Shown: piece after piece, positions 1-64,000 of the stretch
Numbering within the stretch: position 1 is the stretch's first letter
How the letters are laid out: each line of letters starts with the position of its first letter
DNA from: Nitrososphaerota archaeon
Lineage (GTDB): Archaea; Thermoproteota; Nitrososphaeria; Nitrososphaerales; Nitrosopumilaceae
Length of the DNA: 64,000 nt
Assembly: GCA_028866895.1 (NCBI GenBank)
Contig: JAGWHF010000005.1
Coordinates: forward strand, 1-64,000
Direction of reading: 5' to 3'
Position numbers and translations under genes: made by a program
The notes under the pieces: model-generated
The model's input: only the letters and a program-made list of their open reading frames with translations
The model's database searches: none
What the model was told of the DNA's origin: nothing

Positions 1-107
1 TGGTACTTGTCAGCTATAGATCTGCCTGATAAATCGGATCGACAATTACGTCAAAAATCGAGGGTTTCTACACGGCTATCCCACATAACAGATCTTATTT
101 GTTTGAG

Positions 108-803
108 TCAATGATGTTGCGAGGAATCATCATCATAGTCATTATCATCATTTCCAGTGACTCCCTTAGAGCTTAAGCTTCCCTCCCATATCTGTACACG
201 TGCTCCGCAATTACATTTATCCTGTCCTGCCAGTATGATGTACTTGCCGTTAGGCGATATGGAAAAGGAAACGTTTGGCGTGCTAAAGAATTTTGTATCA
301 TCTATTGTCATATTGTAGATCGACTTCGCGTTTGAATATACCTCAATCAATGTCGGTATCTGTTGATTGTTTAGTACATAGTATTTGTGTGTAATCGTAT
401 CGGTATGAATATCTGGTTGCGACGCACTTGTTTCCGTGCTCAAGGTCCCATTTGCAAAATAGAAATACTCTTGAGAACCAGATATGATGAAATTTCCATT
501 GTCATCTATACTGGTTGATCCAAAGGAGCTGGTATGAGAATCGTTCAGATCAACCACCAGGTTATTCCACTGGTTGTAATTCCCTTCAAGCGCAATACCA
601 GTTGAACAGTCAGAACAATCATCATCAGCATTGTCTTCGGAGTTCCATGACGAGGATTGCTGTGAATCCGACTTCTGTAAACCAGTGTGATTTGCATCAT
701 TGCCGGAATCCGAGAATCCCATTGCCTGGGAGATGTCATGATTTACTCCAAATACAGCAATTAACAAAAGTCCTGCCAAGATGGACAAAGAGCGCAAAAT
801 CAT
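108..803 (-). CDS. Secreted acidic hypothetical protein
   Basis: A 231-residue protein of unknown function, probably exported. Residues 5-20 form one hydrophobic segment (SLSILAGLLLIAVFG) after a short positive N-terminus, which fits a signal peptide or N-terminal anchor. The next part is rich in Ser, Asn and Asp and carries a CSDC pair near residue 65. A second pair, CNC, lies near residue 200, and the protein ends in an Asp-rich tail. The middle has short hydrophobic strands, suggesting a beta-rich extracellular domain. On the minus strand a TATA-like AT stretch lies near 838-847. I do not recognise the family; Cys pairs could form disulfides or bind metal. Confidence 0.6.
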   Translation of the reverse strand: MILRSLSILAGLLLIAVFGVNHDISQAMGFSDSGNDANHTGLQKSDSQQSSSWNSEDNADDDCSDCSTGIALEGNYNQWNNLVVDLNDSHTSSFGSTSIDDNGNFIISGSQEYFYFANGTLSTETSASQPDIHTDTITHKYYVLNNQQIPTLIEVYSNAKSIYNMTIDDTKFFSTPNVSFSISPNGKYIILAGQDKCNCGARVQIWEGSLSSKGVTGNDDNDYDDDSSQHH

Positions 804-850
804 CTTTTCTTCAACACAAACCGTGTCAAAAGAATTGAATTTAAAACTCC

Positions 851-869
851 CTTACCGCCAGTAGGTAAG
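851..869. promoter_or_regulatory. Inverted repeat next to a TATA-like box
   Basis: CTTACC and GGTAAG are separated by 7 nt. The repeat lies just upstream of the AT-rich TATA-like stretch (838-847) that would serve the minus-strand secreted-protein gene, where an activator or repressor dimer could bind. The arms are short, so chance is possible. Confidence 0.25.
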
Positions 870-956
870 AATCCTCTATAAGATCATTACACAACAAAAT
901 AATACAACACGAAAACAATTTCTCTAAGGATAAACAGGATGAATATGACTCGTTAA

Positions 957-1322
957 TCAGAAGATTTCGGACGGAATTATAGGACTGCCGCCATTATTTA
1001 CCATTTCTTTAAAATTAAGTACAACAGAGAACATCTCCCTTCCTTCTTGAGTTAGCTTGTATAATTCGACATTGTCGATGGTAATACATTCAATATAATT
1101 TCTTTCTCTTAACCACTTTACATATCTGTCAAACGAAATCCAATTGACGCGCGAGGCAAAGTGAATATGTGTCTTTTTCAGCAAATTATTGTCCCAGAAT
1201 GCATCCGCCAGACGGCAAAGCACTTCTAGGCGAGGAACAAAAGATCTCTTCAAATCATAACACTCCGTAATTAACGTCCCAACATTATAAAAAATGATCA
1301 GGTACACCAGATATGGTTTCAC
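957..1322 (-). CDS. Winged-helix DNA-binding-like protein
   Basis: A protein of up to 121 residues. From about residue 32 it has the spacing of a small winged-helix domain: a first helix (RLEVLCRLADAF), a helix-turn-helix part (KKTHIHFASRVNWISFDRY), then KWLRERNYI and a wing ending in YKLTQEGREMF. The Y-x-LT-xx-G-R/x pattern is typical of archaeal predicted regulators of the COG3432 kind. The first 15 residues are hydrophobic and may be mis-assigned; GTG codons at 1322 and 1307 are both possible starts. The likely role is a transcriptional regulator; the target is unknown. Confidence 0.55.
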   Translation of the reverse strand: MKPYLVYLIIFYNVGTLITECYDLKRSFVPRLEVLCRLADAFWDNNLLKKTHIHFASRVNWISFDRYVKWLRERNYIECITIDNVELYKLTQEGREMFSVVLNFKEMVNNGGSPIIPSEIF

Positions 1323-1493
1323 GAGAACTGGTTAACCTATTTAACGTGCGAGAGAGATTTAATAAGGCATATCTTATCAGATCTGTCCAAAACGGTTGAG
1401 CATCAACAGAATTCAAGCATTTAACGGAAAATTCTGTCTTTCAACCTTCCCATCAGAATAACTTATGAGGAGTTTTATTGTAATTTTGCTGTC

Positions 1494-1877
1494 ATGAAGC
1501 ACACCTATTATTCGGATGGAGATATGAGAAAAATTGCATGGGTAATTGAAAATGACAGTACTAGCGTAAATCAAGCCAGAACCCACATCGAGGATTATTA
1601 TGACAAAATCACCACCGAGCAATCAAAGTTTGTCGCCCTGCATGTGGGCATATTCTGGGGAATTGGAAGATTCATAATAAAAAACGGAGACTCGGTCAAT
1701 GTGTTGATAGACCTAAAGTCCATGTTAGACCATCTTGTAGGAAGCAGGCCCTCAGCAGATCCGTTTGTAATCAACAGAACCCGATTCATCCAGCAGTTGA
1801 TAAGCCAGAGAAACCTCTTGGTCAGATACAGGCTAATAGGCCACCACGACAACAAAGCAACTAGCCTACTTTCTTAG
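1494..1877 (+). CDS. Conserved-looking hypothetical protein
   Basis: A 127-residue soluble protein with no motif I recognise. It looks mostly helical, with an aromatic segment (FVALHVGIFWGIGRFI) around residues 46-61 and a basic C-terminus. A TATA-like GTTTTATTG lies about 25 bp before the ATG, which supports a leaderless start. The last 12 nt overlap the 3' end of the convergent glycerate kinase gene. The codon pattern and clean start suggest a real gene; the function is unknown. Confidence 0.5.
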   Translation: MKHTYYSDGDMRKIAWVIENDSTSVNQARTHIEDYYDKITTEQSKFVALHVGIFWGIGRFIIKNGDSVNVLIDLKSMLDHLVGSRPSADPFVINRTRFIQQLISQRNLLVRYRLIGHHDNKATSLLS

Positions 1878-3149
1878 CACGATTCCAATGTCCATTAGAT
1901 TTGTGTGAGTATGACCGGTAAGGATTTCACCCCCATATTTCTTAAAAAAACGATTAGAATTATTTTTGCGCAGATACCTGTCCATGTCTTCCGAAGGCAT
2001 GTCAGAGGTCGCCAACGCACCGGCAGCTTTGGAGTTACCATCCTTCCCATCGGTGCCCACGCAAGCAACTACGATCTTCTTATTTCTCCCCTTTAACTCG
2101 CCTATCAAGTTCATAGCCAATTCTTGGTTTCTGCCACCTATACCATCACCTTTCACTACAACCGTGGTCTCCCCACCGAAAATCAGGCAAGTAGATTTGC
2201 GGCCATCAAAATTTGCAATGATCTTCTTTGCAGCGACCTCAGATTTGCCGCCCACAGACCAAAGTATTCTTGTCTTAAAACCAAGCTTCCTTGAGTACAC
2301 CGCCATTTCTTCAAGGCATTTTCGGTTGCTTGCAATGACAAAATTGTCAATCTTGGGCTTTTTTGGAGTTTCAGGTATTAACCCCTGCTCCCCCATACCA
2401 ATCCTCCGCAAGACCGATTTTGGCGCATGCGTGTTCAGATTATATTTTTTCAAGATATTTTTTGCATCAGAAAAAGTAGATCTATCACAGTAGGTGGTTC
2501 CTGAGGCTATTACAGAAAGATCGTCACCTATCACATCAGACATGACAAGAGAAACTGCATTGCAGGGAAGCAATTCGAGTAATCTTCCTCCTTTTATTTT
2601 TGAGAGATGTTTCCTTACACAGTTTATTTCCCTTATGTTTGCACCGGATCGTAGCAGCTGTCTTGTTACAGCCTGTTTTTCTCTGAGTGAAATGCCTTCA
2701 GGCATTGAGATCAGCGAGGATGCTCCACCAGAAATTAGGAATATGACAAAATCTGTTCGCCCTAACGACTTGAGAAATTTGCAAATCCTCTTTGCGGCAA
2801 TAACACTTTTCCCATTTGGTACAGGATGGCTCGAGAAAAGTACCTCGATTTTTTTGGAACTCGAAGATGGCTTCGTTCCGCATGGTACGACTACTATTCC
2901 GCCGTTTACGCTGGTGGTTGACATCACAACCCTAGTCATCAAATCTGCGGATTTGCCTACAGCAACAACGTAGACACCTGAATAGCCCTTAAGCACTATC
3001 CTTTTTCTTCCTACCAACAAATGATCCGACCTGATAACTCTATCAAGGAATTTCCCCGGCAGTGAAGCATCAAGTCCCCTCCCAATTATCGATAATGCCA
3101 ACTTTTTGTCCTGCCTATTTGCAATTTCGTCAAAATTTTGGATAATCAT
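1866..3149 (-). CDS. gck: Glycerate 2-kinase (MOFRL family)
   Basis: Predicted to phosphorylate D-glycerate with ATP to 2-phosphoglycerate, feeding lower glycolysis/gluconeogenesis in the cytosol. The 427 residues match the usual size of the GckA/TtuD family. Visible family features are VVAVGKSADLM near residue 60, FLISGGASSL near residue 135, a GGETTV segment near 325, and a C-terminal MOFRL domain with CVGTDGKDGNSKAAGA and LTGHTHTNLMDI. The start is an ATG with an AT-rich stretch upstream. ppdK and tpiA elsewhere in the window belong to the same part of metabolism. Substrate choice (glycerate versus hydroxypyruvate-related compounds) is inferred from the family. Confidence 0.88.
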   Translation of the reverse strand: MIIQNFDEIANRQDKKLALSIIGRGLDASLPGKFLDRVIRSDHLLVGRKRIVLKGYSGVYVVAVGKSADLMTRVVMSTTSVNGGIVVVPCGTKPSSSSKKIEVLFSSHPVPNGKSVIAAKRICKFLKSLGRTDFVIFLISGGASSLISMPEGISLREKQAVTRQLLRSGANIREINCVRKHLSKIKGGRLLELLPCNAVSLVMSDVIGDDLSVIASGTTYCDRSTFSDAKNILKKYNLNTHAPKSVLRRIGMGEQGLIPETPKKPKIDNFVIASNRKCLEEMAVYSRKLGFKTRILWSVGGKSEVAAKKIIANFDGRKSTCLIFGGETTVVVKGDGIGGRNQELAMNLIGELKGRNKKIVVACVGTDGKDGNSKAAGALATSDMPSEDMDRYLRKNNSNRFFKKYGGEILTGHTHTNLMDIGIVLRK

Positions 3150-3249
3150 AACTTGTATTCAAATAATTGTAGAAAATTTGTTAATTTTTTCGTCCTTTTT
3201 AATCTTGACGAACTTGATCCATCCAATAAGAGTGCCTCATTTATCACAG

Positions 3250-3260
3250 ATTTTTATATA
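3250..3260 (+). promoter_or_regulatory. TATA box of the repeat-bearing secreted protein
   Basis: TTTTTATATATG lies with its centre about 28 bp before the ATG at 3282. It predicts a leaderless or near-leaderless transcript and supports that start. Confidence 0.5.
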
Positions 3261-3281
3261 TGCTGTACAAAATGATAAGAT

Positions 3282-4058
3282 ATGAAAGGTATCAATTTTG
3301 ACACTAATAATAAATTCTGCCTATGCCTCATGCTGATCTCCGTTATTGCTGTAACAATCATTCCGGCATATGCTGCTCAGATAGTGAAGCCCACAAGTGG
3401 CGGTACAATTGATGTCGGGTTTGCTACTGATCCTGCCAACCCCACCCCTGGAGGACAGACCAATTTTGATATAAGTTTCATCAACAAATCTACACATGCG
3501 GTTCAAGAACATATTGATTACAAGATTGCAGTGATGGAGGGAAGCAACCAGATATGCGGGACCTCAATACTACACACCGCAGAAGGCTCTATTACTTTCC
3601 CTTGCCAACTCCCTGACGCTGCAAAGTATCTCGTCAAAATAGAGGTGGACGGCATACTCTTCCAGCCCATTCCTCCGGAAACTGCCACGTTTACTGTAGA
3701 TCTAACCGGTGGCACCGGAGGAGCCAATCCGTCTAATACAAACCCATCCAACAACAACACAAGTCCATCCAACAACACTCAGGTTTCAGTCATCCCTTCA
3801 TGGGTAAAGACAACTGCTGGCTGGTGGTCCAAGGGACAGGTGGGAGACCAGGATTTTGTGAAGGGCATACAATATATGATTCAGAAAGGGATCATGCAGA
3901 TTCCATCACAGACCAGTTCCAATGCAGCATCCACAGCAAAAGCAATACCCTCATGGGTTAAAACAACAGCCGGTTGGTGGTCCAGCGGCCAAGTAGGAGA
4001 CCAGGATTTTGTGAAGGGCATACAGTGGCTAATATCCAATGGGATAATATCGGTTTAA
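3282..4058 (+). CDS. Secreted protein with two WVKTTAGWW repeats
   Basis: A 258-residue exported protein. Residues 12-31 are a signal peptide (LMLISVIAVTIIPAYAA). Residues 32-142 form a beta-rich domain with two Cys that could pair. Residues 145-168 are a Pro/Ser/Asn linker. Two nearly identical 36-residue repeats follow, at about 171-206 and 222-257. Each begins IPSWVKTTAGWWS and continues GQVGDQDFVKGIQ, ending in an isoleucine-rich hydrophobic stretch. I recall this repeat from many secreted thaumarchaeal proteins, where its function is unknown; Trp/Gly-rich folding suggests a cell-surface or ligand-binding module. The gene stands alone. Confidence 0.75.
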   Translation: MKGINFDTNNKFCLCLMLISVIAVTIIPAYAAQIVKPTSGGTIDVGFATDPANPTPGGQTNFDISFINKSTHAVQEHIDYKIAVMEGSNQICGTSILHTAEGSITFPCQLPDAAKYLVKIEVDGILFQPIPPETATFTVDLTGGTGGANPSNTNPSNNNTSPSNNTQVSVIPSWVKTTAGWWSKGQVGDQDFVKGIQYMIQKGIMQIPSQTSSNAASTAKAIPSWVKTTAGWWSSGQVGDQDFVKGIQWLISNGIISV

Positions 4059-4132
4059 CATCACGATGATTCTTTACTATCATGCATCCCGTTACGCAAA
4101 GCTTAAGCGATCATACGCGGTAGGACTATGAG

Positions 4133-4675
4133 ATGTCAGGTAGTCCAGACCTAAGAGACAAGGTAGATGAGAGCCGAGGATTTTTCAAAAAACTACAGCT
4201 TGCAGTCCCAGGCCTTCGAGAATACAGAAGACTGGAAGACATACGGGCCGCCGATGAGTTGCTGCGTAAACAGGTATTTGACAAACTTGACGACGCAAAA
4301 AACAAACTTGAAACACTAAGAAAGATGATGGCTGACAAAGGAGATTTCGGAAACCTCACCATCACAGGTTCGCTCATCTCACAATTGCAACAGATTTCAG
4401 GCGAGGTATTTCATGCCCAGCAAGGGTCTGCGGGCATTTCTCCCAATATAAGAATCGGAGAGGATGTTCTAAACAAGCTTTACGAATATGACTTCAAATT
4501 TGTCAATAGTGCAGAAGTCATATCATCCACCGTTAACTCATCCATTACGGATTATTCTGCAGGCAGTACAACAGCACAAGCAATAGGTTTGAAGGTCAGT
4601 CCCCTGATTGAAGAGTTCAGACAGGCTTGGCAAGCACGTTTAGAATCTGTAGAAAACATACTGGTCACAAAGTAG
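4133..4675 (+). CDS. Helical hypothetical protein, first gene of the SPFH cassette
   Basis: A 180-residue soluble protein rich in Lys, Glu and Leu. Residues 8-80 are likely long helices, possibly coiled coil, around RRLEDIRAADELLRKQ. No signal peptide or metal motif is visible and I do not recognise the family. It lies 45 bp upstream of the SPFH/zinc-ribbon gene on the same strand, so it is probably part of the same transcript and may act with it. Confidence 0.6.
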   Translation: MSGSPDLRDKVDESRGFFKKLQLAVPGLREYRRLEDIRAADELLRKQVFDKLDDAKNKLETLRKMMADKGDFGNLTITGSLISQLQQISGEVFHAQQGSAGISPNIRIGEDVLNKLYEYDFKFVNSAEVISSTVNSSITDYSAGSTTAQAIGLKVSPLIEEFRQAWQARLESVENILVTK

Positions 4676-4720
4676 GAAGATAGAAATGATAATAAGAAGA
4701 AAAGGAGAAAAATAACAGGT

Positions 4721-5806
4721 ATGTTTGGACACAAAAAAGACCCTAATTTTGGAGGGGGTAGTGCCATAGGGTCCACCACCATAGAGTGGGATTCACAATA
4801 CAAAGAAGGTAACATAATGTGGAAGGTCCCACGCCTCATCAGATTAAATGACAACATAGTCGTCAGGGAAGATGAGATCGCGGTATTTTTCAGGGATGGA
4901 AAGGTGCTAACATATTTTGACAAACCGAACAGATATGCCCTTACAGATTTTAACGCGCCCATAGTTGGCGGACTCTTAAAATTCTTCACCGGAGTCCAGC
5001 AGGCGGCTGAGGTCTATTACTTACAGAACAGATACATCGATGGAAAATTCGGTTCAACCGAGCCCTACCAGTTTGTGGATCCAGTATTTGGGATAGTCAA
5101 CCTCAGAATCTTTGGAGAATACAGGTGGAAAATCTCCCAACCAGAAAACTTTGTCAACCAATTTGTCGGGACCTTCGCAGTACAAACCTCAGACGAGATA
5201 GAATCTAGGTTAAAGGAACAGATGGTGCTACTAGTCTTCAACGCATTAGGCAAGATGAAAGAAAACGGGCTCAAAGTGACCGATTTGGCAGCAAATCTTC
5301 AAAACATAGAGCAGATGGTCCTTGCCAATTCCACCTCTAACTTTGGTCAATATGGGATTGAAATTAACAAGGTTTCAGGCATTACCATCAGTTTACCTGA
5401 GGAGGTACAGAAGGCAATAGACACTAGATCACAAATGTCGGTCCTCGGAGTCAACTATCTGCAATACCAGGCCGGCCAAGCCATGACAGATGCCGCCAAG
5501 AACCCCGGTGGAGTAGCAGGCCTTGGAGCAGGACTAGGAGTAGGACTTGGAGCCGGCACCGGCATAGGGTACGTGATGGCCGGACAGATGGCCCAAGGCA
5601 TGTATCAGCCCCCGATGAAGCAATGCACCAAGTGCGGCATGATGATGCCAGTTTCCAATAACTTTTGTCCGAACTGCGGTTCAGGCCAGCAGCAGATCCA
5701 ACAACCAAAACCGCAGGAGGGTATTTTATGCCCGCAATGCGGAGCTCACATTACAAGCGATTCAAAATTCTGCTCAAACTGTGGCAGGCAGATAAAGACA
5801 GCATAG
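4721..5806 (+). CDS. SPFH-domain protein with C-terminal zinc ribbons
   Basis: A 361-residue protein resembling the SPFH-type family often annotated as virion core protein-like (YdjI-like). Residues 20-250 contain the SPFH-like part, including FRDGKVLTYFDKPNRY and a long helical segment (SRLKEQMVLLVFNAL). A Gly-rich stretch near residues 264-285 follows, then two zinc ribbons at about 302-325 and 334-357. The ribbons have CTKCG...CPNCG and CPQCG...CSNCG. No transmembrane segment is obvious. SPFH proteins typically form large membrane-associated oligomers; the role here is inferred. It lies between the helical protein and a second zinc-ribbon protein, spaced 9 bp from the latter. Confidence 0.75.
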   Translation: MFGHKKDPNFGGGSAIGSTTIEWDSQYKEGNIMWKVPRLIRLNDNIVVREDEIAVFFRDGKVLTYFDKPNRYALTDFNAPIVGGLLKFFTGVQQAAEVYYLQNRYIDGKFGSTEPYQFVDPVFGIVNLRIFGEYRWKISQPENFVNQFVGTFAVQTSDEIESRLKEQMVLLVFNALGKMKENGLKVTDLAANLQNIEQMVLANSTSNFGQYGIEINKVSGITISLPEEVQKAIDTRSQMSVLGVNYLQYQAGQAMTDAAKNPGGVAGLGAGLGVGLGAGTGIGYVMAGQMAQGMYQPPMKQCTKCGMMMPVSNNFCPNCGSGQQQIQQPKPQEGILCPQCGAHITSDSKFCSNCGRQIKTA

Positions 5807-5815
5807 GAGATTGGA

Positions 5816-6823
5816 ATGTTTTGTGTTAAATGCGGCTCTCAAATTCCAGACGATGCAGCTTATTGCTTCAAATGCGGAACCAAGCAGACGTTGCAACCTG
5901 CCAAACAAACCCAAGATACAAAGCAGGTGATCGAACAATCTACTGACGTCAAGGAGATAAAATGTCCCAGTTGTGGTGCCCCGATATCTCCAAAATTTGG
6001 CGAGATGGTAATTACCTGCGAATATTGTGGTAGCAGTGTTACCCTTGAAAACACAGGCTGGAAGAACATCGAGAAGCACACTATGCTTCCAATTGTCATA
6101 GCTGACAAGGATGACATAGTAGCAAGGCTACGAAAAATGATGGACAGGGGCCTCCTCCACAGACACCTCCAAGAAAAATCAACACTTGAGGAGATTACCC
6201 TAAGCATGATCCCATATTGGATAATTCCAGTCACAGCTAGGACCAATATTGTTGCAACAGACATAGGAGCCGAGGTAGGCAGCATCGCCACGACTGCCGC
6301 CTTGTTTGGAGTGATGGGAGGAGCAATGGGAGGTTTTGATTCAAGAGATAGTGGATTTGGAGGTGGTATGATGGACGGAGTGCTCATGGGTAGCGTGCTA
6401 GGCGGTGGGATGATGGGACCTGCAAATACCAAAAAGGCATACACCATAGATTCCAACTACAATTGCCCAGTCATTGCCCTAAAGGCACTCACGTTATACC
6501 AGCCGCGTGACTATGAGTTTGCATTGGATGGCAGGATTGATTTTGATCCCAAAAAGATTCCAAAATCAATCAAGATTCTCAATGGAGACATTAATGAAGA
6601 TGCGGCCAAGAACCAAGCCAAGGGAATAGCAGATACGTTGCAGACACAAAAAGCACATTCGCAATATCACATGATACAACAGATACAGACTGAGGAAGAT
6701 GTTTCAGGTGGCGAATTGCTACACGCCCCCATTTGGTTTGCAAAATACGATCACAAAGGAAAGAAGATCATCCTAGTAGTAGATGCCAATTCAGGTGCTG
6801 CAATCAACAGTATCGGACTATAA
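5816..6823 (+). CDS. Double zinc-ribbon protein with Gly/Met-rich core
   Basis: A 335-residue protein of unknown function. An N-terminal zinc ribbon (CVKCGS...CFKCG, residues 3-22) and a second one (CPSCG...CEYCG, about 49-72) precede a domain with several hydrophobic strands. Residues 155-205 are Gly/Ala/Met-rich (GVMGGAMGG, GGGMMDG) and could insert in a membrane or form a flexible linker. The C-terminal third is a globular domain ending with IILVVDANSGAAI. It follows the SPFH gene by 9 bp, so the two are very likely translated from one mRNA and may form a zinc-ribbon scaffold together. Its stop abuts the convergent gene without a gap. Confidence 0.65.
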   Translation: MFCVKCGSQIPDDAAYCFKCGTKQTLQPAKQTQDTKQVIEQSTDVKEIKCPSCGAPISPKFGEMVITCEYCGSSVTLENTGWKNIEKHTMLPIVIADKDDIVARLRKMMDRGLLHRHLQEKSTLEEITLSMIPYWIIPVTARTNIVATDIGAEVGSIATTAALFGVMGGAMGGFDSRDSGFGGGMMDGVLMGSVLGGGMMGPANTKKAYTIDSNYNCPVIALKALTLYQPRDYEFALDGRIDFDPKKIPKSIKILNGDINEDAAKNQAKGIADTLQTQKAHSQYHMIQQIQTEEDVSGGELLHAPIWFAKYDHKGKKIILVVDANSGAAINSIGL

Positions 6824-7129
6824 CTAATTTTTGAGGAAATATGTTTTGACAGATTCTAGTGCGTCACGTACTGGATCAACATGGCCAAACTCATCCATGG
6901 TAAGGTCATGGGCTTCCAATATCTTTCTCTTGTTATCCGGCTCATCCTTGAGAAATACTATCATATCTTCCAGCCTGGCAGCCAGTTTTAGCTGGTCCTC
7001 AGAATCCACGTTTTTTAGAGCGTCAACATCTTCTGGAGTAAGCACATCACCATGAGGTTGGGCTTTTGAAAGGACTCGTATCATCGAATCGATTTTAGAG
7101 ATTGTGTCGTCGGCGCTCTTGGCCTTCAT
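6824..7129 (-). CDS. Small helical hypothetical protein
   Basis: A 101-residue protein, acidic and almost certainly all helical (KSADDTISKIDSMIRVLSK, LKLAARLEDMIVFLKD). No catalytic or metal motif is visible. It starts with ATG on the minus strand and ends exactly where the convergent zinc-ribbon gene ends. I do not recognise the family. Length, clean start and lack of stops over 300 nt support a real gene. Confidence 0.5.
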   Translation of the reverse strand: MKAKSADDTISKIDSMIRVLSKAQPHGDVLTPEDVDALKNVDSEDQLKLAARLEDMIVFLKDEPDNKRKILEAHDLTMDEFGHVDPVRDALESVKTYFLKN

Positions 7130-7275
7130 TTTCTCATTATCCTGTAGTTTTTAGCTATAAAAATCCATTCTTTCCTTTCATGACCTTCAAATCAGATTAA
7201 AAAAATCCTGCCTTGCCTCAGACCTACAAAATACGGAGCAAATAGTATAATAATAATTAGAAATCTTATGGTTTT

Positions 7276-8220
7276 ATGAACACAGTAAGAATCCCGAAAA
7301 CAATCAACTTTGGCAAAGATGCGCTATCCGAAACACAATATCCAAAAAATGCACTGGTTGTAACCACTGCCCCTCCCGAGGTCTCAAAGAAATGGCTTAC
7401 AAGGATGAAGATTACAGATTATATGCTTTATGATAAGGTTGAACCAGAGCCCTCTATTGAAACAGTCAACAAGGTAATTGGAGAGTTCAAACCAAAAAAT
7501 CCATCCGCCATAATCGGTCTTGGCGGAGGCAGTTCCCTAGATGTTGCAAAATATGCAAGCGCGGAAATGAAAATACCAAAGATTCTGATCCCTACCACCT
7601 TTGGCACGGGAGCAGAGATGACCACCTATTGTGTCCTAAAGTTTGATGGTAAGAAGAAGCTTTTGCAGGACGAGCGTTTTCTTGCCGACGTAGCAGTAAT
7701 CGATTCTTACTTTATGGAGGGCACGCCTGAGGCAATTGTTAAGAACTCAGTCTGCGATGCCTGCGCCCAAGCAACCGAGGGCTATGACAGTAAAAGAGGA
7801 AATGAATTTACAAAAATGCTATGCAAATCTGCCTTTGACGTACTCTATGACGCCATAATGAACAACAAGCCTGAAAACTACCCCTTTGGTTCTATGCTCT
7901 CCGGGATAGGTTTCGGCAATGCGTCCACCACCCTGGGACATGCGCTCTCATACGTTTTCTCCAACGAAGGAGTCCCCCACGGGTACTCTCTCTCGTCATG
8001 CACCACCGTAGCACACAGGTTTAACAAATCGGTCTTTTACGACAAGTTCAAAGAGGTGATAGAGAAGCTGAAATTCGACAAACTTAGCCTCAAGGCTCCA
8101 ATTGACCAAGCTGCAGAAGTAGTCATGACGGATAGAGGTCACTTAGATCCAAACCCCATACCTGTGACAAAAGAGGATGTCATGGGCCTACTAAAAGACA
8201 TAGTTGACGGCAGGCTGTAA
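7276..8220 (+). CDS. Iron-type alcohol dehydrogenase family protein
   Basis: An NAD(P)-dependent alcohol/semialdehyde dehydrogenase of the iron-containing ADH family. The 314 residues are shorter than the usual 380 or so. The GGGSSLD nucleotide-binding motif is near residue 82, followed by PTTFGTGAEMT. The metal-site segments are VCDACAQATEGY, TTLGHALSY and VPHGYS. They retain one Asp and two His, but the His normally four residues after the Asp is Gln. In autotrophic thaumarchaea I recall a member of this family acting as malonic semialdehyde reductase in the 3-hydroxypropionate/4-hydroxybutyrate cycle. That role fits the mutase genes in this window but is an inference. Confidence 0.75.
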   Translation: MNTVRIPKTINFGKDALSETQYPKNALVVTTAPPEVSKKWLTRMKITDYMLYDKVEPEPSIETVNKVIGEFKPKNPSAIIGLGGGSSLDVAKYASAEMKIPKILIPTTFGTGAEMTTYCVLKFDGKKKLLQDERFLADVAVIDSYFMEGTPEAIVKNSVCDACAQATEGYDSKRGNEFTKMLCKSAFDVLYDAIMNNKPENYPFGSMLSGIGFGNASTTLGHALSYVFSNEGVPHGYSLSSCTTVAHRFNKSVFYDKFKEVIEKLKFDKLSLKAPIDQAAEVVMTDRGHLDPNPIPVTKEDVMGLLKDIVDGRL

Positions 8221-8321
8221 TAACAAAGTAACATCCATACTGACTGGTAGCCCGAAATGCGGTTGCCTTACCTTGTTGATCAACCTTTTATGTAAGAAGG
8301 GACAAAATACTCAAAGTTCCA

Positions 8322-9647
8322 ATGCAACAATTAGACAACATAAAAGACCTAAGAGGGAAAATACTGAGCATACTTGATGAATCTGGCTTTCAATCCGTAT
8401 GTTTTTCAAGAATTCTCGATTATACAATAGACCTGTTTCATCAAAAGGGGCTTGGGACAGACTACTATGGATACCACAACATAATCCATGAACTGGAGGT
8501 AACTTACATCACCCTTGTGGCTGCACAATGGCAGTCCAAAAACAACACGATACCAAAAGATGACATGAAATACCTTTTTGTTTCTGCTCTATTTCATGAC
8601 TATGACCCACAGAAGAGGATCGACAAACCCCATGAGCCGGACGCAGTAAATTTTGTGATGACTGACAAAATTCTGGGCGAGTTGTTAAAGGAATCAGGGA
8701 TGGATTCAAACATAATAGCAGCACTAATCTTGAGGACTACATATCCCTGGAATGGGGAAAAAAAAGAGAAGGCTGAACTTCTAATCGATAATTTCTACTC
8801 CATGTCAGACATCACAAGAGACAGTCCTTCGAGTACGGAATATTATAAAAAACTTGGATGGTTCCTATCCGTAGCAGACAGGATTGGCGGATATGCCTTG
8901 GGAAATTTCCCCTACGCGCTGGAGATGGCAAAAAAGAACGCACATTCACTTGCATGGCACCCGAACCTGATTTCAAATAGAGCTGTGGCATACTTTGAGG
9001 ATCTCCTGAACAACGAATCAGAGATGTGCAATCAGATTCTAGGATCTCTGCCGCGGGAAATGCGAAGGTCGTTCATGGATAACGTATTAGGCTTCATGAA
9101 ACTGAGAGAGACAGAAATTCAGAATCAGGCATCCGTCATTTATGACAAGGTTCAACTCGTACCCACAATTGATCCTATGAAAACAAGGGAGACTGAAGAG
9201 TTTGTAAACACCCTGTTTGAGATCTATCAGGAGCTTCCCTCTCCGCTTCAATTCATGAATTCAAATTTTGCCGATTCAATACGCGATCCAAACGTGCTCT
9301 TAAACACCCTAAGATACGGAGGGGAAAATGGCCCAATCATCGGCTTTGTAAAAGGAAGATCGCTTGAAAGTTACAAATTGCGGCCAGGTATAAATGACCC
9401 CCATTTTGGAAATAGTGACACGGTTTTCTTAGAACCCATAGCACTAAAGATGGGCTACTGGGGATTGGGAGGTGGAAGGGAAATGCGCCTCATGTTTTTA
9501 CTACAGGCCCAATCAAAAGGATTCGACTATCTCTCAAGTTTTGCCCTGCGTGACGTCATTAAGGAAAGAATGAGAAGAAATGAGAAGGTAGAGTTTGTCA
9601 AGCAGTTCGATCCTGAAAGATGGGATTATTACAGGGTAAAGTTATAG
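8322..9647 (+). CDS. HD-domain phosphohydrolase fused to a GNAT-like domain
   Basis: A 441-residue two-domain protein. Residues 25-250 form a helical HD-superfamily domain with YHNIIHELEV at 51-60 and ALFHDYDP at 89-96, followed by HEPDAVN. The YHN-xx-H and HDxD spacing recalls class I cyclic-nucleotide phosphodiesterases more than bacterial HD proteins. Residues 285-441 resemble a GNAT acetyltransferase: a beta strand (GPIIGFVKGR), then VFLEPIALKMGYWGLGGGREMRL, which fits the acyl-CoA-binding turn, and a terminal helix-strand. Predicted roles are phosphate-ester hydrolysis and acyl transfer; substrates are unknown. TTTTATG near 8286 is a TATA candidate. Confidence 0.6.
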   Translation: MQQLDNIKDLRGKILSILDESGFQSVCFSRILDYTIDLFHQKGLGTDYYGYHNIIHELEVTYITLVAAQWQSKNNTIPKDDMKYLFVSALFHDYDPQKRIDKPHEPDAVNFVMTDKILGELLKESGMDSNIIAALILRTTYPWNGEKKEKAELLIDNFYSMSDITRDSPSSTEYYKKLGWFLSVADRIGGYALGNFPYALEMAKKNAHSLAWHPNLISNRAVAYFEDLLNNESEMCNQILGSLPREMRRSFMDNVLGFMKLRETEIQNQASVIYDKVQLVPTIDPMKTRETEEFVNTLFEIYQELPSPLQFMNSNFADSIRDPNVLLNTLRYGGENGPIIGFVKGRSLESYKLRPGINDPHFGNSDTVFLEPIALKMGYWGLGGGREMRLMFLLQAQSKGFDYLSSFALRDVIKERMRRNEKVEFVKQFDPERWDYYRVKL

Positions 9648-9766
9648 AAAATTTCGATCCCTCAAACCAAATTTAGATGATCTCCCTGTTTTGCAGTCAG
9701 TGGCGTGAATTTTACTAGACTTAAATAGTGCTTCCGAATGACCCAATTGCAACAGGTTTCAGAAAA

Positions 9767-10852
9767 TTGATAAAATTCGGAATACAGCAAGGATTGAACG
9801 TTGCAAGACTCGGACTGACGGAGGATCAAATCCTTACAGCGTGTGTTCTTGCAGACAAGGTTGGATATGACTCTATATGGTATATGGACCACAGTAACGT
9901 GCCACAATGGAATCATGCAATCGTCAATGATCCTTGGGTAATGCTTTCAGCCATAGCCGCCATAACAAACAAGGTTGAACTGGGTACCTGCGTAACTGAT
10001 GCCGTTAGAAGACACCCGTCCAACATAGCTCTGGCCACCATCACTCTGGATAGAGTATCACATGGAAGAGGAACATTAGGCATCGGAGCAGGCGAGGCTC
10101 AGAACATCAAAGAATTCAAGATTCAATGGGATAAACCCGTAGGAAGGTTTGAGGAACAGCTACAGGTCATAAAGCTGCTTTTTGGGTCGTCACCTGAACA
10201 TAGGGTCAGCTTCAAGGGTGAATACTATCAACTTGAAGAGGCATGTCTTCAGGCAAAGCCAATCCGTGATCCACATCCACCCATTTACATGGCAGCAGGC
10301 GCACCCAGAACCCTCGCACTTTGCGGCAAATACGGGGATGGCTGGATTCCCATAGGATACACGCCAGAACTTTATGAAGAACATGCAAAGGCAATCAAGC
10401 AATCTATGAAAGAGAATGGGAGAGATGCATCAAAATTCCAGTTCGGGGTTGATATTGACGTATACTTTGCAGACGATTCCGAGGTTGCATGGGCGAAGAT
10501 GAAGAATGCAGTCAAGGTAAGCTTGTTCAAGCCAGAGGTACTCAAAGTTCACGAAATCAAAGACATTGCAGGGTTTGACTTCAAAAAATACTTTACCGAA
10601 TATTCAATGTCCAACCAAGAATGGATAGTGAAGATGAGGGAGGCCGCACAGACAATACCCGACAAGGTGGCACGATCATCCATCGGAATAGGAACGCCAG
10701 ACGATATAATCCCGGTCTTTGAAAGGTTCATCAAGGCAGGTGTAAACCATTTCATAGTTAGATTCTGGGGTTCGGGTTACTTTGGGTCAATCGACAAGTT
10801 TGCGTCCACTGTATTGCCCTACTTTAAAGATCAGAACAATCCAAGAAAATAG
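9767..10852 (+). CDS. F420-dependent LLM-class oxidoreductase
   Basis: A luciferase-like TIM-barrel flavin/F420 oxidoreductase, close in type to methylenetetrahydromethanopterin reductase and glucose-6-phosphate dehydrogenase (F420). It carries SIWYMDHSN, ELGTCVTD, RHPSNIALATITLD and GRGTLGIGAGEAQNI in the first third, and PPIYMAAGAPRTLALCGKYGDGW in the middle. I place the start at TTG 9767, giving IKFGIQQGLNVA right after the first residue, which is the usual family N-terminus. A GTG at 9728 would overlap the TATA-like TTAAATAG at 9721-9728. The hydride acceptor is unknown. The gene is transcribed alone. Confidence 0.8.
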   Translation: MIKFGIQQGLNVARLGLTEDQILTACVLADKVGYDSIWYMDHSNVPQWNHAIVNDPWVMLSAIAAITNKVELGTCVTDAVRRHPSNIALATITLDRVSHGRGTLGIGAGEAQNIKEFKIQWDKPVGRFEEQLQVIKLLFGSSPEHRVSFKGEYYQLEEACLQAKPIRDPHPPIYMAAGAPRTLALCGKYGDGWIPIGYTPELYEEHAKAIKQSMKENGRDASKFQFGVDIDVYFADDSEVAWAKMKNAVKVSLFKPEVLKVHEIKDIAGFDFKKYFTEYSMSNQEWIVKMREAAQTIPDKVARSSIGIGTPDDIIPVFERFIKAGVNHFIVRFWGSGYFGSIDKFASTVLPYFKDQNNPRK

Positions 10853-10865
10853 TGCAGAAAGCACA

Positions 10866-11300
10866 TTACAAATATCTGAAAATAGTCATTTTTTCAGAGT
10901 TCGGAAGGTCCGAGACCAACGCAAAGTTGTACAGCGGATATGATATTTTGTAGTTCTTCATAAAACTCCATGCCACATCATGAGTTTTAAATTCTGTCCT
11001 GATTCCCTCGATTCTAAATTCCTCGCCGAACACATCAAACACTTTGATGAGATACCTTTTTGGTTTCTTGTGGGGTTTTGCCTTGAGCAACCAAGCAATT
11101 GCAAACACAAAGACCGCGATCATGATAAGAGCAGCCCCAATCTCCTTCATGTGAACCCAAAAGGCGGCAGGTATCGTATATCCAAACAAATTGTAAACAA
11201 AGCTCGAAAAACCTGCCACTGACGAACCGATCATCAAAAACGTCCTATAACTTGGTTGCGCCAGATCTGATTTCATGCCAGTTGATAGAACCAACCCCAA
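10866..11300 (-). CDS. Two-helix membrane protein
   Basis: A 144-residue protein with two transmembrane segments, roughly residues 20-42 (FLMIGSSVAGFSSFVYNLF) and 55-72 (AALIMIAVFVFAIAWLL). A basic stretch (KPHKKPKRY) follows, and then a soluble C-terminal domain of about 65 residues. The positive loop suggests that the C-terminal domain is cytoplasmic. I do not recognise the family and see no catalytic motif. Position 11300 is the outer ATG/GTG-type start; a later Met (residue 9) is also possible. Confidence 0.55.
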   Translation of the reverse strand: MGLVLSTGMKSDLAQPSYRTFLMIGSSVAGFSSFVYNLFGYTIPAAFWVHMKEIGAALIMIAVFVFAIAWLLKAKPHKKPKRYLIKVFDVFGEEFRIEGIRTEFKTHDVAWSFMKNYKISYPLYNFALVSDLPNSEKMTIFRYL

Positions 11301-11749
11301 TTTAACTATTAAATTATAGGGGCCTTCAAACCATCAAATTATCATACAGGGCTTCTTCACATCGCCAAGTCTGTCCCTCAAGGTCAAGCCCAGATCATTG
11401 CTTTCCACTAGTCTCCTTTCGCTTAGGCGATCACCCATGGAAACTTCAAAATTCGTGACAAGAAATGACTTCTGCCTAGAACGGGCTGGAATTGTATAAT
11501 GAGAAGGATTGTTCCGATATGAGACTCTGATCTATGTTTTGTATCTAATCCCTTGTAAGAAGCGAGTTTTAAAGGGTGTTGTGCAGAAGGTTTTGAAATA
11601 TCACAGGAATCCAAAGCAAGGGGGTGGCGGAACGAGAACCTCAAGACCATCAATCTAGAGAGTGGCGATGCTAGGATCCTCGGTATCATTATTTGACAAC
11701 CGAAAAGTTAACAGAACCCGCATCACTACCAAGAATGAGAACCTAAAAG
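11301..11749. other. 450-bp stretch without a confident gene; two protein-like short frames
   Basis: On the minus strand a frame open from about 11531 down to a TGA at 11334-11336 reads like real protein (it includes SFLVTNFEVS then MGDRLSERRLVES and TLRDRLGDVKKPC). Its only ATG, at 11438, would give just 34 residues, and the frame is closed by TAG upstream. On the plus strand a basic 39-residue frame (TTG 11539 to TAG 11658; KKRVLKGVVQKVLKYHRN then Gly/Arg-rich) is open. A TATA-like TGTATAATG lies at 11493-11501. This could be a small-gene region or gene remnants; I cannot decide. Confidence 0.3.
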
Positions 11750-12382
11750 ATGCAATTACTAGGAAGATTGGAGATAAAGTCAAAAGAGAGAATAATCAAG
11801 TTCTTAAACACCCAGGATACTGGACGTATTTGTAGCATAGACAGGGACGGTTTTCCCCAGATAATACCGATGAATTTTGTTTATGCAGGTGGTGCAATCT
11901 ATATGCATTCCCACATCAAGGGAGAGAAACTCCAAAATATCTCAAGGAATCCGAAGGTAGGTTTTGAGGTAGACAAGAGCCTAGAATTCCTGCCGTCGTA
12001 CTTTGGCCATCCCACTGACGCCTCTCAGGCAGACACGCTTTACATAAGCGTGGTCATAAAAGGACTGGGTGAAATCATAACGGACAAGGTTGAAAAAGCT
12101 TTTGCCCTCAACTCCTTGATGGAAAAGTACCAACCTGAGGGTCGATATGAGAAGATAAGGGATGACATGCATGTGCTTGACGAGGTTGCAATCATAAAGA
12201 TAATACCAGAATCAATGCGTGGCAAGTACAAGGTAGGGCAGCACATGGATAGGAGTACCAGGCTCAAGATTGCAAAACTCATTACGGAAAGAAACTCCCC
12301 TTCTTCCAAGGAAACCCTGAGGTTTATGGGGGTTGGGTTGAAAAAAGGCACCCTCGAGATAGTTGAAGAACCCGACTGGTAA
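11750..12382 (+). CDS. Pyridoxamine 5'-phosphate oxidase-like flavin-binding protein
   Basis: A 210-residue protein with the split-barrel fold of the PNPOx-like family, which binds FMN or F420. Typical segments are TGRICSIDRDGFPQIIPMNFVYAGGAIYMHS near residues 24-54, then ISRNPKVGFEVD and a C-terminal VAIIKIIPESMRGKYKV. No heme-utilisation or regulatory domain is attached. The substrate is unknown; related archaeal proteins reduce or bind F420 or flavins. It starts with an ATG and is followed by a short gap before uvrB. Confidence 0.7.
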   Translation: MQLLGRLEIKSKERIIKFLNTQDTGRICSIDRDGFPQIIPMNFVYAGGAIYMHSHIKGEKLQNISRNPKVGFEVDKSLEFLPSYFGHPTDASQADTLYISVVIKGLGEIITDKVEKAFALNSLMEKYQPEGRYEKIRDDMHVLDEVAIIKIIPESMRGKYKVGQHMDRSTRLKIAKLITERNSPSSKETLRFMGVGLKKGTLEIVEEPDW

Positions 12383-12474
12383 AAATTCAGGAAAGGGGCA
12401 TGTGCAAGTAATGATGCCTTTTTAATCCAAGATCTTAAAGTTTTAGTTAGGGAAACTCCCGATATCGAGGCGTC

Positions 12475-14412
12475 TTGCTTGAGAATCTCGAATTTCAGAT
12501 AGTATCAGATTTTGAACCCACAGGCGATCAGCCACAGGCCATACAAAGCCTCGTAGGTGGAATAAAGAAAAAGAAAGTCCAGACACTGCTAGGCGTAACA
12601 GGATCTGGTAAGACATTTACTATCGCAAACGCGATTCAAAGAACTGGCAAGAATACGCTGGTCATATCGCATAACAAGACACTTGCGGCACAGCTTTATT
12701 CCGAACTCAAACAATTCTTTCCAAAAAACAACGTTGGTTATTTTGTGAGCTATTATGACTATTACCAGCCGGAAAGCTACATCCCCCAGACTGACACATA
12801 TATAGAAAAAGATACCCAAATTAATGAGAAAATCGAGAAGATGCGGCTTGAAGCTACCGCGATGCTGCTTTCCGGCGAGCCGACAATAATAATTTCCACC
12901 GTTTCCTGCATATACTCGCTTGGATCTCCTCGGGATTGGGAGGTCATGTCAATCACTGTAGAGCGCGGGGCAGAGATAGGGCGTACGTCCCTTGTAAAGC
13001 AGTTAATCAATGCAAGGTATGAAAGAAACGACATCGAACTCACCCCCGGGCGTTTCAGGATTAAAGGCGACACCGTTGACATCATCCCTGCTTATTCGGA
13101 CTCGATTGTCAGGATCTCTATGTTTGGAGACGAGGTTGAAAAAATTTCCATATGCGATGAGGTTTCTCTCAAGGAGAAAAAGGAAGTATCCAAAATCAAG
13201 ATTTATCCCGCAAAGCATTACCTCGTGGCTGCAGATGTCAGGAAAAAGGCAACGCAGTCAATACGGGATGAATTGAAAAAAAGGCTAAAGGAACTGCCGG
13301 AGCTTGAAAAACAGAGACTCGAGATGAGAACAAAATATGACCTGGAAATGATAGAGGAACTCGGATATTGTTCAGGGATAGAAAACTACTCAAGGCATTT
13401 CGATGGACGGATGCCGGGAGAGCCTCCATTTTGTCTCCTCGATTTTTTTGGTGATGATTTCCTGCTCGTAGTAGACGAATCCCATGTGACTTTGCCGCAA
13501 CTACACGGAATGTTTAACGGCGATCATACAAGGAAAAAATCACTTATCGATTACGGATTCAGACTCCCCAGTGCATTTGACAACAGGCCTCTCAGATTTG
13601 AGGAGTTTGAAAAGTATGTCAAAAACGCCATTTTTGTTTCGGCCACGCCGGGGGAATATGAACGTAGGAAGAGTTTCCAGATAGTGGAGCAGCTAATCAG
13701 GCCTACAGGACTGGTAGATCCACAGGTAGAGGTCAGAAGGACGGAGAATCAGATGGAGGATCTGATATCAGAGATAATAAAGAGGGTTGAACAAAACCAG
13801 AGGATTCTTGTAACAACACTGACGAAGCGCATGGCAGAAGACCTTGCTGAATTTCTCTCAAAGCACAAAGTGAAGGTCAGATATCTCCATTCCGAGATAG
13901 AAAACCTTCAACGGACGGAGCTTATTCGGCTGCTAAGACTTGGGGAGTTTGACGTGATGGTGGGAATAAACTTGTTAAGGGAAGGGCTGGACATCCCCGA
14001 GGTGTCACTTGTCGCCATACTTGACGCAGATAAGGAAGGATTTCTAAGAAATGTTACCAGTTTGATTCAAACCTTTGGAAGAGCAGCGAGGAATGTCGAT
14101 GGATCCGTAATAATGTATGCAGATACAATGACCCAGTCCATGAGATTGGCAATCCTCGAAACGGAACGAAGGCGTAAAAAGCAAATAGAGTACAACAAGA
14201 GAATGGGAATCACACCTACGACCATTATCAAGGCAATACCCAAACAGACAGTTCAGCTAGATGAGACAAAGCACATGTCACGTCACGACCTAGAAATTTA
14301 TGCCATAGAACTTGAATCCGCCATGAAACGCTTTGCGGAGGAGCTTGACTTTGAGAGGGCAATAGAATATAGAGACAAACTCTCAAGAATACAGAAAGAA
14401 CTGGCAAAATGA
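12475..14412 (+). CDS. uvrB: Excinuclease ABC subunit B
   Basis: The damage-verifying helicase of nucleotide excision repair. It receives damaged DNA from UvrA and recruits UvrC. The 645 residues contain the Walker A GVTGSGKT at 40-47, the beta-hairpin region [18 protein letters not shown] near residue 93, DESH near 340, and helicase motifs including [12 protein letters not shown] and [11 protein letters not shown]-terminal UVR motif ([17 protein letters not shown]) contacts UvrC. The start is TTG at 12475, giving [19 protein letters not shown]. The 3' end overlaps the uvrA start in an ATGA arrangement, so the two are translationally coupled. Confidence 0.97.
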
Positions 14413-17228
14413 ACGACAAATTGATAATCCGTGGCGCAAGGCACCACAACCTGAAAAATATCAGCTTGGATCTGCCAAAAAACAAACTCGTGGTGATTAC
14501 AGGTCTTTCAGGTTCAGGAAAGTCAACCCTTGCCTTCGATACGATCTATGCGGAGGGACAACGAAGGTACGTGGAATCACTATCGGCTTATGCAAGACAA
14601 TTTCTTGAGATGATGGACAAGCCAGACGTGGACTCGATCGAGGGACTTTCTCCGGCAATATCCATCCAGCAGAAGACAACTAGCAGAAACCCAAGATCTA
14701 CGGTAGGGACCATTACTGAAATTTATGATTACCTGAGATTGCTCTTTGCTCGCATAGGAATACCACACTGTCCTAAGTGCGGCAGGAGGATTTCAAACCA
14801 GTCAGTCGAATCCATTTGCGAGTCCATTCTAAAGGAGTCAGAAGGTCAGAAAATAATGATTCTTGCCCCCCTCGTACAGAGGAAGAAGGGGACATACGAA
14901 AAAATGTTTGAACAGGTCAAAAAAATGGGCTATTCAAGAATTCGAGTGGATGGCGAGGTAGTTGAGATAAATTCCAAGTTGCCCGTGCTTGACAAACAGA
15001 AATGGCACAACATAGAGATCATAGTAGACAGACTCAAGGCATCATGGGAGGAGAAGAGCAGGCTTTTCGAATCCATTCAGACGGCTGCCAAGGCAAGCAA
15101 AGGGACCATAATGGTGCTCAACGGAAAGGAAAAAATTTTTTCGCAGAACAACGCGTGTCCACATTGTGGAATCACAATAGGCGAGCTTGAGCCAAGGGCA
15201 TTCTCATTCAATTCACCATTTGGGGCATGCAAAACTTGCCATGGGCTCGGTGTGAAGATGGAATTCGACCCGGATTTACTGATTCCTGACAAATCAAAAT
15301 CCATTCTAGATGGCGCGATAATCCCATGGTCTGGCAGGTTCTCATCGTTCAGGCGGCAGACATTAAGAGACGTCGGAAAGAAATTCGGTTTCGACCTCAT
15401 GACCCCAATAAACAAGATGACTGCAAAACAGGTCAATGTAATACTGCATGGCACAGACGAGCTTGTGCAATTCTCTTATGAAGCTCGTACGACTGACTCC
15501 AAGTGGCAGTATACAAATACCTTCACTGGAGTGATCCCAAGCCTTGAGAAGAATTTTTCTGAGACAGATTCAGAATCGAAAAGAGATGAATTAAGCAAGT
15601 TCATGCGAGAAACCCCGTGTAATTCATGCAAAGGAAGAAGGCTCAGAAACGAGGCGCTGGCAGTAATGATAGGCTCAAAGTCAATCATGGATGTATGCGA
15701 TCTTTCAATAGACATGTGTTATGAATTCTTTAACCACCTAGACCTAACGGAAACTGAAAAGTACATTGCAAAATCCATACTCAAAGAGATCCTTTCAAGA
15801 TTGGAATTTCTGAAAAACGTCGGACTGAACTACCTGACTTTGAACAGGGTCAGCTCGACCCTGTCAGGTGGCGAGTCCCAAAGGATAAGGCTGGCAACCC
15901 AGATTGGTTCCAATCTAACCGGCGTACTCTACGTCCTAGATGAACCAACTATAGGCCTGCACCAGAGGGACAACGCCAAACTCATAAAGACACTCATCAA
16001 GCTCAGGGATCTTGGCAACACAATCCTAGTAGTGGAACACGATGAAGAGGTAATGCGCAGTTCTGACTGGATAGTAGACCTAGGACCCGGTGCCGGGGTA
16101 CATGGCGGAAATGTGGTATATGAGGGAACGTTGGATGACATCAAGAAAAGCAAGGAATCTGTAACCGGTAAGTATCTGAGAAACCACGAGTCCATAAATA
16201 TCGAAAATAAAGTTCGCAACCAATCCGGCAAGATTATCGTGGCTGGAGCCTCTGAAAACAACCTCAAGAACATTGACGTCGAGTTCCCACTTGGACTAAT
16301 GATATGCGTTACAGGGGTATCAGGCTCCGGCAAGTCCACACTGGTAAACGACATTTTATTCAAGGCATTGTCGGCCCGTTTCTATGGGGCATTAGAAAGG
16401 CCGGGAAGACACAGGGCCATCCGGGGCTTCGAACAAATCGACAAGGTTATTGGGATAGACCAATCTCCAATTGGAAGGACTCCTAGATCGAATCCCGCCA
16501 CCTATATCGGGGCATTTACTCCCATCAGGGAGCTTTTCGCAAGCACTGAGATTTCAAAGGAGCGCGGCTATTTGCCTGGGCAGTTCTCGTTTAATGTTGC
16601 GGATGGGAGGTGCTTTGCGTGCGAGGGCGACGGCGTGAAAAAAATCGAGATGCAGTTCCTTTCCGATGTTTACGTAGTATGTGACGAATGCAAAGGCAAG
16701 AGGTACAACTCGGAGACGCTTGCAATATTATACAAAGGCAAAAACATCTCAGACATACTTTCAATGACCGTGGACGAGGCATTGGAATTTTTTGAGAACA
16801 TTCCAGCCATACGTCGGAAGCTTCAAACCATTGCAGATGTAGGTTTAGGATACATCAAGCTGGGCCAGCCGGCCACCACACTTTCTGGCGGCGAGGCACA
16901 AAGGGTCAAGCTTGCCTCGGAACTCTCAAAGCGCGACACTGGCCGAACTCTCTACATCCTAGACGAACCAACAACCGGCCTCCATTTTGCGGATGTGCAA
17001 AAATTGCTCGATGTTCTTAACAGGCTCGTGAATTTGGGAAACACTGTCATAATCATCGAGCACAACATGGATGTCATCAAAAACTCGGATTGGATAATCG
17101 ACTTGGGACCAGAGGGTGGACATGGTGGGGGAAACATCGTAGCTTCTGGATCTCCCGCTCAGATTGCTCAAAACCCACGCAGTTATACTGGACAATATTT
17201 GAGGCCTCTTCTCAGAAATGCCAATTGA
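14409..17228 (+). CDS. uvrA: Excinuclease ABC subunit A
   Basis: The DNA-damage sensor ATPase of nucleotide excision repair. The 939 residues have the typical tandem ABC layout. Walker A 1 is GLSGSGKST at 32-40, and a zinc module is CPKCG...CPHCG within the first half. Signature sequences ([14 protein letters not shown] and [14 protein letters not shown]) flank a second Walker [11 protein letters not shown] further zinc site includes CFACEGDGV and CDECKGKRY. The gene starts inside the uvrB stop and overlaps uvrC by 11 nt, making a B-A-C operon. Uvr proteins are bacterial in origin and patchy in archaea; they are usual in this phylum as far as I recall. Confidence 0.97.
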
Positions 17229-18801
17229 TATTTTAAAAATTACCATTCCCTCCCAGTCCGGAATCTACATAATGAAGGATCTCAGAGGGGACATACTCTA
17301 CATAGGAAAGGCTAAAAACCTAAAAAATAGAGTGAGATCATACTTTTTCAAAAACCAGAACTATAAGACGATGAAGCTGGTAGAGAAGGTCGAGGATCTC
17401 GAGTTCGTTCTGACCGACAGCGAGGAGGAAGCATATCTTCTTGAATCAAACATGATAAAGCGTTACAGACCACCGTACAATATCGAACTAAAGGATCAGC
17501 AGAGATACACCTACCTCAGGTTAACCAATGAGACATTCCCCCGCCTGCAGGTAGCAAGAAGAACTAGGACGGGAGAGTTTCTCGGAGGTGGCAGGGTATT
17601 TGGACCGTTTACACATGGAAGTTCAAAGATGCTCTCCATAGGACTTTTAAGAAAGACGTTTAAGATAAGGATCTGCAAACGTCTCCCAAAAGAGGCCTGC
17701 TTGGAATATCATTTGGGAAACTGCGATGCCCCGTGCCAGTTCGCGGAGGGACGGATAAGATATCGGTCGAATGTAACAAATCTGGAATCAATCCTGAAAG
17801 GAAAACATAGTTTGAAGGACTTTATTACAAAACTAGAATCGGAGATGCAGGATGCATCTTCAAACCTCCAGTTTGAACGTGCAAAAGATATTCGTGACAC
17901 TCTTCATCGTCTACAAGACCTTCAGACAAGGCAGAAAATGGAGGTCGTAAGCGACAGGAATGAGGAATATTTTGGGATTAGGGTCAGAGACCAATCTGCC
18001 CATGTGATGAGTTTCAGGCAGGTGAGGGGCGTTATAAAAGACAGAAATAAATTCGCCTTTGACCTAGTTGGCGACAATTCCTTCTCAAACTTCTTGTCTC
18101 AATATTATTCTACGAATCCCCTCCCAAAGTACATCGTGGCAAGCGAGATGCCAGAGAAAAAAGATATTTTGGAAGAGATTTTTTCTCGCTCGTCTGGCTT
18201 CAAGGTTGACATCCTAGTTCCCACAACAGGAAAGCGAAAAGAGATGGTCGATCTCATTCTCAAAAACATAGATTTGGAACTTTACAGCGGATCGGATCCT
18301 GCAGTGGCTGAATTGCGGGATAAGCTCTATCTTGACAGGATTCCAAAAAACATAGAATGCTTTGACATCTCAAACCATGGTGCAGATTTTGCGGTAGGTT
18401 CGATGTCATGCTTTAGGGATGGCAGACCACTCAAGTCAGGATATAGAAAATTCAAAATCAAAACAATAATTGGAAGGGACGATTTTGGGATGATAAACGA
18501 GATAGTAAAAAGAAGATATTTACGCCTGCGCCTAGAGGGAAAACCAATGCCGGATCTTGTGTTGATTGACGGTGGGCGCGGCCAATTGAATGCTGCCAAG
18601 GATGCAATCAAATCTGCAGGAGTACAAATACCTGTAGTTTCACTCGCGAAGGAAAATGAAGAGATATACCATCCCCTTTTTAAAAGCCCAATCGTTCTGC
18701 CCAGAAATAGTCCAGCCCTCAAAGTTCTCCAACATGCAAGAGATGAAGCACACCGGTTTGGAGTCTTGTATAACAGATCTCTTAGAAGGATTCAGAGATA
18801 A
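17218..18801 (+). CDS. uvrC: Excinuclease ABC subunit C lacking the C-terminal HhH domain
   Basis: The nuclease that cuts on both sides of the lesion. The 527 residues show the N-terminal GIY-YIG domain (GIY at 15-17, YIG at 28-30), a UVR motif (SSNLQFERAKDIRDTL near residue 215) and the RNase H-like endonuclease part (ECFDISNHGAD and LVLIDGGRGQLNAA). The protein stops shortly after HARDEAHRFGVLYNRSLRR. Bacterial UvrC normally continues with a tandem helix-hairpin-helix domain, which is absent here. The last 10 nt overlap the convergent nuclease gene, leaving no room for one. Incision is therefore predicted, with DNA binding at the 5' site in question. Confidence 0.93.
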   Translation: MPIDILKITIPSQSGIYIMKDLRGDILYIGKAKNLKNRVRSYFFKNQNYKTMKLVEKVEDLEFVLTDSEEEAYLLESNMIKRYRPPYNIELKDQQRYTYLRLTNETFPRLQVARRTRTGEFLGGGRVFGPFTHGSSKMLSIGLLRKTFKIRICKRLPKEACLEYHLGNCDAPCQFAEGRIRYRSNVTNLESILKGKHSLKDFITKLESEMQDASSNLQFERAKDIRDTLHRLQDLQTRQKMEVVSDRNEEYFGIRVRDQSAHVMSFRQVRGVIKDRNKFAFDLVGDNSFSNFLSQYYSTNPLPKYIVASEMPEKKDILEEIFSRSSGFKVDILVPTTGKRKEMVDLILKNIDLELYSGSDPAVAELRDKLYLDRIPKNIECFDISNHGADFAVGSMSCFRDGRPLKSGYRKFKIKTIIGRDDFGMINEIVKRRYLRLRLEGKPMPDLVLIDGGRGQLNAAKDAIKSAGVQIPVVSLAKENEEIYHPLFKSPIVLPRNSPALKVLQHARDEAHRFGVLYNRSLRRIQR

Positions 18802-19772
18802 TCATCAAGAGCATTTTCCAACAATGGCTGTGCGTCATATCCCCTGCCTGAGAGATCGGATGCGAATTCTTTAACAAAACCATGCACCGTGTAGATTTTT
18901 TCAGGATCACATTCCTTAACAAGCCGCAAAAGCTCGTTATAATCACAGTGATCACTGAGTGGTATCGAATAATCATGTTGCCTTGCAAAAGCGAACTTTC
19001 GGGATTGCGCCCATCCGCTAAAGCCAACGGTTATTGCATCGTAACGAGATTTCATGTGTTTAATGAAGGCGTTCTTGCCGCTGAGGTTTGGCGCGATCAT
19101 CAGCCAAGGTTTTTTTTCCAGCATGCCCGCCTTCTCCGCTTCCGAGTGCCCCATCGAATCCTTTAGGTCAACCCCAAACCTTCTGTAAACATCATTTATC
19201 CTCTTTACCGAGTCATGATAATAAGGCTCCCAATGCGAAAACATGTACGACAAGACTTGTGCCTTTCCAAGCTCGTAACCCAAAAGTATAACAGGCTTTC
19301 CCCGTGAGTAGGAATCAGAAATTATCTCGTTGACTCTTTTTATGGTGTCATCGATCTTTGGGAAGACATATTCTGGCATGCCAAATGTGCACTCCGTAAT
19401 GAGGATCTTGCATTTCGGCACCTTGGCTCCTTTCATAAATGCCCGCTCCCGCAAGCTGATATCGCCAGTGTAAAAAACCTCCTCACCAAAAAGCAAACCC
19501 CTAGCCCCAAGTATGTGGCCCGAGTCTACGAGGGTGAGGTTTTGGTACTCCTCGCTGAAGTCCCCTATTGGATATCCACGCAGTTTGGCAATCTCACTGG
19601 TTTGTTTTGACATGATTACAAGACCAGCATTTTGTCTATGTAGGTGGTCAATGTGCGCATGGGAGACAAAGGTTATCCCTCCCGCCACACCTTTCTTCGG
19701 ATCCAAATGGACCTGAGTTCCATTATGACTCGAGACTATTCCGTTCTGGGTCATTTTTACAACTTGCATCAA
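18792..19772 (-). CDS. Metallo-beta-lactamase/beta-CASP-type nuclease-like protein
   Basis: A 326-residue member of the metallo-beta-lactamase superfamily that resembles the COG1236 exonuclease group (RNA 3'-end processing and ligase-associated DNA exonucleases). The SHAHIDHLHR metal motif is near residue 36, followed by DSGHILGARG and YTGDIS. SDHCDYNELLRL and TVHGF near the end fit the beta-CASP-related terminal metal ligands. Predicted to hydrolyse DNA or RNA in the cytosol, substrate unknown. Its TATA (TTTATATC on the minus strand, 19798-19805) sits about 28 bp before the ATG. It converges on uvrC, so a repair role is possible but not shown. Confidence 0.75.
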   Translation of the reverse strand: MMQVVKMTQNGIVSSHNGTQVHLDPKKGVAGGITFVSHAHIDHLHRQNAGLVIMSKQTSEIAKLRGYPIGDFSEEYQNLTLVDSGHILGARGLLFGEEVFYTGDISLRERAFMKGAKVPKCKILITECTFGMPEYVFPKIDDTIKRVNEIISDSYSRGKPVILLGYELGKAQVLSYMFSHWEPYYHDSVKRINDVYRRFGVDLKDSMGHSEAEKAGMLEKKPWLMIAPNLSGKNAFIKHMKSRYDAITVGFSGWAQSRKFAFARQHDYSIPLSDHCDYNELLRLVKECDPEKIYTVHGFVKEFASDLSGRGYDAQPLLENALDDYL

Positions 19773-19871
19773 ACTGAGTTCTCGGAGAAGTCAATCAGAT
19801 ATAAATTGCAAGATTGACAGGTTGCAACTTTAGGTCTAGATCGGCGCACTTCTCAGAATTCAGCAGTAAGA

Positions 19872-19882
19872 GGTTTATTTAT
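19872..19882 (+). promoter_or_regulatory. TATA box that decides the purN start
   Basis: GTTTATTTATG has its centre about 27 bp before TTG 19905. This favours 19905 over the TTG at 19899 and predicts a leaderless mRNA. Confidence 0.45.
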
Positions 19883-19904
19883 GCGAAAATAAAACCGGTT
19901 GGTA

Positions 19905-20522
19905 TTGATTAATCTTGGAATATTGATATCAGGACGGGGCTCCAACATGGAAGCTATCATCAAGGCAGTCAGATTAAGGAAGATCCCCGTACGGCCAGCA
20001 ATTGTCATTTCAAACAAGCCGGAAGCATCCGGGTTGAAGATTGCTCAAAAGTACGGCGTTAAGACAGCCGTGGTTGAGAGCCCCCCCGTCAAGGGTGCAA
20101 GTTGGGAATATGACGTAAGGATAACCAAGGTGCTTGAGGATAACGGTGTCACATCAAAAAATGGGCTTGTCTGCCTTGCAGGATTTATGAGGATAATGAG
20201 TCCAGAATTTATAAGCCATTATAAGCGCAGAATCCTGAACATACATCCCGCAATTCTGCCTGCCTTTCCAGGCCTGCACGCCCAGCGACAGGCCATAGAA
20301 TATGGCGTCAAGTATTCAGGTTGTACGGTCCATTTTGTAGATGAGGGCGTCGACACTGGGCCAATAATTCTCCAAGCCGTTGTGAGAGTGAAAAATGACG
20401 ACACCGAGGAGAGTCTTTCGAAGCGGATACTGAAGGAGGAGCACAAAATTTATCCGGAGGCAGTAAAACTGTTCGTAGAGGGAAGGATAAGAACGGATGG
20501 AAGAAGAACTTTGACTCGTTAG
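19905..20522 (+). CDS. purN: Phosphoribosylglycinamide formyltransferase
   Basis: Catalyses transfer of a formyl group from 10-formyltetrahydrofolate to GAR in purine synthesis. The N-terminus reads INLGILISGRGSNMEAI after the TTG start, as in PurN. Catalytic residues are in HPAILPAFPGLHAQRQAIEYG, and the folate-site segment GCTVHFVDEGVDTGPII follows. About 205 residues is the usual length. It is followed by folD and 5-formyl-THF cyclo-ligase on the same strand and purD on the other, a local one-carbon/purine block. Its presence implies a folate-type C1 carrier rather than only methanopterin. Confidence 0.93.
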   Translation: MINLGILISGRGSNMEAIIKAVRLRKIPVRPAIVISNKPEASGLKIAQKYGVKTAVVESPPVKGASWEYDVRITKVLEDNGVTSKNGLVCLAGFMRIMSPEFISHYKRRILNIHPAILPAFPGLHAQRQAIEYGVKYSGCTVHFVDEGVDTGPIILQAVVRVKNDDTEESLSKRILKEEHKIYPEAVKLFVEGRIRTDGRRTLTR

Positions 20523-20839
20523 GAATCTGGCCCCCCGAAGAAATAGATGACAACAAGATCAGTTGTGTTACCGTGAAACTTGTGCTCAGTGTTTTTTGTT
20601 ACTAAATACGCCATTCCAGGCGAAATTCCATAGTCCTTGCCTCCAACTTTTAAAAAACCATCACCTCTCACAACATAATATATCTCGTCACTGTCATGTG
20701 TAGACTGGGTGTCTTTCTCTCCGGGGGCAAGCCTCAGGATCCCGGCGGCGATTGTTTCGCGGTTCACGAACGTATGGAAATAGTGCTTTCCGCCAGCGAT
20801 TTTTTTAACATATTCATTGGTATCAAACTCCATCTTCAT
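20519..20839 (-). CDS. Small cupin-fold protein
   Basis: A single-domain cupin of 106 residues. Motif 1 is approximated by HDSDEIYYVVRG around residues 50-61 and motif 2 by GISPGMAYLVTKNTEHKFHG at 70-90. These supply likely metal ligands (His/Glu and His). The enzyme or sensor activity cannot be told from sequence. The minus-strand TATA (AAATTAATCC near 20860-20870) is about 26 bp before the ATG, so the start is well supported. The stop overlaps the convergent purN stop by 4 nt. Confidence 0.75.
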   Translation of the reverse strand: MKMEFDTNEYVKKIAGGKHYFHTFVNRETIAAGILRLAPGEKDTQSTHDSDEIYYVVRGDGFLKVGGKDYGISPGMAYLVTKNTEHKFHGNTTDLVVIYFFGGPDS

Positions 20840-20974
20840 TTAACATGAATACCAATTTGGATTAATTTAATTTATGGTCAATTTCGTCTGCTTCGACCTG
20901 TGCAATCTAATTATCATGCAAACTTCCCACAACGCTGTCATATCAGCCATAATGCGGGAGAACCGGCCTCCAAG

Positions 20975-20983
20975 GATTAAATA
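20975..20983 (+). promoter_or_regulatory. TATA box that decides the folD start
   Basis: GATTAAATA lies directly against TTG 20984 but has its centre 29 bp before TTG 21008. This places transcription start near 21005 and argues for the inner start. Confidence 0.4.
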
Positions 20984-21007
20984 TTGAGCAACCTAACCCA
21001 AAAATGT

Positions 21008-21895
21008 TTGACTGGTCAGAAGTTGGATGGCATCCTAGTTGCAAACACGGTTAAAGATAGAATCAGAATATCCGTCGAAGAGCTTGGGAAAGAAGGAATC
21101 GAACCTTGCCTAGCAACCATCCTGATCGGGGAAGATCCAGCTTCGACATCATATGTTACCAGCAAACAGAAAGACTGCGCCGATGTAGGGATCCATACAA
21201 AAGACCACAGACTGCCACAGAATTTCTCCCAAGCGGAACTTGGAGAACTCATCGAACTTTTAAACAGAGACAAGACAGTACATGGGATTCTGGTCCAGCT
21301 GCCTCTCCCTAAACAACTGGATGAGTTTGAGGTGATAAGCAAGATATCGCCAGTCAAGGATGTTGATGGCCTCACGCCATTCAATTCAGGTCTTTTGGCC
21401 TCTGAAAGAGCCCTTCTAAAACCATGCACTCCATCTGGAATTATGGAAATTCTCGATTTTTACAAAATTAACGTGGCCGGAAGACATGCAGTGATTATCA
21501 ACCGGAGCAATCTGGTAGGAAAACCGCTTTACCACCTCATGCTTGAGAAAGATGCCACTGTCACCACATGCCATTCAAAGACTCCGGATCTCAAGTCCTT
21601 CTGCCTTGATGCAGACATTCTGGTTTCAGCTGTGGGAAACAGGGACAAATTTACTCTTACGGCAGACATGGTCAAGGAGGACGCAGTAGTAATTGATGTA
21701 GGCACAAGCAGGATTGCCGGCAGGGTTTCGGGGGATGTAGATTACCCCAATGTAATAGAAAAGGCCTCCTATGTTACTCCAGTTCCGGGTGGTGTAGGCC
21801 CGATGACAAGAGCGATGCTTTTAAAAAACACCATTACGGCAGCTTCAACCAGTAAGGAAATTGTCGCACATGGTAGAGAAAGCACGTCTCCGTAA
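21008..21895 (+). CDS. folD: Methylenetetrahydrofolate dehydrogenase/cyclohydrolase
   Basis: A bifunctional enzyme interconverting 5,10-methylene-THF and 10-formyl-THF, which feeds purN. Family motifs are TSYVTSKQKDCADVGI with the catalytic Lys, GILVQLPLPKQ, KDVDGLTPFN, and the C-terminal VTPVPGGVGPMTRAML. The dinucleotide site INRSNLVGKPL is present. From TTG 21008 the protein has 295 residues, starting TGQKLDGILVA; an upstream TTG at 20984 would add 8 residues. The 3' end overlaps the cyclo-ligase gene by 26 nt from its ATG, which indicates translational coupling. Confidence 0.94.
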   Translation: MTGQKLDGILVANTVKDRIRISVEELGKEGIEPCLATILIGEDPASTSYVTSKQKDCADVGIHTKDHRLPQNFSQAELGELIELLNRDKTVHGILVQLPLPKQLDEFEVISKISPVKDVDGLTPFNSGLLASERALLKPCTPSGIMEILDFYKINVAGRHAVIINRSNLVGKPLYHLMLEKDATVTTCHSKTPDLKSFCLDADILVSAVGNRDKFTLTADMVKEDAVVIDVGTSRIAGRVSGDVDYPNVIEKASYVTPVPGGVGPMTRAMLLKNTITAASTSKEIVAHGRESTSP

Positions 21896-22427
21896 GCTGC
21901 TTTTGGATCAGCGGGACGGTCTCTCTCCAGACTTTATAGGAATTGCAAGTAGCAAGATACAGGAAAACCTAAGAAAGATAGATTATTACAGAAACGCAAA
22001 AATCATCGGCGCCTACCATTCAGTGGGAAGCGAAGTCCGCACCCAAGGAATAATACAAGAGATACTTAACGCCGGTAAGGAACTAGCGCTACCGAAAGTC
22101 GAGAGAAATGATCTTGTTTTCAAAAAGATTTCTAACATGTCAGACCTAGAGATTGGCAATTTTTCTGTAATGGAGCCAAAGGAACGCTGTGAGGCAGCAA
22201 AAAAGATCGACGTCATCATAGTCCCCGCCATTGCCCTAACAAGGGAAGGATATAGGCTCGGCTATGGTTTCGGCTATTATGACAGGTACCTTCACAACAA
22301 ACGGTCAAAAAAGATCGCACTTTCCTTTTCCAAACAAGTTGTGAAATCAATTCCTCATGACAATCACGATATAAAGGTGGATGCTATTGTTACAGAGGAT
22401 GAGGTCATAATTCCTGCCGAAGGATAA
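21870..22427 (+). CDS. 5-formyltetrahydrofolate cyclo-ligase
   Basis: ATP-dependent conversion of 5-formyl-THF to 5,10-methenyl-THF, a salvage step of folate C1 metabolism. About 185 residues from ATG 21870 match the family (MTHFS/YgfA). Recognisable parts are the basic N-terminus (KARLRKLLLDQRDGLS), the HSVGSEVRT segment, and the C-terminal GYRLGYGFGYYDRYLHN, which is the ATP-binding signature. The gene begins inside folD. Together with purN and folD it keeps the formyl-folate pool available for purine synthesis. Confidence 0.9.
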   Translation: MVEKARLRKLLLDQRDGLSPDFIGIASSKIQENLRKIDYYRNAKIIGAYHSVGSEVRTQGIIQEILNAGKELALPKVERNDLVFKKISNMSDLEIGNFSVMEPKERCEAAKKIDVIIVPAIALTREGYRLGYGFGYYDRYLHNKRSKKIALSFSKQVVKSIPHDNHDIKVDAIVTEDEVIIPAEG

Positions 22428-22644
22428 AAATAGACCCCACGTGTTGAATGACATCTTTCTGGCTAGTCATTTTTGTGTAACTGCATAGTTCTTCAGGTAT
22501 GCCATGCTCAAATTCGCAAATTTAAATAGTGACAACTGATCTGAATGCGTTAGGACACCTACAAATCATGAGATTACGGAGTGGGATTGTTGATACATGA
22601 ACTATAATGATCTACTTTTTATCTTATCATTACGAATATAATGC
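22428..22644. other. AT-rich intergenic stretch with promoter-like elements
   Basis: No reading frame longer than about 12 codons looks real here. A TATA-like AATTTAAATAG sits near 22516-22526 and a second AT-rich element near 22614-22622, either of which could drive the GC-rich block that follows. Confidence 0.4.
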
Positions 22645-22990
22645 AGATAACAAACACCGAGCAACAATACCGGCCAACAAGTGGTTGTCGGTAGACCGAT
22701 GATCAAAGGATTGTCGAGCAAGGTGGGGATTATCAAAGTAACCGTCCGACCGGCACAGGTGAAGATACGCTTGTCGAATACGGAGATTAGGCGAAGGCTT
22801 GAATCTTCTGGCCAGACAATCGTTCGTCGGCGCCCAAACGCGGGAGACTGGAATACAGGAAACCTGAAGGGTGTCGATGAGGGCAAACCGAGAGGCGACG
22901 AGGATGCAAAACCGCGGCGTTGCTACAAAGGAAAGCCACATTCCACCGAATGTCGGGCGGTTTCAGACTATCAGACAGATACTTCCTAGA
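22645..22990 (+). ncRNA. Candidate structured RNA (GC-rich non-coding block)
   Basis: Between the cyclo-ligase and purD lies a 600-bp gap. Its left half (22441-22680) is about 36% GC and its right part (22681-22980) about 54%, counted by hand. A sharp GC rise in an intergenic region is typical of stable RNA genes in AT-richer archaea. Short hairpins are visible, for example CAGG-AAA-CCTG at about 22857-22867 and CATTC-CACC-GAATG at about 22939-22952. CTTTTTATC near 22614-22622 could be its TATA box. A 102-residue plus-strand frame (GTG 22681-22989) is open but Arg/Gly-rich without a clear fold. I found no decisive RNase P or SRP RNA motif, so identity and strand are open. Confidence 0.4.
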
Positions 22991-23028
22991 ACGTCGTAAC
23001 TCTGCACCGATCTTAGGTCAAGGACCGG

Positions 23029-24297
23029 TTATTTCGTAACGACAATCCCTTTCTTGCCTATGTCAGTCCTGCAGAATTTGCTTGGCCAGCTTATCTCCGA
23101 GACTCTGCGGTAAGCCTTAGAGATAGCCTCTTGAAGCGTATTCCCCGTTGCTGTAATTCCAAGGACCCTTCCCCCATCTGTCAGAACCCTGCCGCTTTCA
23201 ACCCTAGTGCCCGCATGAAAGACAATTGAATCGCGATCTTCCACGTCAAGTCCTAAAATTTCCTCACCTTTCGGGTAGGATTCTGGATAGCCTTTTGCAA
23301 CCATTACCACACAGACTGCGCTTTTGTCGTCCCATGAAATTTCCGGCAGGCTAGAAAGGTTGCCATGTATACAAGCTTGCACATATTCCAACAAATCAGA
23401 CTTCATTCGCACCATTATTGGCTGACATTCTGGATCTCCCATCCTTGCATTGAACTCCAGTACAAAGGGTTTTCCCTCGCTAATCATTATTCCCGCATAC
23501 AAGAATCCCTTGAATGGTATTCCTTCTTTTTTCATCGACGATATTGTCTTTTCGATAATTTTTTGCTGAATTTCTTTCGCAAGATCATCGTCAACAATTG
23601 GTGCAGGCGAGTAGGCGCCCATACCACCCGTGTTAGGCCCCAAGTCACCATCATATGCCCTTTTATGATCCTGACTGGTGGCCATAGGATAGGCCGTGTT
23701 CCCATCAGATATGGCTATATATGATAACTCTATACCGTCTAACTTTTCCTCCAGAATTATCCTATTTCCTGCAGAGCCATACTTTTTTTCGACCAATATC
23801 TCATCAATTGCTTTTATAACCTCTTGCTGATTACTGCAAACCACCACGCCTTTACCTGCCGCAAGTCCGTCAGCCTTTACCACAAGGGGATGATTCACAG
23901 ATTTCGCATATTCCTTTGCCTTGACTGCCTCGTCGAAGATTTCAAATCTTGCCGTAGGTATGCCGTTTCGTTTCATGAAATTTTTTGCCCATATCTTGCT
24001 TGACTCTAGCTGTGCTGCCGTCCTCGTAGGACCAAATATTGGAAGCCCTTTTTTCTCAAACGCATCCACAATTCCCATTGCAAGAGGGGTTTCTGGCCCC
24101 ACCACCGTCAGGCATCGGTTTTTCTCTGCAAACTGGGCAAGTTTTTCAATATCATCAGCCTTCACGTCAACATTATTTTTGGTACCGCCGTTTCCGGGGG
24201 CAAAATAAACAGAATCTACCCCAGGGCTTGCGGAGAGCTTCCAGCCAAGCGCATGTTCCCGCCCTCCTGAGCCTACAATCAAAATGTTAATCAACAA
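23029..24297 (-). CDS. purD: Phosphoribosylamine-glycine ligase
   Basis: ATP-dependent synthesis of GAR, the step just before purN. The 422-residue ATP-grasp enzyme starts at a TTG (24297 or 24294) and reads INILIVGSGGREHALGW. Further motifs are VGPETPLAMGIVDAF, KADGLAAGKGVVVC, SQDHKRAYDGDLGPNTGGMGAYSPAP and FVLEFNARMGDPECQ, all standard for PurD. It is transcribed towards the candidate RNA block and stops within a few tens of bases of it. It lies on the opposite strand from purN/folD, so the purine genes here are clustered but not in one operon. Confidence 0.95.
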   Translation of the reverse strand: MLINILIVGSGGREHALGWKLSASPGVDSVYFAPGNGGTKNNVDVKADDIEKLAQFAEKNRCLTVVGPETPLAMGIVDAFEKKGLPIFGPTRTAAQLESSKIWAKNFMKRNGIPTARFEIFDEAVKAKEYAKSVNHPLVVKADGLAAGKGVVVCSNQQEVIKAIDEILVEKKYGSAGNRIILEEKLDGIELSYIAISDGNTAYPMATSQDHKRAYDGDLGPNTGGMGAYSPAPIVDDDLAKEIQQKIIEKTISSMKKEGIPFKGFLYAGIMISEGKPFVLEFNARMGDPECQPIMVRMKSDLLEYVQACIHGNLSSLPEISWDDKSAVCVVMVAKGYPESYPKGEEILGLDVEDRDSIVFHAGTRVESGRVLTDGGRVLGITATGNTLQEAISKAYRRVSEISWPSKFCRTDIGKKGIVVTK

Positions 24298-24394
24298 ACT
24301 CCATGTCTGCTACTACCTATAAAAGCTAAGGACTCGTCCATTGTATTTCAATTCCTTGAGTAAGCTTGATTAACGATTGAAGAAATTACAAATT

Positions 24395-24691
24395 ATGAGT
24401 AACATAGATTCCGGCAAAAATGTCTTTCTTTTCGTACATGGGAGGAGAGACCTAGAACAGAAGGCGGTGGAAGCTCTTGTATCAAATGGTTTTTCAAAAG
24501 ACAAAATAATTTCTGCCAAACCCGATGCGGTAGGTTCCGTCGGCGATTACATGGCTATGTTATGGATGCCCCCGAATCCAGACCACATCAAGATACAAAA
24601 GATCACCAAGGTGGAACCTGTAAAACCTGAGGGGATGATAGGACTGTGGAAGGGCGTTGGAAAAGAAGACCTCTTTACGGTGAAGCTTTGA
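24395..24691 (+). CDS. Small hypothetical protein
   Basis: A protein of 98 residues from ATG 24395 (a TTG at 24377 would add six). It begins SNIDSGKNVFLFVHGRRD, followed by a helix (EQKAVEALVSNGF) and a Pro/Lys-rich second half ending GVGKEDLFTVKL. The layout suggests a small alpha/beta protein. I do not recognise the family, see no catalytic motif, and its neighbours purD and endonuclease V do not point to a shared role. Confidence 0.5.
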   Translation: MSNIDSGKNVFLFVHGRRDLEQKAVEALVSNGFSKDKIISAKPDAVGSVGDYMAMLWMPPNPDHIKIQKITKVEPVKPEGMIGLWKGVGKEDLFTVKL

Positions 24692-24795
24692 TAAAGGTTA
24701 AATGCGAAGATTAGAGTTTGAAATAGAATACTTTTTCTGTTTCATTCGCCTTCACCCATGATTGAGGCATATTGCAATCAAATCTACCTTCAATC

Positions 24796-25464
24796 ATGGA
24801 AAAATTGGTGTCCGAGATGGCTCAAAACGGAACTGAATGTGCTAAAACAAAAAAAATCCAGGAATTTCTAAGCTCCAAGGTAATAACTACGGACCATTTC
24901 AAAAAGGCACAAATTGTCTGCGGAGTGGATGTTTCATACGTGGATCAATGTGCCTTTGCAGCTGCAATAACTCTTGATGTCAAATCTCTTCAGATCATAG
25001 AACATTCGATCTCCACAACAAGAGTCACCACACCATACATGCCAGGGCTATTGATGTTGCGTGAATCAAGGGCGGCACTTTCTGCAATAGACGGATTAAG
25101 GGAGGATTTTGATCTTTTGATGGTTGATGCCAACGGGAGGCTCCATCCGCGCAAGTTTGGCCTTGCATGCTTTCTTGGTGTGGCCCTTGACAAGCCCACC
25201 ATAGGCATTGCCAAAGGTCTGCTATGTGGACAGGTGGAAGGAGTTTGCGTAAAACTAGAAGGCGAAAAACTGGCCCACATTATTGAAAAGCGAAAAGGCA
25301 AGAGGATATTTGTGAGTATTGGGAACAAGATAAGTTTGAAAACGGCAACAAGCCTTGCTGAATCGATGATAAAAGACCATGAATGGCTTCCAGAGCCATT
25401 ACGTCTTGCTGACAGATTTTCGAGACAGGCAGCGTCTACAAACCAAAACTCCAACAAAAAATAA
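24796..25464 (+). CDS. nfi: Endonuclease V
   Basis: Cleaves DNA next to deoxyinosine (and, in some homologues, RNA inosine), protecting against adenine deamination. Family features are the catalytic Asp in CGVDVSYVD, the strand with PYMPGLLMLRES, and DANGRLHPRKFGLACFLG, where DxxGxxHPRxxGxA is the diagnostic motif. GIAKGLLCG and SIGNKISLKTA follow. I choose ATG 24796; a TTG at 24772 would add 8 residues. About 222 residues matches the family. It lies near other repair-type genes but is separately transcribed. Confidence 0.9.
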   Translation: MEKLVSEMAQNGTECAKTKKIQEFLSSKVITTDHFKKAQIVCGVDVSYVDQCAFAAAITLDVKSLQIIEHSISTTRVTTPYMPGLLMLRESRAALSAIDGLREDFDLLMVDANGRLHPRKFGLACFLGVALDKPTIGIAKGLLCGQVEGVCVKLEGEKLAHIIEKRKGKRIFVSIGNKISLKTATSLAESMIKDHEWLPEPLRLADRFSRQAASTNQNSNKK

Positions 25465-25465
25465 A

Positions 25466-25780
25466 CTAAAGATCATCACTTATTGTATCCCTGACGAGTG
25501 CTGTGATGAAACTTTCAAATTCGGAATCGGAGAATTTTACAATTTCAATTTTGTTCCTCTCTTTCGCAGATTGTACCGCTTTGAGATGATAGCACTCCCC
25601 TCCCGTGCTCATAATTTTGAAGTAAAAATCCTCACAAGAACAGAAATCCAAATCCGGTTCAAGCCAGTGTTCGTTTTCCTTGCCCACCACCGTCCAGACC
25701 TTCCTACCACTTGGTTCAAAATGGTGGAGCTTCACACCCATAGAGGATACAACTGATTCTACGTCGCCCCTTACTTTCAC
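25466..25780 (-). CDS. SWIM-type zinc-finger protein
   Basis: A 104-residue protein containing the SWIM signature C-x-C-x(n)-C-x-H. CSC lies near residue 47 (DFCSCEDFYFK) and CYH near residue 63 (GGECYHLKAVQSA). SWIM modules bind zinc and mediate DNA or protein contacts, and a Shu2-like role in recombination is known from eukaryotes and proposed for archaea. The gene converges on endonuclease V with one base between stops, and its other neighbour is a phosphoesterase. A repair function is a guess from context. Confidence 0.65.
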   Translation of the reverse strand: MKVRGDVESVVSSMGVKLHHFEPSGRKVWTVVGKENEHWLEPDLDFCSCEDFYFKIMSTGGECYHLKAVQSAKERNKIEIVKFSDSEFESFITALVRDTISDDL

Positions 25781-25815
25781 AAGAATTTAATTTAAAACTA
25801 GACCTATAATCCTTG

Positions 25816-26562
25816 ATGATATCGACAAGAATCGTCAAATCGGCTCCCGCACTCATCATGGAGGCGGAGAAAAAGTACCTTATTGTAACTGACCTCCACA
25901 TAGGATTCGAGACAAGAATCGTGCAAAATGACATACATGTTGACCCAAGAGAGATCATCGAAGAGACGGTTTGCGAGTTGGAGGAGTTGATAAGATCTCA
26001 AAACCCAGATACGCTTTTGCTACTAGGCGATGTCAAGTCAAGTATAGATGCCGTATCAAAAATAGAATGGCAAGCAGTTCCTCTGTTCTTCGAGATAGGA
26101 AAAAAGATAGAAACCATGGTAATACCAGGCAATCATGATGGAAATTTGCAAAGACTGGTCCCCGAATGGGTATCCATGTCAAGTTCTTCAGGGCTTGTAA
26201 TTGGGGATGTACTTCTCACACATGGCCATGTAATGCCTTCAGAAAACCTAGCGGATGTGAATAAGATAATCATGGGACATGTACACCCAGTATTCTTTCA
26301 AGAGGGCTCCGTCCTGGATGGACAGAGGGTATGGATCTCAATAAAAGCGAAAAAAAGAGAAATATTCCCATCATCCCATGGGGAACTGGACATCATCATC
26401 GTGCCATCATTTAACAGATATTTTTATGCCGCGTATAAGAGGAGCCACAAACGATCCATATCACCCATTATAGAGGCCATCAAGAAACCTCTTTCCGCAA
26501 AGATTACCACTCTTGATGGTTCAATCATTGGCAATGAAACAATGTTGCAAACCGTCCTTTAG
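25816..26562 (+). CDS. Archaeal metallophosphoesterase
   Basis: A calcineurin-like phosphoesterase of 248 residues, close to the archaeal family seen in methanogens (MJ0037 type). All metal motifs are visible: VTDLHIGFE near residue 26, LLGDVKSS near 72, PGNHDGN near 104, LTHGHVMP near 132 and MGHVHPVF near 151. The start is ATG 25816, placed by a TATA-like AATTTAATTTAAAA about 26 bp upstream; the TTG one codon earlier is less likely. The substrate is unknown (nucleotides, DNA or phosphoproteins in the wider family). Confidence 0.8.
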   Translation: MISTRIVKSAPALIMEAEKKYLIVTDLHIGFETRIVQNDIHVDPREIIEETVCELEELIRSQNPDTLLLLGDVKSSIDAVSKIEWQAVPLFFEIGKKIETMVIPGNHDGNLQRLVPEWVSMSSSSGLVIGDVLLTHGHVMPSENLADVNKIIMGHVHPVFFQEGSVLDGQRVWISIKAKKREIFPSSHGELDIIIVPSFNRYFYAAYKRSHKRSISPIIEAIKKPLSAKITTLDGSIIGNETMLQTVL

Positions 26563-26590
26563 ATTCCTCACCGATGAAGATCATTGTAGT

Positions 26591-29500
26591 TTACTCTATT
26601 TTCTCATAGCTTTCAAGAGGCCTTTTTGTTGTCTCATTCTGTCTGAGCCATTCAAGAGTCTTTGCAAACGAGTCTGCAAGTTCGGTCGTTATTAGCACTG
26701 GGATTCCAAGCTCCACAGCTTTTCGTCTTATCTGATATTCATCATAAAGCATTCCGACATACTTTTCCAGTGTGGAGGTACTTGGAACATTTATTATGAA
26801 ATCTATCTTGCGCTCGTAGAGAAGATCAGCTATGTTTGGCTTTCGTTGTGGTTCGCTTATCTTGTAGACTACTTGGACATCACCTATCCTCTTGTCGGCA
26901 AGGAACTCTGCGGTATGTTCAGTAGCAAGAATCTTGTACCCGAGAGTCTTCAGCAGCACAGCAGTCTGCAGCAATTTTTCCTTGTTTTCTGATCCCCCAG
27001 CAGTAATCAGAACTGATCCCTCTTTTGGAAGAGCATACCCTGCAGACATCAAACCTTTTGCCAGTGCATCATAAAATGACTCCCCAAAGCAGGCTGCCTC
27101 CCCAGTGGACTGCATTTCCACCCCCAAGATGATGTCAGCACCCTCCAGTTGCATAAACGAAAACTGCGGTACCTTTATGCCGTAAGAATGAATCTTGCGC
27201 CATCTGTCCTTTGGCACCTTGGGGAGTTCCTTACCAAGCACGGCTCCCGATGCAAGTCCTATCAGGTTCAGTCTAACAAATTTTGATACGAACGGCATGG
27301 AACGTGATGCCCTTATGTTAAGTTCAATCACGTAGACTTGGTCAGAGTTTATCAAGAACTGCAGGTTGAATGGGCCCTTTATCGCAAAGGCGGTAGCTAT
27401 CTTATTGGTATAATCCAAGATCGTCTCTATAACCTTGTTTGAGAGACTCCATGGCGGTATGCACATCATAGAGTCTCCCGAGTGGACGCCGGCGCCCTCT
27501 ATGTGCTCAATCACCGCACCTATGACAACATTCTTGCCGTCGGAAACACCGTCCACCTCTGCCTCCAAAGAATTCAGCATGAATTTCGTAATCACGACAG
27601 GATAATCGGGTGACATGTTGGTTGCCTCGTCAAGGAATTTCTGAAGCTGTCCTTCAGACCATACCACTTTCATTGCCGCTCCGCTAAGTACATAGGATGG
27701 TCTGACCAGTACCGGATACCCTACCTTAAGGGCAAATTTTTTGGCGTCGGAAAGTTTTGAGAAGGCCTGCCAAGGTGGTTGCCGAATGTTCAACTCATCA
27801 AGAACCTTGCTGAAGCTTGACCTGTTTTCTGCCCTGTCTATATTCTCAAAGGATGTTCCGATTATCTTAACTCCGCTTTTCGCAAGTTTCGGAGCTAGGT
27901 TGTTTGCAGTCTGGCCCCCCACCGCCGTCACGACTCCCGTCAATTTCTCAAATTCTGCAATATCAAGGACACGTTCTAAAGTCAGTTCTTCAAAGTACAA
28001 CCTGTCGCAAATGTCGTAGTCTGTTGAGACGGTTTCTGGGTTACAATTTATTACTGATACCTCCTTCACTCCATTTTCCTTCAAACCCCAGACCATGTTT
28101 ACGGTCCCCCAGTCAAACTCCACGCTGCTTCCTATTCTGTAAGGCCCCGCTCCAAGAACCGCAATTTTTTCTGAACTCGGGCCTACTTCGAAGTCATTTG
28201 CCGTTCCGCCATACGTAAGGTACAGATAGTTTGTCTGGGCAGGCCATTCGGCTGCAAGCGTATCTATTCGCTTTACGACTGGGAGTATTCCAAAGTCCTT
28301 CCTCATCTTTCGCACTTCTGCCTCTTCCTTGCCTACAAGCTTGCCGACCTGCCTATCAGAAAAGCCAAGGATCTTTGCCTCCCTTAATGTTCTCTCGTCA
28401 AGCCGCGATTCCTTTAGGTTCCCCTCCATTTTTACGATGTTCTCTATCTTCTCAATAAACCACGGATCAATGGCAGATAGTTTGTAAATTCTTTCTACAG
28501 ACATACCTGATCTAATCGCAGCTGCTACATGATAGAGAATCTTGTCATCTGCCTTTTGCAGTTTGTTTTCTAGGTCCTCAATGTCATAAGCCGCATCTTC
28601 CTTCCTGTTGGCAACAAGTCCATCGTTTCCTATTTCCAGCATCCGTATCGCCTTCTGGAGCGATTCCTCGAAACACCTTCCTACAGCCATTACCTCCCCC
28701 ACTGACTTCATGGTCGGCCCAAGATTCCTGTTTGCAAGCTCGAACTTCCCAAAATCCCACCTAGGGTGCTTGCACACGATGTAATCTAAAGAGGGTTCGA
28801 AGCACGCAGTTGTAGTTTTTGTTATGCGGTTTACAAGTTCCGGAAGCCTGTATCCCATTCCTATCTTTGCCGCCATGTATGCTATTGGATATCCAGTAGC
28901 CTTGGAGGCTAGGGCTGATGATCGTGAAAGCCTCGGATTCATCTCTATTGCAACGTACTTGTCGGATTCGGCATCAAGAGCAAACTGGATATTACATTCT
29001 CCTACAATCCCCACATGTCTTGCCGCGCGAAGTGCGGCGGTCCTCAACATCTGGTACTCGAAATTGTTCAATGTCTGGGAAGGAGCTACCACAATGTTGT
29101 CACCCGTATGAACCCGCATCGAAAGCACGTTTTCCATGTTACATATGATGACGTTGTTTCCATCATAATCCGCCATGACTTCGTATTCAATCTGCTTCCA
29201 ATGACCAACATACTCCTCTATCAGTACTTGTCCTACCAAGCTTGCGTTGAGACCCCGTGTCACAATCTCGTGTAGTTCTATCTCATTGTGCGCAACGCCC
29301 CCTCCCTTGCCTCCAAGTGTATATGCCACTCGAATTATAACCGGATATCCCAAGTCATTTGCAACTACCTTTGCTTGCTCAAAATTGTAGACCGTTTTAC
29401 TTTTCAGTACAGGAACTTTGCATTCGATCATTGAATCCTTGAAAAGCTGCCTGTCCTCGGTGGCCTTTATCCCTCCCACTTGGGTACCCAAGACCTTTAT

Positions 29501-29647
29501 GCCATATTTTTTCAAGATTCCCGCCTCCTCTAGTTTTACACCGCAATTTAGTGCCGTCTGGCCTCCAAAACCCAGCATAAGACCGTCGGGTCTTTCAGAC
29601 TCTATAATGGAAGACACGTATTGCGGGTTTACTGGGATGGAGTACAC
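26591..29647 (-). CDS. carB: Carbamoyl-phosphate synthase large subunit, main open frame (5' end broken)
   Basis: Makes carbamoyl phosphate from bicarbonate, ATP and ammonia channelled from CarA, for pyrimidine and arginine synthesis. The frame codes 1018 residues with two ATP-grasp halves (GGQTALNCG, VRVAYTLGGKGGG, MNPRLSRSSALASKATG in the first; GGQTANNLAPKLA, VRPSYVLSGAAM, ELNIRASRSMPFVSK in the second) and a C-terminal regulatory methylglyoxal-synthase-like domain. Translated upstream, the same phase reads FDYSGSQCLKAIKEEG and NPNIATIQTDTRFAD, which is normal CarB, but has no start codon. The first 25 residues lie in another frame, so as written no full-length CarB can be made; GTG 29647 is only the first available start. 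Confidence 0.9.
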   Translation of the reverse strand: MYSIPVNPQYVSSIIESERPDGLMLGFGGQTALNCGVKLEEAGILKKYGIKVLGTQVGGIKATEDRQLFKDSMIECKVPVLKSKTVYNFEQAKVVANDLGYPVIIRVAYTLGGKGGGVAHNEIELHEIVTRGLNASLVGQVLIEEYVGHWKQIEYEVMADYDGNNVIICNMENVLSMRVHTGDNIVVAPSQTLNNFEYQMLRTAALRAARHVGIVGECNIQFALDAESDKYVAIEMNPRLSRSSALASKATGYPIAYMAAKIGMGYRLPELVNRITKTTTACFEPSLDYIVCKHPRWDFGKFELANRNLGPTMKSVGEVMAVGRCFEESLQKAIRMLEIGNDGLVANRKEDAAYDIEDLENKLQKADDKILYHVAAAIRSGMSVERIYKLSAIDPWFIEKIENIVKMEGNLKESRLDERTLREAKILGFSDRQVGKLVGKEEAEVRKMRKDFGILPVVKRIDTLAAEWPAQTNYLYLTYGGTANDFEVGPSSEKIAVLGAGPYRIGSSVEFDWGTVNMVWGLKENGVKEVSVINCNPETVSTDYDICDRLYFEELTLERVLDIAEFEKLTGVVTAVGGQTANNLAPKLAKSGVKIIGTSFENIDRAENRSSFSKVLDELNIRQPPWQAFSKLSDAKKFALKVGYPVLVRPSYVLSGAAMKVVWSEGQLQKFLDEATNMSPDYPVVITKFMLNSLEAEVDGVSDGKNVVIGAVIEHIEGAGVHSGDSMMCIPPWSLSNKVIETILDYTNKIATAFAIKGPFNLQFLINSDQVYVIELNIRASRSMPFVSKFVRLNLIGLASGAVLGKELPKVPKDRWRKIHSYGIKVPQFSFMQLEGADIILGVEMQSTGEAACFGESFYDALAKGLMSAGYALPKEGSVLITAGGSENKEKLLQTAVLLKTLGYKILATEHTAEFLADKRIGDVQVVYKISEPQRKPNIADLLYERKIDFIINVPSTSTLEKYVGMLYDEYQIRRKAVELGIPVLITTELADSFAKTLEWLRQNETTKRPLESYEKIE

Positions 29648-29724
29648 CCTGTCAGCAAACCGCGTATCGGTCTGAATCGTAGCAATGTTAGGATTTACAA
29701 GAATGCTTTTGATTCCCTCTTCCT

Positions 29725-29856
29725 TTATGGCTTTGAGGCATTGTGAACCGGAGTAGTCAAATTTGCGGTCATTTTATGACTTTCGCCTGCTTCTCCGATT
29801 TTTATGGCCCCACTTCCAAGGACAAGGATCTTCTTCAGCGACTCATCTTTTGGCAT
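29725..29856 (-). pseudogene. carB: 5' fragment of carB, separated by a 20-nt insertion
   Basis: From ATG 29856 the frame reads MPKDESLKKILVLGSGAI and continues KIGEAGE, the normal CarB N-terminus. After the GAA codon at 29782-29784, 20 extra nucleotides (29762-29781) follow. The frame then runs out of phase to a TAA at 29725-29727 after 43 residues. Removing exactly those 20 nt joins GEAGE to FDYSGSQ, restoring the family sequence. The insert holds the inverted repeat GTCAT-TTT-ATGAC (plus strand 29768-29780). The ATG overlaps the carA stop by 14 nt, so the intended start is certain. Confidence 0.85.
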
Positions 29857-31015
29857 TTTCCTCCCCTATCAACTTCTTAAGTTCTTCAAAAACAAACATG
29901 CAATCATAAGGGCCCGGCGAGGCCTCGGGATGAAACTGTACAGCAATTATCTTCTTTTGTTTGTGCTTTATCCCTTCCACAGTCTTGTCATCAGTGTTTG
30001 AAAACCACAACTTGAAATCGGTCTTTTTCAAGGATTCTGGGTCTATGCAATATCCATGATTTTGGCTTGTCACATAGACCTTGTTATTGTCAAGGTCAAT
30101 ACAGGATTTGTTCTGGCCCCGGTGGCCATACTTTAGCTTGTAGGTTGTCGCCCCTCCCGCCAAGCCCAGTATTTGGGCTCCAAGACAGATTCCGAGAGTG
30201 GGTATGTTCTTTTCGATTAGCTCCTTTGCGGTATCCATCGTTTTTGAACATTTGAGTGGATCTCCAGGCCCGTTTGATAAAACTACCCCCTTCGGATTGT
30301 ATGATAAAATCTCTTTTATGGGGTAGTTCCACGGTACGCGTATCACCTTATAACCAAGCTGTCGTATGTTTCGGAGTATTGCATTCTTAACTCCTGTGTC
30401 AACTACCACGATGGATTCATTTTCCTGTCCGTAAACTCTGGGCTCCCTTACGGAGACCACCTCCATGAATTCCTCATTGTTGTATTTTTTTGAGGCGGCC
30501 AGTTGTTTCTTGAGGTCTAGTTCATCGATTTCCCTTTCCGATACGGCAAGTGCCGCCATCATCACACCGTTTGTCCGAAGCTTGGTTGTAAGAGCCCTCG
30601 TATCTATACCCGAGATTCCAGGAATCTTTTCTCTGTATAGCCATTCGTCAAGGGTCATCGAGATATCCCAGTGGCTTGCGGTAAGAGACAGTTCGTGTAC
30701 CACCAGACCCCTTGCCTGTATCCTGTCTGATTCGAAATTCTTCGGTATTCCGTCTTGGTCCTTTTCCAACAGGTCTGGCACACCATAATTGCCAACGAGT
30801 GGATAAGTAAGCGTGAGTATCTGGCCGCTATAGGACGGATCGGTCAATGCCTCGATATAACCTGCCATACCGGTGTTGAATACTGCCTCCCCAAATGCGG
30901 TGGTGGAATAGCCAAAACCCATCCCGTCAAAAACCGTTCCATCCTCCAAAACAAGCTTACCAAACTTTTTTACGTGTTTGGCTTTCTTTGTTGGAATTTC
31001 TGTGACCCTCACCAA
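29843..31015 (-). CDS. carA: Carbamoyl-phosphate synthase small (glutaminase) subunit
   Basis: Hydrolyses glutamine and passes ammonia to CarB. The 390 residues show the N-terminal CPSase domain (LVLEDGTVFDGMGFGYSTTAFGE and IEALTDPSYSGQILTLTYPL) and a class I glutaminase domain. The nucleophile Cys is in TLGICLGAQILGLAGG and the His-Glu pair is in QFHPEASPGP. The start is TTG 31015 or GTG 31012, with a minus-strand TATA-like AACTTAAATT near 31031-31040. The gene overlaps the carB ATG by 14 nt, an arrangement for coupled, balanced synthesis. Confidence 0.95.
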   Translation of the reverse strand: MVRVTEIPTKKAKHVKKFGKLVLEDGTVFDGMGFGYSTTAFGEAVFNTGMAGYIEALTDPSYSGQILTLTYPLVGNYGVPDLLEKDQDGIPKNFESDRIQARGLVVHELSLTASHWDISMTLDEWLYREKIPGISGIDTRALTTKLRTNGVMMAALAVSEREIDELDLKKQLAASKKYNNEEFMEVVSVREPRVYGQENESIVVVDTGVKNAILRNIRQLGYKVIRVPWNYPIKEILSYNPKGVVLSNGPGDPLKCSKTMDTAKELIEKNIPTLGICLGAQILGLAGGATTYKLKYGHRGQNKSCIDLDNNKVYVTSQNHGYCIDPESLKKTDFKLWFSNTDDKTVEGIKHKQKKIIAVQFHPEASPGPYDCMFVFEELKKLIGEENAKR

Positions 31016-31105
31016 CTGCAGAATGATACGAATTTAAGTTTTATGTTCGGTTCGAATCGATTTCTTTTCTACTGGACTTTCGCGGTTTGAAATTCAAGAA
31101 TAATC

Positions 31106-32290
31106 CTACAGTGCCTTGAATTGATCGCTCCACTTGTAGTAGGCCCTTATCATCTCCATGCTTACACTTGGCTTTCTTCTCGTAATTATCTCCTTAAAGT
31201 CAGACATCGTTATAGGTCTAGGTTGCGGTTTATCCTCCCCGACTACCTGTTCTGTGAAAGGTGCACTATGGAACAGGTCGTTTACCACCATCAGCTGCGC
31301 TGACTGGCATATGTCCTTTATGTCACTAGCACTATAACCGTCTGCCAATTTTGCGAGATCGGCCGACTTTACCTTCTCATCCTTGCGCAGCGGGGCCGTG
31401 TAAAGATCGAACAAGTTTACTCTGGCCTCCAACGAAGGAAGTGACACATAGATTCTTTTTGTGAATCTCCTTAGGAAAGGCCAGTCAAGACTCCAAGGCT
31501 TGTTGGTGGCGCCAATCACGTAAAGCTTGAGGTCCTTGCCTTTGCCGTTTATACCGTCCATCTCGGTCAGGAATTGGTTTTTTACCCTTATCTCGCCGCC
31601 AACCTCGCTATTGCGGTTTCCAAGCAAAGAGTCAACCTCATCAACAAACAGGATTACAGGTAGCCCCTCCCTTTCTGCCAATCCCCTTGCCATCACGAAT
31701 AACTTGGAAACGTTCTTTTCCGCTTCACCCAACCATTTGCTCATCATGGACGCGGCGTCCACATTGATGAAATATCCGTCAATCTCACTTGCGGTTGCAG
31801 CAGCTAAGATAGTCTTCCCACATCCGGGAGGCCCATATAGGAGCATGCCTCTTGGCCATCCCAGCGGGAATAGATCAGGCCTTTTTGCAGGGTAGACGAT
31901 GGATTCCCTGAGGGCATTTTTTGCATCGTCTAGGCCCACCACCTCGTCCCAGCTTATGTTTGGCTTCTCCTTCATTATCATCGAGTCCATCTCGTTTTTC
32001 ACAAGTGATTGTTTCTGTTCCTCCGGACTTGCCTTTGGATCTACAACCGGCTCTACCTCCACATTTCCCATTTGAAGCCCCTTTATCCTATTCTGGTAAG
32101 ACGCGACACGTTCCTGATACACCCGGTTCAGTTTGTTTTCAGGATATAGATGAATGAGTTTCGTCAGGGATTCAATAGCCCTCTGATAATTCGATATTGC
32201 CATACCTCTAGCACCTTGTGAATCTAGTTTTATTGCCTCAGCAGCAAACCTGCTCGCACTGTTCTCCAATTCTTGCGGTGCCAAACTCAT
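31106..32290 (-). CDS. cdvC: CdvC / Vps4-like AAA ATPase of cell division
   Basis: The AAA+ ATPase that remodels ESCRT-III-like CdvB polymers during Cdv-type cytokinesis. The 394 residues have an N-terminal MIT domain (about 8-72, three helices including SNYQRAIESLTKLIHLYP) and a linker. The AAA domain carries Walker A GPPGCGKT at 153-160, the pore-loop segment MMSKWLGEAEKN near 182-193 and Walker B ILFVDEVD at 213-220. A C-terminal Vps4-like helix is present. It is the last of three same-strand genes; the two upstream ones encode ESCRT-III-like proteins, spaced 8-11 bp. MIT binds proline-bearing motifs at ESCRT-III C-termini. Confidence 0.9.
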   Translation of the reverse strand: MSLAPQELENSASRFAAEAIKLDSQGARGMAISNYQRAIESLTKLIHLYPENKLNRVYQERVASYQNRIKGLQMGNVEVEPVVDPKASPEEQKQSLVKNEMDSMIMKEKPNISWDEVVGLDDAKNALRESIVYPAKRPDLFPLGWPRGMLLYGPPGCGKTILAAATASEIDGYFINVDAASMMSKWLGEAEKNVSKLFVMARGLAEREGLPVILFVDEVDSLLGNRNSEVGGEIRVKNQFLTEMDGINGKGKDLKLYVIGATNKPWSLDWPFLRRFTKRIYVSLPSLEARVNLFDLYTAPLRKDEKVKSADLAKLADGYSASDIKDICQSAQLMVVNDLFHSAPFTEQVVGEDKPQPRPITMSDFKEIITRRKPSVSMEMIRAYYKWSDQFKAL

Positions 32291-32301
32291 AACATCACCA
32301 T

Positions 32302-32856
32302 TCAGATTTCAACTTCGGTTCTTTCAAGGTAATCACTGGTGTGAACTGCTCTAGTAGGATTTGTTAAATTAATTGGACTTGGAACCTCCTTGGAAGGCCA
32401 TGTTTTAAGACAGGAAACGACGTTTGAATCAGGAGAGCCTGCTTTGAAGTCATCCATCCTAGTCTGTACATTCCTGCAGAGGGCCATTTCTTGCACGACC
32501 TCATGATGCAGGGTTTGGATCTGCTTGAGCGCGAATTCAGCTGAGATCACAAGGTCCTCAAGGTCATCCTTCATGGCATTAACCGAGTTTGCCGCATGCA
32601 TTATTATCCCTATGAAATCTGCCAGAAAGGCCCTGATATCCCGCTTATCCTGATACTTGGTAAGAAGATACTCCGAAGCCAGTATGACCTGCCGGAGGTC
32701 CTTTAGTTCCTCGACTGAGAGGGTCTCAATGAACTCATCACCACCGCTATTGCCCCTCTGGTCTATTTTCTGTTCCACCTTCAAGGAGAGATCACGTATC
32801 CTTAAGAGGGGTTGTGATAGGTCTGGCTCGCCGCTGTTCCTAGAAAAATGCAACAT
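32302..32856 (-). CDS. Probable ESCRT-III-like (CdvB-type) protein, short form
   Basis: A 184-residue, mostly helical protein directly upstream of cdvC (11 bp). Helices span roughly residues 17-35, 47-72, 73-95 and 98-130. The tail is disordered and Pro-bearing (WPSKEVPSPINLTNP, about residues 151-165), which is where a MIT-interacting motif would be expected in CdvB proteins. No enzymatic motif is visible. I call it ESCRT-III-like from helical layout, tail and position, not from a clear signature. Alternatively it is a CdvC adaptor specific to this lineage. Confidence 0.5.
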   Translation of the reverse strand: MLHFSRNSGEPDLSQPLLRIRDLSLKVEQKIDQRGNSGGDEFIETLSVEELKDLRQVILASEYLLTKYQDKRDIRAFLADFIGIIMHAANSVNAMKDDLEDLVISAEFALKQIQTLHHEVVQEMALCRNVQTRMDDFKAGSPDSNVVSCLKTWPSKEVPSPINLTNPTRAVHTSDYLERTEVEI

Positions 32857-32864
32857 GGCTGACC

Positions 32865-33428
32865 TTACAGAAAATCTAGATTAGGGAACTGCTTGTAAAG
32901 TTTAGAGTCTGCAATCAATTTAGCTTCATCCAATAGCCGTTGGGACTCGATATTTGCCCTCTCAAAATCAAGATTTGTGCCTGCAAGATGGGCAGAATCA
33001 ACGATTATACCACTCAAAAGAAGCGACAACTCCCCCAAGTCAAAATCAACGGAAGGCATCAGAGAGTGCATTCTGGATCTTACAACCCTTACCAAGGATA
33101 TTGCGGGAGAAAGCATTGAGGGTATGTTTCCCAGCCCGACTACAGAATCCAAGCTGCGCCTTACCTGTCTTAATGATTCTATTGCATAAGATGTCTCAAG
33201 TTCTAGCTTGATATTGATTTCAAGCGCCTTTAAGGGGTCGCTTCCCCCATCGCATAGTCTGTAAAGGTTTAGATTGGTTCTATTGAGGTCAAATTTTTTC
33301 TTCACTAGCATATCAAGAACCCTATCCACGGCATCCCTGGCGCAGTCTATCCGAGGCTTTATTGTGCTTGTCCTCATAATCTGACTAATACCCCTTTCCC
33401 CTATAACCCATTTTGATTGAGGCTCCAT
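32865..33428 (-). CDS. ESCRT-III-like (CdvB-type) protein
   Basis: First gene of the cdvC cluster. From ATG 33428 it has 187 residues, beginning EPQSKWVIGERG, which resembles the short N-terminus before helix 1 of archaeal CdvB. Helix 1 would start at KPRIDCARDAVDRVLDML and a long helix 2 follows with NIKLELETSYAIESLRQV. Two further helices follow (LSPAISLVRVVRSRM and GELSLLLSGIIVDSA). An upstream start at 33461 adds 11 hydrophobic residues and seems less likely. No long Pro-rich tail is present, unlike its downstream partner. Divergent from the TrmB gene. Confidence 0.55.
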   Translation of the reverse strand: MEPQSKWVIGERGISQIMRTSTIKPRIDCARDAVDRVLDMLVKKKFDLNRTNLNLYRLCDGGSDPLKALEINIKLELETSYAIESLRQVRRSLDSVVGLGNIPSMLSPAISLVRVVRSRMHSLMPSVDFDLGELSLLLSGIIVDSAHLAGTNLDFERANIESQRLLDEAKLIADSKLYKQFPNLDFL

Positions 33429-33586
33429 TTTCAGAAAGTAGGTAAAATCCAGATATATCAAATCCTTGTTACAATTCCGCTTGTAACCACAGTAACTGTT
33501 CGGTCAGATACAGCGTAGTATTTTTTTTAAGCTTTGTTCAATGAATTTAGCTATTCAATTTACCTTCTCAGCAAATAATTTCAAGC

Positions 33587-34759
33587 ATGGTCAAGGGACA
33601 AGATTTGGCGGTAAGCTTGGAGGAATTCGGCCTCAGCCAGTACGAGGCACAGGCCTATGTGACTTTGATAACAAAGGGCACCATATCTGCAAGCGAGCTT
33701 GCGTACTATTCCAATCTACCAAGGACCAAGGTTTATCCAACATTGCTCAAGCTTGAAAAGAAAAAAATCGCCATCATATCCAAGAGCAAGCCCATCATGT
33801 GCACGGCCATTGCGCCGGAGGACGCCTTTGACGAGATAATCCAGGAACAAATCAACAGGGTTAATGCCATGAATAGCCTAATTACCAAATTAAAGCAGCT
33901 TAGCGAGGACAGCAAAAAGGCAAGAGGATCTGAGGAAAAGAGATACTTCCACCTCTCGCAGAACTACGTTTTCCGACAGCTTCAGTCTATGGTTGATGGG
34001 ACAAAGACCTCCGTCCATGCAATAATTGACTCGTGGGGCTTGGGCCTCTTATCCCAGTGCAAGGAGGAGCTCCTGGCCGCTCTCCGAAGAAACATCGATG
34101 TGAAATTGATAATTCCCCCCAGCCTAGTTGGTACCGAGGGGTTTCGCGAACTTCCAGCCGGAATAAAACTTAAAACTGCAGACGTCTCGCAAAACGTCAT
34201 CACCTTTGATGATTCCGAAATCCTAATGATAAACAGCAACAATGGCAAAGGCGCCATTTTTCTTTCTACTGATGTTCTCGGAATAAATCAGGTAAAGGCT
34301 TTTGAGCAGACATGGAAAAGCGGAATCAAGGTAAACACCTTGTCTGACATGACAAAATCCGACGCCCAGGAAACCCTCAAGGCCATACAGCTGATTAGCG
34401 AGAACGGACTGGGGTTTGTACTAAACTCCGTGATAAATTCGAAGATGAAAGGAATCGATATGATAACATTCTTGGAAAAAAATGGCCTGAACTTTCAATC
34501 AAAAACCCTTGATGACATAATTCTTCTGGTAGATTCCACCCTCAACATCACATGCGCAGGACAATTAAAATACGAATCACATGGGAACCATTTTGTTATA
34601 GAATCCAAAGTAAACAGCGGCCATGCAATACCATGGGCATTGTTGCTGGAAGGCTACCTCAACAGAAAAGGAATAAAAACAAAGTTGATTTACAACGACC
34701 ACCAGCAAACGGGAGAAAAGATACACATCAAGGTGGATTCCAAGGTCGCCATAAGCTAG
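33587..34759 (+). CDS. TrmB-family transcriptional regulator
   Basis: A 390-residue regulator. Residues 8-75 are the TrmB winged helix-turn-helix (GLSQYEAQAYVTLITKG, SASELAYYSNLPRTKVYPTLLKLEKK), and a coiled-coil dimerisation helix lies at about 90-120. Residues 125-255 resemble the phospholipase D-like effector part (HAIIDSWGLGLLSQCKEEL, NIDVKLIIPPS), and a C-terminal ligand-type domain is present. TrmB proteins control sugar or central-metabolism genes in archaea; the effector here is unknown. It sits between the divergent Cdv cluster and a 36-residue gene whose stop overlaps its own, just before the promoter with a palindromic operator. Confidence 0.85.
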   Translation: MVKGQDLAVSLEEFGLSQYEAQAYVTLITKGTISASELAYYSNLPRTKVYPTLLKLEKKKIAIISKSKPIMCTAIAPEDAFDEIIQEQINRVNAMNSLITKLKQLSEDSKKARGSEEKRYFHLSQNYVFRQLQSMVDGTKTSVHAIIDSWGLGLLSQCKEELLAALRRNIDVKLIIPPSLVGTEGFRELPAGIKLKTADVSQNVITFDDSEILMINSNNGKGAIFLSTDVLGINQVKAFEQTWKSGIKVNTLSDMTKSDAQETLKAIQLISENGLGFVLNSVINSKMKGIDMITFLEKNGLNFQSKTLDDIILLVDSTLNITCAGQLKYESHGNHFVIESKVNSGHAIPWALLLEGYLNRKGIKTKLIYNDHQQTGEKIHIKVDSKVAIS

Positions 34760-34866
34760 AGAGCAATCAATCCCCCTAGTTCTTGCACATCGACGGATTT
34801 ACCATAATGATCACCCCAGAGATCACGTTTATCAAACCTTGCACTTGCTTTTCTGCACGGTATCAT
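34756..34866 (-). CDS. Tiny leaderless gene, 36 residues, unknown function
   Basis: An open frame from ATG 34866 to TAG 34756-34758. The peptide starts MIPCRKASARFDKRD and continues LWGDHYGKSVDVQELGG, which looks like protein rather than chance (charged, with Trp/His/Tyr and a hydrophobic end). The minus-strand TATA AATTTAAA (34888-34895) has its centre 25-26 bp before the ATG, exactly the leaderless spacing used elsewhere in this window. Its stop overlaps the convergent TrmB stop. It is divergent from the structured leader at 34919. No homologue is known to me. Confidence 0.5.
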   Translation of the reverse strand: MIPCRKASARFDKRDLWGDHYGKSVDVQELGGLIAL

Positions 34867-34887
34867 TGTTGAGAATGTAATTTTGGG

Positions 34888-34895
34888 TTTAAATT
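34888..34895. promoter_or_regulatory. Shared TATA box of two divergent small genes
   Basis: TTTAAATT reads as a TATA box on both strands. On the minus strand it sits 26 bp from ATG 34866; on the plus strand it predicts transcription start near 34918-34920, at the first base of the leader stem. Confidence 0.55.
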
Positions 34896-34903
34896 AGACG
34901 GTG

Positions 34904-34917
34904 TGGCATTCGTGCCA
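34904..34917. promoter_or_regulatory. Palindromic operator candidate
   Basis: TGGCA-TTCG-TGCCA is a perfect 14-bp inverted repeat between the TATA box (34888-34895) and the predicted plus-strand start (about 34919). A dimeric regulator bound there would block plus-strand initiation. The adjacent TrmB-family gene is an obvious candidate partner, though I recall different TrmB site consensus in Thermococcales. Confidence 0.45.
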
Positions 34918-34918
34918 T

Positions 34919-35038
34919 GTCTACAACTCGACAAACCTCAAATCCTTTAGATGTAGACGTGTTTTTGATTCGTTTCAAGAAATATCAACGATTGTTTGTA
35001 AAAACAAACAATCGGTTGAAATTTGGAGGCGTTTCAAG
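34919..35038 (+). promoter_or_regulatory. Structured 5' leader that can mask its Shine-Dalgarno site
   Basis: An unusually long leader of about 120 nt in a genome with many leaderless mRNAs. Stem A pairs GTCTACA (34919-34925) with TGTAGAC (34952-34958). A strong hairpin pairs CGATTGTTTGT (34989-34999) with ACAAACAATCG (35004-35014) over an AAAA loop, extendable outward by CAAC/GTTG with one bulged G. CCTCAAAT (34936-34943), in the loop of stem A, is complementary with a single bulge to ATTTGGAGG (35021-35029), which contains the Shine-Dalgarno GGAGG 9 nt before the ATG. CGTTTCAAGA occurs twice, at 34971 and 35030. Riboswitch-like control is an inference. Confidence 0.5.
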
Positions 35039-35209
35039 ATGACAGAGGTTAATAAAAAACAGGTTTCTCTCAACGAAAATGAAATAAAGTCACTGATAGC
35101 GATTCTAAAATTCGCCGAGGAGGCATGCCCTGTAGAAAGCATCGACCAGGATTTTGCGATAAATCCAGAAAAGATAGAGGCGCTAATTGTAAAGTTACAA
35201 GGGGCGTAA
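35039..35209 (+). CDS. 56-residue acidic helical protein
   Basis: Start at ATG 35039 chosen because GGAGG lies 9 nt upstream and the longer frame (from GTG 34901) would translate the structured leader into an unprotein-like sequence. The peptide begins TEVNKKQVSLNENEIKS and continues with two likely helices (LIAILKFAEEACP, EKIEALIVKLQGA). It has no motif known to me. Control seems elaborate for so small a product: a palindrome at the promoter and a leader that can sequester the ribosome site. Confidence 0.65.
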   Translation: MTEVNKKQVSLNENEIKSLIAILKFAEEACPVESIDQDFAINPEKIEALIVKLQGA

Positions 35210-35429
35210 CACAGGCAAGTTTTGATTTAGTGTAATTCTTTTTTGTCTGGCCCAAGCAATTGTTGCGTAATGTAGTTGTGTTTAGAACGTAGGAATCACC
35301 ACGATCAGTTATTTGTTTGACATTCTGTGCAACCATTTGCAATTTTTTCTCGAAAATACAAATCCTCAGGTTATCAGTTTTGATATTATCCCGTATTGTT
35401 AATAAGCAAAAATTAATGATAATTATAAG

Positions 35430-35978
35430 ATGGAAGAAAGAAAACAGACTGAATCAGTGTCACTCCGCCTTGACAGCAAAACTTGGAATAAGATAAAGTT
35501 GTTTGCAAAGAAGCAGAAGGTGAGTCCAAACGCTCTTGTGGGCCAGATACTTGACTGCCACATAGAATGGGAGGTAAATTCAGTAGCTGCAGGGTGGATT
35601 GTAATGCCAAAACCATTTCTTGTCGAATTATTCAAGCTAATCGATAAAGGCAAGATAGAAAAAACAATCTCCGACCTCTCCACACACATGGCAAAAGATA
35701 TGAACCTGTATATGAGAGGCAAACACGACCTAGAATCCTGGTTATCAATACTAAGAGCGAGGGCACAGAGATCTGGATTCAATCTAACCGAGTATGACGA
35801 CGAAAGGGTCCACGAAATAGTCATGCAGCACGACATGGGAGAAAATTGGTCGCGTTATTTCAAGATCTTCTACCAGAACGTGTTTGATGATCTCGGGGTT
35901 GGAACTGAATTCGATTATACGGACAACACGCTAGTAATCAAGATTAACAAAAATTCCGAATTCGCATGGCACAAATAA
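35430..35978 (+). CDS. Protein with N-terminal ribbon-helix-helix-like segment
   Basis: A 182-residue protein. Residues 8-48 fit a ribbon-helix-helix DNA-binding motif: a strand (ESVSLRLDSKTW), then two helices (NKIKLFAKKQKVS and PNALVGQILDCHIEW). The remaining 130 residues are alpha/beta with a Trp/Tyr-rich centre (GENWSRYFKIFYQNVF). The second domain is unknown to me and may bind a ligand. It is likely a regulator or DNA-associated protein. Its last 13 nt overlap a 36-residue frame that may be a coupled small gene. Confidence 0.6.
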   Translation: MEERKQTESVSLRLDSKTWNKIKLFAKKQKVSPNALVGQILDCHIEWEVNSVAAGWIVMPKPFLVELFKLIDKGKIEKTISDLSTHMAKDMNLYMRGKHDLESWLSILRARAQRSGFNLTEYDDERVHEIVMQHDMGENWSRYFKIFYQNVFDDLGVGTEFDYTDNTLVIKINKNSEFAWHK

Positions 35979-36076
35979 AAATTGTGTACAAACCAAATAT
36001 GGTGGAGAGCGACCTGCATGTGGAAACCTTTAACATCCTCATATGTGAAATAGAGGCGGGATGTTGCGTGGATTGA
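35966..36076 (+). CDS. Overlapping small gene candidate, 36 residues
   Basis: An ATG at 35966 within the last codons of the ribbon-helix-helix gene opens a frame in another phase, ending at TGA 36074-36076. The peptide starts MAQIKIVYKPNMVESD and continues with HVETFNILICEIEAGCC, giving a strand-helix-strand-like pattern with a vicinal Cys pair. The ATG overlap suggests translational coupling. No homologue is known to me; a frameshifted tail of the upstream gene is an alternative. Confidence 0.4.
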   Translation: MAQIKIVYKPNMVESDLHVETFNILICEIEAGCCVD

Positions 36077-36107
36077 TATTACCAATATCATAGGACCCGA
36101 ACAAAAA

Positions 36108-36530
36108 ATGGAAAAACAACAAATTAAAAAAATTCTTGTACCGTTGGACGGTTCTAAAAATTCTTTGAGAGGACTAGACAAGGCGCTCTATCTTGCAAAA
36201 GAGCACGAATCCAGCCTTTTCTTCCTCTACGTAAATCACCAAGTACCTAGAAAAGAGGAAAGGAGTAGTAAGGAGAAAGGATTACGGACAGAGATTCCGA
36301 CATTCATGTTAAAAGCCGAGATCATAGCCAAAAGAAACGGCATTCCATCAAGTGGCAGGGTAGTTTTTGGAGACAGCGGGCACGAAATTGTAGCCTATGC
36401 CGACACCCACAACATAGACCTAATAGTTATTGGAGCTAGAGGGTTGAGCACGTTCAAGAAAATATTCGTCGGCAGTGTATCCAGTTACGTAATGCAAAAA
36501 GCAAAGACGGCCGTGATGGTGGTAAAATAA
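36108..36530 (+). CDS. Universal stress protein (UspA family)
   Basis: A single-domain Usp of 140 residues. The N-terminal strand IKKILVPLDGSKNSLRGL has the conserved Asp. A basic loop (PRKEERSSKEKG) is inserted near residue 45, and the ATP-binding signature is GARGLSTFKKIFVGSVS at about 110-126, matching G-x2-G-x9-G-S. Such proteins bind ATP and respond to stress or energy state; the target is unknown. A second Usp lies on the opposite strand 157 bp downstream. Confidence 0.88.
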   Translation: MEKQQIKKILVPLDGSKNSLRGLDKALYLAKEHESSLFFLYVNHQVPRKEERSSKEKGLRTEIPTFMLKAEIIAKRNGIPSSGRVVFGDSGHEIVAYADTHNIDLIVIGARGLSTFKKIFVGSVSSYVMQKAKTAVMVVK

Positions 36531-36686
36531 GACAATAGTGTTGAGAGAACATATGGATTCAACCTAGATCCGCCTCAAAAACTGACAAAACATTGACAAA
36601 CACATTAAATCAGCCTCCGATGGGGATGCCAGTGAAAAACAGCCCCCCACGAAAACGATACCCATTGCACTAATGAGCGCGGCTTT

Positions 36687-37115
36687 TTATTTTATCAACA
36701 ATACAGGAACGCTGGAATCATGCAAGACACCATTTGCGACACTCCCGAAATATTCAGCCGTGGGGGATCCAGCACCTCTAGAACCTATTACAATAACATC
36801 GTATCTTCCGGCCTTGGCTTGATTTGAGATGGCAGCTACAATGTCGTTTGATTTGATTATTTTTTCATCAAATTCCAGCCCGTGCCTTCCCGCATTAATC
36901 CTAGCATCAGACATAATCTTTCTTACCCTTGCCATGATCTTCCCTTCCGATTTTTTTGACATTCCTATAACTCTTGGAAATCCCGGTAAGACGTGTATCC
37001 CAGTTATTGTGGCCTCCGACTGCCTAGCCAGAGAGATTGCCTCATTGAGCCCACGCCGAGAAGGAACAGAACCGTCCAAAGCAACCAAGATTCGCTTGAA
37101 CCTGTTTTGAAGCAT
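36687..37115 (-). CDS. Universal stress protein (UspA family)
   Basis: A second Usp of 142 residues from ATG 37115, where the sequence begins LQNRFKRILVALDGSVPSRRG, the usual strand-1 position. The longer frame to 37199 adds residues without family character. The ATP-binding signature GSRGAGSPTAEYFGSVANG is near the C-terminus, and SVPVLLIK ends the protein. It converges with the other Usp gene over a 156-bp gap. The two differ clearly in sequence, so they are not a recent duplication. Confidence 0.88.
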   Translation of the reverse strand: MLQNRFKRILVALDGSVPSRRGLNEAISLARQSEATITGIHVLPGFPRVIGMSKKSEGKIMARVRKIMSDARINAGRHGLEFDEKIIKSNDIVAAISNQAKAGRYDVIVIGSRGAGSPTAEYFGSVANGVLHDSSVPVLLIK

Positions 37116-37283
37116 AGCGTAGATATGATCTTTCAATATTAAACAGGTGATATGATTATCAGAGATGGTATTCCACCATGTCGTTGCAATCAATTGCAAC
37201 CAGACTCCAGATCAGATCCATATGGAATAAACGGGGTTTTCCAAAATCAATAATAACAGCAGAAATGTTCTGTTAACCGTAAA

Positions 37284-38054
37284 ATGGAACAACCAAAGGA
37301 AGAGCACCATAATAACAAAGGAACGCCCTTGCCCGAGACGACTAAATCAATAACTTTGAGGATTTCCAGATTCAATCCCATGTCTGATGCAAAGTCCACC
37401 TTCAACGAATACAAGATACCAGTACAAAAATGGACAACCGTTCTGGAAGCAATATTGTACGTCAAACAAAATCTGGATCACTCGGTTGCGGTAAGGTATT
37501 CTTGCAGACAGGCCTCATGCGGGTCGTGCGGAATGAGGATAAACGGATATCCACGCCTTGCGTGCTATACAAAAATTTCAGAGATAACAACCGACGTGAT
37601 TACGGTCGAACCCATGTTCAATTTTCCCGTAATAAGGGATTTGGCCACAGATTTCAGTCAGATGTTCTCAACCCACAAGAGTATGAAACCATACATCATA
37701 AATGAAGAGTCTGAAATAAGCCCTGGCCAAAAGGAATTTTTGCAGAAACCCGAAGATGTGGAAAAATATCTACAGTTCTCTTACTGCATAAAATGCGGTT
37801 TATGCAATTCAGGTTGTCCCACAATGGCAACGGACAAGTCCTTCATAGGTCCTCAGGGTTTGGGGCAGGCATATCGTTATGTTGCAGACAGTCGCGACAA
37901 GGGAAGCAAGGAGAGATTAAAGACCGTCGACAAATCACATGGCATATGGAGATGCCATTTTGCAGGTACGTGTAGTCACGTATGCCCGAAGGGTGTGGAT
38001 CCCGCCATGGCAATTCAGCTGCTAAGGGGTTACTTGCTAGGTTTTGGGAAATAA
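37284..38054 (+). CDS. sdhB: Succinate dehydrogenase/fumarate reductase iron-sulfur subunit
   Basis: The 256-residue electron-transfer subunit. The plant-type [2Fe-2S] site is SCRQASCGSCGMRINGYPRLAC near residues 72-93 (four Cys). CIKCGLCNSGCP near 170 and CHFAGTCSHVCPKG near 225 provide the [4Fe-4S] and third cluster. It would pass electrons from SdhA flavin to membrane quinone. No sdhA, sdhC or sdhD is nearby: the downstream gene is a convergent ThDP enzyme and upstream is a stress protein. It is therefore a lone copy, either because the complex is dispersed or because this is a paralogue. Confidence 0.88.
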   Translation: MEQPKEEHHNNKGTPLPETTKSITLRISRFNPMSDAKSTFNEYKIPVQKWTTVLEAILYVKQNLDHSVAVRYSCRQASCGSCGMRINGYPRLACYTKISEITTDVITVEPMFNFPVIRDLATDFSQMFSTHKSMKPYIINEESEISPGQKEFLQKPEDVEKYLQFSYCIKCGLCNSGCPTMATDKSFIGPQGLGQAYRYVADSRDKGSKERLKTVDKSHGIWRCHFAGTCSHVCPKGVDPAMAIQLLRGYLLGFGK

Positions 38055-38120
38055 TGGTACGCAGAGATAACAGTAGGAATGGGGCGCTTGTCTCCTGTAT
38101 GCTGCCTAGTCTTGTGATGA

Positions 38121-39905
38121 TTAGTTTTTGGGCTTTGGCCTGCCAAATTTTTCATGTACCTGATCCCTAAAAATTGTCAATCCTATCCTCTTTGCATATG
38201 GTTGACCCTTCGCAAATGACTCTGCCATCTTTTTTACGAGTTTAATATCCACCTTCGGAGGCATTGGCGGTTCAAAAGGATCAACGCATGCCTCTATAAT
38301 GGTGGGCTTTGTCTGCGACATAGCCTCATGAATTATGCCCTTTATCTCCCCAGGTTCCCTGATTGAGTACCCCTTCCCACCGCATGCCTTGGCAAATCCC
38401 ACAAAATCTATTGGTGAAAAATCAATCCCATATTCGGGGTTCCCGAGGAAGGCCATCTGTTCCCACCTTATCATACCCAGTATGTCATTTTTTATTATTA
38501 TCACCTTTATTGGCAGGTCGTATTTGACCGCCGTCGCAAATTCTGCCATGAGCATGGAAAAACCGCCGTCACCAACAAAGGCCACGGATTGTCTTTCGGG
38601 AAAAGCAATTTGCGCTGCTATTGCATATGGTAATCCGCAAGCCATGGAAGCTAGGGTTCCTGAGAGAGAAAATTTCATCCCTTTTCTCAAATTAATGTGA
38701 CGCGCGGCCCATATGGTATTAGTTCCGCTGTCAACAGAAATTATTGCGTCATCCTTCAATTCGTCAGAAACTGCCGCTGCAATCAGTTGAGGTTTTATTG
38801 GCTTTATGGTAGGATCCGACGAATTGATCAGTTTCGTCCATTTCTTCATTTCGTCCTGTTTTGACTTTAGAAATTTTTCATCTTTTTGTCGCAAGAGAGG
38901 CAGTAACTTTGCAAGAGTAAGTTTCGCATCCCCCACAAGACCTACCTCCACGGGATAACGCAGTCCTATCCGGTCTGGAAAGATGTCAATCTGCACTCCC
39001 CTCGCCTTGCCAGGTTTTGGCAGGTATTCGATATAAGGGAATGATGTACCTACCATCAACAAAGTATCTGCCTCTTCCATTGCATTGCTTGCAGGTTCCG
39101 TCCCAAGCAAACCAAGCCCTCCCATGCTGCACGGGTCATCGTCCCCAATTACCGCCTTTCCAAGCAGTGCTTTTACAACAGGCGCCGAAAGCCGCCTTGC
39201 AATTGCAATGACCTCGTCGCTTGCATCAAGCGCCCCCTGGCCCACCAACAGCACCGTCTTTTTCCCAGAGTTGAGAATCTGTGCTGCTTTCTCCAAAAGG
39301 ACGGTGTCAGGTACCCTGTTTAATGTAGTGGGAGAAAGGAGGTGCGCCGTATGACCCCCTACATTGTGCCGCGTATATTCGCCCCTGAGCTTCTTTTCCT
39401 GCACATCAATAGGTATTGTGATGTGACTCACCCCCCTTAGCGAGAGCGCACTTCTGCAAGCAATGTCCATCACAGATTCTGCATGTTCAGGGCTGTTTAC
39501 CATGTTATTGTACACGGCCACATCGGAGAAGAGTTGCACCAGGTTCACATCCTGCTGGTATTTTGAGCCCATCACGTCAGAATATGTATTTCCCGTTATG
39601 GCAATAACGGGGGCACCATCAGCTTTTGCGTCGTAAAGTCCTGTAATGAGGTGCGTGGCCCCTGGCCCAGAGGTTGCAACGCATGCTCCCAGTTTTCCAG
39701 TATACTTGGCATAGGCACACGCCATAAACGCAGCCGATTCTTCGTGCCTTACCAGAATGAACCTGATTTCTTCTTTTTTTCTCCTTAACGCCTCGATCAC
39801 CCCATTTATACCATCCCCGGGTATTCCAAAGATGACCTCAACTCCCCATCCCTTCAATGAGGCGACCACGATATCTGCAGTCCTCAGTCCCTCATTTTCC
39901 GTCAT
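38121..39905 (-). CDS. ThDP-dependent enzyme, pyruvate oxidase/acetolactate synthase-like
   Basis: A 594-residue enzyme with the three-domain layout of the pyruvate oxidase/acetolactate synthase family. The catalytic Glu is in LVRHEESAAFMACAYAK, and GPGATHLITGLYDAKADG marks the Pyr domain. The middle domain should bind FAD, and the ThDP motif runs from GDGGFSML to IIKND. Close relatives decarboxylate pyruvate to acetate with quinone or oxygen as acceptor. No small regulatory subunit gene is adjacent, which argues against a canonical acetolactate synthase, although ilvC occurs elsewhere in the window. The gene appears monocistronic, convergent with sdhB. Confidence 0.85.
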   Translation of the reverse strand: MTENEGLRTADIVVASLKGWGVEVIFGIPGDGINGVIEALRRKKEEIRFILVRHEESAAFMACAYAKYTGKLGACVATSGPGATHLITGLYDAKADGAPVIAITGNTYSDVMGSKYQQDVNLVQLFSDVAVYNNMVNSPEHAESVMDIACRSALSLRGVSHITIPIDVQEKKLRGEYTRHNVGGHTAHLLSPTTLNRVPDTVLLEKAAQILNSGKKTVLLVGQGALDASDEVIAIARRLSAPVVKALLGKAVIGDDDPCSMGGLGLLGTEPASNAMEEADTLLMVGTSFPYIEYLPKPGKARGVQIDIFPDRIGLRYPVEVGLVGDAKLTLAKLLPLLRQKDEKFLKSKQDEMKKWTKLINSSDPTIKPIKPQLIAAAVSDELKDDAIISVDSGTNTIWAARHINLRKGMKFSLSGTLASMACGLPYAIAAQIAFPERQSVAFVGDGGFSMLMAEFATAVKYDLPIKVIIIKNDILGMIRWEQMAFLGNPEYGIDFSPIDFVGFAKACGGKGYSIREPGEIKGIIHEAMSQTKPTIIEACVDPFEPPMPPKVDIKLVKKMAESFAKGQPYAKRIGLTIFRDQVHEKFGRPKPKN

Positions 39906-40050
39906 GACACTATATTTTCATACTTTGATAAGAATATTCGCGTGATTACCACAATCCCATATTTTTCAAATATTCCACGTTATCCGGTCCAAAGGCAACC
40001 ACCGCAATGGAATAACAAAATATACCCATATTCGACTTATTACCTACAGA

Positions 40051-40449
40051 ATGACATCGGAGGAACATCAAAGGTTACTCAACCTGCTTGCAAACACGCT
40101 AGAATCGCAGGGAGTCAAGATAACCCACATGGACATTGCAGGTATGCCACAGTTTTTCGATGAAAAATACAGAAACTTGCCGATGCCAAGTGAGAGAGAT
40201 GGGCACATTCCCGACTTGGAGGGTATGAAGGGCGCGCTCAGGTATTTTGGCGAGGCTAAGGTAAAGATAAAGGGGGATCCAGACGTAGATGCACAAATCA
40301 GGGCATTTACAAACAGGGAGATGAATGGAAAAGACATCCCGCTCCACATAGTAATACCAAAGAAACTCAAGAAAGAGCTGGAGGGACGGCTATACAAACT
40401 TGGGCTGTACGACAAGTACAAAAAAGGCATAATCAAGGTGTGGTCATAA
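40051..40449 (+). CDS. Small protein with PD-(D/E)XK nuclease-like motif
   Basis: A 132-residue protein. In the middle, DGHIPDLEG is followed about 13 residues later by FGEAKVKI, giving the P-D...E-x-K spacing of PD-(D/E)XK nucleases. A helix with Gln/Arg residues (DAQIRAFTNREM) follows, then a strand (LHIVIPKKL) as in the core fold. An N-terminal helix (SEEHQRLLNLLANTLESQG) completes it. The motif is short, so nuclease activity is a hypothesis. The TATA-like region before the ATG suggests an independent, possibly leaderless transcript just upstream of ileS. Confidence 0.5.
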   Translation: MTSEEHQRLLNLLANTLESQGVKITHMDIAGMPQFFDEKYRNLPMPSERDGHIPDLEGMKGALRYFGEAKVKIKGDPDVDAQIRAFTNREMNGKDIPLHIVIPKKLKKELEGRLYKLGLYDKYKKGIIKVWS

Positions 40450-40496
40450 GTTAGATCCAGCATCCAATGACAAACATGGAATCGGCATAATCTACC

Positions 40497-40505
40497 TTTA
40501 TAAAA
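40497..40505 (+). promoter_or_regulatory. TATA box of ileS
   Basis: TTTATAAAA lies about 30 bp before the ileS ATG at 40531, consistent with a leaderless or very short leader. Confidence 0.5.
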
Positions 40506-40530
40506 TCACCAAGATACCTATCATCTGCTA

Positions 40531-43500
40531 ATGCCAATCTCAAGCGAGTTTGATCCAAAGAAAATAGAGGGCGATGTGAGGATGGAGGTTTCAAAGGTGG
40601 ATCTTGAGAAGATTATTTTTGATTCCCCCGCCAAGAAGAAAACAATTGCCTTTGTGGAAGGTCCGCCCACCATGAATGGTACGCCGCATGTAGGCCATCT
40701 GCGTGGAAGAATAATGAAGGACCTATGGTATAGGTTCATGACGCTTTCGGGTTATCGAGTAATCTTCAATGCTGGTTGGGACACGCAGGGCCTCCCCGTA
40801 GAGCTTCAAGCTGAAAAGGAACTTGGAATTACTGGCAGCAAATCCCAGGTTATCGAGTCAGCCGGCATTGAAAAGATTGTTTCCGAATGCAAGAAAATCG
40901 TCCACAGGTTTAATGAAAAATGGGTTGAATCCGACAGCTTGCTTGGAATGGCCTTTAACCAAAAAGAAGCTTACTGGACTTACAAGGATGAATATATTGA
41001 AAGAGAATGGAAATATCTTAAGAAGGCACAAGAAGGTGGGATTCTCTCCGAGGCATACAAGGTGGTGGCATACTGTCCGAGTTGCCAGACCTCGCTGAGC
41101 CACGCCGAGGTGAACCAAGGATATGAGACTGTACAAGATCCATCACTTTTCTACAAGGTCAGGTTACAAGACGAAAACGCCTACCTGATTGTTTGGACTA
41201 CAATGCCTTTCACTCTTGTTACTGATACCTTAGTGGGAGTAAATCCGGAAGAAAGTTATGTTTACCTAAAGGTTGAAAAGGAAACATGGATCGTTGGAAA
41301 AACTCGGCTCGATGAATTTGCAAAGGAGGTACGGCTCGAAGGGTTTACGATCATCAAGGAGGTAGCGGGTTCGACGCTCGAGGGTAAGAAATACATCCAC
41401 CCACTCTTAGAGGACATACCTGGTCTCAAAGAGCAATCCCGCCATCCAAGTTTCCACATCGTGGTATCAGAGGACTTTGTTGACATAAAGACTGGCAGTG
41501 GATTGGTTCACCTCTCCCCAGCAAACGGTGAAGAAGATTTCGAGATAGCTACAAGGAGAAAGATACCGATATTCAACCCCATAAATGATGAGGCGGTATT
41601 TACCAAAGAGGCGGGAATTTTTTCAGGACTTTTCGTCAGGGATGCGGATGACAAGATAGTAACCATCCTAAGGGAAAAAAATGCCCTTGTAAGAATAGGC
41701 AGGATTAAGCACCAGTATCCATTATGCTGGAGGTCGCATCACAAGTTGCTATGGCTTGCAAGAAGAGGCTTCTTCTACTTCCTCGACAGGCTGGGAGACA
41801 AGGCGGTAAAGGCGGCTGAAAATGCCGAGTATTTTTTCGAGCCGCCCAGAAACCGGTTCTTGGAAATAATCAGAGATAAGCACCCATGGTGTATCTCGAG
41901 AGAACGCATTTGGGGCTGCCCCCTTCCCCTATGGAGATGTAAAAATTGTTCCAATCAAAAATGGTTCTTTTCAAGGGAGGAAATCGTAAAGTCAGCGTCA
42001 GGACTCCCCGACGGCCCAGACTTTGAATTACATAGGCCTTGGATTGACAGGGTTGCCATAACTTGCGATCGATGCAAATCCACAATGGAAAGAGAACAGT
42101 TTGTTTTGGACACCTGGCATAACAGTGGAGCTGCACCATATGCGTCTCTCTCCGACGAAGAATTCAAGGAATTCATCCCAGCCGTATTCCTTACGGAAGG
42201 AATCGACCAAACGCGAGGGTGGGCATATACCCTCCTCATAGAGAATGTTATCTTCAATAATTCCCCCACAGCCCCCTTCAAATCATTTCTTTTTCAGGGA
42301 CACGTCCTAGATAAAAATGGCAATAAAATGAGCAAAAGTTTGGGCAATGTAATTGATGCAATAGAACTGCTCAAGGAATACCCAGTAGATTTAATCAGAC
42401 TTTATTTCATGTGGAAATCCAGTCCAATAGAACCTCTAAACTTCAGTACGGAAGAGCTTGTTTCAAGACCCTACCAAATCCTAAGCACGTTATACCATCT
42501 ACACCTTTATCTGAAACAAAACAGCGAATTTGACAAATACGATAGCAAATTCTCGGTAGAATGGGCAAAAAGAAAAAATCTTCTCAAGGAACCTGAGATA
42601 TGGATATTGGCAAAACTCCAAAAGGTTATCACAAACGTTAGGGAGTCCCTAGAAAGGTGCAGATTTCACGATTCGGCAAGGGCAATAGACGATTTTGTAA
42701 TCAACTCAGTAAGCCAGGAGTACATACCCATCACAAGGGAAGAGTTGTGGACTGAGGACGAAAATGCAAGAGAGCGAAGGTTTGCCATCTACGCCACGCT
42801 CGGGGAAATCCTAAGAACTCTGGATATTTTGCTTCATCCGTTCTGCCCGTTTACTACTCAGTATCTGTATGGGGCGATGTTCCGAGAAAAAGAGAACATA
42901 CTTCTTGAGAATTACCCAGATCCTCAAGAATTCCTGAGCAATGACCAGATAGAGGAAGCATTCGACCTGATGAAGGAGACAGTATCTGTATCCGCAGCAG
43001 CAAGAATGAAGGGAAAATTGAAAAGACGATGGCCGCTAACAGAGGCAATCATATGTGTAGAATCATTGCAAAAGCAGAAACTCGATTCTCTTTCTGATCT
43101 TTTACTTTTGCAGCTTAACGTAGAAAGTTACAAGATAGTAGAAATTCCAAAATCCGAAGGTCTTGAATTCCTCTCACACCTCATGAAAGCAGGAATCCCA
43201 GTAGAGCCTAGGATAAATTTGGACAGAAAAAAGATCGGCCCCAAGGCAAAACAGGACATGGAGAAGCTAATATCCAAATTCTCGGCCACATCTCCTGAAA
43301 CAATCGTCCACGGCCTGCTTGAAAATGGGAGGTATTCCTTCGAGTTTGACGGCCGTTCCATAGACATCCTCAAGGAAGAGGTCAATGTTGATTTTGTCGA
43401 AAAGGGAGGATTTGCCATGGCAAGACGAGATTCACTTGTAGTACTCATCAGCACGTCTAGGAATCGTGAAATGATGGCACGCGGTCTTGTCAGGGATATA

Positions 43501-43728
43501 GCAAGGAGGCTGCAAGTACTAAGAAAAGAGAGAGGCTACAATCCAACGCAAGTGCTCGAATGCGCCTTTATCCTGGGCCTTGATGATGACTCCCTTTCCA
43601 TGGTAGGCGAGAGGCAGAAGGATCTCTCGTTCCTTGTCAGGGTCAAAAAGATCCAGTTTTCGAACGGGGCCACGGCCTACAAGGAGGAGGATCTTGATGG
43701 TCAAAAGATACGCATCTCAATAGAATAG
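40531..43728 (+). CDS. ileS: Isoleucyl-tRNA synthetase
   Basis: Charges tRNA-Ile. The 1065 residues carry the class I HIGH motif as PHVGHLRGR near residue 53, a CP1 editing domain (IVWTTMPFTLVTDT near 222), and the KMSKS motif in NGNKMSKSLGNVIDA near 597. Further parts are the WDTQGLPVE segment, EGIDQTRGWAYTLL, zinc-type Cys pairs (CPSC, CKNC, CDRC) and an anticodon-binding C-terminal region. The length fits the archaeal/eukaryotic-type enzyme. It is transcribed alone from its own TATA box. Confidence 0.96.
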   Translation: MPISSEFDPKKIEGDVRMEVSKVDLEKIIFDSPAKKKTIAFVEGPPTMNGTPHVGHLRGRIMKDLWYRFMTLSGYRVIFNAGWDTQGLPVELQAEKELGITGSKSQVIESAGIEKIVSECKKIVHRFNEKWVESDSLLGMAFNQKEAYWTYKDEYIEREWKYLKKAQEGGILSEAYKVVAYCPSCQTSLSHAEVNQGYETVQDPSLFYKVRLQDENAYLIVWTTMPFTLVTDTLVGVNPEESYVYLKVEKETWIVGKTRLDEFAKEVRLEGFTIIKEVAGSTLEGKKYIHPLLEDIPGLKEQSRHPSFHIVVSEDFVDIKTGSGLVHLSPANGEEDFEIATRRKIPIFNPINDEAVFTKEAGIFSGLFVRDADDKIVTILREKNALVRIGRIKHQYPLCWRSHHKLLWLARRGFFYFLDRLGDKAVKAAENAEYFFEPPRNRFLEIIRDKHPWCISRERIWGCPLPLWRCKNCSNQKWFFSREEIVKSASGLPDGPDFELHRPWIDRVAITCDRCKSTMEREQFVLDTWHNSGAAPYASLSDEEFKEFIPAVFLTEGIDQTRGWAYTLLIENVIFNNSPTAPFKSFLFQGHVLDKNGNKMSKSLGNVIDAIELLKEYPVDLIRLYFMWKSSPIEPLNFSTEELVSRPYQILSTLYHLHLYLKQNSEFDKYDSKFSVEWAKRKNLLKEPEIWILAKLQKVITNVRESLERCRFHDSARAIDDFVINSVSQEYIPITREELWTEDENARERRFAIYATLGEILRTLDILLHPFCPFTTQYLYGAMFREKENILLENYPDPQEFLSNDQIEEAFDLMKETVSVSAAARMKGKLKRRWPLTEAIICVESLQKQKLDSLSDLLLLQLNVESYKIVEIPKSEGLEFLSHLMKAGIPVEPRINLDRKKIGPKAKQDMEKLISKFSATSPETIVHGLLENGRYSFEFDGRSIDILKEEVNVDFVEKGGFAMARRDSLVVLISTSRNREMMARGLVRDIARRLQVLRKERGYNPTQVLECAFILGLDDDSLSMVGERQKDLSFLVRVKKIQFSNGATAYKEEDLDGQKIRISIE

Positions 43729-43772
43729 CCATGAATCCATCCGGTTAAATAACAAATGATCGTATAATCTTC

Positions 43773-44102
43773 ATGCCAAAACAAATCACGCTTGATGGAT
43801 GGTTGTTATCCCATTTTCAGGTTTTGTTAAAGCGCGGATCCGCCCACGTTGCCAGGACCAAGATTCCCATCGTGCTTTATAGGACAACCATGGAAGAGGA
43901 GGGGGATTCCTACCAGGAGGCGGTATGTACCCTAACCGAGGGGCACATTATAGTTCAGCTGGTGACATCAGGTGGAAATATCCCGCCAAGTTTCCAACAA
44001 CAGATGGTTTTCACCTTAGACGAATTTCCAAGCTGGCTTGTAAAAAAGAGCAGGGATCTCTTGCTTTCATGCGTGGATTTGTTGGAGGTTCAGTTCAGTT
44101 AA
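43773..44102 (+). CDS. Small hypothetical protein
   Basis: A 109-residue alpha/beta protein beginning PKQITLDGWLLSHFQVLLK. It has no cysteine-metal motif or membrane segment, and mid-sequence strands (IVQLVTSGGNIPPSF) suggest a compact globular fold. A TATA-like GTTAAATAA lies near 43743-43751, 26 bp before the ATG, supporting a leaderless start. I do not recognise the family. A stable hairpin follows its stop by 22 nt. Confidence 0.55.
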   Translation: MPKQITLDGWLLSHFQVLLKRGSAHVARTKIPIVLYRTTMEEEGDSYQEAVCTLTEGHIIVQLVTSGGNIPPSFQQQMVFTLDEFPSWLVKKSRDLLLSCVDLLEVQFS

Positions 44103-44124
44103 CAAAAAGAGGTTCAAAGCAGTA

Positions 44125-44147
44125 GTCCGAGGGAAATCCCATCGGAC
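44125..44147 (+). terminator. 3' hairpin after the 109-residue gene
   Basis: GTCCGA (44125-44130) pairs with TCGGAC (44142-44147) and GGG (44131-44133) with CCC (44138-44140), with an AAAT loop and one bulged A. There is no U-run directly after it, so it may protect the 3' end or be part of an RNA rather than a classical terminator. Confidence 0.35.
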
Positions 44148-44554
44148 CACCACTAGGTAAGAAACTACAACTTACAATATAGGTGACTCACATGTATAGA
44201 AAAGAATGTGTTCGTTCATTATGAAAGATAAACACGCCAAAATTGCAGATGGTTGCAGTATCAGGGAATAGGATCGATCTTCATCATTTTCCAGTGCAAT
44301 GCCCATTCTAGCCTAAAATTAGAAACTTGGTGCACATTTGCTTGCAATCCCTCCAAGTCAGACACGATGGCTTATTATCAGGTATAACAGGTTTTTGAAA
44401 TCAGGAAATTCCGTGAGTTTGACATACAGCGGATTCAGAAATTGTCAATTTATGATTCCTATTTTGAATTTTTACCAATAAAATCAACATAATCCAATTA
44501 TACCGGTACTTTTATCTCATTTTAAGAGGTTTAATCAAAAACCTGCAAGATGAA
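44148..44554. other. Gene-poor stretch
   Basis: No frame here is convincing. A 44-residue minus-strand frame (44306 to 44172) is open but lacks a TATA box at the right distance. The base composition is AT-rich and TATA-like elements occur by chance. The strongest signals are the hairpins on either side. Confidence 0.4.
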
Positions 44555-44622
44555 GAATGTTTTGGAGTTAGACCGAGTACCCGAAGGATACTCTCTTGCC
44601 ATGGCCCTACTCCAAAACATTC
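44555..44622 (+). ncRNA. Candidate small structured RNA upstream of sucC
   Basis: GAATGTTTTGGAGT (44555-44568) and ACTCCAAAACATTC (44609-44622) pair perfectly over 14 bp. An alternative register adds TAG/CTA. The 40-nt interior contains a second hairpin, GAGTACC (44575-44581) with GGATACTC (44586-44593, one bulged A) over a CGAA loop, and an unpaired 3' side with GCCATGGC. A TTTTTAAC stretch follows at about 44641-44648 and a small AGGTTT/AAACCT stem precedes it. It has the shape of a compact ncRNA (H/ACA-like size) or a mRNA leader element. The strand is not proven, as stems are symmetric. Confidence 0.45.
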
Positions 44623-44824
44623 CTACGTTATGAAAAGGTGTTTTTAACTCTCCTTATCACAAAATCCGAACGGTATGATATATCACGTCCTCTCGATTCT
44701 GCGGGACACAGGCAGACCCAACAATTGAAAAATCATGATGTTGAATGACCTTACCCATCATTGCGATCGATAAGAAAGATCTAGAAGATTTCCAAGATCA
44801 AAAATCTTGCTTGTCCAGCCAACA

Positions 44825-44833
44825 GATTATAAA
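44825..44833 (+). promoter_or_regulatory. TATA box of sucCD
   Basis: ATTATAAAG has its centre about 28 bp before the sucC ATG at 44857, predicting a leaderless mRNA. Confidence 0.5.
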
Positions 44834-44856
44834 GACCATGAAATTGAAATTGTTCG

Positions 44857-45969
44857 ATGCGTTTACTTGAATATCAGGCAAAATCGTTGTTTTCAGATTA
44901 TGCCATTCCAATACCCCAAGGTTTAACATCTACAGATATCGAGCAAGGCAGGAAAGACGCCACTGCATTAGGTTTTCCATTCGTCATAAAGGCACAGATG
45001 GCTGTTGGAGGAAGGGGCAAAGCTGGCGCCATACAAAAATGTCATAATGCCGACGAATTTGAGTTAAAGTACCCTGAGATCATGCAGAAGGTAGTAAAAG
45101 GAGAGAAGACGAGAGCCATCCTGCTTGAGAAAATGGCAGACATCAAAAAAGAAATCTACCTCTCGCTGTTCTTGAACCGTGGCAAGAGATGCTATACCAT
45201 TATTGCTTCCGCCGAAGGGGGCGTAGAGATCGAATCTGTAAAAAACCAGATCATTAGAGAGGTAGGACTCGGAAACGTTGATCCAAAAATGGCAGAAGAG
45301 GTAGGAAAGGATATCGGCCTGAAGGATAGCACGCTTTCGCAGTTTGTAGAAATATTGGAGAAATTATCAAAACTTACAGTGGAAAAGGAGGCCGAACTTG
45401 CAGAAATCAACCCTCTAGCAATATTGAAGGAGGACAAGATTGTTGCTCTTGACGGCAAGGTGATAATTGACGACAACGCAATGTTCAGACACGAGGAATT
45501 GCGCAAGTTCCAAGAGGTTTCCGAGCTTGAGGAAAGGGCCGAGAAGAGTGGATTTTCCCTCGTAGAGCTTGACGGTAACATCGCAGTGGTTGGCAATGGC
45601 GCCGGCCTCGTGATGTCGACTTTGGATATGTTGTCGGATAACGGTGGAAAGCCCGCTTGTTTCCTCGATGTTGGCGGAGGTGCAACCACTGAGACCGTAT
45701 ACGAGGCGCTGACTTTAATCAGCAGGATGAAGAAAGTAAAAGGAATCCTCGTCAACCTTTACGGCGGAATAGTAAAGACAACAACGGTGGCTACGGCTTT
45801 TATAAAAGCATACGAGAACAAGCTAATAGACGTCCCAGTTTTTGCAAGAATGTCAGGTGCAGAGGCTGACAAGTCGAAGGAGATGCTGAAGGGATCAAGG
45901 ACCAGAATGTTCGACACGATTGAAGAAGCAATAAATGCGTCTGTTTTAGAGGTTAATAAAAATGGCTGA
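44857..45969 (+). CDS. sucC: Succinyl-CoA synthetase subunit beta
   Basis: Nucleotide-binding subunit of the ligase interconverting succinyl-CoA and succinate with ATP/ADP. The 370 residues show the ATP-grasp N-terminus (RLLEYQAKSLFSDYAIPIPQG, FVIKAQMAVGGRGKAG) and the C-terminal ligase part (CFLDVGGGATTETVYEAL, GILVNLYGGIVKTT). It overlaps sucD by 8 nt, so they are translated together. In this phylum succinyl-CoA is shared by the TCA reactions and the hydroxybutyrate branch of carbon fixation, so the enzyme sits at that junction. Confidence 0.94.
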   Translation: MRLLEYQAKSLFSDYAIPIPQGLTSTDIEQGRKDATALGFPFVIKAQMAVGGRGKAGAIQKCHNADEFELKYPEIMQKVVKGEKTRAILLEKMADIKKEIYLSLFLNRGKRCYTIIASAEGGVEIESVKNQIIREVGLGNVDPKMAEEVGKDIGLKDSTLSQFVEILEKLSKLTVEKEAELAEINPLAILKEDKIVALDGKVIIDDNAMFRHEELRKFQEVSELEERAEKSGFSLVELDGNIAVVGNGAGLVMSTLDMLSDNGGKPACFLDVGGGATTETVYEALTLISRMKKVKGILVNLYGGIVKTTTVATAFIKAYENKLIDVPVFARMSGAEADKSKEMLKGSRTRMFDTIEEAINASVLEVNKNG

Positions 45970-46882
45970 CCTTTTTGATTTACTGATTGGGAAAGAGGGG
46001 GACAAGGACTACAAAAAGAAGCCAGTCATAGTGCAAGGAATAACCGGCAAGTTTGGTTCATTCCATACGCAGCAAATGCTTGCGTATGGCACAAATATCG
46101 TGGCAGGCGTCACTCCGGGAAAGGGCGGACAGAAAATCGAGGGTGTTCCAATTTACGAGACCATGAGAGAGGCAGTCGAGGCTACAGGAGCAAAAATCTC
46201 CATCGTTTTCGTTCCTGCCAAATTCTTCCTAAATGCAGCACTTGATGCTTTAGAATCAGGAATCAAGCTATTAATCGCAATCCCAGAACATGTACCCGTA
46301 AGGGATGCCCTCAAAGTAGTGGAGTTAGCAAAGAAAAAGGATGCAATTGTTGTAGGCCCTAACACGCCCGGAGTCATAATACCAGGACTCATAAAGATTG
46401 GAATCATGCCTGCATCTCCCTTCACACCAGGAAGAATCGCCGTCATATCTAGAAGTGGGACTCTGATGTACGAGGTATCGCACAATCTTTCCCTCGCCAA
46501 CTTTGGGCAGAGTATTTGTTTTGGGATAGGAGGCGACCCAATCAACGGAACTCCTTTGATACATGCTTTTGATACCATCCGTAACGGGGCCAACATAGAT
46601 GGTGTCGTTGTTGTCGGAGAGATAGGAGGCGATGCGGAGGAGATGCTAGCCCAGCACATCATAGACACCAAATTCGACAAACCCGTTGTTGCCTACATAG
46701 CTGGCCGCGCAGCTCCCAAGGAAAAGAGGATGGGTCATGCAGGAGCCATTGTGTATGGAACCTACGGATCCGCGGAGTCGAAGGTTTCAATGTATGCCAA
46801 GGCAAACGTGCCCGTCGCCAAGCGACCAGCAGAGGTCCCTATGCTGCTTGCAGGCAAGTTGGGAAAGGGTAGAAACAAATAG
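45962..46882 (+). CDS. sucD: Succinyl-CoA synthetase subunit alpha
   Basis: CoA-binding and phosphohistidine subunit. The 306 residues include [24 protein letters not shown], the Rossmann CoA site around [30 protein letters not shown] and the catalytic His segment GHAGAIVYG near residue 259. A short N-terminal extension ([17 protein letters not shown]) precedes the usual first strand. It starts 8 nt inside sucC and is followed by the eL40 gene after 22 bp. Confidence 0.94.
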
Positions 46883-46904
46883 CAGGTAAGATGGAGAAAA
46901 AGAA

Positions 46905-47072
46905 ATGCCAATTACAGACCCCCTTAAAAAGCAGATTGCCCAGAAGGCAAGATTATACTTTAAGGTGTGCTTCTCGTGCGGGGCAAAAAATTCCATGTCC
47001 GCCACCAGATGTCGCAAGTGTCATAATTCCTACCTGAGACTCAAGAATAGGACTCTCGGCATCAAAAAGTAG
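46905..47072 (+). CDS. rpl40e: Ribosomal protein eL40
   Basis: A 55-residue ribosomal protein of the large subunit. It begins PITDPLKKQIAQKAR and has the zinc-binding CFSCGAKN...CRKCHN (C-x2-C-x(n)-C-x2-C). It ends SYLRLKNRTLGIKK, characteristic of archaeal eL40. The start is ATG 46905 with GGAG about 9 nt upstream. An ATG at 46891 is in another frame. It follows sucD by 22 bp and is probably on the same transcript. Confidence 0.93.
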   Translation: MPITDPLKKQIAQKARLYFKVCFSCGAKNSMSATRCRKCHNSYLRLKNRTLGIKK

Positions 47073-47375
47073 CTACTGGCTGCACCCGCAGCTGCAGCCT
47101 TCCCCCCCAGAAATGATCCTGAATTTGTTGGAGGCTTCAAATTTAGATTTTTGATAATGTGCCATATTGACCATTCTCTCAAAATTTGCACTTTTGCCAT
47201 CGCGATGTTCCTGCAGAAACCAGTCCTCGATTTCCTTTACGCTGTACGTGTCCCCGCTCTGTAGGATCTTGGCGAATGTAGATTTGACAAGTTCTTCCTC
47301 GGCAGGCCCCAACTGTATGCCTACATTCAGAAGACTGCGAAGATCCTGCAAAAGGGAAGCAGACTCTTTTTTCAT
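47073..47375 (-). CDS. Helical protein with C-terminal CSCGC
   Basis: A 100-residue, mainly helical protein (KESASLLQDLRSLLNVG, EELVKSTFAKILQSG). The C-terminus is Gly-rich and ends GGEGCSCGCSQ. Three closely spaced cysteines at the very end suggest a metal- or thiol-binding tail. The family is not one I can name. It converges on eL40 with no gap between stops and is divergent from tpiA. Confidence 0.6.
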   Translation of the reverse strand: MKKESASLLQDLRSLLNVGIQLGPAEEELVKSTFAKILQSGDTYSVKEIEDWFLQEHRDGKSANFERMVNMAHYQKSKFEASNKFRIISGGEGCSCGCSQ

Positions 47376-47474
47376 GAGATCCCTTTCTACAATTCCTATA
47401 ATAATTTTGAGAGCTGGACATCACTGATTAAACAATCTCTTGATATATAGGACAAGGTAAAAATCGCATAGACG

Positions 47475-48146
47475 ATGTTTATAATCAACTTTAAAAATTA
47501 TGAGGAAATAGCTGGAACTAACTCGATAAGGCTGGCAAAGGCCGCCTCCAAGATAGCAAAGAAGCACAAGACAAGAATTGTGGTATGCCCTCCACTACAT
47601 CTGATATCAGAGGTAGCAAAACTGCCGGTGGTAGTCTTTTCCCAACATGTGGATAACGCAAAGATTGGGAGTTCTACAGGATTTGCAGTACCGGAGCTTT
47701 TGAAAACGTCCAACGTGGGCGGGTCCCTTGTAAACCACAGCGAGCACCGAATTTCTTACCAAGAGATAGAAGAGATTATCTTCAGACTAAGAAATTTGAA
47801 AATGGTCTCGGTCTTATGCGTGAGAGACGTAGACGAAGCAACGGCCTATGCAAAACTAGGGCCAGATTTCATTGCAATCGAGCCACCTGAACTCATTGGG
47901 AGCGGGAAGGCAGTTTCTCAAGAGAAGCCTGAAATCATAACGGACTCTGTCAAGGCAGTAAAGGAGGCCGGAAATGCCACAAGATTGCTGTGTGGGGCAG
48001 GCATTATCTCAGGCGAGGATGTAAGAAAGGCATTAGACCTAGGAGCAGACGGCATCCTGGTAGCAAGCGGAATCGTGAAGTCTAAGGACTGGGAAAAAGC
48101 AATAGAGGAGTTTTCGCTTGCCTTCAAGAATGCCGGAAAAATTTGA
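47475..48146 (+). CDS. tpiA: Triosephosphate isomerase, archaeal type
   Basis: Interconverts dihydroxyacetone phosphate and glyceraldehyde 3-phosphate. At 223 residues it is the short archaeal form. FIINFKNYEE opens it, LVNHSEHR contains the catalytic His, AIEPPELIGSG the catalytic Glu, and LLCGAGIISGEDV plus GADGILVASGIVK form the phosphate-binding region. A TATA-like GATATATAGG lies about 30 bp upstream of the ATG. It overlaps ppdK, indicating co-expression for gluconeogenesis. Confidence 0.95.
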   Translation: MFIINFKNYEEIAGTNSIRLAKAASKIAKKHKTRIVVCPPLHLISEVAKLPVVVFSQHVDNAKIGSSTGFAVPELLKTSNVGGSLVNHSEHRISYQEIEEIIFRLRNLKMVSVLCVRDVDEATAYAKLGPDFIAIEPPELIGSGKAVSQEKPEIITDSVKAVKEAGNATRLLCGAGIISGEDVRKALDLGADGILVASGIVKSKDWEKAIEEFSLAFKNAGKI

Positions 48147-50847
48147 TATTGTACGAAGACAAAATCACATCGTGAGATCGGTTTATTTTTTTAACGAGGG
48201 CGATGGCAAAAACAAGAGGCTTTTTGGCGGCAAGGGCGCTGGTCTGATGGAGATGACAAAACTTGGCCTTCCCGTGCCACCGGGCTTTACCATAACCACA
48301 GAGGTATGTAATAGATACTTTAGTAACAAGTGTAGGCTCCCCGAGGCAACTATGTACGAGGTGAATAGGAACATATCCAAGATAGAGAGGAGGACTGGTA
48401 GAAAATTTGGCTCGGAAAAATTACCGCTTTTAGTTTCGGTCAGGTCAGGAGCCGCAGTGTCAATGCCGGGCATGATGGATACAATTCTCAACCTAGGCCT
48501 AAATGATAAAACAGTCAAAGGACTCGCCAATTCAAGCAACAATCCAAGATTTGCATGGGATTCGTATCTAAGGTTTGTACAATTATTTGGCAAGATAGTC
48601 TTCAACATTGAAGACAAAGAATTCGAGGCCATACTAACATCGATCAAACAAGACCACGGACTAACGGATGACAGCGAAATGAGTGAAAGATTACTGCGAG
48701 AGGCGGTTACAAAATACAAGGGAATTTGTCAACGACATACCAATAGACAGTTTCCAGATGACCCATACAAACAGCTCCAGCTTGCAATAGAGGCAGTCTT
48801 CAAGAGCTGGATTGGAAGACGCGCGGTGGCGTATAGAGAAAAATACAATATCACGAAGGATGTTGCAAGCGGAACGGCGGTCAACGTAGTGGCAATGGTC
48901 TTTGGAAACATGGGAACCGATAGTGCTACCGGGGTGGTATTCACCAGAGATCCCACAAACGGATCTAAAAAGATTTTTGGCGAATATCTTGTAAATGCCC
49001 AAGGAGAAGATGTGGTGGCAGGGATCAGAACGCCGCAGCAGATAGACAAGTTGGCCATGGAGATGCCAGTAACATTCAAGCGCCTTCTTAGATCCTGTAA
49101 AAGGCTAGAGAAACACTACAAGGAACCGCAAGACATCGAGTTTACGATAGAAAGGGGCAAGTTATACATCCTGCAGACAAGGTCTGCCAAAATGAATGCC
49201 ACAGCCATGATAAGGACTTCGATTGACATGGTCAACGAGAGAATGATTACCAGAAAGCAGTCAATCATGAGAATTCAGGCCGAAGACCTCGACCAAATAC
49301 TTCACAGGACAATCGATGCATCTTACACAACAGGAATCAAACCGGTTGCAAGTGGAATACCTGCCTCGCCCGGTGCTGCTTCAGGTCAGGTAATTTTTGA
49401 CGTTAACAGAGCCATCTCAGACAGTAAGAAAGGAAATCAAGTCATACTTGTAAGAGAGGAGACTAAACCTGAAGACGTTCCAGCATTTTTTTCCTCGGCA
49501 GGCATACTCACAAGCAAGGGAGGTAAGACATCACATGCTGCTGTGGTCGCACGTGGAATGGGAAGGCCTTGCATCGTTGGGTGTGCAAAAATCATAATCG
49601 ATTATTCCACAAAAAAATTTTCTGTGAACGGCCGCACGGTTAACGAGGGGGACATCATAACCATAGACGGAACTTCCGGAAATGTTTACGAGGGAAGCAT
49701 GCCTACGTTACCCCCAAAACTCACAGACGATGTCAGGAAAATCCTTGACTGGGCCGGCGATTTTAAGACCCTTGAGATCAGGGCAAATGCAGATACCCAG
49801 GAGAGTGCGAGGCTTGCCCGCACCTACGGTGCGAGTGGAATAGGATTGTGCCGTACCGAGAGGATGTTCAACGCGCATGGTAGACTCGCAACTTTTGTTG
49901 ACCTCATAATGGCAGAGACGGATGATTCCAGAAGGGCCACGCTCCAGAAGCTTGGAGTATTACAAAAACAGGATTTCAAGGAGATTCTTCAGATCATGGG
50001 AGGATGTAGTGTAACCATTAGGCTTCTGGATCCACCTTTGCATGAATTTCTTCCAAGTCTAGAATCCTCCATCTATAAGGTCAGCGGCCTCGAAAAAGGC
50101 GGTGATACTCCAGCCATGAGAGATGCGCAGCGAGTCCTTCAACGAGTAAGGGATCTTGTCGAAGTAAATCCCATGATGGGCCACCGCGGCGTCAGGATAG
50201 GCATCACCCACCCGGAGATCTATGAGATGCAGATAAGGGCAGTATGCGAAGCGGCGGCAGAGCTTGAGAGCGAAAAGATCAAAGTCCACCCCCAAATAAT
50301 GGTCCCCCAAGTGGGATGCAAAAAAGAGCTGGATTACATCAAAAAAATCTATGAATCGGTAAAATCCGAAGTTGAATCAAGGACAGGCATAAAGTTGAAG
50401 ATAAGTTTTGGTACGATGATGGAGGTGGTAAGGGCGTGTCTTACCGCCGACGAGATTGCAGGAGCCGTAGATTTTTTCAGCTTCGGAACAAATGATCTTA
50501 CCCAAGCCGTATTCAGCTTCAGCAGGGAAGATGCAGAGGGCAAGTTCCTTCCACAATACATAGAGAAAGAGATTCTGGCGGAAAACCCCTTCCAATCCCT
50601 AGACACAAAAGGAATCGGCAGCCTGATTGGACTTGCCACATCCAAAGGAAGGAGTGTCAAGACCGCCTTGGAAATCGGCATATGCGGGGAGCATGGGGGA
50701 GACCCAAAATCCATAAAGTTCTTCCACAAGACAGGCCTGACATACGTAAGTGCGTCCCCCCACAGGATCCCCATAGCAATACTTGCCGCGGCACAGGCGG
50801 CTATCGAGCACGGACAGCCCAAAAAGAGGGCCCGCATGCTCGCATAA
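48130..50847 (+). CDS. ppdK: Pyruvate, phosphate dikinase
   Basis: Converts pyruvate, ATP and phosphate to phosphoenolpyruvate, reversibly. About 905 residues from ATG 48130 (a TTG at 48118 would add four). The N-terminal nucleotide-binding domain has FGGKGAGLMEM and VSVRSGAAVSMPGMMDTILNLG. The swivelling domain carries the phospho-accepting His in GGKTSHAAVVARGMG. The C-terminal PEP/pyruvate barrel has GLCRTERMF, FSFGTNDLTQAVF and EICGEHGGDP. It overlaps tpiA by 17 nt. The pair supports gluconeogenesis from fixed carbon. Confidence 0.95.
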   Translation: MPEKFDIVRRQNHIVRSVYFFNEGDGKNKRLFGGKGAGLMEMTKLGLPVPPGFTITTEVCNRYFSNKCRLPEATMYEVNRNISKIERRTGRKFGSEKLPLLVSVRSGAAVSMPGMMDTILNLGLNDKTVKGLANSSNNPRFAWDSYLRFVQLFGKIVFNIEDKEFEAILTSIKQDHGLTDDSEMSERLLREAVTKYKGICQRHTNRQFPDDPYKQLQLAIEAVFKSWIGRRAVAYREKYNITKDVASGTAVNVVAMVFGNMGTDSATGVVFTRDPTNGSKKIFGEYLVNAQGEDVVAGIRTPQQIDKLAMEMPVTFKRLLRSCKRLEKHYKEPQDIEFTIERGKLYILQTRSAKMNATAMIRTSIDMVNERMITRKQSIMRIQAEDLDQILHRTIDASYTTGIKPVASGIPASPGAASGQVIFDVNRAISDSKKGNQVILVREETKPEDVPAFFSSAGILTSKGGKTSHAAVVARGMGRPCIVGCAKIIIDYSTKKFSVNGRTVNEGDIITIDGTSGNVYEGSMPTLPPKLTDDVRKILDWAGDFKTLEIRANADTQESARLARTYGASGIGLCRTERMFNAHGRLATFVDLIMAETDDSRRATLQKLGVLQKQDFKEILQIMGGCSVTIRLLDPPLHEFLPSLESSIYKVSGLEKGGDTPAMRDAQRVLQRVRDLVEVNPMMGHRGVRIGITHPEIYEMQIRAVCEAAAELESEKIKVHPQIMVPQVGCKKELDYIKKIYESVKSEVESRTGIKLKISFGTMMEVVRACLTADEIAGAVDFFSFGTNDLTQAVFSFSREDAEGKFLPQYIEKEILAENPFQSLDTKGIGSLIGLATSKGRSVKTALEIGICGEHGGDPKSIKFFHKTGLTYVSASPHRIPIAILAAAQAAIEHGQPKKRARMLA

Positions 50848-50897
50848 GGCATAATCGCTAAAACTGAAATACGGAGTAAGAGTAATTCAAGACGCAT

Positions 50898-51452
50898 ATG
50901 TTACCCCGACTCGAATCAATAAAACAGGCCAGGTTGAAGATAGGCCTGACACAACAAAAGCTGGCTTCCCTTACTGGGGTCAGCACCTCGATGATAAACC
51001 AGATTGAATCCGGAAGGTGCCAGCCGAGCTATGCCACGGCAAGGAAAATATTCGAGGTCTTGTGGTCGCTTGAGAGCCAGTCTTCCATGAAGGCAGGGCA
51101 TATTTGCAGTAAGGAAATTGTCAAATTAAAGACAAGCGATACTCTTCATGATGCAATAAAAAAGATGCAGGATTTGTCAATAAGTCAGGTTCCCGTTTTT
51201 GACGGGAGTGAAGTAGTGGGCCTCATAACAGAGGACGGTATTGTGAAACACCTCGTAGATAATGATGAAACGCAGCGGAAGAAGATCAGGCTCTCTGAAA
51301 TTATGGAGCCGCGGCCGCCAATTGTAGATTATGACACCCCAGTTAAGACCTTGGTGTCCCTGATAAGATATTCAAAGTGCGTCCTCGTTTCAAAACAGAG
51401 CAAGATTGTCGGCATCATAACGGCGTCTGACACCTTGAAATTAATAGAATAA
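50898..51452 (+). CDS. HTH (XRE-type) regulator with two CBS domains
   Basis: A 184-residue regulator. Residues 4-55 are an XRE helix-turn-helix (ESIKQARLKIGLTQQKLASL, VSTSMINQIESGRCQPSYAT). Residues 65-184 are a pair of CBS domains, seen in AGHICSKEIVKLKTSDTLHDAI and VPVFDGSEVVGLITEDGIV, then a second copy ending KIVGIITASDTLKL. CBS pairs bind AMP, ATP or related nucleotides, so DNA binding may follow cell energy. It sits just after ppdK and next to the mutase genes; control of central carbon genes is plausible but inferred. Confidence 0.82.
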   Translation: MLPRLESIKQARLKIGLTQQKLASLTGVSTSMINQIESGRCQPSYATARKIFEVLWSLESQSSMKAGHICSKEIVKLKTSDTLHDAIKKMQDLSISQVPVFDGSEVVGLITEDGIVKHLVDNDETQRKKIRLSEIMEPRPPIVDYDTPVKTLVSLIRYSKCVLVSKQSKIVGIITASDTLKLIE

Positions 51453-51459
51453 GAGCTAG

Positions 51460-51852
51460 CTACGGATGTGAGCACAATTCTGCAAGTACTCCATGAAGCG
51501 ATTTAGGATGTATGAATGTGATTTTAGTCCCACGAGATCCCGGCCTAACGTCTCCTAAAAATCTCACTCCCCTATCCTTCATTCTCTCAACTTCGCCATC
51601 AATTTTTTCCGTTTCAAGCGCAATGTGATGAAGCCCCTCCCCGCGGCTTTCAAGGAATTTCTTTATGGGGCTGTTTGCCCTTGTTGCCTCCATAAGTTCG
51701 ATCCTCGAGTTGTCAAGATGCAATATGGCTACTCTTACCCCCTCCGTCTCAACACTCTCAAATTCTACCTCCTTCACGCCAAGCGCGTCTTGGTATTCCT
51801 TTACAGCCTCTTCCAAGTTATTGACAGCAATTGCAACATGATCTATCCTCAA
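51460..51852 (-). CDS. mce: Methylmalonyl-CoA epimerase
   Basis: Interconverts the (R) and (S) epimers of methylmalonyl-CoA. The 130-residue vicinal-oxygen-chelate protein shows MRIDHVAIAVNNLEEAVKEY with the first His ligand, then GLHHIALETEKIDGE with the second. The C-terminal GTKITFIHPKSLHGVLAELC supplies the Glu ligand. One base separates it from the mutase large-subunit gene, so the two are cotranscribed. It serves the methylmalonyl-CoA to succinyl-CoA branch of the carbon-fixation cycle. Confidence 0.93.
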   Translation of the reverse strand: MRIDHVAIAVNNLEEAVKEYQDALGVKEVEFESVETEGVRVAILHLDNSRIELMEATRANSPIKKFLESRGEGLHHIALETEKIDGEVERMKDRGVRFLGDVRPGSRGTKITFIHPKSLHGVLAELCSHP

Positions 51853-51853
51853 G

Positions 51854-53425
51854 CTAGAAAGACTCCTTTGGACGATATATGCCGAAAACTTCTCTAAAGG
51901 TATTGCTTATCTCCCCCAGTGTAGAATAACTGCGTACTGATTCAAGTATGTATGGCATGAGGTTTTCCTCCTTCTCAGCAGCATCTTTCATCTTCGAAAG
52001 CGCCGAATCCACCTTTTTATTGTCTCTACTGCTACGCAGGTTAGCCAAGTTTTCCTTCTGCTTTACCTGTATGCTGTCATCAATCCTCATTATTTCTTGT
52101 TTCTCATCAGCAGAATCCGTAAATTTGTTTACACCTACTATTATCCTTTCATTACCATCTATCTCTTTTTTCAGCCTGTATGCATTCTGCCGAATCTCGG
52201 ACTGGAAGAATCCCCGTTCAATGCCTGCAAGCGAGCCCCCCATCCTGTCAATTCTTCTGAGGTACTTGTTTACCTCTTCTTCTATCTTGTCTGTAAGATA
52301 TTCTACATAATGGGATCCTGCCAGCGGATCTACGGTCTTGGTGATCCCGCTTTCATGTCCTACAATCTGTTGTGTTCTGAGCGCAATCTTAACTGCGGCC
52401 TCGGTTGGTAGTGCCAACGCCTCATCTTTTGAATTTGTGTGCAACGATTGACAACCTCCCAGCACCGCGGCCATTGATTGTATGGCCACTCTTACGATGT
52501 TGTTGTCAGGTTGTTGCGCCGTCAGGGATTCTCCACTTGTCTGCACATGGAACTTTAGCTGCATTGATTTTTTGTCCCTTGCATGAAACCTCTCCTTGAC
52601 TATCTTCGCATAAATCCTTCTTGCAGCTCTAAACTTGGCCACCTCCTCGAGGAACTCGCTGGTGCAGCAAAAGAAGAATGAAAGGCGCGGTGCAAAGTCA
52701 TCAATCTTTTGCCCGCGTTCTAGGCATGTCTCGATATATTCGACAGCATTTGCGATCGTAAAGGCAACCTCCTGTATTGCGTTGCACCCAGCCTCCCTCA
52801 TATGATAGCCCGAAATCGAGATCGGGTACCATTGTGGGACCTTCTTTGAACAATACTCTATCATGTCACCTATCAGGCGCATCGAGGGCCTAGGTGGATA
52901 AATGTAGGTGTTCCTTGCGATGTATTCCTTCAGGATGTCATTCTGTGTAGTACCCCTCAATTGCTCGCTTTTTACTCCTTGCGCCTCGCCCGTTGCAATA
53001 TAGAATGAAAGAAGCGTGGAAGCAGTGGCGTTAATCGTCATCGACGTGCTTACCTTGTCAAGCGGGATTCCGTTAAAACACGTCATCATGTCCTTCAGTG
53101 ATGTTATCGAAACACCAACCTTCCCCACCTCACCTTCGGCGTGAGGGTCATCGGCATCATAGCCAATCTGGGTTGGCAGATCAAACGCCATGCTAAGCCC
53201 CGTTTGTCCCCGTTCCAACAGATACTTGAAGCGTCCGTTCGTCTGTTCCGCCGTGCCAAACCCAGTATACTGCCTCATAGTCCAGAGTCTGTCGCGATAC
53301 ATTCCGGGATGTATCCCCCTTGTGAAAGGATACTTGCCTGGTTGCTCAAGCCTGCTTTTCGGCTTTACCTTAGAGTCGTAGTACTTTTTTACCGCGATGT
53401 TTGAATCTGTCTTTATCTTCTCCAT
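51854..53425 (-). CDS. mcmA1: Methylmalonyl-CoA mutase large (catalytic) subunit
   Basis: B12-dependent rearrangement of methylmalonyl-CoA to succinyl-CoA. The 523-residue TIM-barrel subunit includes YPFTRGIHPGMYRDRLWTMR, LPTQIGYDADDP, the substrate-site segment STSMTINATAS, the segment GTTQNDILKEYIARNTYIYP, and HVQTSGESLTAQQPDNN near residue 305. No B12-binding domain is attached; that is the separate small subunit at 54456. It lies between meaB and mce on the minus strand with gaps of 1-4 bp. Confidence 0.95.
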   Translation of the reverse strand: MEKIKTDSNIAVKKYYDSKVKPKSRLEQPGKYPFTRGIHPGMYRDRLWTMRQYTGFGTAEQTNGRFKYLLERGQTGLSMAFDLPTQIGYDADDPHAEGEVGKVGVSITSLKDMMTCFNGIPLDKVSTSMTINATASTLLSFYIATGEAQGVKSEQLRGTTQNDILKEYIARNTYIYPPRPSMRLIGDMIEYCSKKVPQWYPISISGYHMREAGCNAIQEVAFTIANAVEYIETCLERGQKIDDFAPRLSFFFCCTSEFLEEVAKFRAARRIYAKIVKERFHARDKKSMQLKFHVQTSGESLTAQQPDNNIVRVAIQSMAAVLGGCQSLHTNSKDEALALPTEAAVKIALRTQQIVGHESGITKTVDPLAGSHYVEYLTDKIEEEVNKYLRRIDRMGGSLAGIERGFFQSEIRQNAYRLKKEIDGNERIIVGVNKFTDSADEKQEIMRIDDSIQVKQKENLANLRSSRDNKKVDSALSKMKDAAEKEENLMPYILESVRSYSTLGEISNTFREVFGIYRPKESF

Positions 53426-53429
53426 ATGT

Positions 53430-54344
53430 TCACCTCAAAAGTCTAGAGATTTTCTCAGCGGCAGCAAAAGGGTCCATCTTCCTTTTCTGGACATTTTTCA
53501 GGTATCTAGCATAGGCGCTGCTTGAATCAAGCATGTTGCTAACTTTATTTTTGACATTATTTAAAACAATGTCCCGAAGCTCGTAATCGAGCCTTGTCAG
53601 TTCGCTTTGTTTCTTCGAGTTCTTACGTGATTCCATTAGATCCTGCAACACCGTAGCGAATTCTTTGATGCCCTTGCCTGTTTTGGCCGACGTCAACAGG
53701 ACAGAGGGATTTTTTTCTGACATTCCTATAAAATCCCTCACCGAGTCAAAGAGCTGGTTTGCCCCAGGTAGATCGCCCTTGTTTATCAGATAGACGTCCC
53801 CAATCTCAGTCAGGCCTGCCTTTATTGTTTGAATATTGTCGCCCGTATTAGGGTTAAAGACTACAACGGTAACGTCCGCGACCTTTGATATGTCCACCTC
53901 AGTTTGGCCAGCCCCAACACTCTCAATAATAACCGGATCAAAACCTGCAAATTCGAGGACCCTTATGCTGTTCCGAAGGGCCATGGATATAGCTCCTGTC
54001 GCCCCTCTAGAAGCCATACTTCTGATATACGTACCCGAATCTGTAGATTCGGTCATCCTGACCCTGTCCCCTAGAATGGCACCTCCAGTGATATGGCTTG
54101 TCGGGTCAATGGCAAGGACCGCCGTCTTGCACCCAAGTTTGTTGAGTTCAATGCTGGTCTTGTCTATCAGGGTGCTCTTCCCCGCCCCGGCGGGTCCAGT
54201 TATTCCAATGATAAAAGACCTACCAGTAGATTTGAATATTTTTTTAATCAGATCACGGCCCTCTTTACCGCCATCCTCAACCATCGATATTGCCCTAGCT
54301 ATGGCCCTCCTCCTACCTTGCCTAAGCTCTCTGACAAGATCCAT
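53430..54344 (-). CDS. meaB: MeaB/ArgK-type GTPase, mutase chaperone
   Basis: A G3E-family GTPase that protects and reloads the B12 mutase. From ATG 54344 it has 304 residues, beginning DLVRELRQGRRRAIARAISMVED, the usual family N-terminus. The P loop is GPAGAGKST, switch segments include DPTSHITGGAILGDRVRM and ESVGAGQTEVDI, and the base motif is NKGD. The longer frame to 54413 adds 23 unconserved-looking residues. A minus-strand TATA-like GATTTATTG about 26 bp before 54344 supports the inner start. It is divergent from the small subunit gene and co-directional with mcmA1. Confidence 0.92.
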   Translation of the reverse strand: MDLVRELRQGRRRAIARAISMVEDGGKEGRDLIKKIFKSTGRSFIIGITGPAGAGKSTLIDKTSIELNKLGCKTAVLAIDPTSHITGGAILGDRVRMTESTDSGTYIRSMASRGATGAISMALRNSIRVLEFAGFDPVIIESVGAGQTEVDISKVADVTVVVFNPNTGDNIQTIKAGLTEIGDVYLINKGDLPGANQLFDSVRDFIGMSEKNPSVLLTSAKTGKGIKEFATVLQDLMESRKNSKKQSELTRLDYELRDIVLNNVKNKVSNMLDSSSAYARYLKNVQKRKMDPFAAAEKISRLLR

Positions 54345-54455
54345 TAGGTCAGTTCTCCAGAACCCACAATAAATCCTTGTTGAAGTAACAAGACCGTCAT
54401 TTGCTTGGGCCATTTCAAATAAAGGTTTTAAGACCCGTGCTGCAATTCCATTATC

Positions 54456-54878
54456 ATGTCACAGAAAACGCAGACGAAGCGGGTCAGAATACTCGTTTCG
54501 AAGCTGGGTTTGGACGGGCACGACAGGGGCGCACTTGTCCTATGCAGGGCCTTCAGGGATGCCGGAATGGAGGTGATATATTCAGGATTGTTCGCCACGC
54601 CTGAGAGAGTAGCCCAAATTGCCGAAGATGAGGATGTCGATGTCATAGCACTGAGCCTTCTCAATGGTGCACATCTGACACTTTTCCCCCGTGTTGTCAA
54701 GGCTCTCAAGGAGAAGGGAATCAACGACGTGCTGGTGATAGGAGGCGGAGTAATCCCACATGAAGATAAAACAGAGCTGGAAAAGTCAGGAGTGCAAGGA
54801 AATTTCGGTCCAGGAACCCCGCTTCCGGCAATTATCGATTTTATTCAGGCCAATCTTGTAAAAAACAGGAAGATATAG
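54456..54878 (+). CDS. mcmA2: Methylmalonyl-CoA mutase small (B12-binding) subunit
   Basis: The cobalamin-binding partner of the large subunit. In 140 residues it shows the base-off/His-on motif as GLDGHDRGAL near residue 20, then ALSLLNGAHLTLFP and a Gly-rich VLVIGGGVIPHED segment that lines the nucleotide tail pocket. It is transcribed divergently from meaB-mcmA1-mce over a gap of about 110 bp (42 bp from the outer meaB start). It ends 2 bp from the convergent ilvC. Splitting catalytic and B12 domains onto two genes is the archaeal form of the enzyme. Confidence 0.95.
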   Translation: MSQKTQTKRVRILVSKLGLDGHDRGALVLCRAFRDAGMEVIYSGLFATPERVAQIAEDEDVDVIALSLLNGAHLTLFPRVVKALKEKGINDVLVIGGGVIPHEDKTELEKSGVQGNFGPGTPLPAIIDFIQANLVKNRKI

Positions 54879-54880
54879 TG

Positions 54881-55879
54881 CTATTCTGTGGAACCGGGCC
54901 ACATCATACTCCGCATCCGCTTTCCTACCTGCTCTATCTGGTGTGATTCTATTTCTTTCATGTATCTGTCAAATGCGTTCTTTCCATTTTTGGCATAATC
55001 ACTTGTCCATTCCTGATTGAATGTTCCGTCCTGGATCATTTTCAATGCTTTCTTCATCTTTTCCTTTACTTCCCTATCCATCACCATAGGACCGCGAGTC
55101 AGGCCTCCATATCGTGCAGTCTCACTAACTCTTCGATACATTCCGGCAATGCCGTATCTCTGGATCATGTCTACTATCAACTTGAGTTCATGAAGCACTT
55201 CAAAGTAAGCTATCTCCGGCTGGTACCCAGATTCAACCAAAGTCTCAAATGCATTCATTACCATGGATGCCGAACCGCCACAAAGATCAACTTGTTCACC
55301 GAACCAGTCTGTCTCCACCTCTTCCTTGAAGGTGGTTTCTATGACGCCTGCCCTAGTGCTCCCAATCCCCTTTGCTATCGCAAGAGTCCTATCCCACGCC
55401 ATCTTTGTATGATCCTGATAAACTGCAACGATTGATGGGGTACCAAATCCCTGCTGATATGTTTCACGGACCTTTGAACCGGGCCCTTTTGGAGCGACCA
55501 TAATCACGTCTACGTCGTGTGGAGGAACAATCCATTTCCAGTGTATTGCTGCCCCGTGAGAGAATGACAAGGCCTTTCCAGCCTTGAGATGAGGAGATAT
55601 CTCATCTTTGTATACCTGAGCCTGAACCATGTCCGGGATAAGGACGTGGATTATGTCGGCCTTTGCACATGCCTCTTTTACAGGCATTACCTCATGCCCG
55701 TCATCTCGTGCCTTTTTCCAGCTTCCGCCGGACTGGTTCACGCCAACTATCACATTAAAACCTGAATCTTTTAGGTTGTTCGCCTGTGCGTTCCCTTGTA
55801 TCCCATAACCTATCACAGCTATTATCTGGTTTTTTAAAGAATCAGCCTTTACGTCAGAGTCCTTCCAACTTCTTGCCAT
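54881..55879 (-). CDS. ilvC: Ketol-acid reductoisomerase
   Basis: Second step of branched-chain amino acid synthesis, NAD(P)H-dependent. The 332-residue class I enzyme has the Rossmann motif VIGYGIQGNAQANNL, followed by GVNQSGGSWKKA, IHVLIPDMVQ and MVAPKGPGSKVRETYQ. The knotted C-terminal domain has the Mg-binding ETFKEEVETDWFGEQ and SETARYGGL. A minus-strand TATA (TTTTTATTTAC, 55900-55910) has its centre 26 bp before the ATG, so the mRNA should be leaderless. Confidence 0.96.
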   Translation of the reverse strand: MARSWKDSDVKADSLKNQIIAVIGYGIQGNAQANNLKDSGFNVIVGVNQSGGSWKKARDDGHEVMPVKEACAKADIIHVLIPDMVQAQVYKDEISPHLKAGKALSFSHGAAIHWKWIVPPHDVDVIMVAPKGPGSKVRETYQQGFGTPSIVAVYQDHTKMAWDRTLAIAKGIGSTRAGVIETTFKEEVETDWFGEQVDLCGGSASMVMNAFETLVESGYQPEIAYFEVLHELKLIVDMIQRYGIAGMYRRVSETARYGGLTRGPMVMDREVKEKMKKALKMIQDGTFNQEWTSDYAKNGKNAFDRYMKEIESHQIEQVGKRMRSMMWPGSTE

Positions 55880-55899
55880 GCGTTGCCCTTATTTTCGAT

Positions 55900-55910
55900 G
55901 TAAATAAAAA
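55900..55910 (-). promoter_or_regulatory. TATA box of ilvC
   Basis: TTTTTATTTAC on the minus strand has its centre exactly 26 bp before the ilvC ATG at 55879, the leaderless spacing. Confidence 0.55.
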
Positions 55911-56028
55911 TGTAGATTCCTTTTTGCCAAGATGGGAAAATCCAGCGTCTTACCACAATCCCAACCCAAAAGTGAGGATGCTATTGAAAGAACCAGACAT
56001 AACAATAGTGCAGGATGAACAGTCCCCA

Positions 56029-56052
56029 CCATTGGCCTTTCTAGGCCAATGG
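56029..56052. promoter_or_regulatory. Perfect 10-bp inverted repeat between ilvC and the response regulator
   Basis: CCATTGGCCT and AGGCCAATGG are separated by TTCT. The repeat stands alone in a 286-bp divergent region, about 114 bp before the response-regulator ATG (56166) and 150 bp before ilvC. It could be an operator for a dimeric protein or an RNA hairpin in a longer transcript. Confidence 0.45.
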
Positions 56053-56165
56053 AAAAGCTGGAAGTTGTACCGATCTCCAGATTTGGCGGCTTTGTGGTAA
56101 ATTGCATCCCATTTCCAGAATTTGGAGATTTTAATCCAATAGATACCTTAAATAGTAAACAAACC

Positions 56166-56585
56166 ATGCCCAAATCAGTGGGGGAAAAGGAGAAGACACG
56201 AGTACTTGTAGCTGACGACAATCATGACATCCTGATGTTGTTTGGCGAGCTCCTGGAATTGAAAAATTTCGATGTGGTCGGAAAGGCAAGAAACGGCAAG
56301 GAAGCAGTAGAGTTTTACAACAATTCGAGGCCCGAAATCTCGTTTCTTGACGTTTTGATGCCAGAAGGTGACGGCATTTACGCGTTAGAAAAGATCAGGG
56401 AGATCAATCCAAATGCCATTGTCATAATGGTGACCTCGGATCTGGCCTCCGCCACCGCCGAAAGGTTAAGGCAGCTTCATGCATCAGCCATAGTCTACAA
56501 GCCATTTGATATCAACGAGATACTGAAGGTGATCGAAAGTTTAAAGTCAAAAGATAATTTAAGTCACCTAAAATTCCACAACTGA
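56166..56585 (+). CDS. Receiver-only response regulator
   Basis: A CheY-like phospho-receiver without an output domain. From ATG 56166 it has 139 residues. The acidic pair is in RVLVADDNHD, the phospho-accepting Asp in SFLDVLMPEGDG, the conserved Thr/Ser in VIMVTSD and the Lys in VYKPFD. A TATA-like CTTAAATAG at 56148-56156 suggests initiation close to or after this ATG, so GTG 56178 could also serve; the frame is open upstream to ATG 56049 with less conserved-looking sequence. No histidine kinase is adjacent. Confidence 0.85.
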   Translation: MPKSVGEKEKTRVLVADDNHDILMLFGELLELKNFDVVGKARNGKEAVEFYNNSRPEISFLDVLMPEGDGIYALEKIREINPNAIVIMVTSDLASATAERLRQLHASAIVYKPFDINEILKVIESLKSKDNLSHLKFHN

Positions 56586-56734
56586 TTCGGTACGCCAGAT
56601 GCAATTAACTAGGTTTCAAAAATAAACCGGACCTAATTCATGGACTTTAGGAGAAAAGGACGCAATTGACAAATAAAACTGCATTTTTAGAAAATTTTTA
56701 AATATAACCAAAATTTTATCCAACTGGGAGTAAT

Positions 56735-56935
56735 TTGAGTCCTGAAACATCGCTAGATGAGATGTGGCATGTAATGGAAGAATACGGGATAGACCGAGGG
56801 CTTCTAGAGTCCACAAATCCAAGCAAGGAGTTGTTATTTAGGCTCTACACAGCAATCAAACAAGTCAAAGAAAGGACGGAAATCATTGAGAGGGAGACTA
56901 ACGGGCTTCTCAAGCAAGACGGAATCTCTGGGTAA
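56735..56935 (+). CDS. Small helical hypothetical protein
   Basis: A 66-residue acidic protein starting at TTG 56735, with GGGAG about 6 nt before it and a TATA-like TTTTAAATATAA near 56694-56705. It begins SPETSLDEMWHVMEEYG and continues with a long helix (RLYTAIKQVKERTEIIERE). No motif I know is visible. The well-spaced promoter, ribosome site and helix periodicity make it a likely real gene. Confidence 0.55.
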   Translation: MSPETSLDEMWHVMEEYGIDRGLLESTNPSKELLFRLYTAIKQVKERTEIIERETNGLLKQDGISG

Positions 56936-57003
56936 AGAGTGCAATAGGCCTTGCAATATCACTAGACTCAAAGCAGGATTTGACGCAACATGTTAGCCTG
57001 CAT

Positions 57004-57123
57004 TCATATATTCATCTCCTTTCCACATTTTTCGCATCGGACAACCGTGCCCTCCACCCTGACCCTCTCGAATTTTTTCGAACCGCATTTTGGACATATT
57101 GGGCATGCCCGCGCCGCATCCAT
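57004..57123 (-). CDS. 39-residue zinc-ribbon protein
   Basis: From ATG 57123 to TGA 57004-57006. The peptide contains CPICPKCGSKKFERV and, after a short strand turn, VVRCEKCGKEM, so C-x2-C (or CPxCPxC) and C-x2-C metal pairs frame a small ribbon. An in-frame TGA just upstream fixes the start. A TATA-like element at 57171-57180 is shared with the divergent TPR gene. Such stand-alone ribbons often bind RNA polymerase or the ribosome, but the role here is unknown. Confidence 0.65.
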   Translation of the reverse strand: MDAARACPICPKCGSKKFERVRVEGTVVRCEKCGKEMNI

Positions 57124-57170
57124 GATTCAGGCATGATTTACCTTCTTATCATCCTACCCTTAGATGCCAC

Positions 57171-57180
57171 ATATTTATCA
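57171..57180. promoter_or_regulatory. Bidirectional TATA-like box
   Basis: ATATTTATCA reads as a TATA box on both strands. Its centre is about 30 bp before the TPR-protein ATG (57206) and about 50 bp before the zinc-ribbon ATG (57123), so the former would be nearly leaderless and the latter would have a short leader. Confidence 0.4.
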
Positions 57181-57205
57181 GTACTGAAGAATAGATGGCA
57201 CATAC

Positions 57206-57724
57206 ATGAACGACTGGTCTGAAGATGAAGAAGAATCGATCATAAGAAATCTCTACAACATAGGATTGGCGCATGCCAACAGAGGAAAGCCAAGGGAGGC
57301 AATTTTTTATTTTGAACAGATACTCAAGGTGGAACCAACTCATGTTGGAGCATTGGTAAATAAAGGAAACGCCCTTGGCAAACTTGGAAGGTATGAGGAG
57401 GCAATTTTATCATACGAGGTGGTCCTGGCGAGAATGCCCACTCATTCCACCTCACTCCTAAACAAGGGCCTCGCACTACATTATCTCCTTCGGTATGACG
57501 AGGCCATCTCCTGCTACAACACTGTCCTGGTAAGAGATCCTGGTAATCCAGCCGCTCTTTATCAAAAGGCCTGTAGTTGCGTACTGAAAAATCAACCCGA
57601 CGAATCCCTAGCCTTGCTAGAACGGGTAGTAAAGATAGACCCCGCGTATGCTTCCAAGGCAAGCCGAGACGATGACTTTCTTTCCCTTAGGGATGATTCA
57701 AGGTTCAAGGCAATTACCACATAA
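57206..57724 (+). CDS. Tetratricopeptide-repeat protein
   Basis: A 172-residue protein made of TPR units. Repeat-like 34-residue blocks are centred on AHANRGKPREAIFYFEQILKVEP, NKGNALGKLGRYEEAILSYEVVLARMP and NKGLALHYLLRYDEAISCYNTVL, with a fourth, more degenerate block. The typical W/L/G/Y/A/F/A/P positions are visible. It ends with a short segment (FLSLRDDSRFKAI) seen in several TPR proteins. TPR domains bind partner proteins; no catalytic part is present. It is divergent from the small zinc ribbon. Confidence 0.85.
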   Translation: MNDWSEDEEESIIRNLYNIGLAHANRGKPREAIFYFEQILKVEPTHVGALVNKGNALGKLGRYEEAILSYEVVLARMPTHSTSLLNKGLALHYLLRYDEAISCYNTVLVRDPGNPAALYQKACSCVLKNQPDESLALLERVVKIDPAYASKASRDDDFLSLRDDSRFKAITT

Positions 57725-57763
57725 TACAATAAGGAAAAATACACCGAGATAGGTAATGGCTTC

Positions 57764-58642
57764 ATGAAGGTAGGGATTGTCGGTACCGGATTGTTAGGCA
57801 GGGCAGTGGCAGCACGACTACTACGTACGGGTCACACCGTGACCGTTTATAACAGGACAAAGGAAAAGGCCGCCGTACTCAAGGATCAAGGCGCCAAGAT
57901 AGCAGACTCTCCAAAGAAATTAGCAGAGGTGTCTGATCTTGTGATCACAATCGTCAGAGATTCAGATGCTGTCGAGTCTGTATCATTTGGTGAAGATGGC
58001 ATCGTCCATGGAAGACATGATGGACTCATAGTGGCAGACATGAGCACCATAAACCCCATCGCATCCAAGAGATTAGCGCAGAAATTCGAACAATACGGCA
58101 TTGCGATGATCGACAGTCCGGTGATGGGCGGTCCCCCCCTCGCTGAAAAAGGCGGTCTTGTCGTGATGATAGGAGGTAAAAATGACACATACGAAAGGTG
58201 CAAACAGGTGTTCGACTCCATAGGAGAGAAAACATTTCACGTTGGGCCCAACGGATCCGCACACTCCATGAAGCTTGCTCTGAACTTGCAGATCTCGATC
58301 CTTGCCCTTGCCATATCCGAAGGGATAATTCTGACAAAAAGATCTGGTTTGGATCCCATGCTATTCTTCGACGTTTTAAATTCGACCTATTTTAAAACTG
58401 GAATGAGTCTCCTCAAGGGACCAAAAATGGCAAAAGGAAACTTTGAACCCAGTTTTTTTCTAAAAGTCATGGAAAAGGATCTGGAAGAGATAAATCAAAC
58501 AGCAAAGGAGTTCGGGGCGAGTCTACCGATGGCTAGCGTTGCAATGAACCTATACAAAGATGCTGTTGAACACGGATTTGGCGATATAGATTACACCGGA
58601 ATATTGGCATATTTGGAAAGAGTGGGCAAGCAGACCGGCTAG
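57764..58642 (+). CDS. Beta-hydroxyacid dehydrogenase, HIBADH/GLYR1 family
   Basis: A NAD(P)-dependent dehydrogenase acting on 3-hydroxyisobutyrate-type or succinic/malonic/glyoxylic semialdehyde-type substrates. The 292 residues show the Rossmann VGIVGTGLLGRAVAARLLRTGHTVTVYNRT, the substrate-binding DSPVMGGPPLAEKGGLVVMIGG and the catalytic Lys in SAHSMKLALNLQ. FGDIDYTGILAYLE closes the C-terminal helical domain. The true substrate cannot be told from sequence. A semialdehyde-reductase role in carbon fixation is a possibility, as is glyoxylate or tartronate semialdehyde reduction next to glycerate metabolism. Confidence 0.85.
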   Translation: MKVGIVGTGLLGRAVAARLLRTGHTVTVYNRTKEKAAVLKDQGAKIADSPKKLAEVSDLVITIVRDSDAVESVSFGEDGIVHGRHDGLIVADMSTINPIASKRLAQKFEQYGIAMIDSPVMGGPPLAEKGGLVVMIGGKNDTYERCKQVFDSIGEKTFHVGPNGSAHSMKLALNLQISILALAISEGIILTKRSGLDPMLFFDVLNSTYFKTGMSLLKGPKMAKGNFEPSFFLKVMEKDLEEINQTAKEFGASLPMASVAMNLYKDAVEHGFGDIDYTGILAYLERVGKQTG

Positions 58643-58688
58643 GTCTCCACTTTCAAGATCCCATCGTTTGATAACAGTTGCAGTTTCA

Positions 58689-60335
58689 TTAAAGACCAAG
58701 TTTTGTCTTGTGTGCTTGAATATCAGAAATTTCCACCTTCTTGAAAAGAGGGCATATCTCGCCCAATTTGTGTCCAGGTACTACAGCCATTTTCGATATT
58801 GCATCCCATTCATTCTGCGAGATCTGTCCCTCGAGGTTTAGCTGCGACCAGATTTTCTGCGAGGATTCGGGTAGAAATGGATAGAGTGAAATTGCGATGG
58901 AGCGAACTGCGTTGACAGAGATGAATATACAATTGTTTTTTCCCGTTTCCGCCTTCCACGGCTCCTTCTTCTGGAAGTATTGATTAAAGTAGGCAGAAAA
59001 CTCGAGTATCTTTTTTAGTGCCCTGTCTAGGTGGTTTTCAACCATAAAGGGCGTAAGCTCCCCTTCGAGGTTCCTTATCTTGTTTTGTGCCTCCAAGTCC
59101 TCAGAATCAAAGCTATCAGGTGCTGGAACTATACCCCCATCACTCTTTTGAGTGAAGCCAAGCGCCCTGTTAACAAAGTTCCCCACGTTGCCAATCAGCT
59201 CCGAATTTATCCTTCCTGCAAACTCATCCCAGTCAAAATTAAGATCATCTTGGCTGAAAGGCGTAATCATGGTCAAGTAAAACCGGAGATAGTCTGCAGG
59301 GTACCATTGCAGGAACTCCCTTAGTCCAATATACCAGTTACGACTCTTGGAGATCTTTTTGTTCTGCAGCATCAGGTGCCCCCTTGTCGGGATATAATCT
59401 GGCAGTTTGAATTCACCACCAAGCCCCATCCTCATGGCAGGGAGGAATAGATAATGATGGTAAACTATATCCTTACCAATAAAATGGTAGATTTCCGCAG
59501 TGTTCCAGAATTCCTTCCCGTCAAGCCCCTTACCTTCTAGAAACTTCAGGGTTGAAGATATATAGGCCAGATGATTGTCAAACCAGCCGTAGAACACCTT
59601 CCCCTTAGCATCTGAGAGCGGGATTGGGATTCCCCAAGGAATATCACGGGTGATGTCCCAGTCAACCAGACCGTCCCTTATCCAGTTCTGGACGTACTTT
59701 TTAACATCCTTTTGCAGGTGCGAGTCAGCCTCCAGCCATCTGCTAAGGTCGCTTACAAAATTAGTGAGTTTGAAAAAATAGTGTTTTGTCTTTTCCTTCA
59801 CTGGCGGATTCTTGCAGATTGCGCATTTTGGCTCCTCAATCTCCTGCGGAATTCTTCCGCATTTTTCACAAAGATCTGAATACTGATCCTCCGCCTTGCA
59901 ATAAGGGCATCGACCTATTACATATCTGTCCGGCAGAAACTTTCTGTCAACACTGCAGTAAAATTGAATTATCTCCTGCTCGTAAACATGTCCATTTTCA
60001 AGCAGTTTATTGAACACGTACTGTACAAAGGCAACATTTTCAGGAGAGCTAGTTCTGTAAAAAAAGTCAAAGTCAATTCCAAATGCAGTAAAATCAGAGT
60101 AGTCTCTCTCATTCCAGACTTTGACATATTCCTCCGGTGTTTTTTTTTCCTTTTCAGCCTGAATTAAAATTGGAGTACCATAATCATCAGAGGCACAGAT
60201 GTAATAGGCCTCCGTCCCCGACATCTTGAGGAATCTCGTCGTGATGTCAGCCGGCAGATAGGTTGAGGCCACATGTCCCAAATGAATCTCACCGTTAGCA
60301 TATGGAAGTGCGCTGGTTATGATAGCCCGCTTCAT
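58689..60335 (-). CDS. metG: Methionyl-tRNA synthetase
   Basis: Charges tRNA-Met. The 548 residues contain the HIGH-type motif in PYANGEIHLGHVAS near residue 11 and KMSKS-type KKISKSRNW near 325. A zinc knuckle region has CPYCKAEDQ, CEKCGR and CAICKNPP, and DWDITRDIPWGIPIPL is also present. An anticodon-binding domain ends the protein; no C-terminal tRNA-binding (EMAP-like) domain is attached. It is transcribed on the minus strand after ahcY and the two could share a promoter, linking methionine charging and SAM recycling. Confidence 0.96.
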   Translation of the reverse strand: MKRAIITSALPYANGEIHLGHVASTYLPADITTRFLKMSGTEAYYICASDDYGTPILIQAEKEKKTPEEYVKVWNERDYSDFTAFGIDFDFFYRTSSPENVAFVQYVFNKLLENGHVYEQEIIQFYCSVDRKFLPDRYVIGRCPYCKAEDQYSDLCEKCGRIPQEIEEPKCAICKNPPVKEKTKHYFFKLTNFVSDLSRWLEADSHLQKDVKKYVQNWIRDGLVDWDITRDIPWGIPIPLSDAKGKVFYGWFDNHLAYISSTLKFLEGKGLDGKEFWNTAEIYHFIGKDIVYHHYLFLPAMRMGLGGEFKLPDYIPTRGHLMLQNKKISKSRNWYIGLREFLQWYPADYLRFYLTMITPFSQDDLNFDWDEFAGRINSELIGNVGNFVNRALGFTQKSDGGIVPAPDSFDSEDLEAQNKIRNLEGELTPFMVENHLDRALKKILEFSAYFNQYFQKKEPWKAETGKNNCIFISVNAVRSIAISLYPFLPESSQKIWSQLNLEGQISQNEWDAISKMAVVPGHKLGEICPLFKKVEISDIQAHKTKLGL

Positions 60336-60365
60336 TGTTCTGATTGAGGATGGACGTGATTTAAG

Positions 60366-61607
60366 CTATGCCCAGCTCTGTTCGTATTTTACCTGTGCTG
60401 CTGTTGGCTTGTCTATCTTCACGCTCATTGCAGCCAATGCATCAACGGCAATCTGACGGTCAATCTCTTCCGGTACAGGAATGACCTTTTTCCCAATCTT
60501 CCTATGATTCCTTGCGATGTGAATCATAGATAGCAGTTGGTTCGAGAAGGACTGAGCCATGACCTCTGGCGGATGACCCTCTGCGGCAACAAGGTTTGCA
60601 ATCCTCCCCTTTCCGATAAGATAGACACGTTTGCCATTTTTGAGCAAGCATTCGTCAAGGTTTGGACGTACTTCTCTTACCGACCTTGACTCATTTAGCA
60701 AGAATTTGGCGTCTACCTCAACATCAAAATGTCCCACATTGCCAAGAATTGCTCCGTCCCTCATCCTGAGAATGTGTTCCTTTCTTATGACACCCGTCTG
60801 TCCTGTTGCGGTTACAAAAATTTCTCCAATTTTTGCTGCCTCCTCCATCGTCATTACGTCGAAACCATCCATGTGAGCCTCAAGGGCACGTACGGGATCA
60901 ACCTCCGTGACGCAGACCTTGGAGCCAAGTCCTTTTGCCCGAGAGGCCACACCTCGTCCCACCCAGCCATAGCCGGCAACAACTACTCGCTTTCCTGCAA
61001 ACAAAAGGTTCATAGATCTGAAGTACCCGTCTATCGTGCTCTGGCCTGTGCCGTACCTGTTATCAAACATGTGTTTGGTATACGCATCATTAACGGAAAT
61101 TACAGGATATCTTAACTTTCTCTGTTTTTCAAGAGCCTTCAGCCTTATCACCCCGGTAGTTGTCTCTTCGGTCCCTCCAAATATTGCCCAAGAGGAAAAA
61201 TTCTTGCTGCCATGAACCTTGCTGTGACAGTCTGACCCATCGTCCGTTATCACCTGGGGCTTGTGGCTTAGCATCTGGTCTATACACCAATCATACTCCT
61301 CTGGGGTCTGACCAGCCCATGCATAGATGTGTATGCCATTTTCTGCAAGAAATGCTGCGATATCATCCTGCGTTGAGAGCGGATTTGCGCCGCATGCGCT
61401 CACGTCTGCGCCCAAGGCTTTGGCTCCCATCATCAGAACCGATGTCTCCTTTGTAATGTGAAGACATATACCCAATCTGACCCCCTTAAGAGGCTGCGAC
61501 CGTTTCAGTCTTTCTATGGTATTACTGAGAATCTTCATGTGATCTCTTGCCCACTCATATGATACCTTTCCCTTTTCTGCCAAGCTCGGGTCCTTGATTT
61601 GGCTCAT
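60366..61607 (-). CDS. ahcY: Adenosylhomocysteinase
   Basis: Hydrolyses S-adenosylhomocysteine to adenosine and homocysteine using bound NAD. From ATG 61607 it has 413 residues: SQIKDPSLAEKG, then LGICLHITKETSVLM, DDGSDCHSKVHG, and the NAD site VVAGYGWVGRGVASRAKG. VTEVDPVRALEAHMDGF and NVGHFDVEVD follow. An outer ATG at 61619 is in frame, but the TATA (TTTTATATC, 61629-61637 on the minus strand) has its centre 26 bp before 61607, so the inner one is the leaderless start. Confidence 0.95.
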   Translation of the reverse strand: MSQIKDPSLAEKGKVSYEWARDHMKILSNTIERLKRSQPLKGVRLGICLHITKETSVLMMGAKALGADVSACGANPLSTQDDIAAFLAENGIHIYAWAGQTPEEYDWCIDQMLSHKPQVITDDGSDCHSKVHGSKNFSSWAIFGGTEETTTGVIRLKALEKQRKLRYPVISVNDAYTKHMFDNRYGTGQSTIDGYFRSMNLLFAGKRVVVAGYGWVGRGVASRAKGLGSKVCVTEVDPVRALEAHMDGFDVMTMEEAAKIGEIFVTATGQTGVIRKEHILRMRDGAILGNVGHFDVEVDAKFLLNESRSVREVRPNLDECLLKNGKRVYLIGKGRIANLVAAEGHPPEVMAQSFSNQLLSMIHIARNHRKIGKKVIPVPEEIDRQIAVDALAAMSVKIDKPTAAQVKYEQSWA

Positions 61608-61628
61608 GTGGCAATTCAAAATCGAGGG

Positions 61629-61637
61629 ATATAAAAT
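61629..61637 (-). promoter_or_regulatory. TATA box of ahcY that decides its start
   Basis: TTTTATATC on the minus strand has its centre 26 bp before ATG 61607. The outer ATG at 61619 would lie upstream of the predicted transcription start. Confidence 0.55.
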
Positions 61638-61655
61638 GCTATCAAAAAAGGCAAT

Positions 61656-61664
61656 CTAAATATT
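61656..61664 (+). promoter_or_regulatory. TATA box of the Rieske-protein gene
   Basis: CTAAATATT has its centre about 28 bp before TTG 61688, which supports the inner start; ATG 61667 would be only a few bases after the box. Confidence 0.45.
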
Positions 61665-61687
61665 GGATGATCCTTGCCTTACATTCA

Positions 61688-61990
61688 TTGGCGTGGAAGA
61701 AGGTAGCAGAAAAAAATAGCATTGCCCCCGGAAAAGGCAGGGAGTTTTTAGTAGATGGTAAGAAAATAGCCGTTTTCAACCAGAACGGTTTCCACGCACT
61801 GGATTCGATCTGCGTCCATCAGGATGGTTCACTTGCGCCTGGGAAGATTGACGGCGACATCGTTGAATGCCCCCTTCATTTCTGGCATTACAACATCAGG
61901 ACTGGGGAGCTTGTAGATTACATCAAGGGGGTAAAGCTGCAAACTTACAAGGTCGAGGTCAAAAACGACGGGATTTACCTAGACGTGTGA
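61688..61990 (+). CDS. Rieske-type [2Fe-2S] ferredoxin
   Basis: A small soluble Rieske protein of 100 residues. Cluster ligands are C-x-H in CVHQDGSL and C-x2-H in CPLHFWHYN. It starts at TTG 61688, giving AWKKVAEKNSIAPGKG, the normal family N-terminus; ATG 61667 is in frame but poorly placed to the TATA box. Such proteins carry electrons for oxygenases or nitrite-type reductases, or act as free ferredoxins; the partner is unknown. nadE follows after 14 bp on the same strand. Confidence 0.88.
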   Translation: MAWKKVAEKNSIAPGKGREFLVDGKKIAVFNQNGFHALDSICVHQDGSLAPGKIDGDIVECPLHFWHYNIRTGELVDYIKGVKLQTYKVEVKNDGIYLDV

Positions 61991-62004
61991 AAGTTTAATT
62001 CGTT

Positions 62005-62817
62005 ATGCCTTATCACCTTACAAAGGGCTTGAACCGCGTCATACTAGACGAGATAACAAAGAAGGATTACAAGGAGATTGAGGAAGGAATTGGCAGATTT
62101 CTCGGCTCAGAGATGAACACAAGAAGGTCACAGGGCTTGGTGTTTGGCCTAAGCGGCGGGATAGATTCCGCGGTAATCGCAGTCCTTTGTGCAAAATTCG
62201 TAAGGGAAAAATCCCTTGCCCTCATAATGCCAAATTCAAAGATAACCCCCACTCAAGATACAGATGATGCAATAAAGATTGTTGATGACTTGCGCTTGGA
62301 GTACAAGCTAATCGACATCGGGTTCGTATACAAGGAATACTCAAAATACTTGGAGCCAAACCCCTTGGCTCTTGGAAACTTGGGAGCTAGGATTAGATCC
62401 AACATTCTATACTATTACGCAAATGCAAGAAACTTTCTTGTCCTGGGTTCAAGTGACAAGAGCGAGGTCCTCATAGGATATTTTACCAAATATGGAGACG
62501 GCGCAGCAGATCTCCTTCCCATAGCATCCTTATACAAGACCCAGATTCGCGAATTTGCAAGGTTTTTGAACATCCCACCCAGCATAGTAGCCAAGCCCAG
62601 CAGTCCACGCTTGTGGGAGGGCCACACGGCAGAAGGAGAGATAGGGCTGACTTATGAGGAGATTGACACCATCCTTTATTGCTTGTTTGAAAAGAAGCTT
62701 TCTGTTGAAGAAACTTCCAAGACAGCCGAAATTTCCATATCAAATGTGGACAAAATTTACCAGATGCACGAAAAAAGCGAACATAAGAGGATGGCACCCA
62801 AACCGTGGACTTTCTAG
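62005..62817 (+). CDS. nadE: NAD+ synthetase (ammonia-dependent)
   Basis: Final step of NAD synthesis: deamido-NAD plus ammonia and ATP. The 270 residues have the P-loop-like SGGIDSAV in VFGLSGGIDSAVIAVL near residue 50. PNSKITPTQDTDDA, LGNLGARIRSNILYYYAN, TDKSEVLIGY-like SSDKSEVLIGYFTKYGDGAAD and PSSPRLWEGHTAEGEIGL are also present. There is no glutaminase domain, so ammonia is used directly. It lies between the Rieske and cysS genes with gaps of 14 and 11 bp, suggesting one transcript. Confidence 0.95.
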   Translation: MPYHLTKGLNRVILDEITKKDYKEIEEGIGRFLGSEMNTRRSQGLVFGLSGGIDSAVIAVLCAKFVREKSLALIMPNSKITPTQDTDDAIKIVDDLRLEYKLIDIGFVYKEYSKYLEPNPLALGNLGARIRSNILYYYANARNFLVLGSSDKSEVLIGYFTKYGDGAADLLPIASLYKTQIREFARFLNIPPSIVAKPSSPRLWEGHTAEGEIGLTYEEIDTILYCLFEKKLSVEETSKTAEISISNVDKIYQMHEKSEHKRMAPKPWTF

Positions 62818-62828
62818 ACTGATGAGGA

Positions 62829-64000
62829 ATGAAAATTTTCGATACGCTGTCTGCCACTGAAAAGGAGATTGACGTCTCGGATGAGGTCCGGATTTACCTC
62901 TGTGGAGTTACTGTTTACGACGAAAGCCATATCGGACATGCAAGAACCATCATAGTATTTGACACCCTTCGGAGGTTTCTAGAAAAATTCGGGGTCAAGG
63001 TAAGACTGGTCCAAAATTTTACAGATGTCGATGACAAAATAATAAACCGCGCGAAAACTGAGGGCGTTCACGCTCACGAGATAAGTGCGAGATACATCAC
63101 AAGTTATTTCGAGGGATTTGACAGGCTCAATGTAAAGAGGGCAGAGAACTACCCAAAGGCGACAGAGCATATAGAAGACATGATAAACATGATAAGCGGC
63201 TTGGTTGATAAGAGGTATGCCTACGTCTCCAAGAATGGCGTATATTTTTCAGTCCTGAAGTTTAGCCAATACGGGAAGCTCTCAAAGAAAAAAACAGAAG
63301 ATCTCATATCAGGTGCGCGAGTGGAGGTCGACGAAACGAAGGAGGATCCTCTCGATTTTGCCTTGTGGAAGTTTGAAGAAAACGAGCCCAGATGGCCCAG
63401 TCCTTGGGGGTTTGGCAGGCCTGGGTGGCACATAGAATGTTCGGCCATGAGCCTAAAGTACCTAGGAACAAACTTTGAGATTCATGGTGGTGGCAGGGAT
63501 CTCATCTTCCCCCACCACGAAAACGAGATTGCACAGTCAGAGTCCTATTCAGGCAGCAATTTTGCCAAGATCTGGATGCATGTTGGAATGGTGACGATAA
63601 ACGGGGAAAAGATGTCAAAATCTCTTGGCAATACCAAGTCGGTCGATTTTGTCCTAAAAAAATGGGGCCCCAACATCATCAGGCTTTTCTGCCTATCCGG
63701 GCACTACTCAAAGCAAATTGATTACTCAGAAGAAATGTTATTGGAGACCATAACAAAATGGCGTCAAGTGGAAAATTGTTACTATGAACTCATCCTATCA
63801 TCAGAAGAGCAGGCACATGCAGAAGACCTCGAGGGGGTAGGAGTTGCAACAAAAGAATCATGGGATGAATTTGTTGCCGCCATGAACTCTGATTTTAACA
63901 CACCCCTTGCAATTGGAGCTTTTTTCAAGCTTGTGAAATACGCAAACCAGCTTGCTGCATCAGAGCGCCTAGTCTCATCAGTCTCTCAAAGGATTCTTCC
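62829..64000 (+). CDS. cysS: Cysteinyl-tRNA synthetase (3' end beyond the window)
   Basis: Charges tRNA-Cys. From ATG 62829, with GAGG close upstream, about 390 residues are in the window and the frame is still open at 64000. The HIGH motif is in TVYDESHIGHART, preceded by the zinc-binding CGVT segment. Further zinc ligands are in WHIECSAMSLKYLG and FPHHENEIAQ, and the KMSKS motif is NGEKMSKSLGNTKS. The sequence reaches the start of the DALR/anticodon region (MNSDFNTPLAIGAFFKL). It is preceded by nadE at 11 bp. Confidence 0.95.
   Translation, partial: MKIFDTLSATEKEIDVSDEVRIYLCGVTVYDESHIGHARTIIVFDTLRRFLEKFGVKVRLVQNFTDVDDKIINRAKTEGVHAHEISARYITSYFEGFDRLNVKRAENYPKATEHIEDMINMISGLVDKRYAYVSKNGVYFSVLKFSQYGKLSKKKTEDLISGARVEVDETKEDPLDFALWKFEENEPRWPSPWGFGRPGWHIECSAMSLKYLGTNFEIHGGGRDLIFPHHENEIAQSESYSGSNFAKIWMHVGMVTINGEKMSKSLGNTKSVDFVLKKWGPNIIRLFCLSGHYSKQIDYSEEMLLETITKWRQVENCYYELILSSEEQAHAEDLEGVGVATKESWDEFVAAMNSDFNTPLAIGAFFKLVKYANQLAASERLVSSVSQRIL

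Follow-up and report, generated by a model that had tools for sequence, protein, structure and literature searches.

The window analysed here is a stretch of 64,000 nucleotides from the genome of a Nitrososphaerota archaeon of the family Nitrosopumilaceae. One open reading frame on its + strand occupies exactly positions 8322-9647, begins with an ATG start codon and encodes a product of 441 aa, hereafter HD-GNAT. Three motifs had been picked out in it by an earlier note, and all of them proved to be present in a real gene with genus-wide homologues, namely the YHN-xx-H motif (YHNIIH, residues 51-56), FHDYD (residues 91-95) and GYWGLGGGREM (residues 378-388). A chance match of these motifs was ruled out by the homologues found throughout the genus and by the two domain folds described below. 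The features of the gene, all on the + strand, are as follows:

8322..9647, +, HD(PDE-fold)-GNAT fusion gene (open reading frame with ATG start, 441 aa; homologues; AlphaFold2 model)
8325..9128, +, N-terminal HD domain with predicted class I phosphodiesterase (PDE) fold, residues 2-269 (VIA-align)
8472..8489, +, YHNxxH motif, residues 51-56, with H52 as predicted general acid and H56 as predicted metal ligand (invariant in 51/51 homologues)
8595..8600, +, HD dyad (H92 D93), predicted metal ligands (invariant in 51/51)
8877..8879, +, D186, the last of the predicted metal ligands at the HD site (D in 34/51, E in 17/51)
9147..9644, +, predicted C-terminal GNAT domain, residues 276-441, in the order b1-a1-a2-b2-b3-b4-a3-b5-a4-b6-b7 (AlphaFold2, VIA-align, Foldseek)
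9432..9434, +, E371 on strand b4, candidate general base (invariant in 51/51; role taken from GNAT precedent)
9453..9485, +, GYWGLGGGREM, residues 378-388, at an atypical acyl-CoA P-loop position before helix a3 (position from the AlphaFold2 model)
9624..9635, +, C-terminal DYYR motif, residues 435-438 (invariant in 51/51)

The gene stands in a run of nine genes (4721-14412) in the order Band 7/zinc ribbon, zinc ribbon, small ORF, iron-containing alcohol dehydrogenase (Fe-ADH), HD-GNAT, luciferase-like, small ORF, PNPOx and UvrB. The Fe-ADH family gene just upstream (7276-8220, +) is short, with 314 aa; the characterised malonic semialdehyde reductase Nmar_1110 of ammonia-oxidising archaea (AOA) belongs to the same broad family (PMC5797428). 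The same Fe-ADH gene before HD-GNAT and the same luciferase-like gene after it were found in 12/12 of the closest loci (L031-L042), and the nine-gene order was maintained in these loci as far as they extend. At the 22 loci L043-L064, with flanks of varying length, a test for eight other genes of the window detected none of them, and ten loci read gene by gene revealed no common neighbourhood beyond close relatives. A common neighbour gene on the opposite strand was seen at the loci of families f2 and f3 (L074, L075, L077 and L078). A function tied to the adjoining Fe-ADH was dropped, since this neighbourhood was seen only in the clade of the window.

Homologues were aligned in two sets. Alignment A1 holds the window protein and 27 of the 34 loci from a pattern-based genome-wide scan, the patterns of which reach close relatives only; L035, L039, L046 and L054 were omitted as near-duplicates or by choice, and L061, L062 and L063 as partial or broken. 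The 28 rows of A1 were combined with 23 divergent rows, from which partial copies (e.g., L100, L101 and L105) and HD-methyltransferase proteins were excluded, to give an alignment of 51 homologues. The residues H52, H56, H92, D93, P96, E105, R138, T139, R187, N206, W212 and H213 of the N-terminal half were invariant in 51/51 homologues, as were E349, E371, G385, R389, R410, R416 and D435-Y436-Y437-R438 of the C-terminal half.

HD-GNAT reached the cut-off of no named family in the libraries searched. With Pfam, the window protein scored 14.9 bits against PDEase_I (PF00233; cut-off 24.8), covering only 45 of the 238 profile positions, 13.2 bits against HD (cut-off 22) and 12.3 bits against Acetyltransf_1 (PF00583; gathering score 20.7), all below threshold. 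Across the 28 sequences of A1, matches at E <= 1 were obtained with PDEase_I in 25, with HD in 17 and with Acetyltransf_1 in nine, the best E values being 1.6e-4 for PF00233 and 1.8e-4 for PF00583. The NCBIfam search gave no useful match (best E 0.065), nor did PADLOC, and searches of the PDB by sequence returned nothing useful, one finding no chain and another three, all of them unrelated and with E values no better than 0.09.

To assess the two halves at the level of structure, the whole protein was modelled with AlphaFold2 from alignment A1, giving a mean pLDDT of 83.3 and a pTM of 0.81, with pLDDT below 50 at residues 422-441 and a few others. The whole model was then compared by VIA-align with the top PDB chains of Foldseek, a comparison in which unrelated helical bundles can reach Z scores of about 13 to 14. 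All 50 entries listed (VIA-align 2) were class I PDE catalytic domains, PDE10A, PDE5A, PDE9A and RhoPDE among them, with Z scores of 17.1-18.0, rmsd values of 3.2-4.0 and 218-242 residues aligned at 12-15% identity over model residues about 2-269; consisting of PDE rows only, the list is silent for or against other HD families. In Foldseek, the only match of the whole model at E <= 0.001 was a GNAT (3fb3), and the PDE rows (PDE5/9/8/2) started at E 4.3e-3. The predicted fold thus agrees with the class I PDE resemblance claimed by the earlier note for this half, with a best Z score of 18.0.

The motifs on which that claim was built fit in part. The order HNxxH...HD and its conservation are common to HD-GNAT and class I PDEs, and in the related HD domain of L079 the motifs YHNxxH (YHNSTH in PDE8A) and HD aligned in register with PDE8A, in a weak match (E 0.17). 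By analogy with PDEs, we take H52 to be the general acid and H56 to be a metal ligand. The column of D186 held D in 34 and E in 17 of the 51 homologues, all 17 Glu falling within the 23 divergent rows. That the metal residues H56, H92, D93 and D186 cluster is predicted from the match in fold and from motif order, and on this footing the HD half carries a conserved predicted metal and general-acid site. On the other side, the class I PDE signature (the PROSITE pattern HDxxHx[AG]xx[NQ]) occurred in none of the 51 homologues, the position of the third His of PDEs being occupied by the invariant P96, and the Pfam cut-off was missed. As two of the membership features tested, the signature and the Pfam score, failed, membership in class I PDEs was rejected and HD-GNAT is not filed as a PDE. 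The PDEase_I profile was further run against 200 genomes of the phylum, where it matched in 15, in three of them above the cut-off, with 0/14 in the controls. The sequences of the six best matches were read and turned out to be HD proteins of a type other than HD-GNAT, which presumably are dGTPase/SAMHD-like. The PDEase_I score alone is therefore not diagnostic, and the weak sequence score was dropped as evidence in itself.

The C-terminus had been read by the earlier note as a GNAT-like domain with an acyl-CoA loop. AlphaFold2 modelling of residues 270-441 alone (alignment A2) yielded a pLDDT of 84.9, a pTM of 0.80 and the strand and helix order of GNATs. In VIA-align, all 50 entries listed for this segment were GNAT-type acyltransferases (Z 12.6-14.2), the best being chain 6yga_A of the NatC complex (Z 14.2, rmsd 2.9, 143 residues aligned), and Foldseek gave 639 matches at E <= 0.001 with a best E of 2.7e-7. 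Structure prediction and structural search thus found the GNAT fold, and, by the AlphaFold2 models and the two kinds of structural comparison, both structural guesses of the note hold at the level of the predicted fold. Malonyl-CoA decarboxylase, which appeared among the Foldseek rows of the whole model, was dropped as anything beyond a shared GNAT-type fold.

The proposed acyl-CoA loop, GYWGLGGGREM, lies at the right position of the model but does not match the P-loop consensus Q/R-x-x-G-x-G/A, which was found in 0/51 homologues; the region mostly reads (Y/F)WGxxGG. Active GNATs with atypical P-loops exist, as described in the part of PMC4964394 available to us, so the consensus is typical of GNATs and not strictly defining. 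HD-GNAT resembles GNATs such as the NatC catalytic subunit, Ard1, RimI and PH1933 in its predicted topology and in the glutamate on b4, whereas it differs from them in its P-loop, in its low identity (6-15%) and in scoring below the Pfam cut-off. By its predicted fold only, it is placed in the GNAT superfamily with an atypical P-loop.

The distribution of the fusion was examined at several taxonomic depths. A homologue was present in 37/37 genomes of the genus of the window, its own genome counted, and was in pieces in two of them. Among 61 relatives, 43 were matched, one of them (G057) through a different HD protein only. In the class, 206/300 genomes were matched; counted by hand, 192 of these reached E <= 1e-16, and the other 14 gave no better than 1.3e-8 to 8.0e-6. 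These 14 all belong to family f8, which we take to be Nitrososphaeraceae, and the matches, where located, fall in another HD protein of ~800 aa. Archaeal AmoA was detected in 201 of the same 300 genomes and in 0/14 controls. By hand tally, 174 genomes held both HD-GNAT and AmoA, 18 HD-GNAT only, 27 AmoA only and 81 neither; all carriers of either fell within families f1, f2, f3 and f8, and since the association, though strong, is one of a few related families, it gives no proof of a role in ammonia oxidation. Genus g25 contributes all three of its listed genomes to the 27 AmoA carriers without HD-GNAT, and incomplete assembly may account for part of both discordant groups. HD-GNAT occurs in most of the AOA examined.

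In the phylum, the full-length profile matched 72/398 genomes, two of which (G057 and G156) matched weakly through another HD protein, and a profile of the GNAT half alone matched 70/398. The listed matches of the GNAT half all fell in open frames of more than 430 aa, save a single 193-aa frame located on a contig fragment; with that one excepted, they fall in full-length frames, which indicates that the two halves travel together. Neither the plasmid collection nor the viral contigs that were searched contained a match to HD-GNAT. Prediction and comparison together show an HD domain of class I PDE fold joined to a predicted GNAT fold with an invariant glutamate on b4, the halves travelling together.

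Precedents for such an arrangement were sought among known systems. From class I PDEs (PDE10A, PDE5A, PDE9A and PDE8A), to which its HD half is alike in predicted fold (Z up to 18.0), HD-GNAT differs by its 12-15% identity, by the lack of the signature in 51/51 homologues, by its score below the Pfam cut-off, by the fusion to a GNAT and by being archaeal. In type III bacterial GNATs, according to the available portion of PMC8556138, an N-terminal ligand domain of the cAMP-binding, ACT or NADP-Rossmann kind precedes and controls the GNAT, and mycobacterial GNATs, e.g., MSMEG_5458 / Rv0998, are gated by a fused cAMP-binding domain. HD-GNAT has the same order of domains, an N-terminal domain followed by a C-terminal GNAT, whereas its N-terminal domain is none of the kinds listed there: the sensor is CRP-type cAMP-binding, ACT or NADP-Rossmann in the proteins that this portion covers, and in HD-GNAT the corresponding position is occupied by an HD domain of predicted PDE fold and with a predicted metal centre. 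The suggestion that the architecture is new therefore needs narrowing, because a ligand domain joined to a GNAT has the mycobacterial precedent just cited, while no PDE-fold HD domain ahead of a GNAT was found in the literature searched, in the case of PMC8556138 in its available portion. As modelled, HD-GNAT extends the known kind of ligand domain plus GNAT with an unrelated putative sensor.

A related HD domain also occurs in a different company. The f8 proteins L079 (1113-3485, -, 790 aa) and L080 (1053-3623, -, 856 aa) consist of hydrophobic N-terminal segments, an HD domain and a TrmB-like Methyltransf_4 domain (E 5.8e-7 and 3.3e-7). Their HD domain is related to that of HD-GNAT (hhalign probability 96.6) and carries YHNxxH/YHSxxH and HDYDP, whereas they differ from HD-GNAT in their hydrophobic N-terminal segments and in ending with a Methyltransf_4-like domain where HD-GNAT has its GNAT. 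The joining of a related HD domain to a methyltransferase-like domain suggests that this HD type is a module used with different transferases.

The genes that could make or read a cyclic nucleotide in AOA were surveyed in turn. Genes of the Guanylate_cyc family were found in 7/7 AOA genomes (controls 5/14), CYTH-type cyclases in 0/7 (controls 11/14) and the cNMP_binding domain in 2/7 (controls 10/14). The cNMP_binding domain was absent from the five genomes tested of f1, the family of the window, which leaves room for another receptor. Among the 61 relatives, a cyclase-like match (E <= 0.001) was obtained by hand tally in 41/42 genomes with HD-GNAT and in 5/19 others, a difference confounded by kinship; in families f9 and f10, cyclase-like genes are present and HD-GNAT is absent. 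The genome of the window holds two class III cyclase-like genes (L112 2681-3481 and L113 2223-3521), in which the metal-Asp motifs are kept and Lys replaces the canonical Arg (SIAAKI and TIVSKI).

In 32 cyclase frames, some of them repeats, both metal-Asp motifs were kept in 27 by a loose pattern. The canonical Arg position was captured by the pattern in 22 frames, with Lys in 20 and Arg in two, and left uncaptured in ten; the Arg-bearing cyclases are L131 (G054, with HD-GNAT) and L130 (G045, without HD-GNAT). With Lys at this position in most copies read, the activity of the cyclase-like proteins of AOA is doubtful, and these proteins may not synthesise cyclic nucleotides. In the available part of the genome paper of Nitrosotalea devanaterra (PMC4836417), a figure legend lists two such genes, one for a putative adenylate cyclase and the other for an adenylate/guanylate cyclase sensor. 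The literature searched contained no report in which cAMP had been measured in AOA.

A class III nucleotide-cyclase-like gene was found within 1.5 kb of HD-GNAT in 6/103 distinct loci, on the 5′ side in 6/6. The 103 loci are 115 distinct loci minus 12 with less than 1.4 kb on one side, after matches shorter than 300 aa and gene repeats were dropped; other ways of counting gave 6/123 locus entries, repeats included, and 6/74. In three of the six the cyclase-like gene is co-directional and operon-like, the matched stretches lying 32-44 bp apart. These operon-like cyclase -> HD-GNAT pairs, from three genomes of genus g27, are the following:

L138 4227-6363
L140 4281-6477
L147 3406-5578

The cyclase-like gene of L146 is co-directional at a distance of 938 bp with another frame between, and those of L158 and L159 are divergent from HD-GNAT. 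No cyclase lay within 1.5 kb at the other 97 of the 103 loci, that of the window included. All three close pairs come from a single subfamily (the six best matches), the copies of which in G117, G121 and G639 have no adjoining cyclase, and the genes flanking the three pairs differ. By rough estimate, at about 5 cyclases per 1.6 Mb, chance would place a cyclase within 1.5 kb at ~1-2 of 103 loci; the sample is not random, since more copies of the same subfamily were fetched after the first cyclase-adjacent case. The cyclase was the sole neighbour sought across loci and met repeatedly, the search having been made for that gene alone.

We propose that HD-GNAT is a nucleotide-gated acyltransferase that would operate in the manner of the cAMP-gated mycobacterial GNATs, with an HD domain serving as the binding site, and probably also as the hydrolase, of a cyclic nucleotide or a related phosphoester; this reading is tentative, and we judge its probability to fall a little short of an even balance. 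Under this proposal, the class III cyclase-like proteins of AOA would make a cyclic mononucleotide or related phosphoester, which the HD domain would bind and probably hydrolyse with two metal ions. Occupancy or hydrolysis of the ligand would alter the conformation of the GNAT domain, which in turn would transfer the acyl group of acetyl-CoA or another acyl-CoA to an amine of a protein or to a small molecule. The HD domain would then be both the receptor and the off-switch of the acyltransferase, as an HD domain of PDE fold that stands in the position of a sensor and keeps its predicted metal site could erase a signal as well as read it. Here we infer metal binding, the identity of the ligand, hydrolysis, acyl transfer and the coupling of the halves. 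A bolder version, which we consider rather unlikely, is that AOA possess a private second-messenger pathway, in which non-canonical class III cyclases would supply the cyclic nucleotide and HD-GNAT would be its main receptor, a protein acylator and signal eraser in one chain; the targets acylated would perhaps be enzymes of ammonia oxidation or carbon fixation.

The logic could also run in reverse, with the HD domain as the enzyme, acting on a nucleotide or on another phosphoester (ppGpp, a dNTP or a nucleoside monophosphate, for example). The GNAT fold would then be a degenerate sensor of acyl-CoA through which hydrolysis is adjusted to carbon or energy status. HD superfamily members hydrolyse many phosphoesters, the HD residues are invariant while the P-loop of the GNAT half is off consensus in 51/51 homologues, and in the two f8 proteins the C-terminal partner of the related HD domain is Methyltransf_4-like and not a GNAT. 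However, the invariant E371, R389, R410, R416 and D435-Y-Y-R438 of the GNAT half look catalytic or strongly substrate-binding, and atypical P-loops are compatible with activity in the GNATs covered by the available part of PMC4964394, so that we regard this reading as unlikely, though deserving weight. The HD half could also be a pseudoenzyme or a pure ligand-binding module, which would sense a nucleotide without hydrolysing it. The invariant P96 at the position of the third His of PDEs and the replacement of D186 by E in 17/51 homologues would suit such a module, but H52, H56, H92 and D93 are invariant in 51/51, a pattern in keeping with selection on a metal site, and we hold the pseudoenzyme to be very improbable.

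Without any signalling, HD-GNAT might be a bifunctional enzyme of, e.g., nucleotide, cofactor or lipid metabolism, in which the HD domain would break down the product or the precursor of the acyltransferase by hydrolysis. That most AOA genomes retain it while its neighbours vary is consistent with this, as is its place between the Fe-ADH and the luciferase-like oxidoreductase in 12/12 close-clade loci. Outside the clade, however, that neighbourhood does not persist, and the neighbour met repeatedly is the class III cyclase-like gene, in a search for that gene alone; we consider a purely metabolic role to have a fairly low probability.

HD-GNAT is widely conserved in ecologically dominant and globally important nitrifiers, and its architecture predicts a nucleotide-controlled acyltransferase. 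Should the proposal of a nucleotide-gated acyltransferase be true, AOA would gain a signalling system, the ligand-gated GNATs would extend to a sensor able to destroy its own signal, and a PDE-like enzyme would be placed in archaea. The presence of a cyclase beside HD-GNAT in a few genomes offers a handle on whether the class III cyclase-like proteins of AOA do anything. As a separate observation, several g27 genomes hold two to four copies of HD-GNAT; G164 has four of them on contigs C1, C3 and C14, one of which adjoins a cyclase-like gene and one of which lies 0.9 kb from another.

Follow-up and report, generated by a model that had tools for sequence, protein, structure and literature searches.

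A 20-nucleotide insert in archaeal carB that is very probably a bulge-helix-bulge pre-mRNA intron

What is a run of 20 nucleotides doing inside carB, 25 codons after the start, where it throws the remainder of the gene into another frame? In the window, by which I mean the whole 64,000-nucleotide stretch of archaeal DNA that was analysed, carA (29843-31015) and carB lie on the minus strand, as do all the features of this locus described below, and the two genes share 14 nt, the carB ATG at 29856 falling within the final carA codons. Exon 1 (29782-29856), which aligns with that of relatives, consists of 25 codons (MPKDESLKKILVLGSGAIKIGEAGE) and ends in GEAGE, the insert AGTCATAAAATGACCGCAAA follows at 29781-29762, and exon 2 (26591-29761) begins with FDYSGSQ in the other frame and comprises 1056 codons plus the stop. 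An earlier note, made from the letters of this DNA, had already placed 20 extra nucleotides at 29762-29781 between GEAGE and FDYSGSQ, with the CarB N-terminus in one frame up to 29782 and the rest in another from 29761, and all of this proved exact, as did its reading of GTCAT-TTT-ATGAC within the insert (on the plus strand) and its statement that removing the 20 nt restores the carB product precisely. Read straight through in the exon 1 frame, carB meets a stop after 43 codons; the joined CarB would have 1081 aa, and IGEAGEFDYSGSQCLK would be the tryptic peptide across the joint between its two exons.

The same note called carB broken, a description that does not survive the strong purifying selection on both exons (dN 0-0.07, with exon 2 dS saturated). 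Exon 2 alone scores 1385.6 bits against the CarB model NCBIfam TIGR01369, and the joined CarB aligns through the junction motif with the CPS structures of E. coli (1bxr) and human (5dot), exon 1 encoding the first part of this conserved motif. No second carB exists in the host genome, which is 2.26 Mb in size, 99.7% complete and a draft of 95 contigs, and the 20-mer of the insert occurs in it a single time.

The earlier note proposed an alignment with the carB genes of relatives, and that alignment finds the insert at the identical codon junction in many genomes, far more often than chance would allow: 195 of the 400 genomes of the class carry 20-32 nt at exactly this site, 129 have the uninterrupted junction motif (with a gap of 0) and 76 show neither pattern, through incompleteness or variant codons. 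The insert is present in all carB genes with a readable junction from the same genus (Nitrosotalea and kin) and, elsewhere in the order, in many from further genera and families. Most of the sampled genomes are MAGs, and the complete or cultured-strain assemblies agree with them, namely LN890280 (Nitrosotalea devanaterra), NZ_AVSQ01000020 (Nitrosotenuis chungbukensis MY2) and the single-contig G006. A comparison by eye of the list of 129 with the list of 195 turned up no genome possessing both an interrupted and an uninterrupted carB. Two assemblies (G184 and G368) hold two differing intron-bearing carB copies each and are probably mixed bins.

In the explanation that I hold with high confidence, the extra nucleotides form a bulge-helix-bulge (BHB) intron of archaeal type in the carB pre-mRNA, spliced by the tRNA-splicing endonuclease together with RtcB. 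From the features observed at this locus and in its relatives I infer the cutting, the joining and the enzymes responsible: around the intron site of the carA-carB transcript the two exons would pair with each other and the end of exon 1 (GGCG) would pair with the intron's 3' portion, a heteromeric tRNA-splicing endonuclease would then cut each bulge past its second base, and RtcB would join GEAGE to FDYSG to yield the 1081-aa CarB.

An unguided RNAalifold consensus of 55 sequences returned this BHB, in agreement with the arrangement drawn by hand. Its outer helix between the exons reads UCGGAG/CUCCGG, then AG/CU, then C-G, and corresponds in the window to AUCGGAG-A-AGC (29789-29799, 97% paired in intron-bearing genes) opposite G-A-CU-A-CUCCGGU (29747-29758), a pairing backed by RNAalifold, by covariation and by the contrast between genes with and without the intron. 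The central 4-bp helix, GGCG/CGYN in the consensus, takes its 5' strand from the end of exon 1 and its 3' strand from the intron; in the window, GGCG (29784-29787) faces CGCA (29764-29767) with three pairs and a G-A mismatch in the outermost position, where most relatives have C or U, and 97.6% of the cells of this helix are paired across the alignment. Exon and intron covary here, with GGUG in the exon matched by CACC in the intron of one relative (L031). At the 5' border the consensus has an unpaired A(A/G)|A, which in the window is the three-nucleotide bulge AA|A (29781-29783), where the cut is expected to fall between 29782 and 29781, followed by the intron hairpin GUCNN/NNGAC, whose arms GUCAU (29776-29780) and AUGAC (29768-29772) belong to the covarying RNAalifold consensus, four of their five pairs having undergone compensatory changes. 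On the 3' side the bulge AA|U (29761-29763, predicted cut between 29762 and 29761) is present and the helix next to it is imperfect, the outer helix beginning only past small internal loops. In both bulges, the border that the protein defines (GEAGE|FDYSG) comes directly after the second nucleotide.

Together, the 19 BHB pairs are formed in 95.1% of cells, a share that drops to 20-50% on shifting the partners by one to three columns, and cells in which both partners have changed number 36, involving five pairs, against 11.8 in shuffles, none of 500 reaching as high. In the window this fold has an energy of -17.8 kcal/mol (z -3.9), and some relatives give weak MFE z-scores (-0.35 to -1.0). The earlier note had tried to fold a canonical archaeal BHB intron without success; judged by the aligned sequences, the carB motif is a relaxed BHB with a non-canonical 3' side, GGCG-A.A|A-GUCAU...AUGAC-CGCA-A.A|U, which is hidden when one sequence is folded by itself, given this genome's G-A mismatch at the fourth central pair and the relaxation of the 3' side.

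A functional RNA fold would be expected to hold synonymous sites close to the junction fixed solely in insert-bearing genes, and this is what is seen. The mean synonymous entropy of the 12 codons flanking the junction is 0.48 bits in genes with the intron and 1.00 in those without it, compared with 1.00 and 1.12 for distant codons, and the outer and distal exon-exon pairs are formed in 97% of cells with the intron versus 76% without, a contrast that may be inflated by the AT-rich marine lineages in which the intron-less set is rich but that is absent from the distant codons. Nearly fixed in the presence of the intron are GGC before the last Glu, ATC GGA GAA upstream and GAC TAC TCC downstream, and the codons at the bulges still vary (GAA or GAG for the last Glu, TTC or TTT for Phe). 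A distal helix may also belong to the splicing structure, tentatively drawn as GGGG (29808-29811) paired with CCUC (29735-29738), since codons -10 (GGG) and +9 (CTC) are each frozen only when the intron is present.

The introns themselves carry a signal of another kind. Among 75 distinct introns, 39 have a length that shifts the frame, and every one of the 36 whose length is a multiple of three contains an in-frame stop, against a mean of 9 and a maximum of 19 in 2000 shuffles of the introns (10.6 and 20 when only the loops are shuffled), with the proviso that the introns are related, that 36 stops are hence not 36 independent events and that a U-A-A loop may be structurally favoured. In three introns of this length class the loop UAA is missing, and the final codon is TAA instead. 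An in-frame peptide insertion is excluded, since no insert is readable as protein, and selection against reading through unspliced carB mRNA is a possible cause of the pattern. One could speculate, and I regard this as rather improbable, that the intron has been retained to serve as a control point, tying the output of CarB, and hence the synthesis of pyrimidines and arginine, to the tRNA-splicing capacity of the cell; CarB output would follow that capacity because unspliced carA-carB mRNA always ends CarB early (75 of 75 introns). If that is so, the in-frame stops in 36 of 36 introns would parallel, in Archaea, the bias towards stop codons in the short introns of eukaryotes.

The earlier note had left a choice between an assembly artefact, a very recent mutation and removal or bypass at the level of RNA or the ribosome, and of these only RNA-level removal has come out strongly supported. 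An artefact or a private mutation might have been suspected in a draft genome of this many contigs, yet the insert recurs, with covariation, at the same site in genomes from independent projects, and both are excluded because it is conserved across many genera, which leaves them a negligible probability. It is also very improbable that carB has decayed or lost its N-terminus and that CarB starts downstream, for example at the GTG at 29647 that opens a frame of 1018 aa in the list of open reading frames: such a start is available, and every intron-bearing gene runs into an early stop when read straight, but exon 1 is conserved (dN 0 to 0.018) and encodes part of the CPS motif, no other carB could take over in this genome, and the structure of the insert is itself conserved.

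Ribosomes might instead hop over the 20-32 nt, in the manner of gene 60 or byp, from GAA/GAG to TTC/TTT, as would suit the exact restoration of the protein when the insert is omitted and the hairpin that sits in the gap. However, known translational bypassing uses matched take-off and landing codons, and not one of the 75 distinct inserts ends in GAA or GAG, their last triplets being CAA, CAG, TAA, AAA, AAG, CAT, TAG and AAT; nor does a hop predict the pairing of exon 1 with the intron and with exon 2, and I consider it as improbable as decay. Excision from the DNA in part of the population, with expression from copies that lack the insert, appears more improbable still, since no genome has both forms and what is constrained is an RNA fold in which exon codons take part, and I know of no DNA excision machinery for such inserts. 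A group I or group II self-splicing intron was considered and rejected: the ribozyme core of these introns takes up hundreds of nucleotides, 20-32 nt are far too short for it, and nothing in the window matches Rfam.

Splicing as a BHB intron would call for machinery that the genome encodes. Two of its proteins have the tRNA-intron endonuclease domain (PF01974); the alpha-like subunit, whose best match is the catalytic chain of the Aeropyrum pernix enzyme (3p1z_B, E 8e-46), retains the aligned histidine of GPGIDHAP and lysine of VRK, and the beta-like subunit is without the histidine. By these resemblances the pair matches the heteromeric type, and heteromeric (alpha beta)2 endonucleases are described in reviews as able to accept relaxed motifs (PMC6379350, PMC4090602). 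RtcB, the expected exon ligase, is encoded at G000:C87:29395-32334 (L149:396-3335). An intein of about 490 aa splits the RtcB gene product, which falls in the intein-containing RtcB family (NCBIfam NF038162).

How the intron came to be scattered over the order is a further question. On a tree of the downstream protein (100 rows), the presence or absence of the intron changes at least eight times, three of these changes being forced by starred branches, compared with a mean of 30 when the labels are shuffled, and one old gain in Nitrososphaerales with repeated precise losses fits this, such counts alone not separating gain from loss. The intron-less L069 lies within a starred clade (99) beside three intron-bearing rows. 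Its flanking codons also differ at several synonymous sites, and instead of a simple deletion it may have undergone a recombination that replaced its 5' end. Outside the order but within the class, only one of 37 genomes (G069) has the insert, and this intron, which has a UUCG loop, is likely to reflect a foreign contig or a transfer because its carB (L117) nests within family f10 (support 97). A somewhat narrower search pattern found no insert in the other classes of the phylum sample, and as far as tested the carB intron thus seems confined to Nitrososphaerales. Across 31 genomes a covariance model of the motif picks out carB alone, its remaining matches (E >=0.04) being near chance, and the intron is therefore no spreading element; no related plasmid record was found.

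To my knowledge, carB would be the second archaeal protein gene with a BHB intron in its coding region. A search of the open-access literature found no carB intron; subscription journals may contain an earlier report. Among the Archaea, a single gene in a single branch, cbf5, had been known to carry coding-region mRNA introns, and here a candidate appears in a gene of central metabolism, distributed across the ammonia oxidizers and the order to which they belong, where its scattered and precise absence from close relatives offers a natural experiment on the loss and persistence of introns. carB is likely to have been mis-called as frameshifted or truncated in many such genomes, and the observations point, outside the eukaryotes, to selection that acts on exon codons through a splicing structure and favours in-frame stops within introns.

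The first comparison to be made is with cbf5, in whose pre-mRNA a BHB intron was reportedly described by Watanabe in 2002. As of 2020, and beyond tRNA and rRNA, cbf5 mRNA was the only other reported location of an archaeal BHB intron (PMC7714728), and Yokobori 2009 (PMC2738675) gives the cbf5 introns of Desulfurococcales and Sulfolobales a length of 16-44 nt and places their cuts between bulge bases 2 and 3. They resemble the carB intron in being short, in lying in a coding region within a BHB-like and often relaxed motif cut between the second and third bulge bases, in occupying a conserved site in a catalytic motif, in their lineage-specific losses and in being often mistaken for frameshifts. 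However, carB is a different gene, of central metabolism, in a different class, Nitrososphaeria, with a different intron sequence; cbf5 is uninterrupted in the host genome; and in PMC2738675 I saw for cbf5 no rule like the in-frame stops of the carB introns. The same paper cites putative 12-bp introns of an archaeal virus (Peng et al.), candidate elements that, like those of carB, are very short and lie within coding sequence. Another mRNA substrate of the splicing endonuclease, as predicted for carB, is the BHB intron of Haloferax HVO_1309, but it lies in the 5'UTR rather than in a coding region (PMC7714728). Finally, the archaeal tRNA introns with relaxed BHB motifs of the hBH and HBh' types (PMC4090602, PMC6379350) share with carB the same motif and the expected enzymes, and whereas the outer helix of a tRNA intron is supplied by tRNA structure, in carB mRNA it is built from coding sequence.
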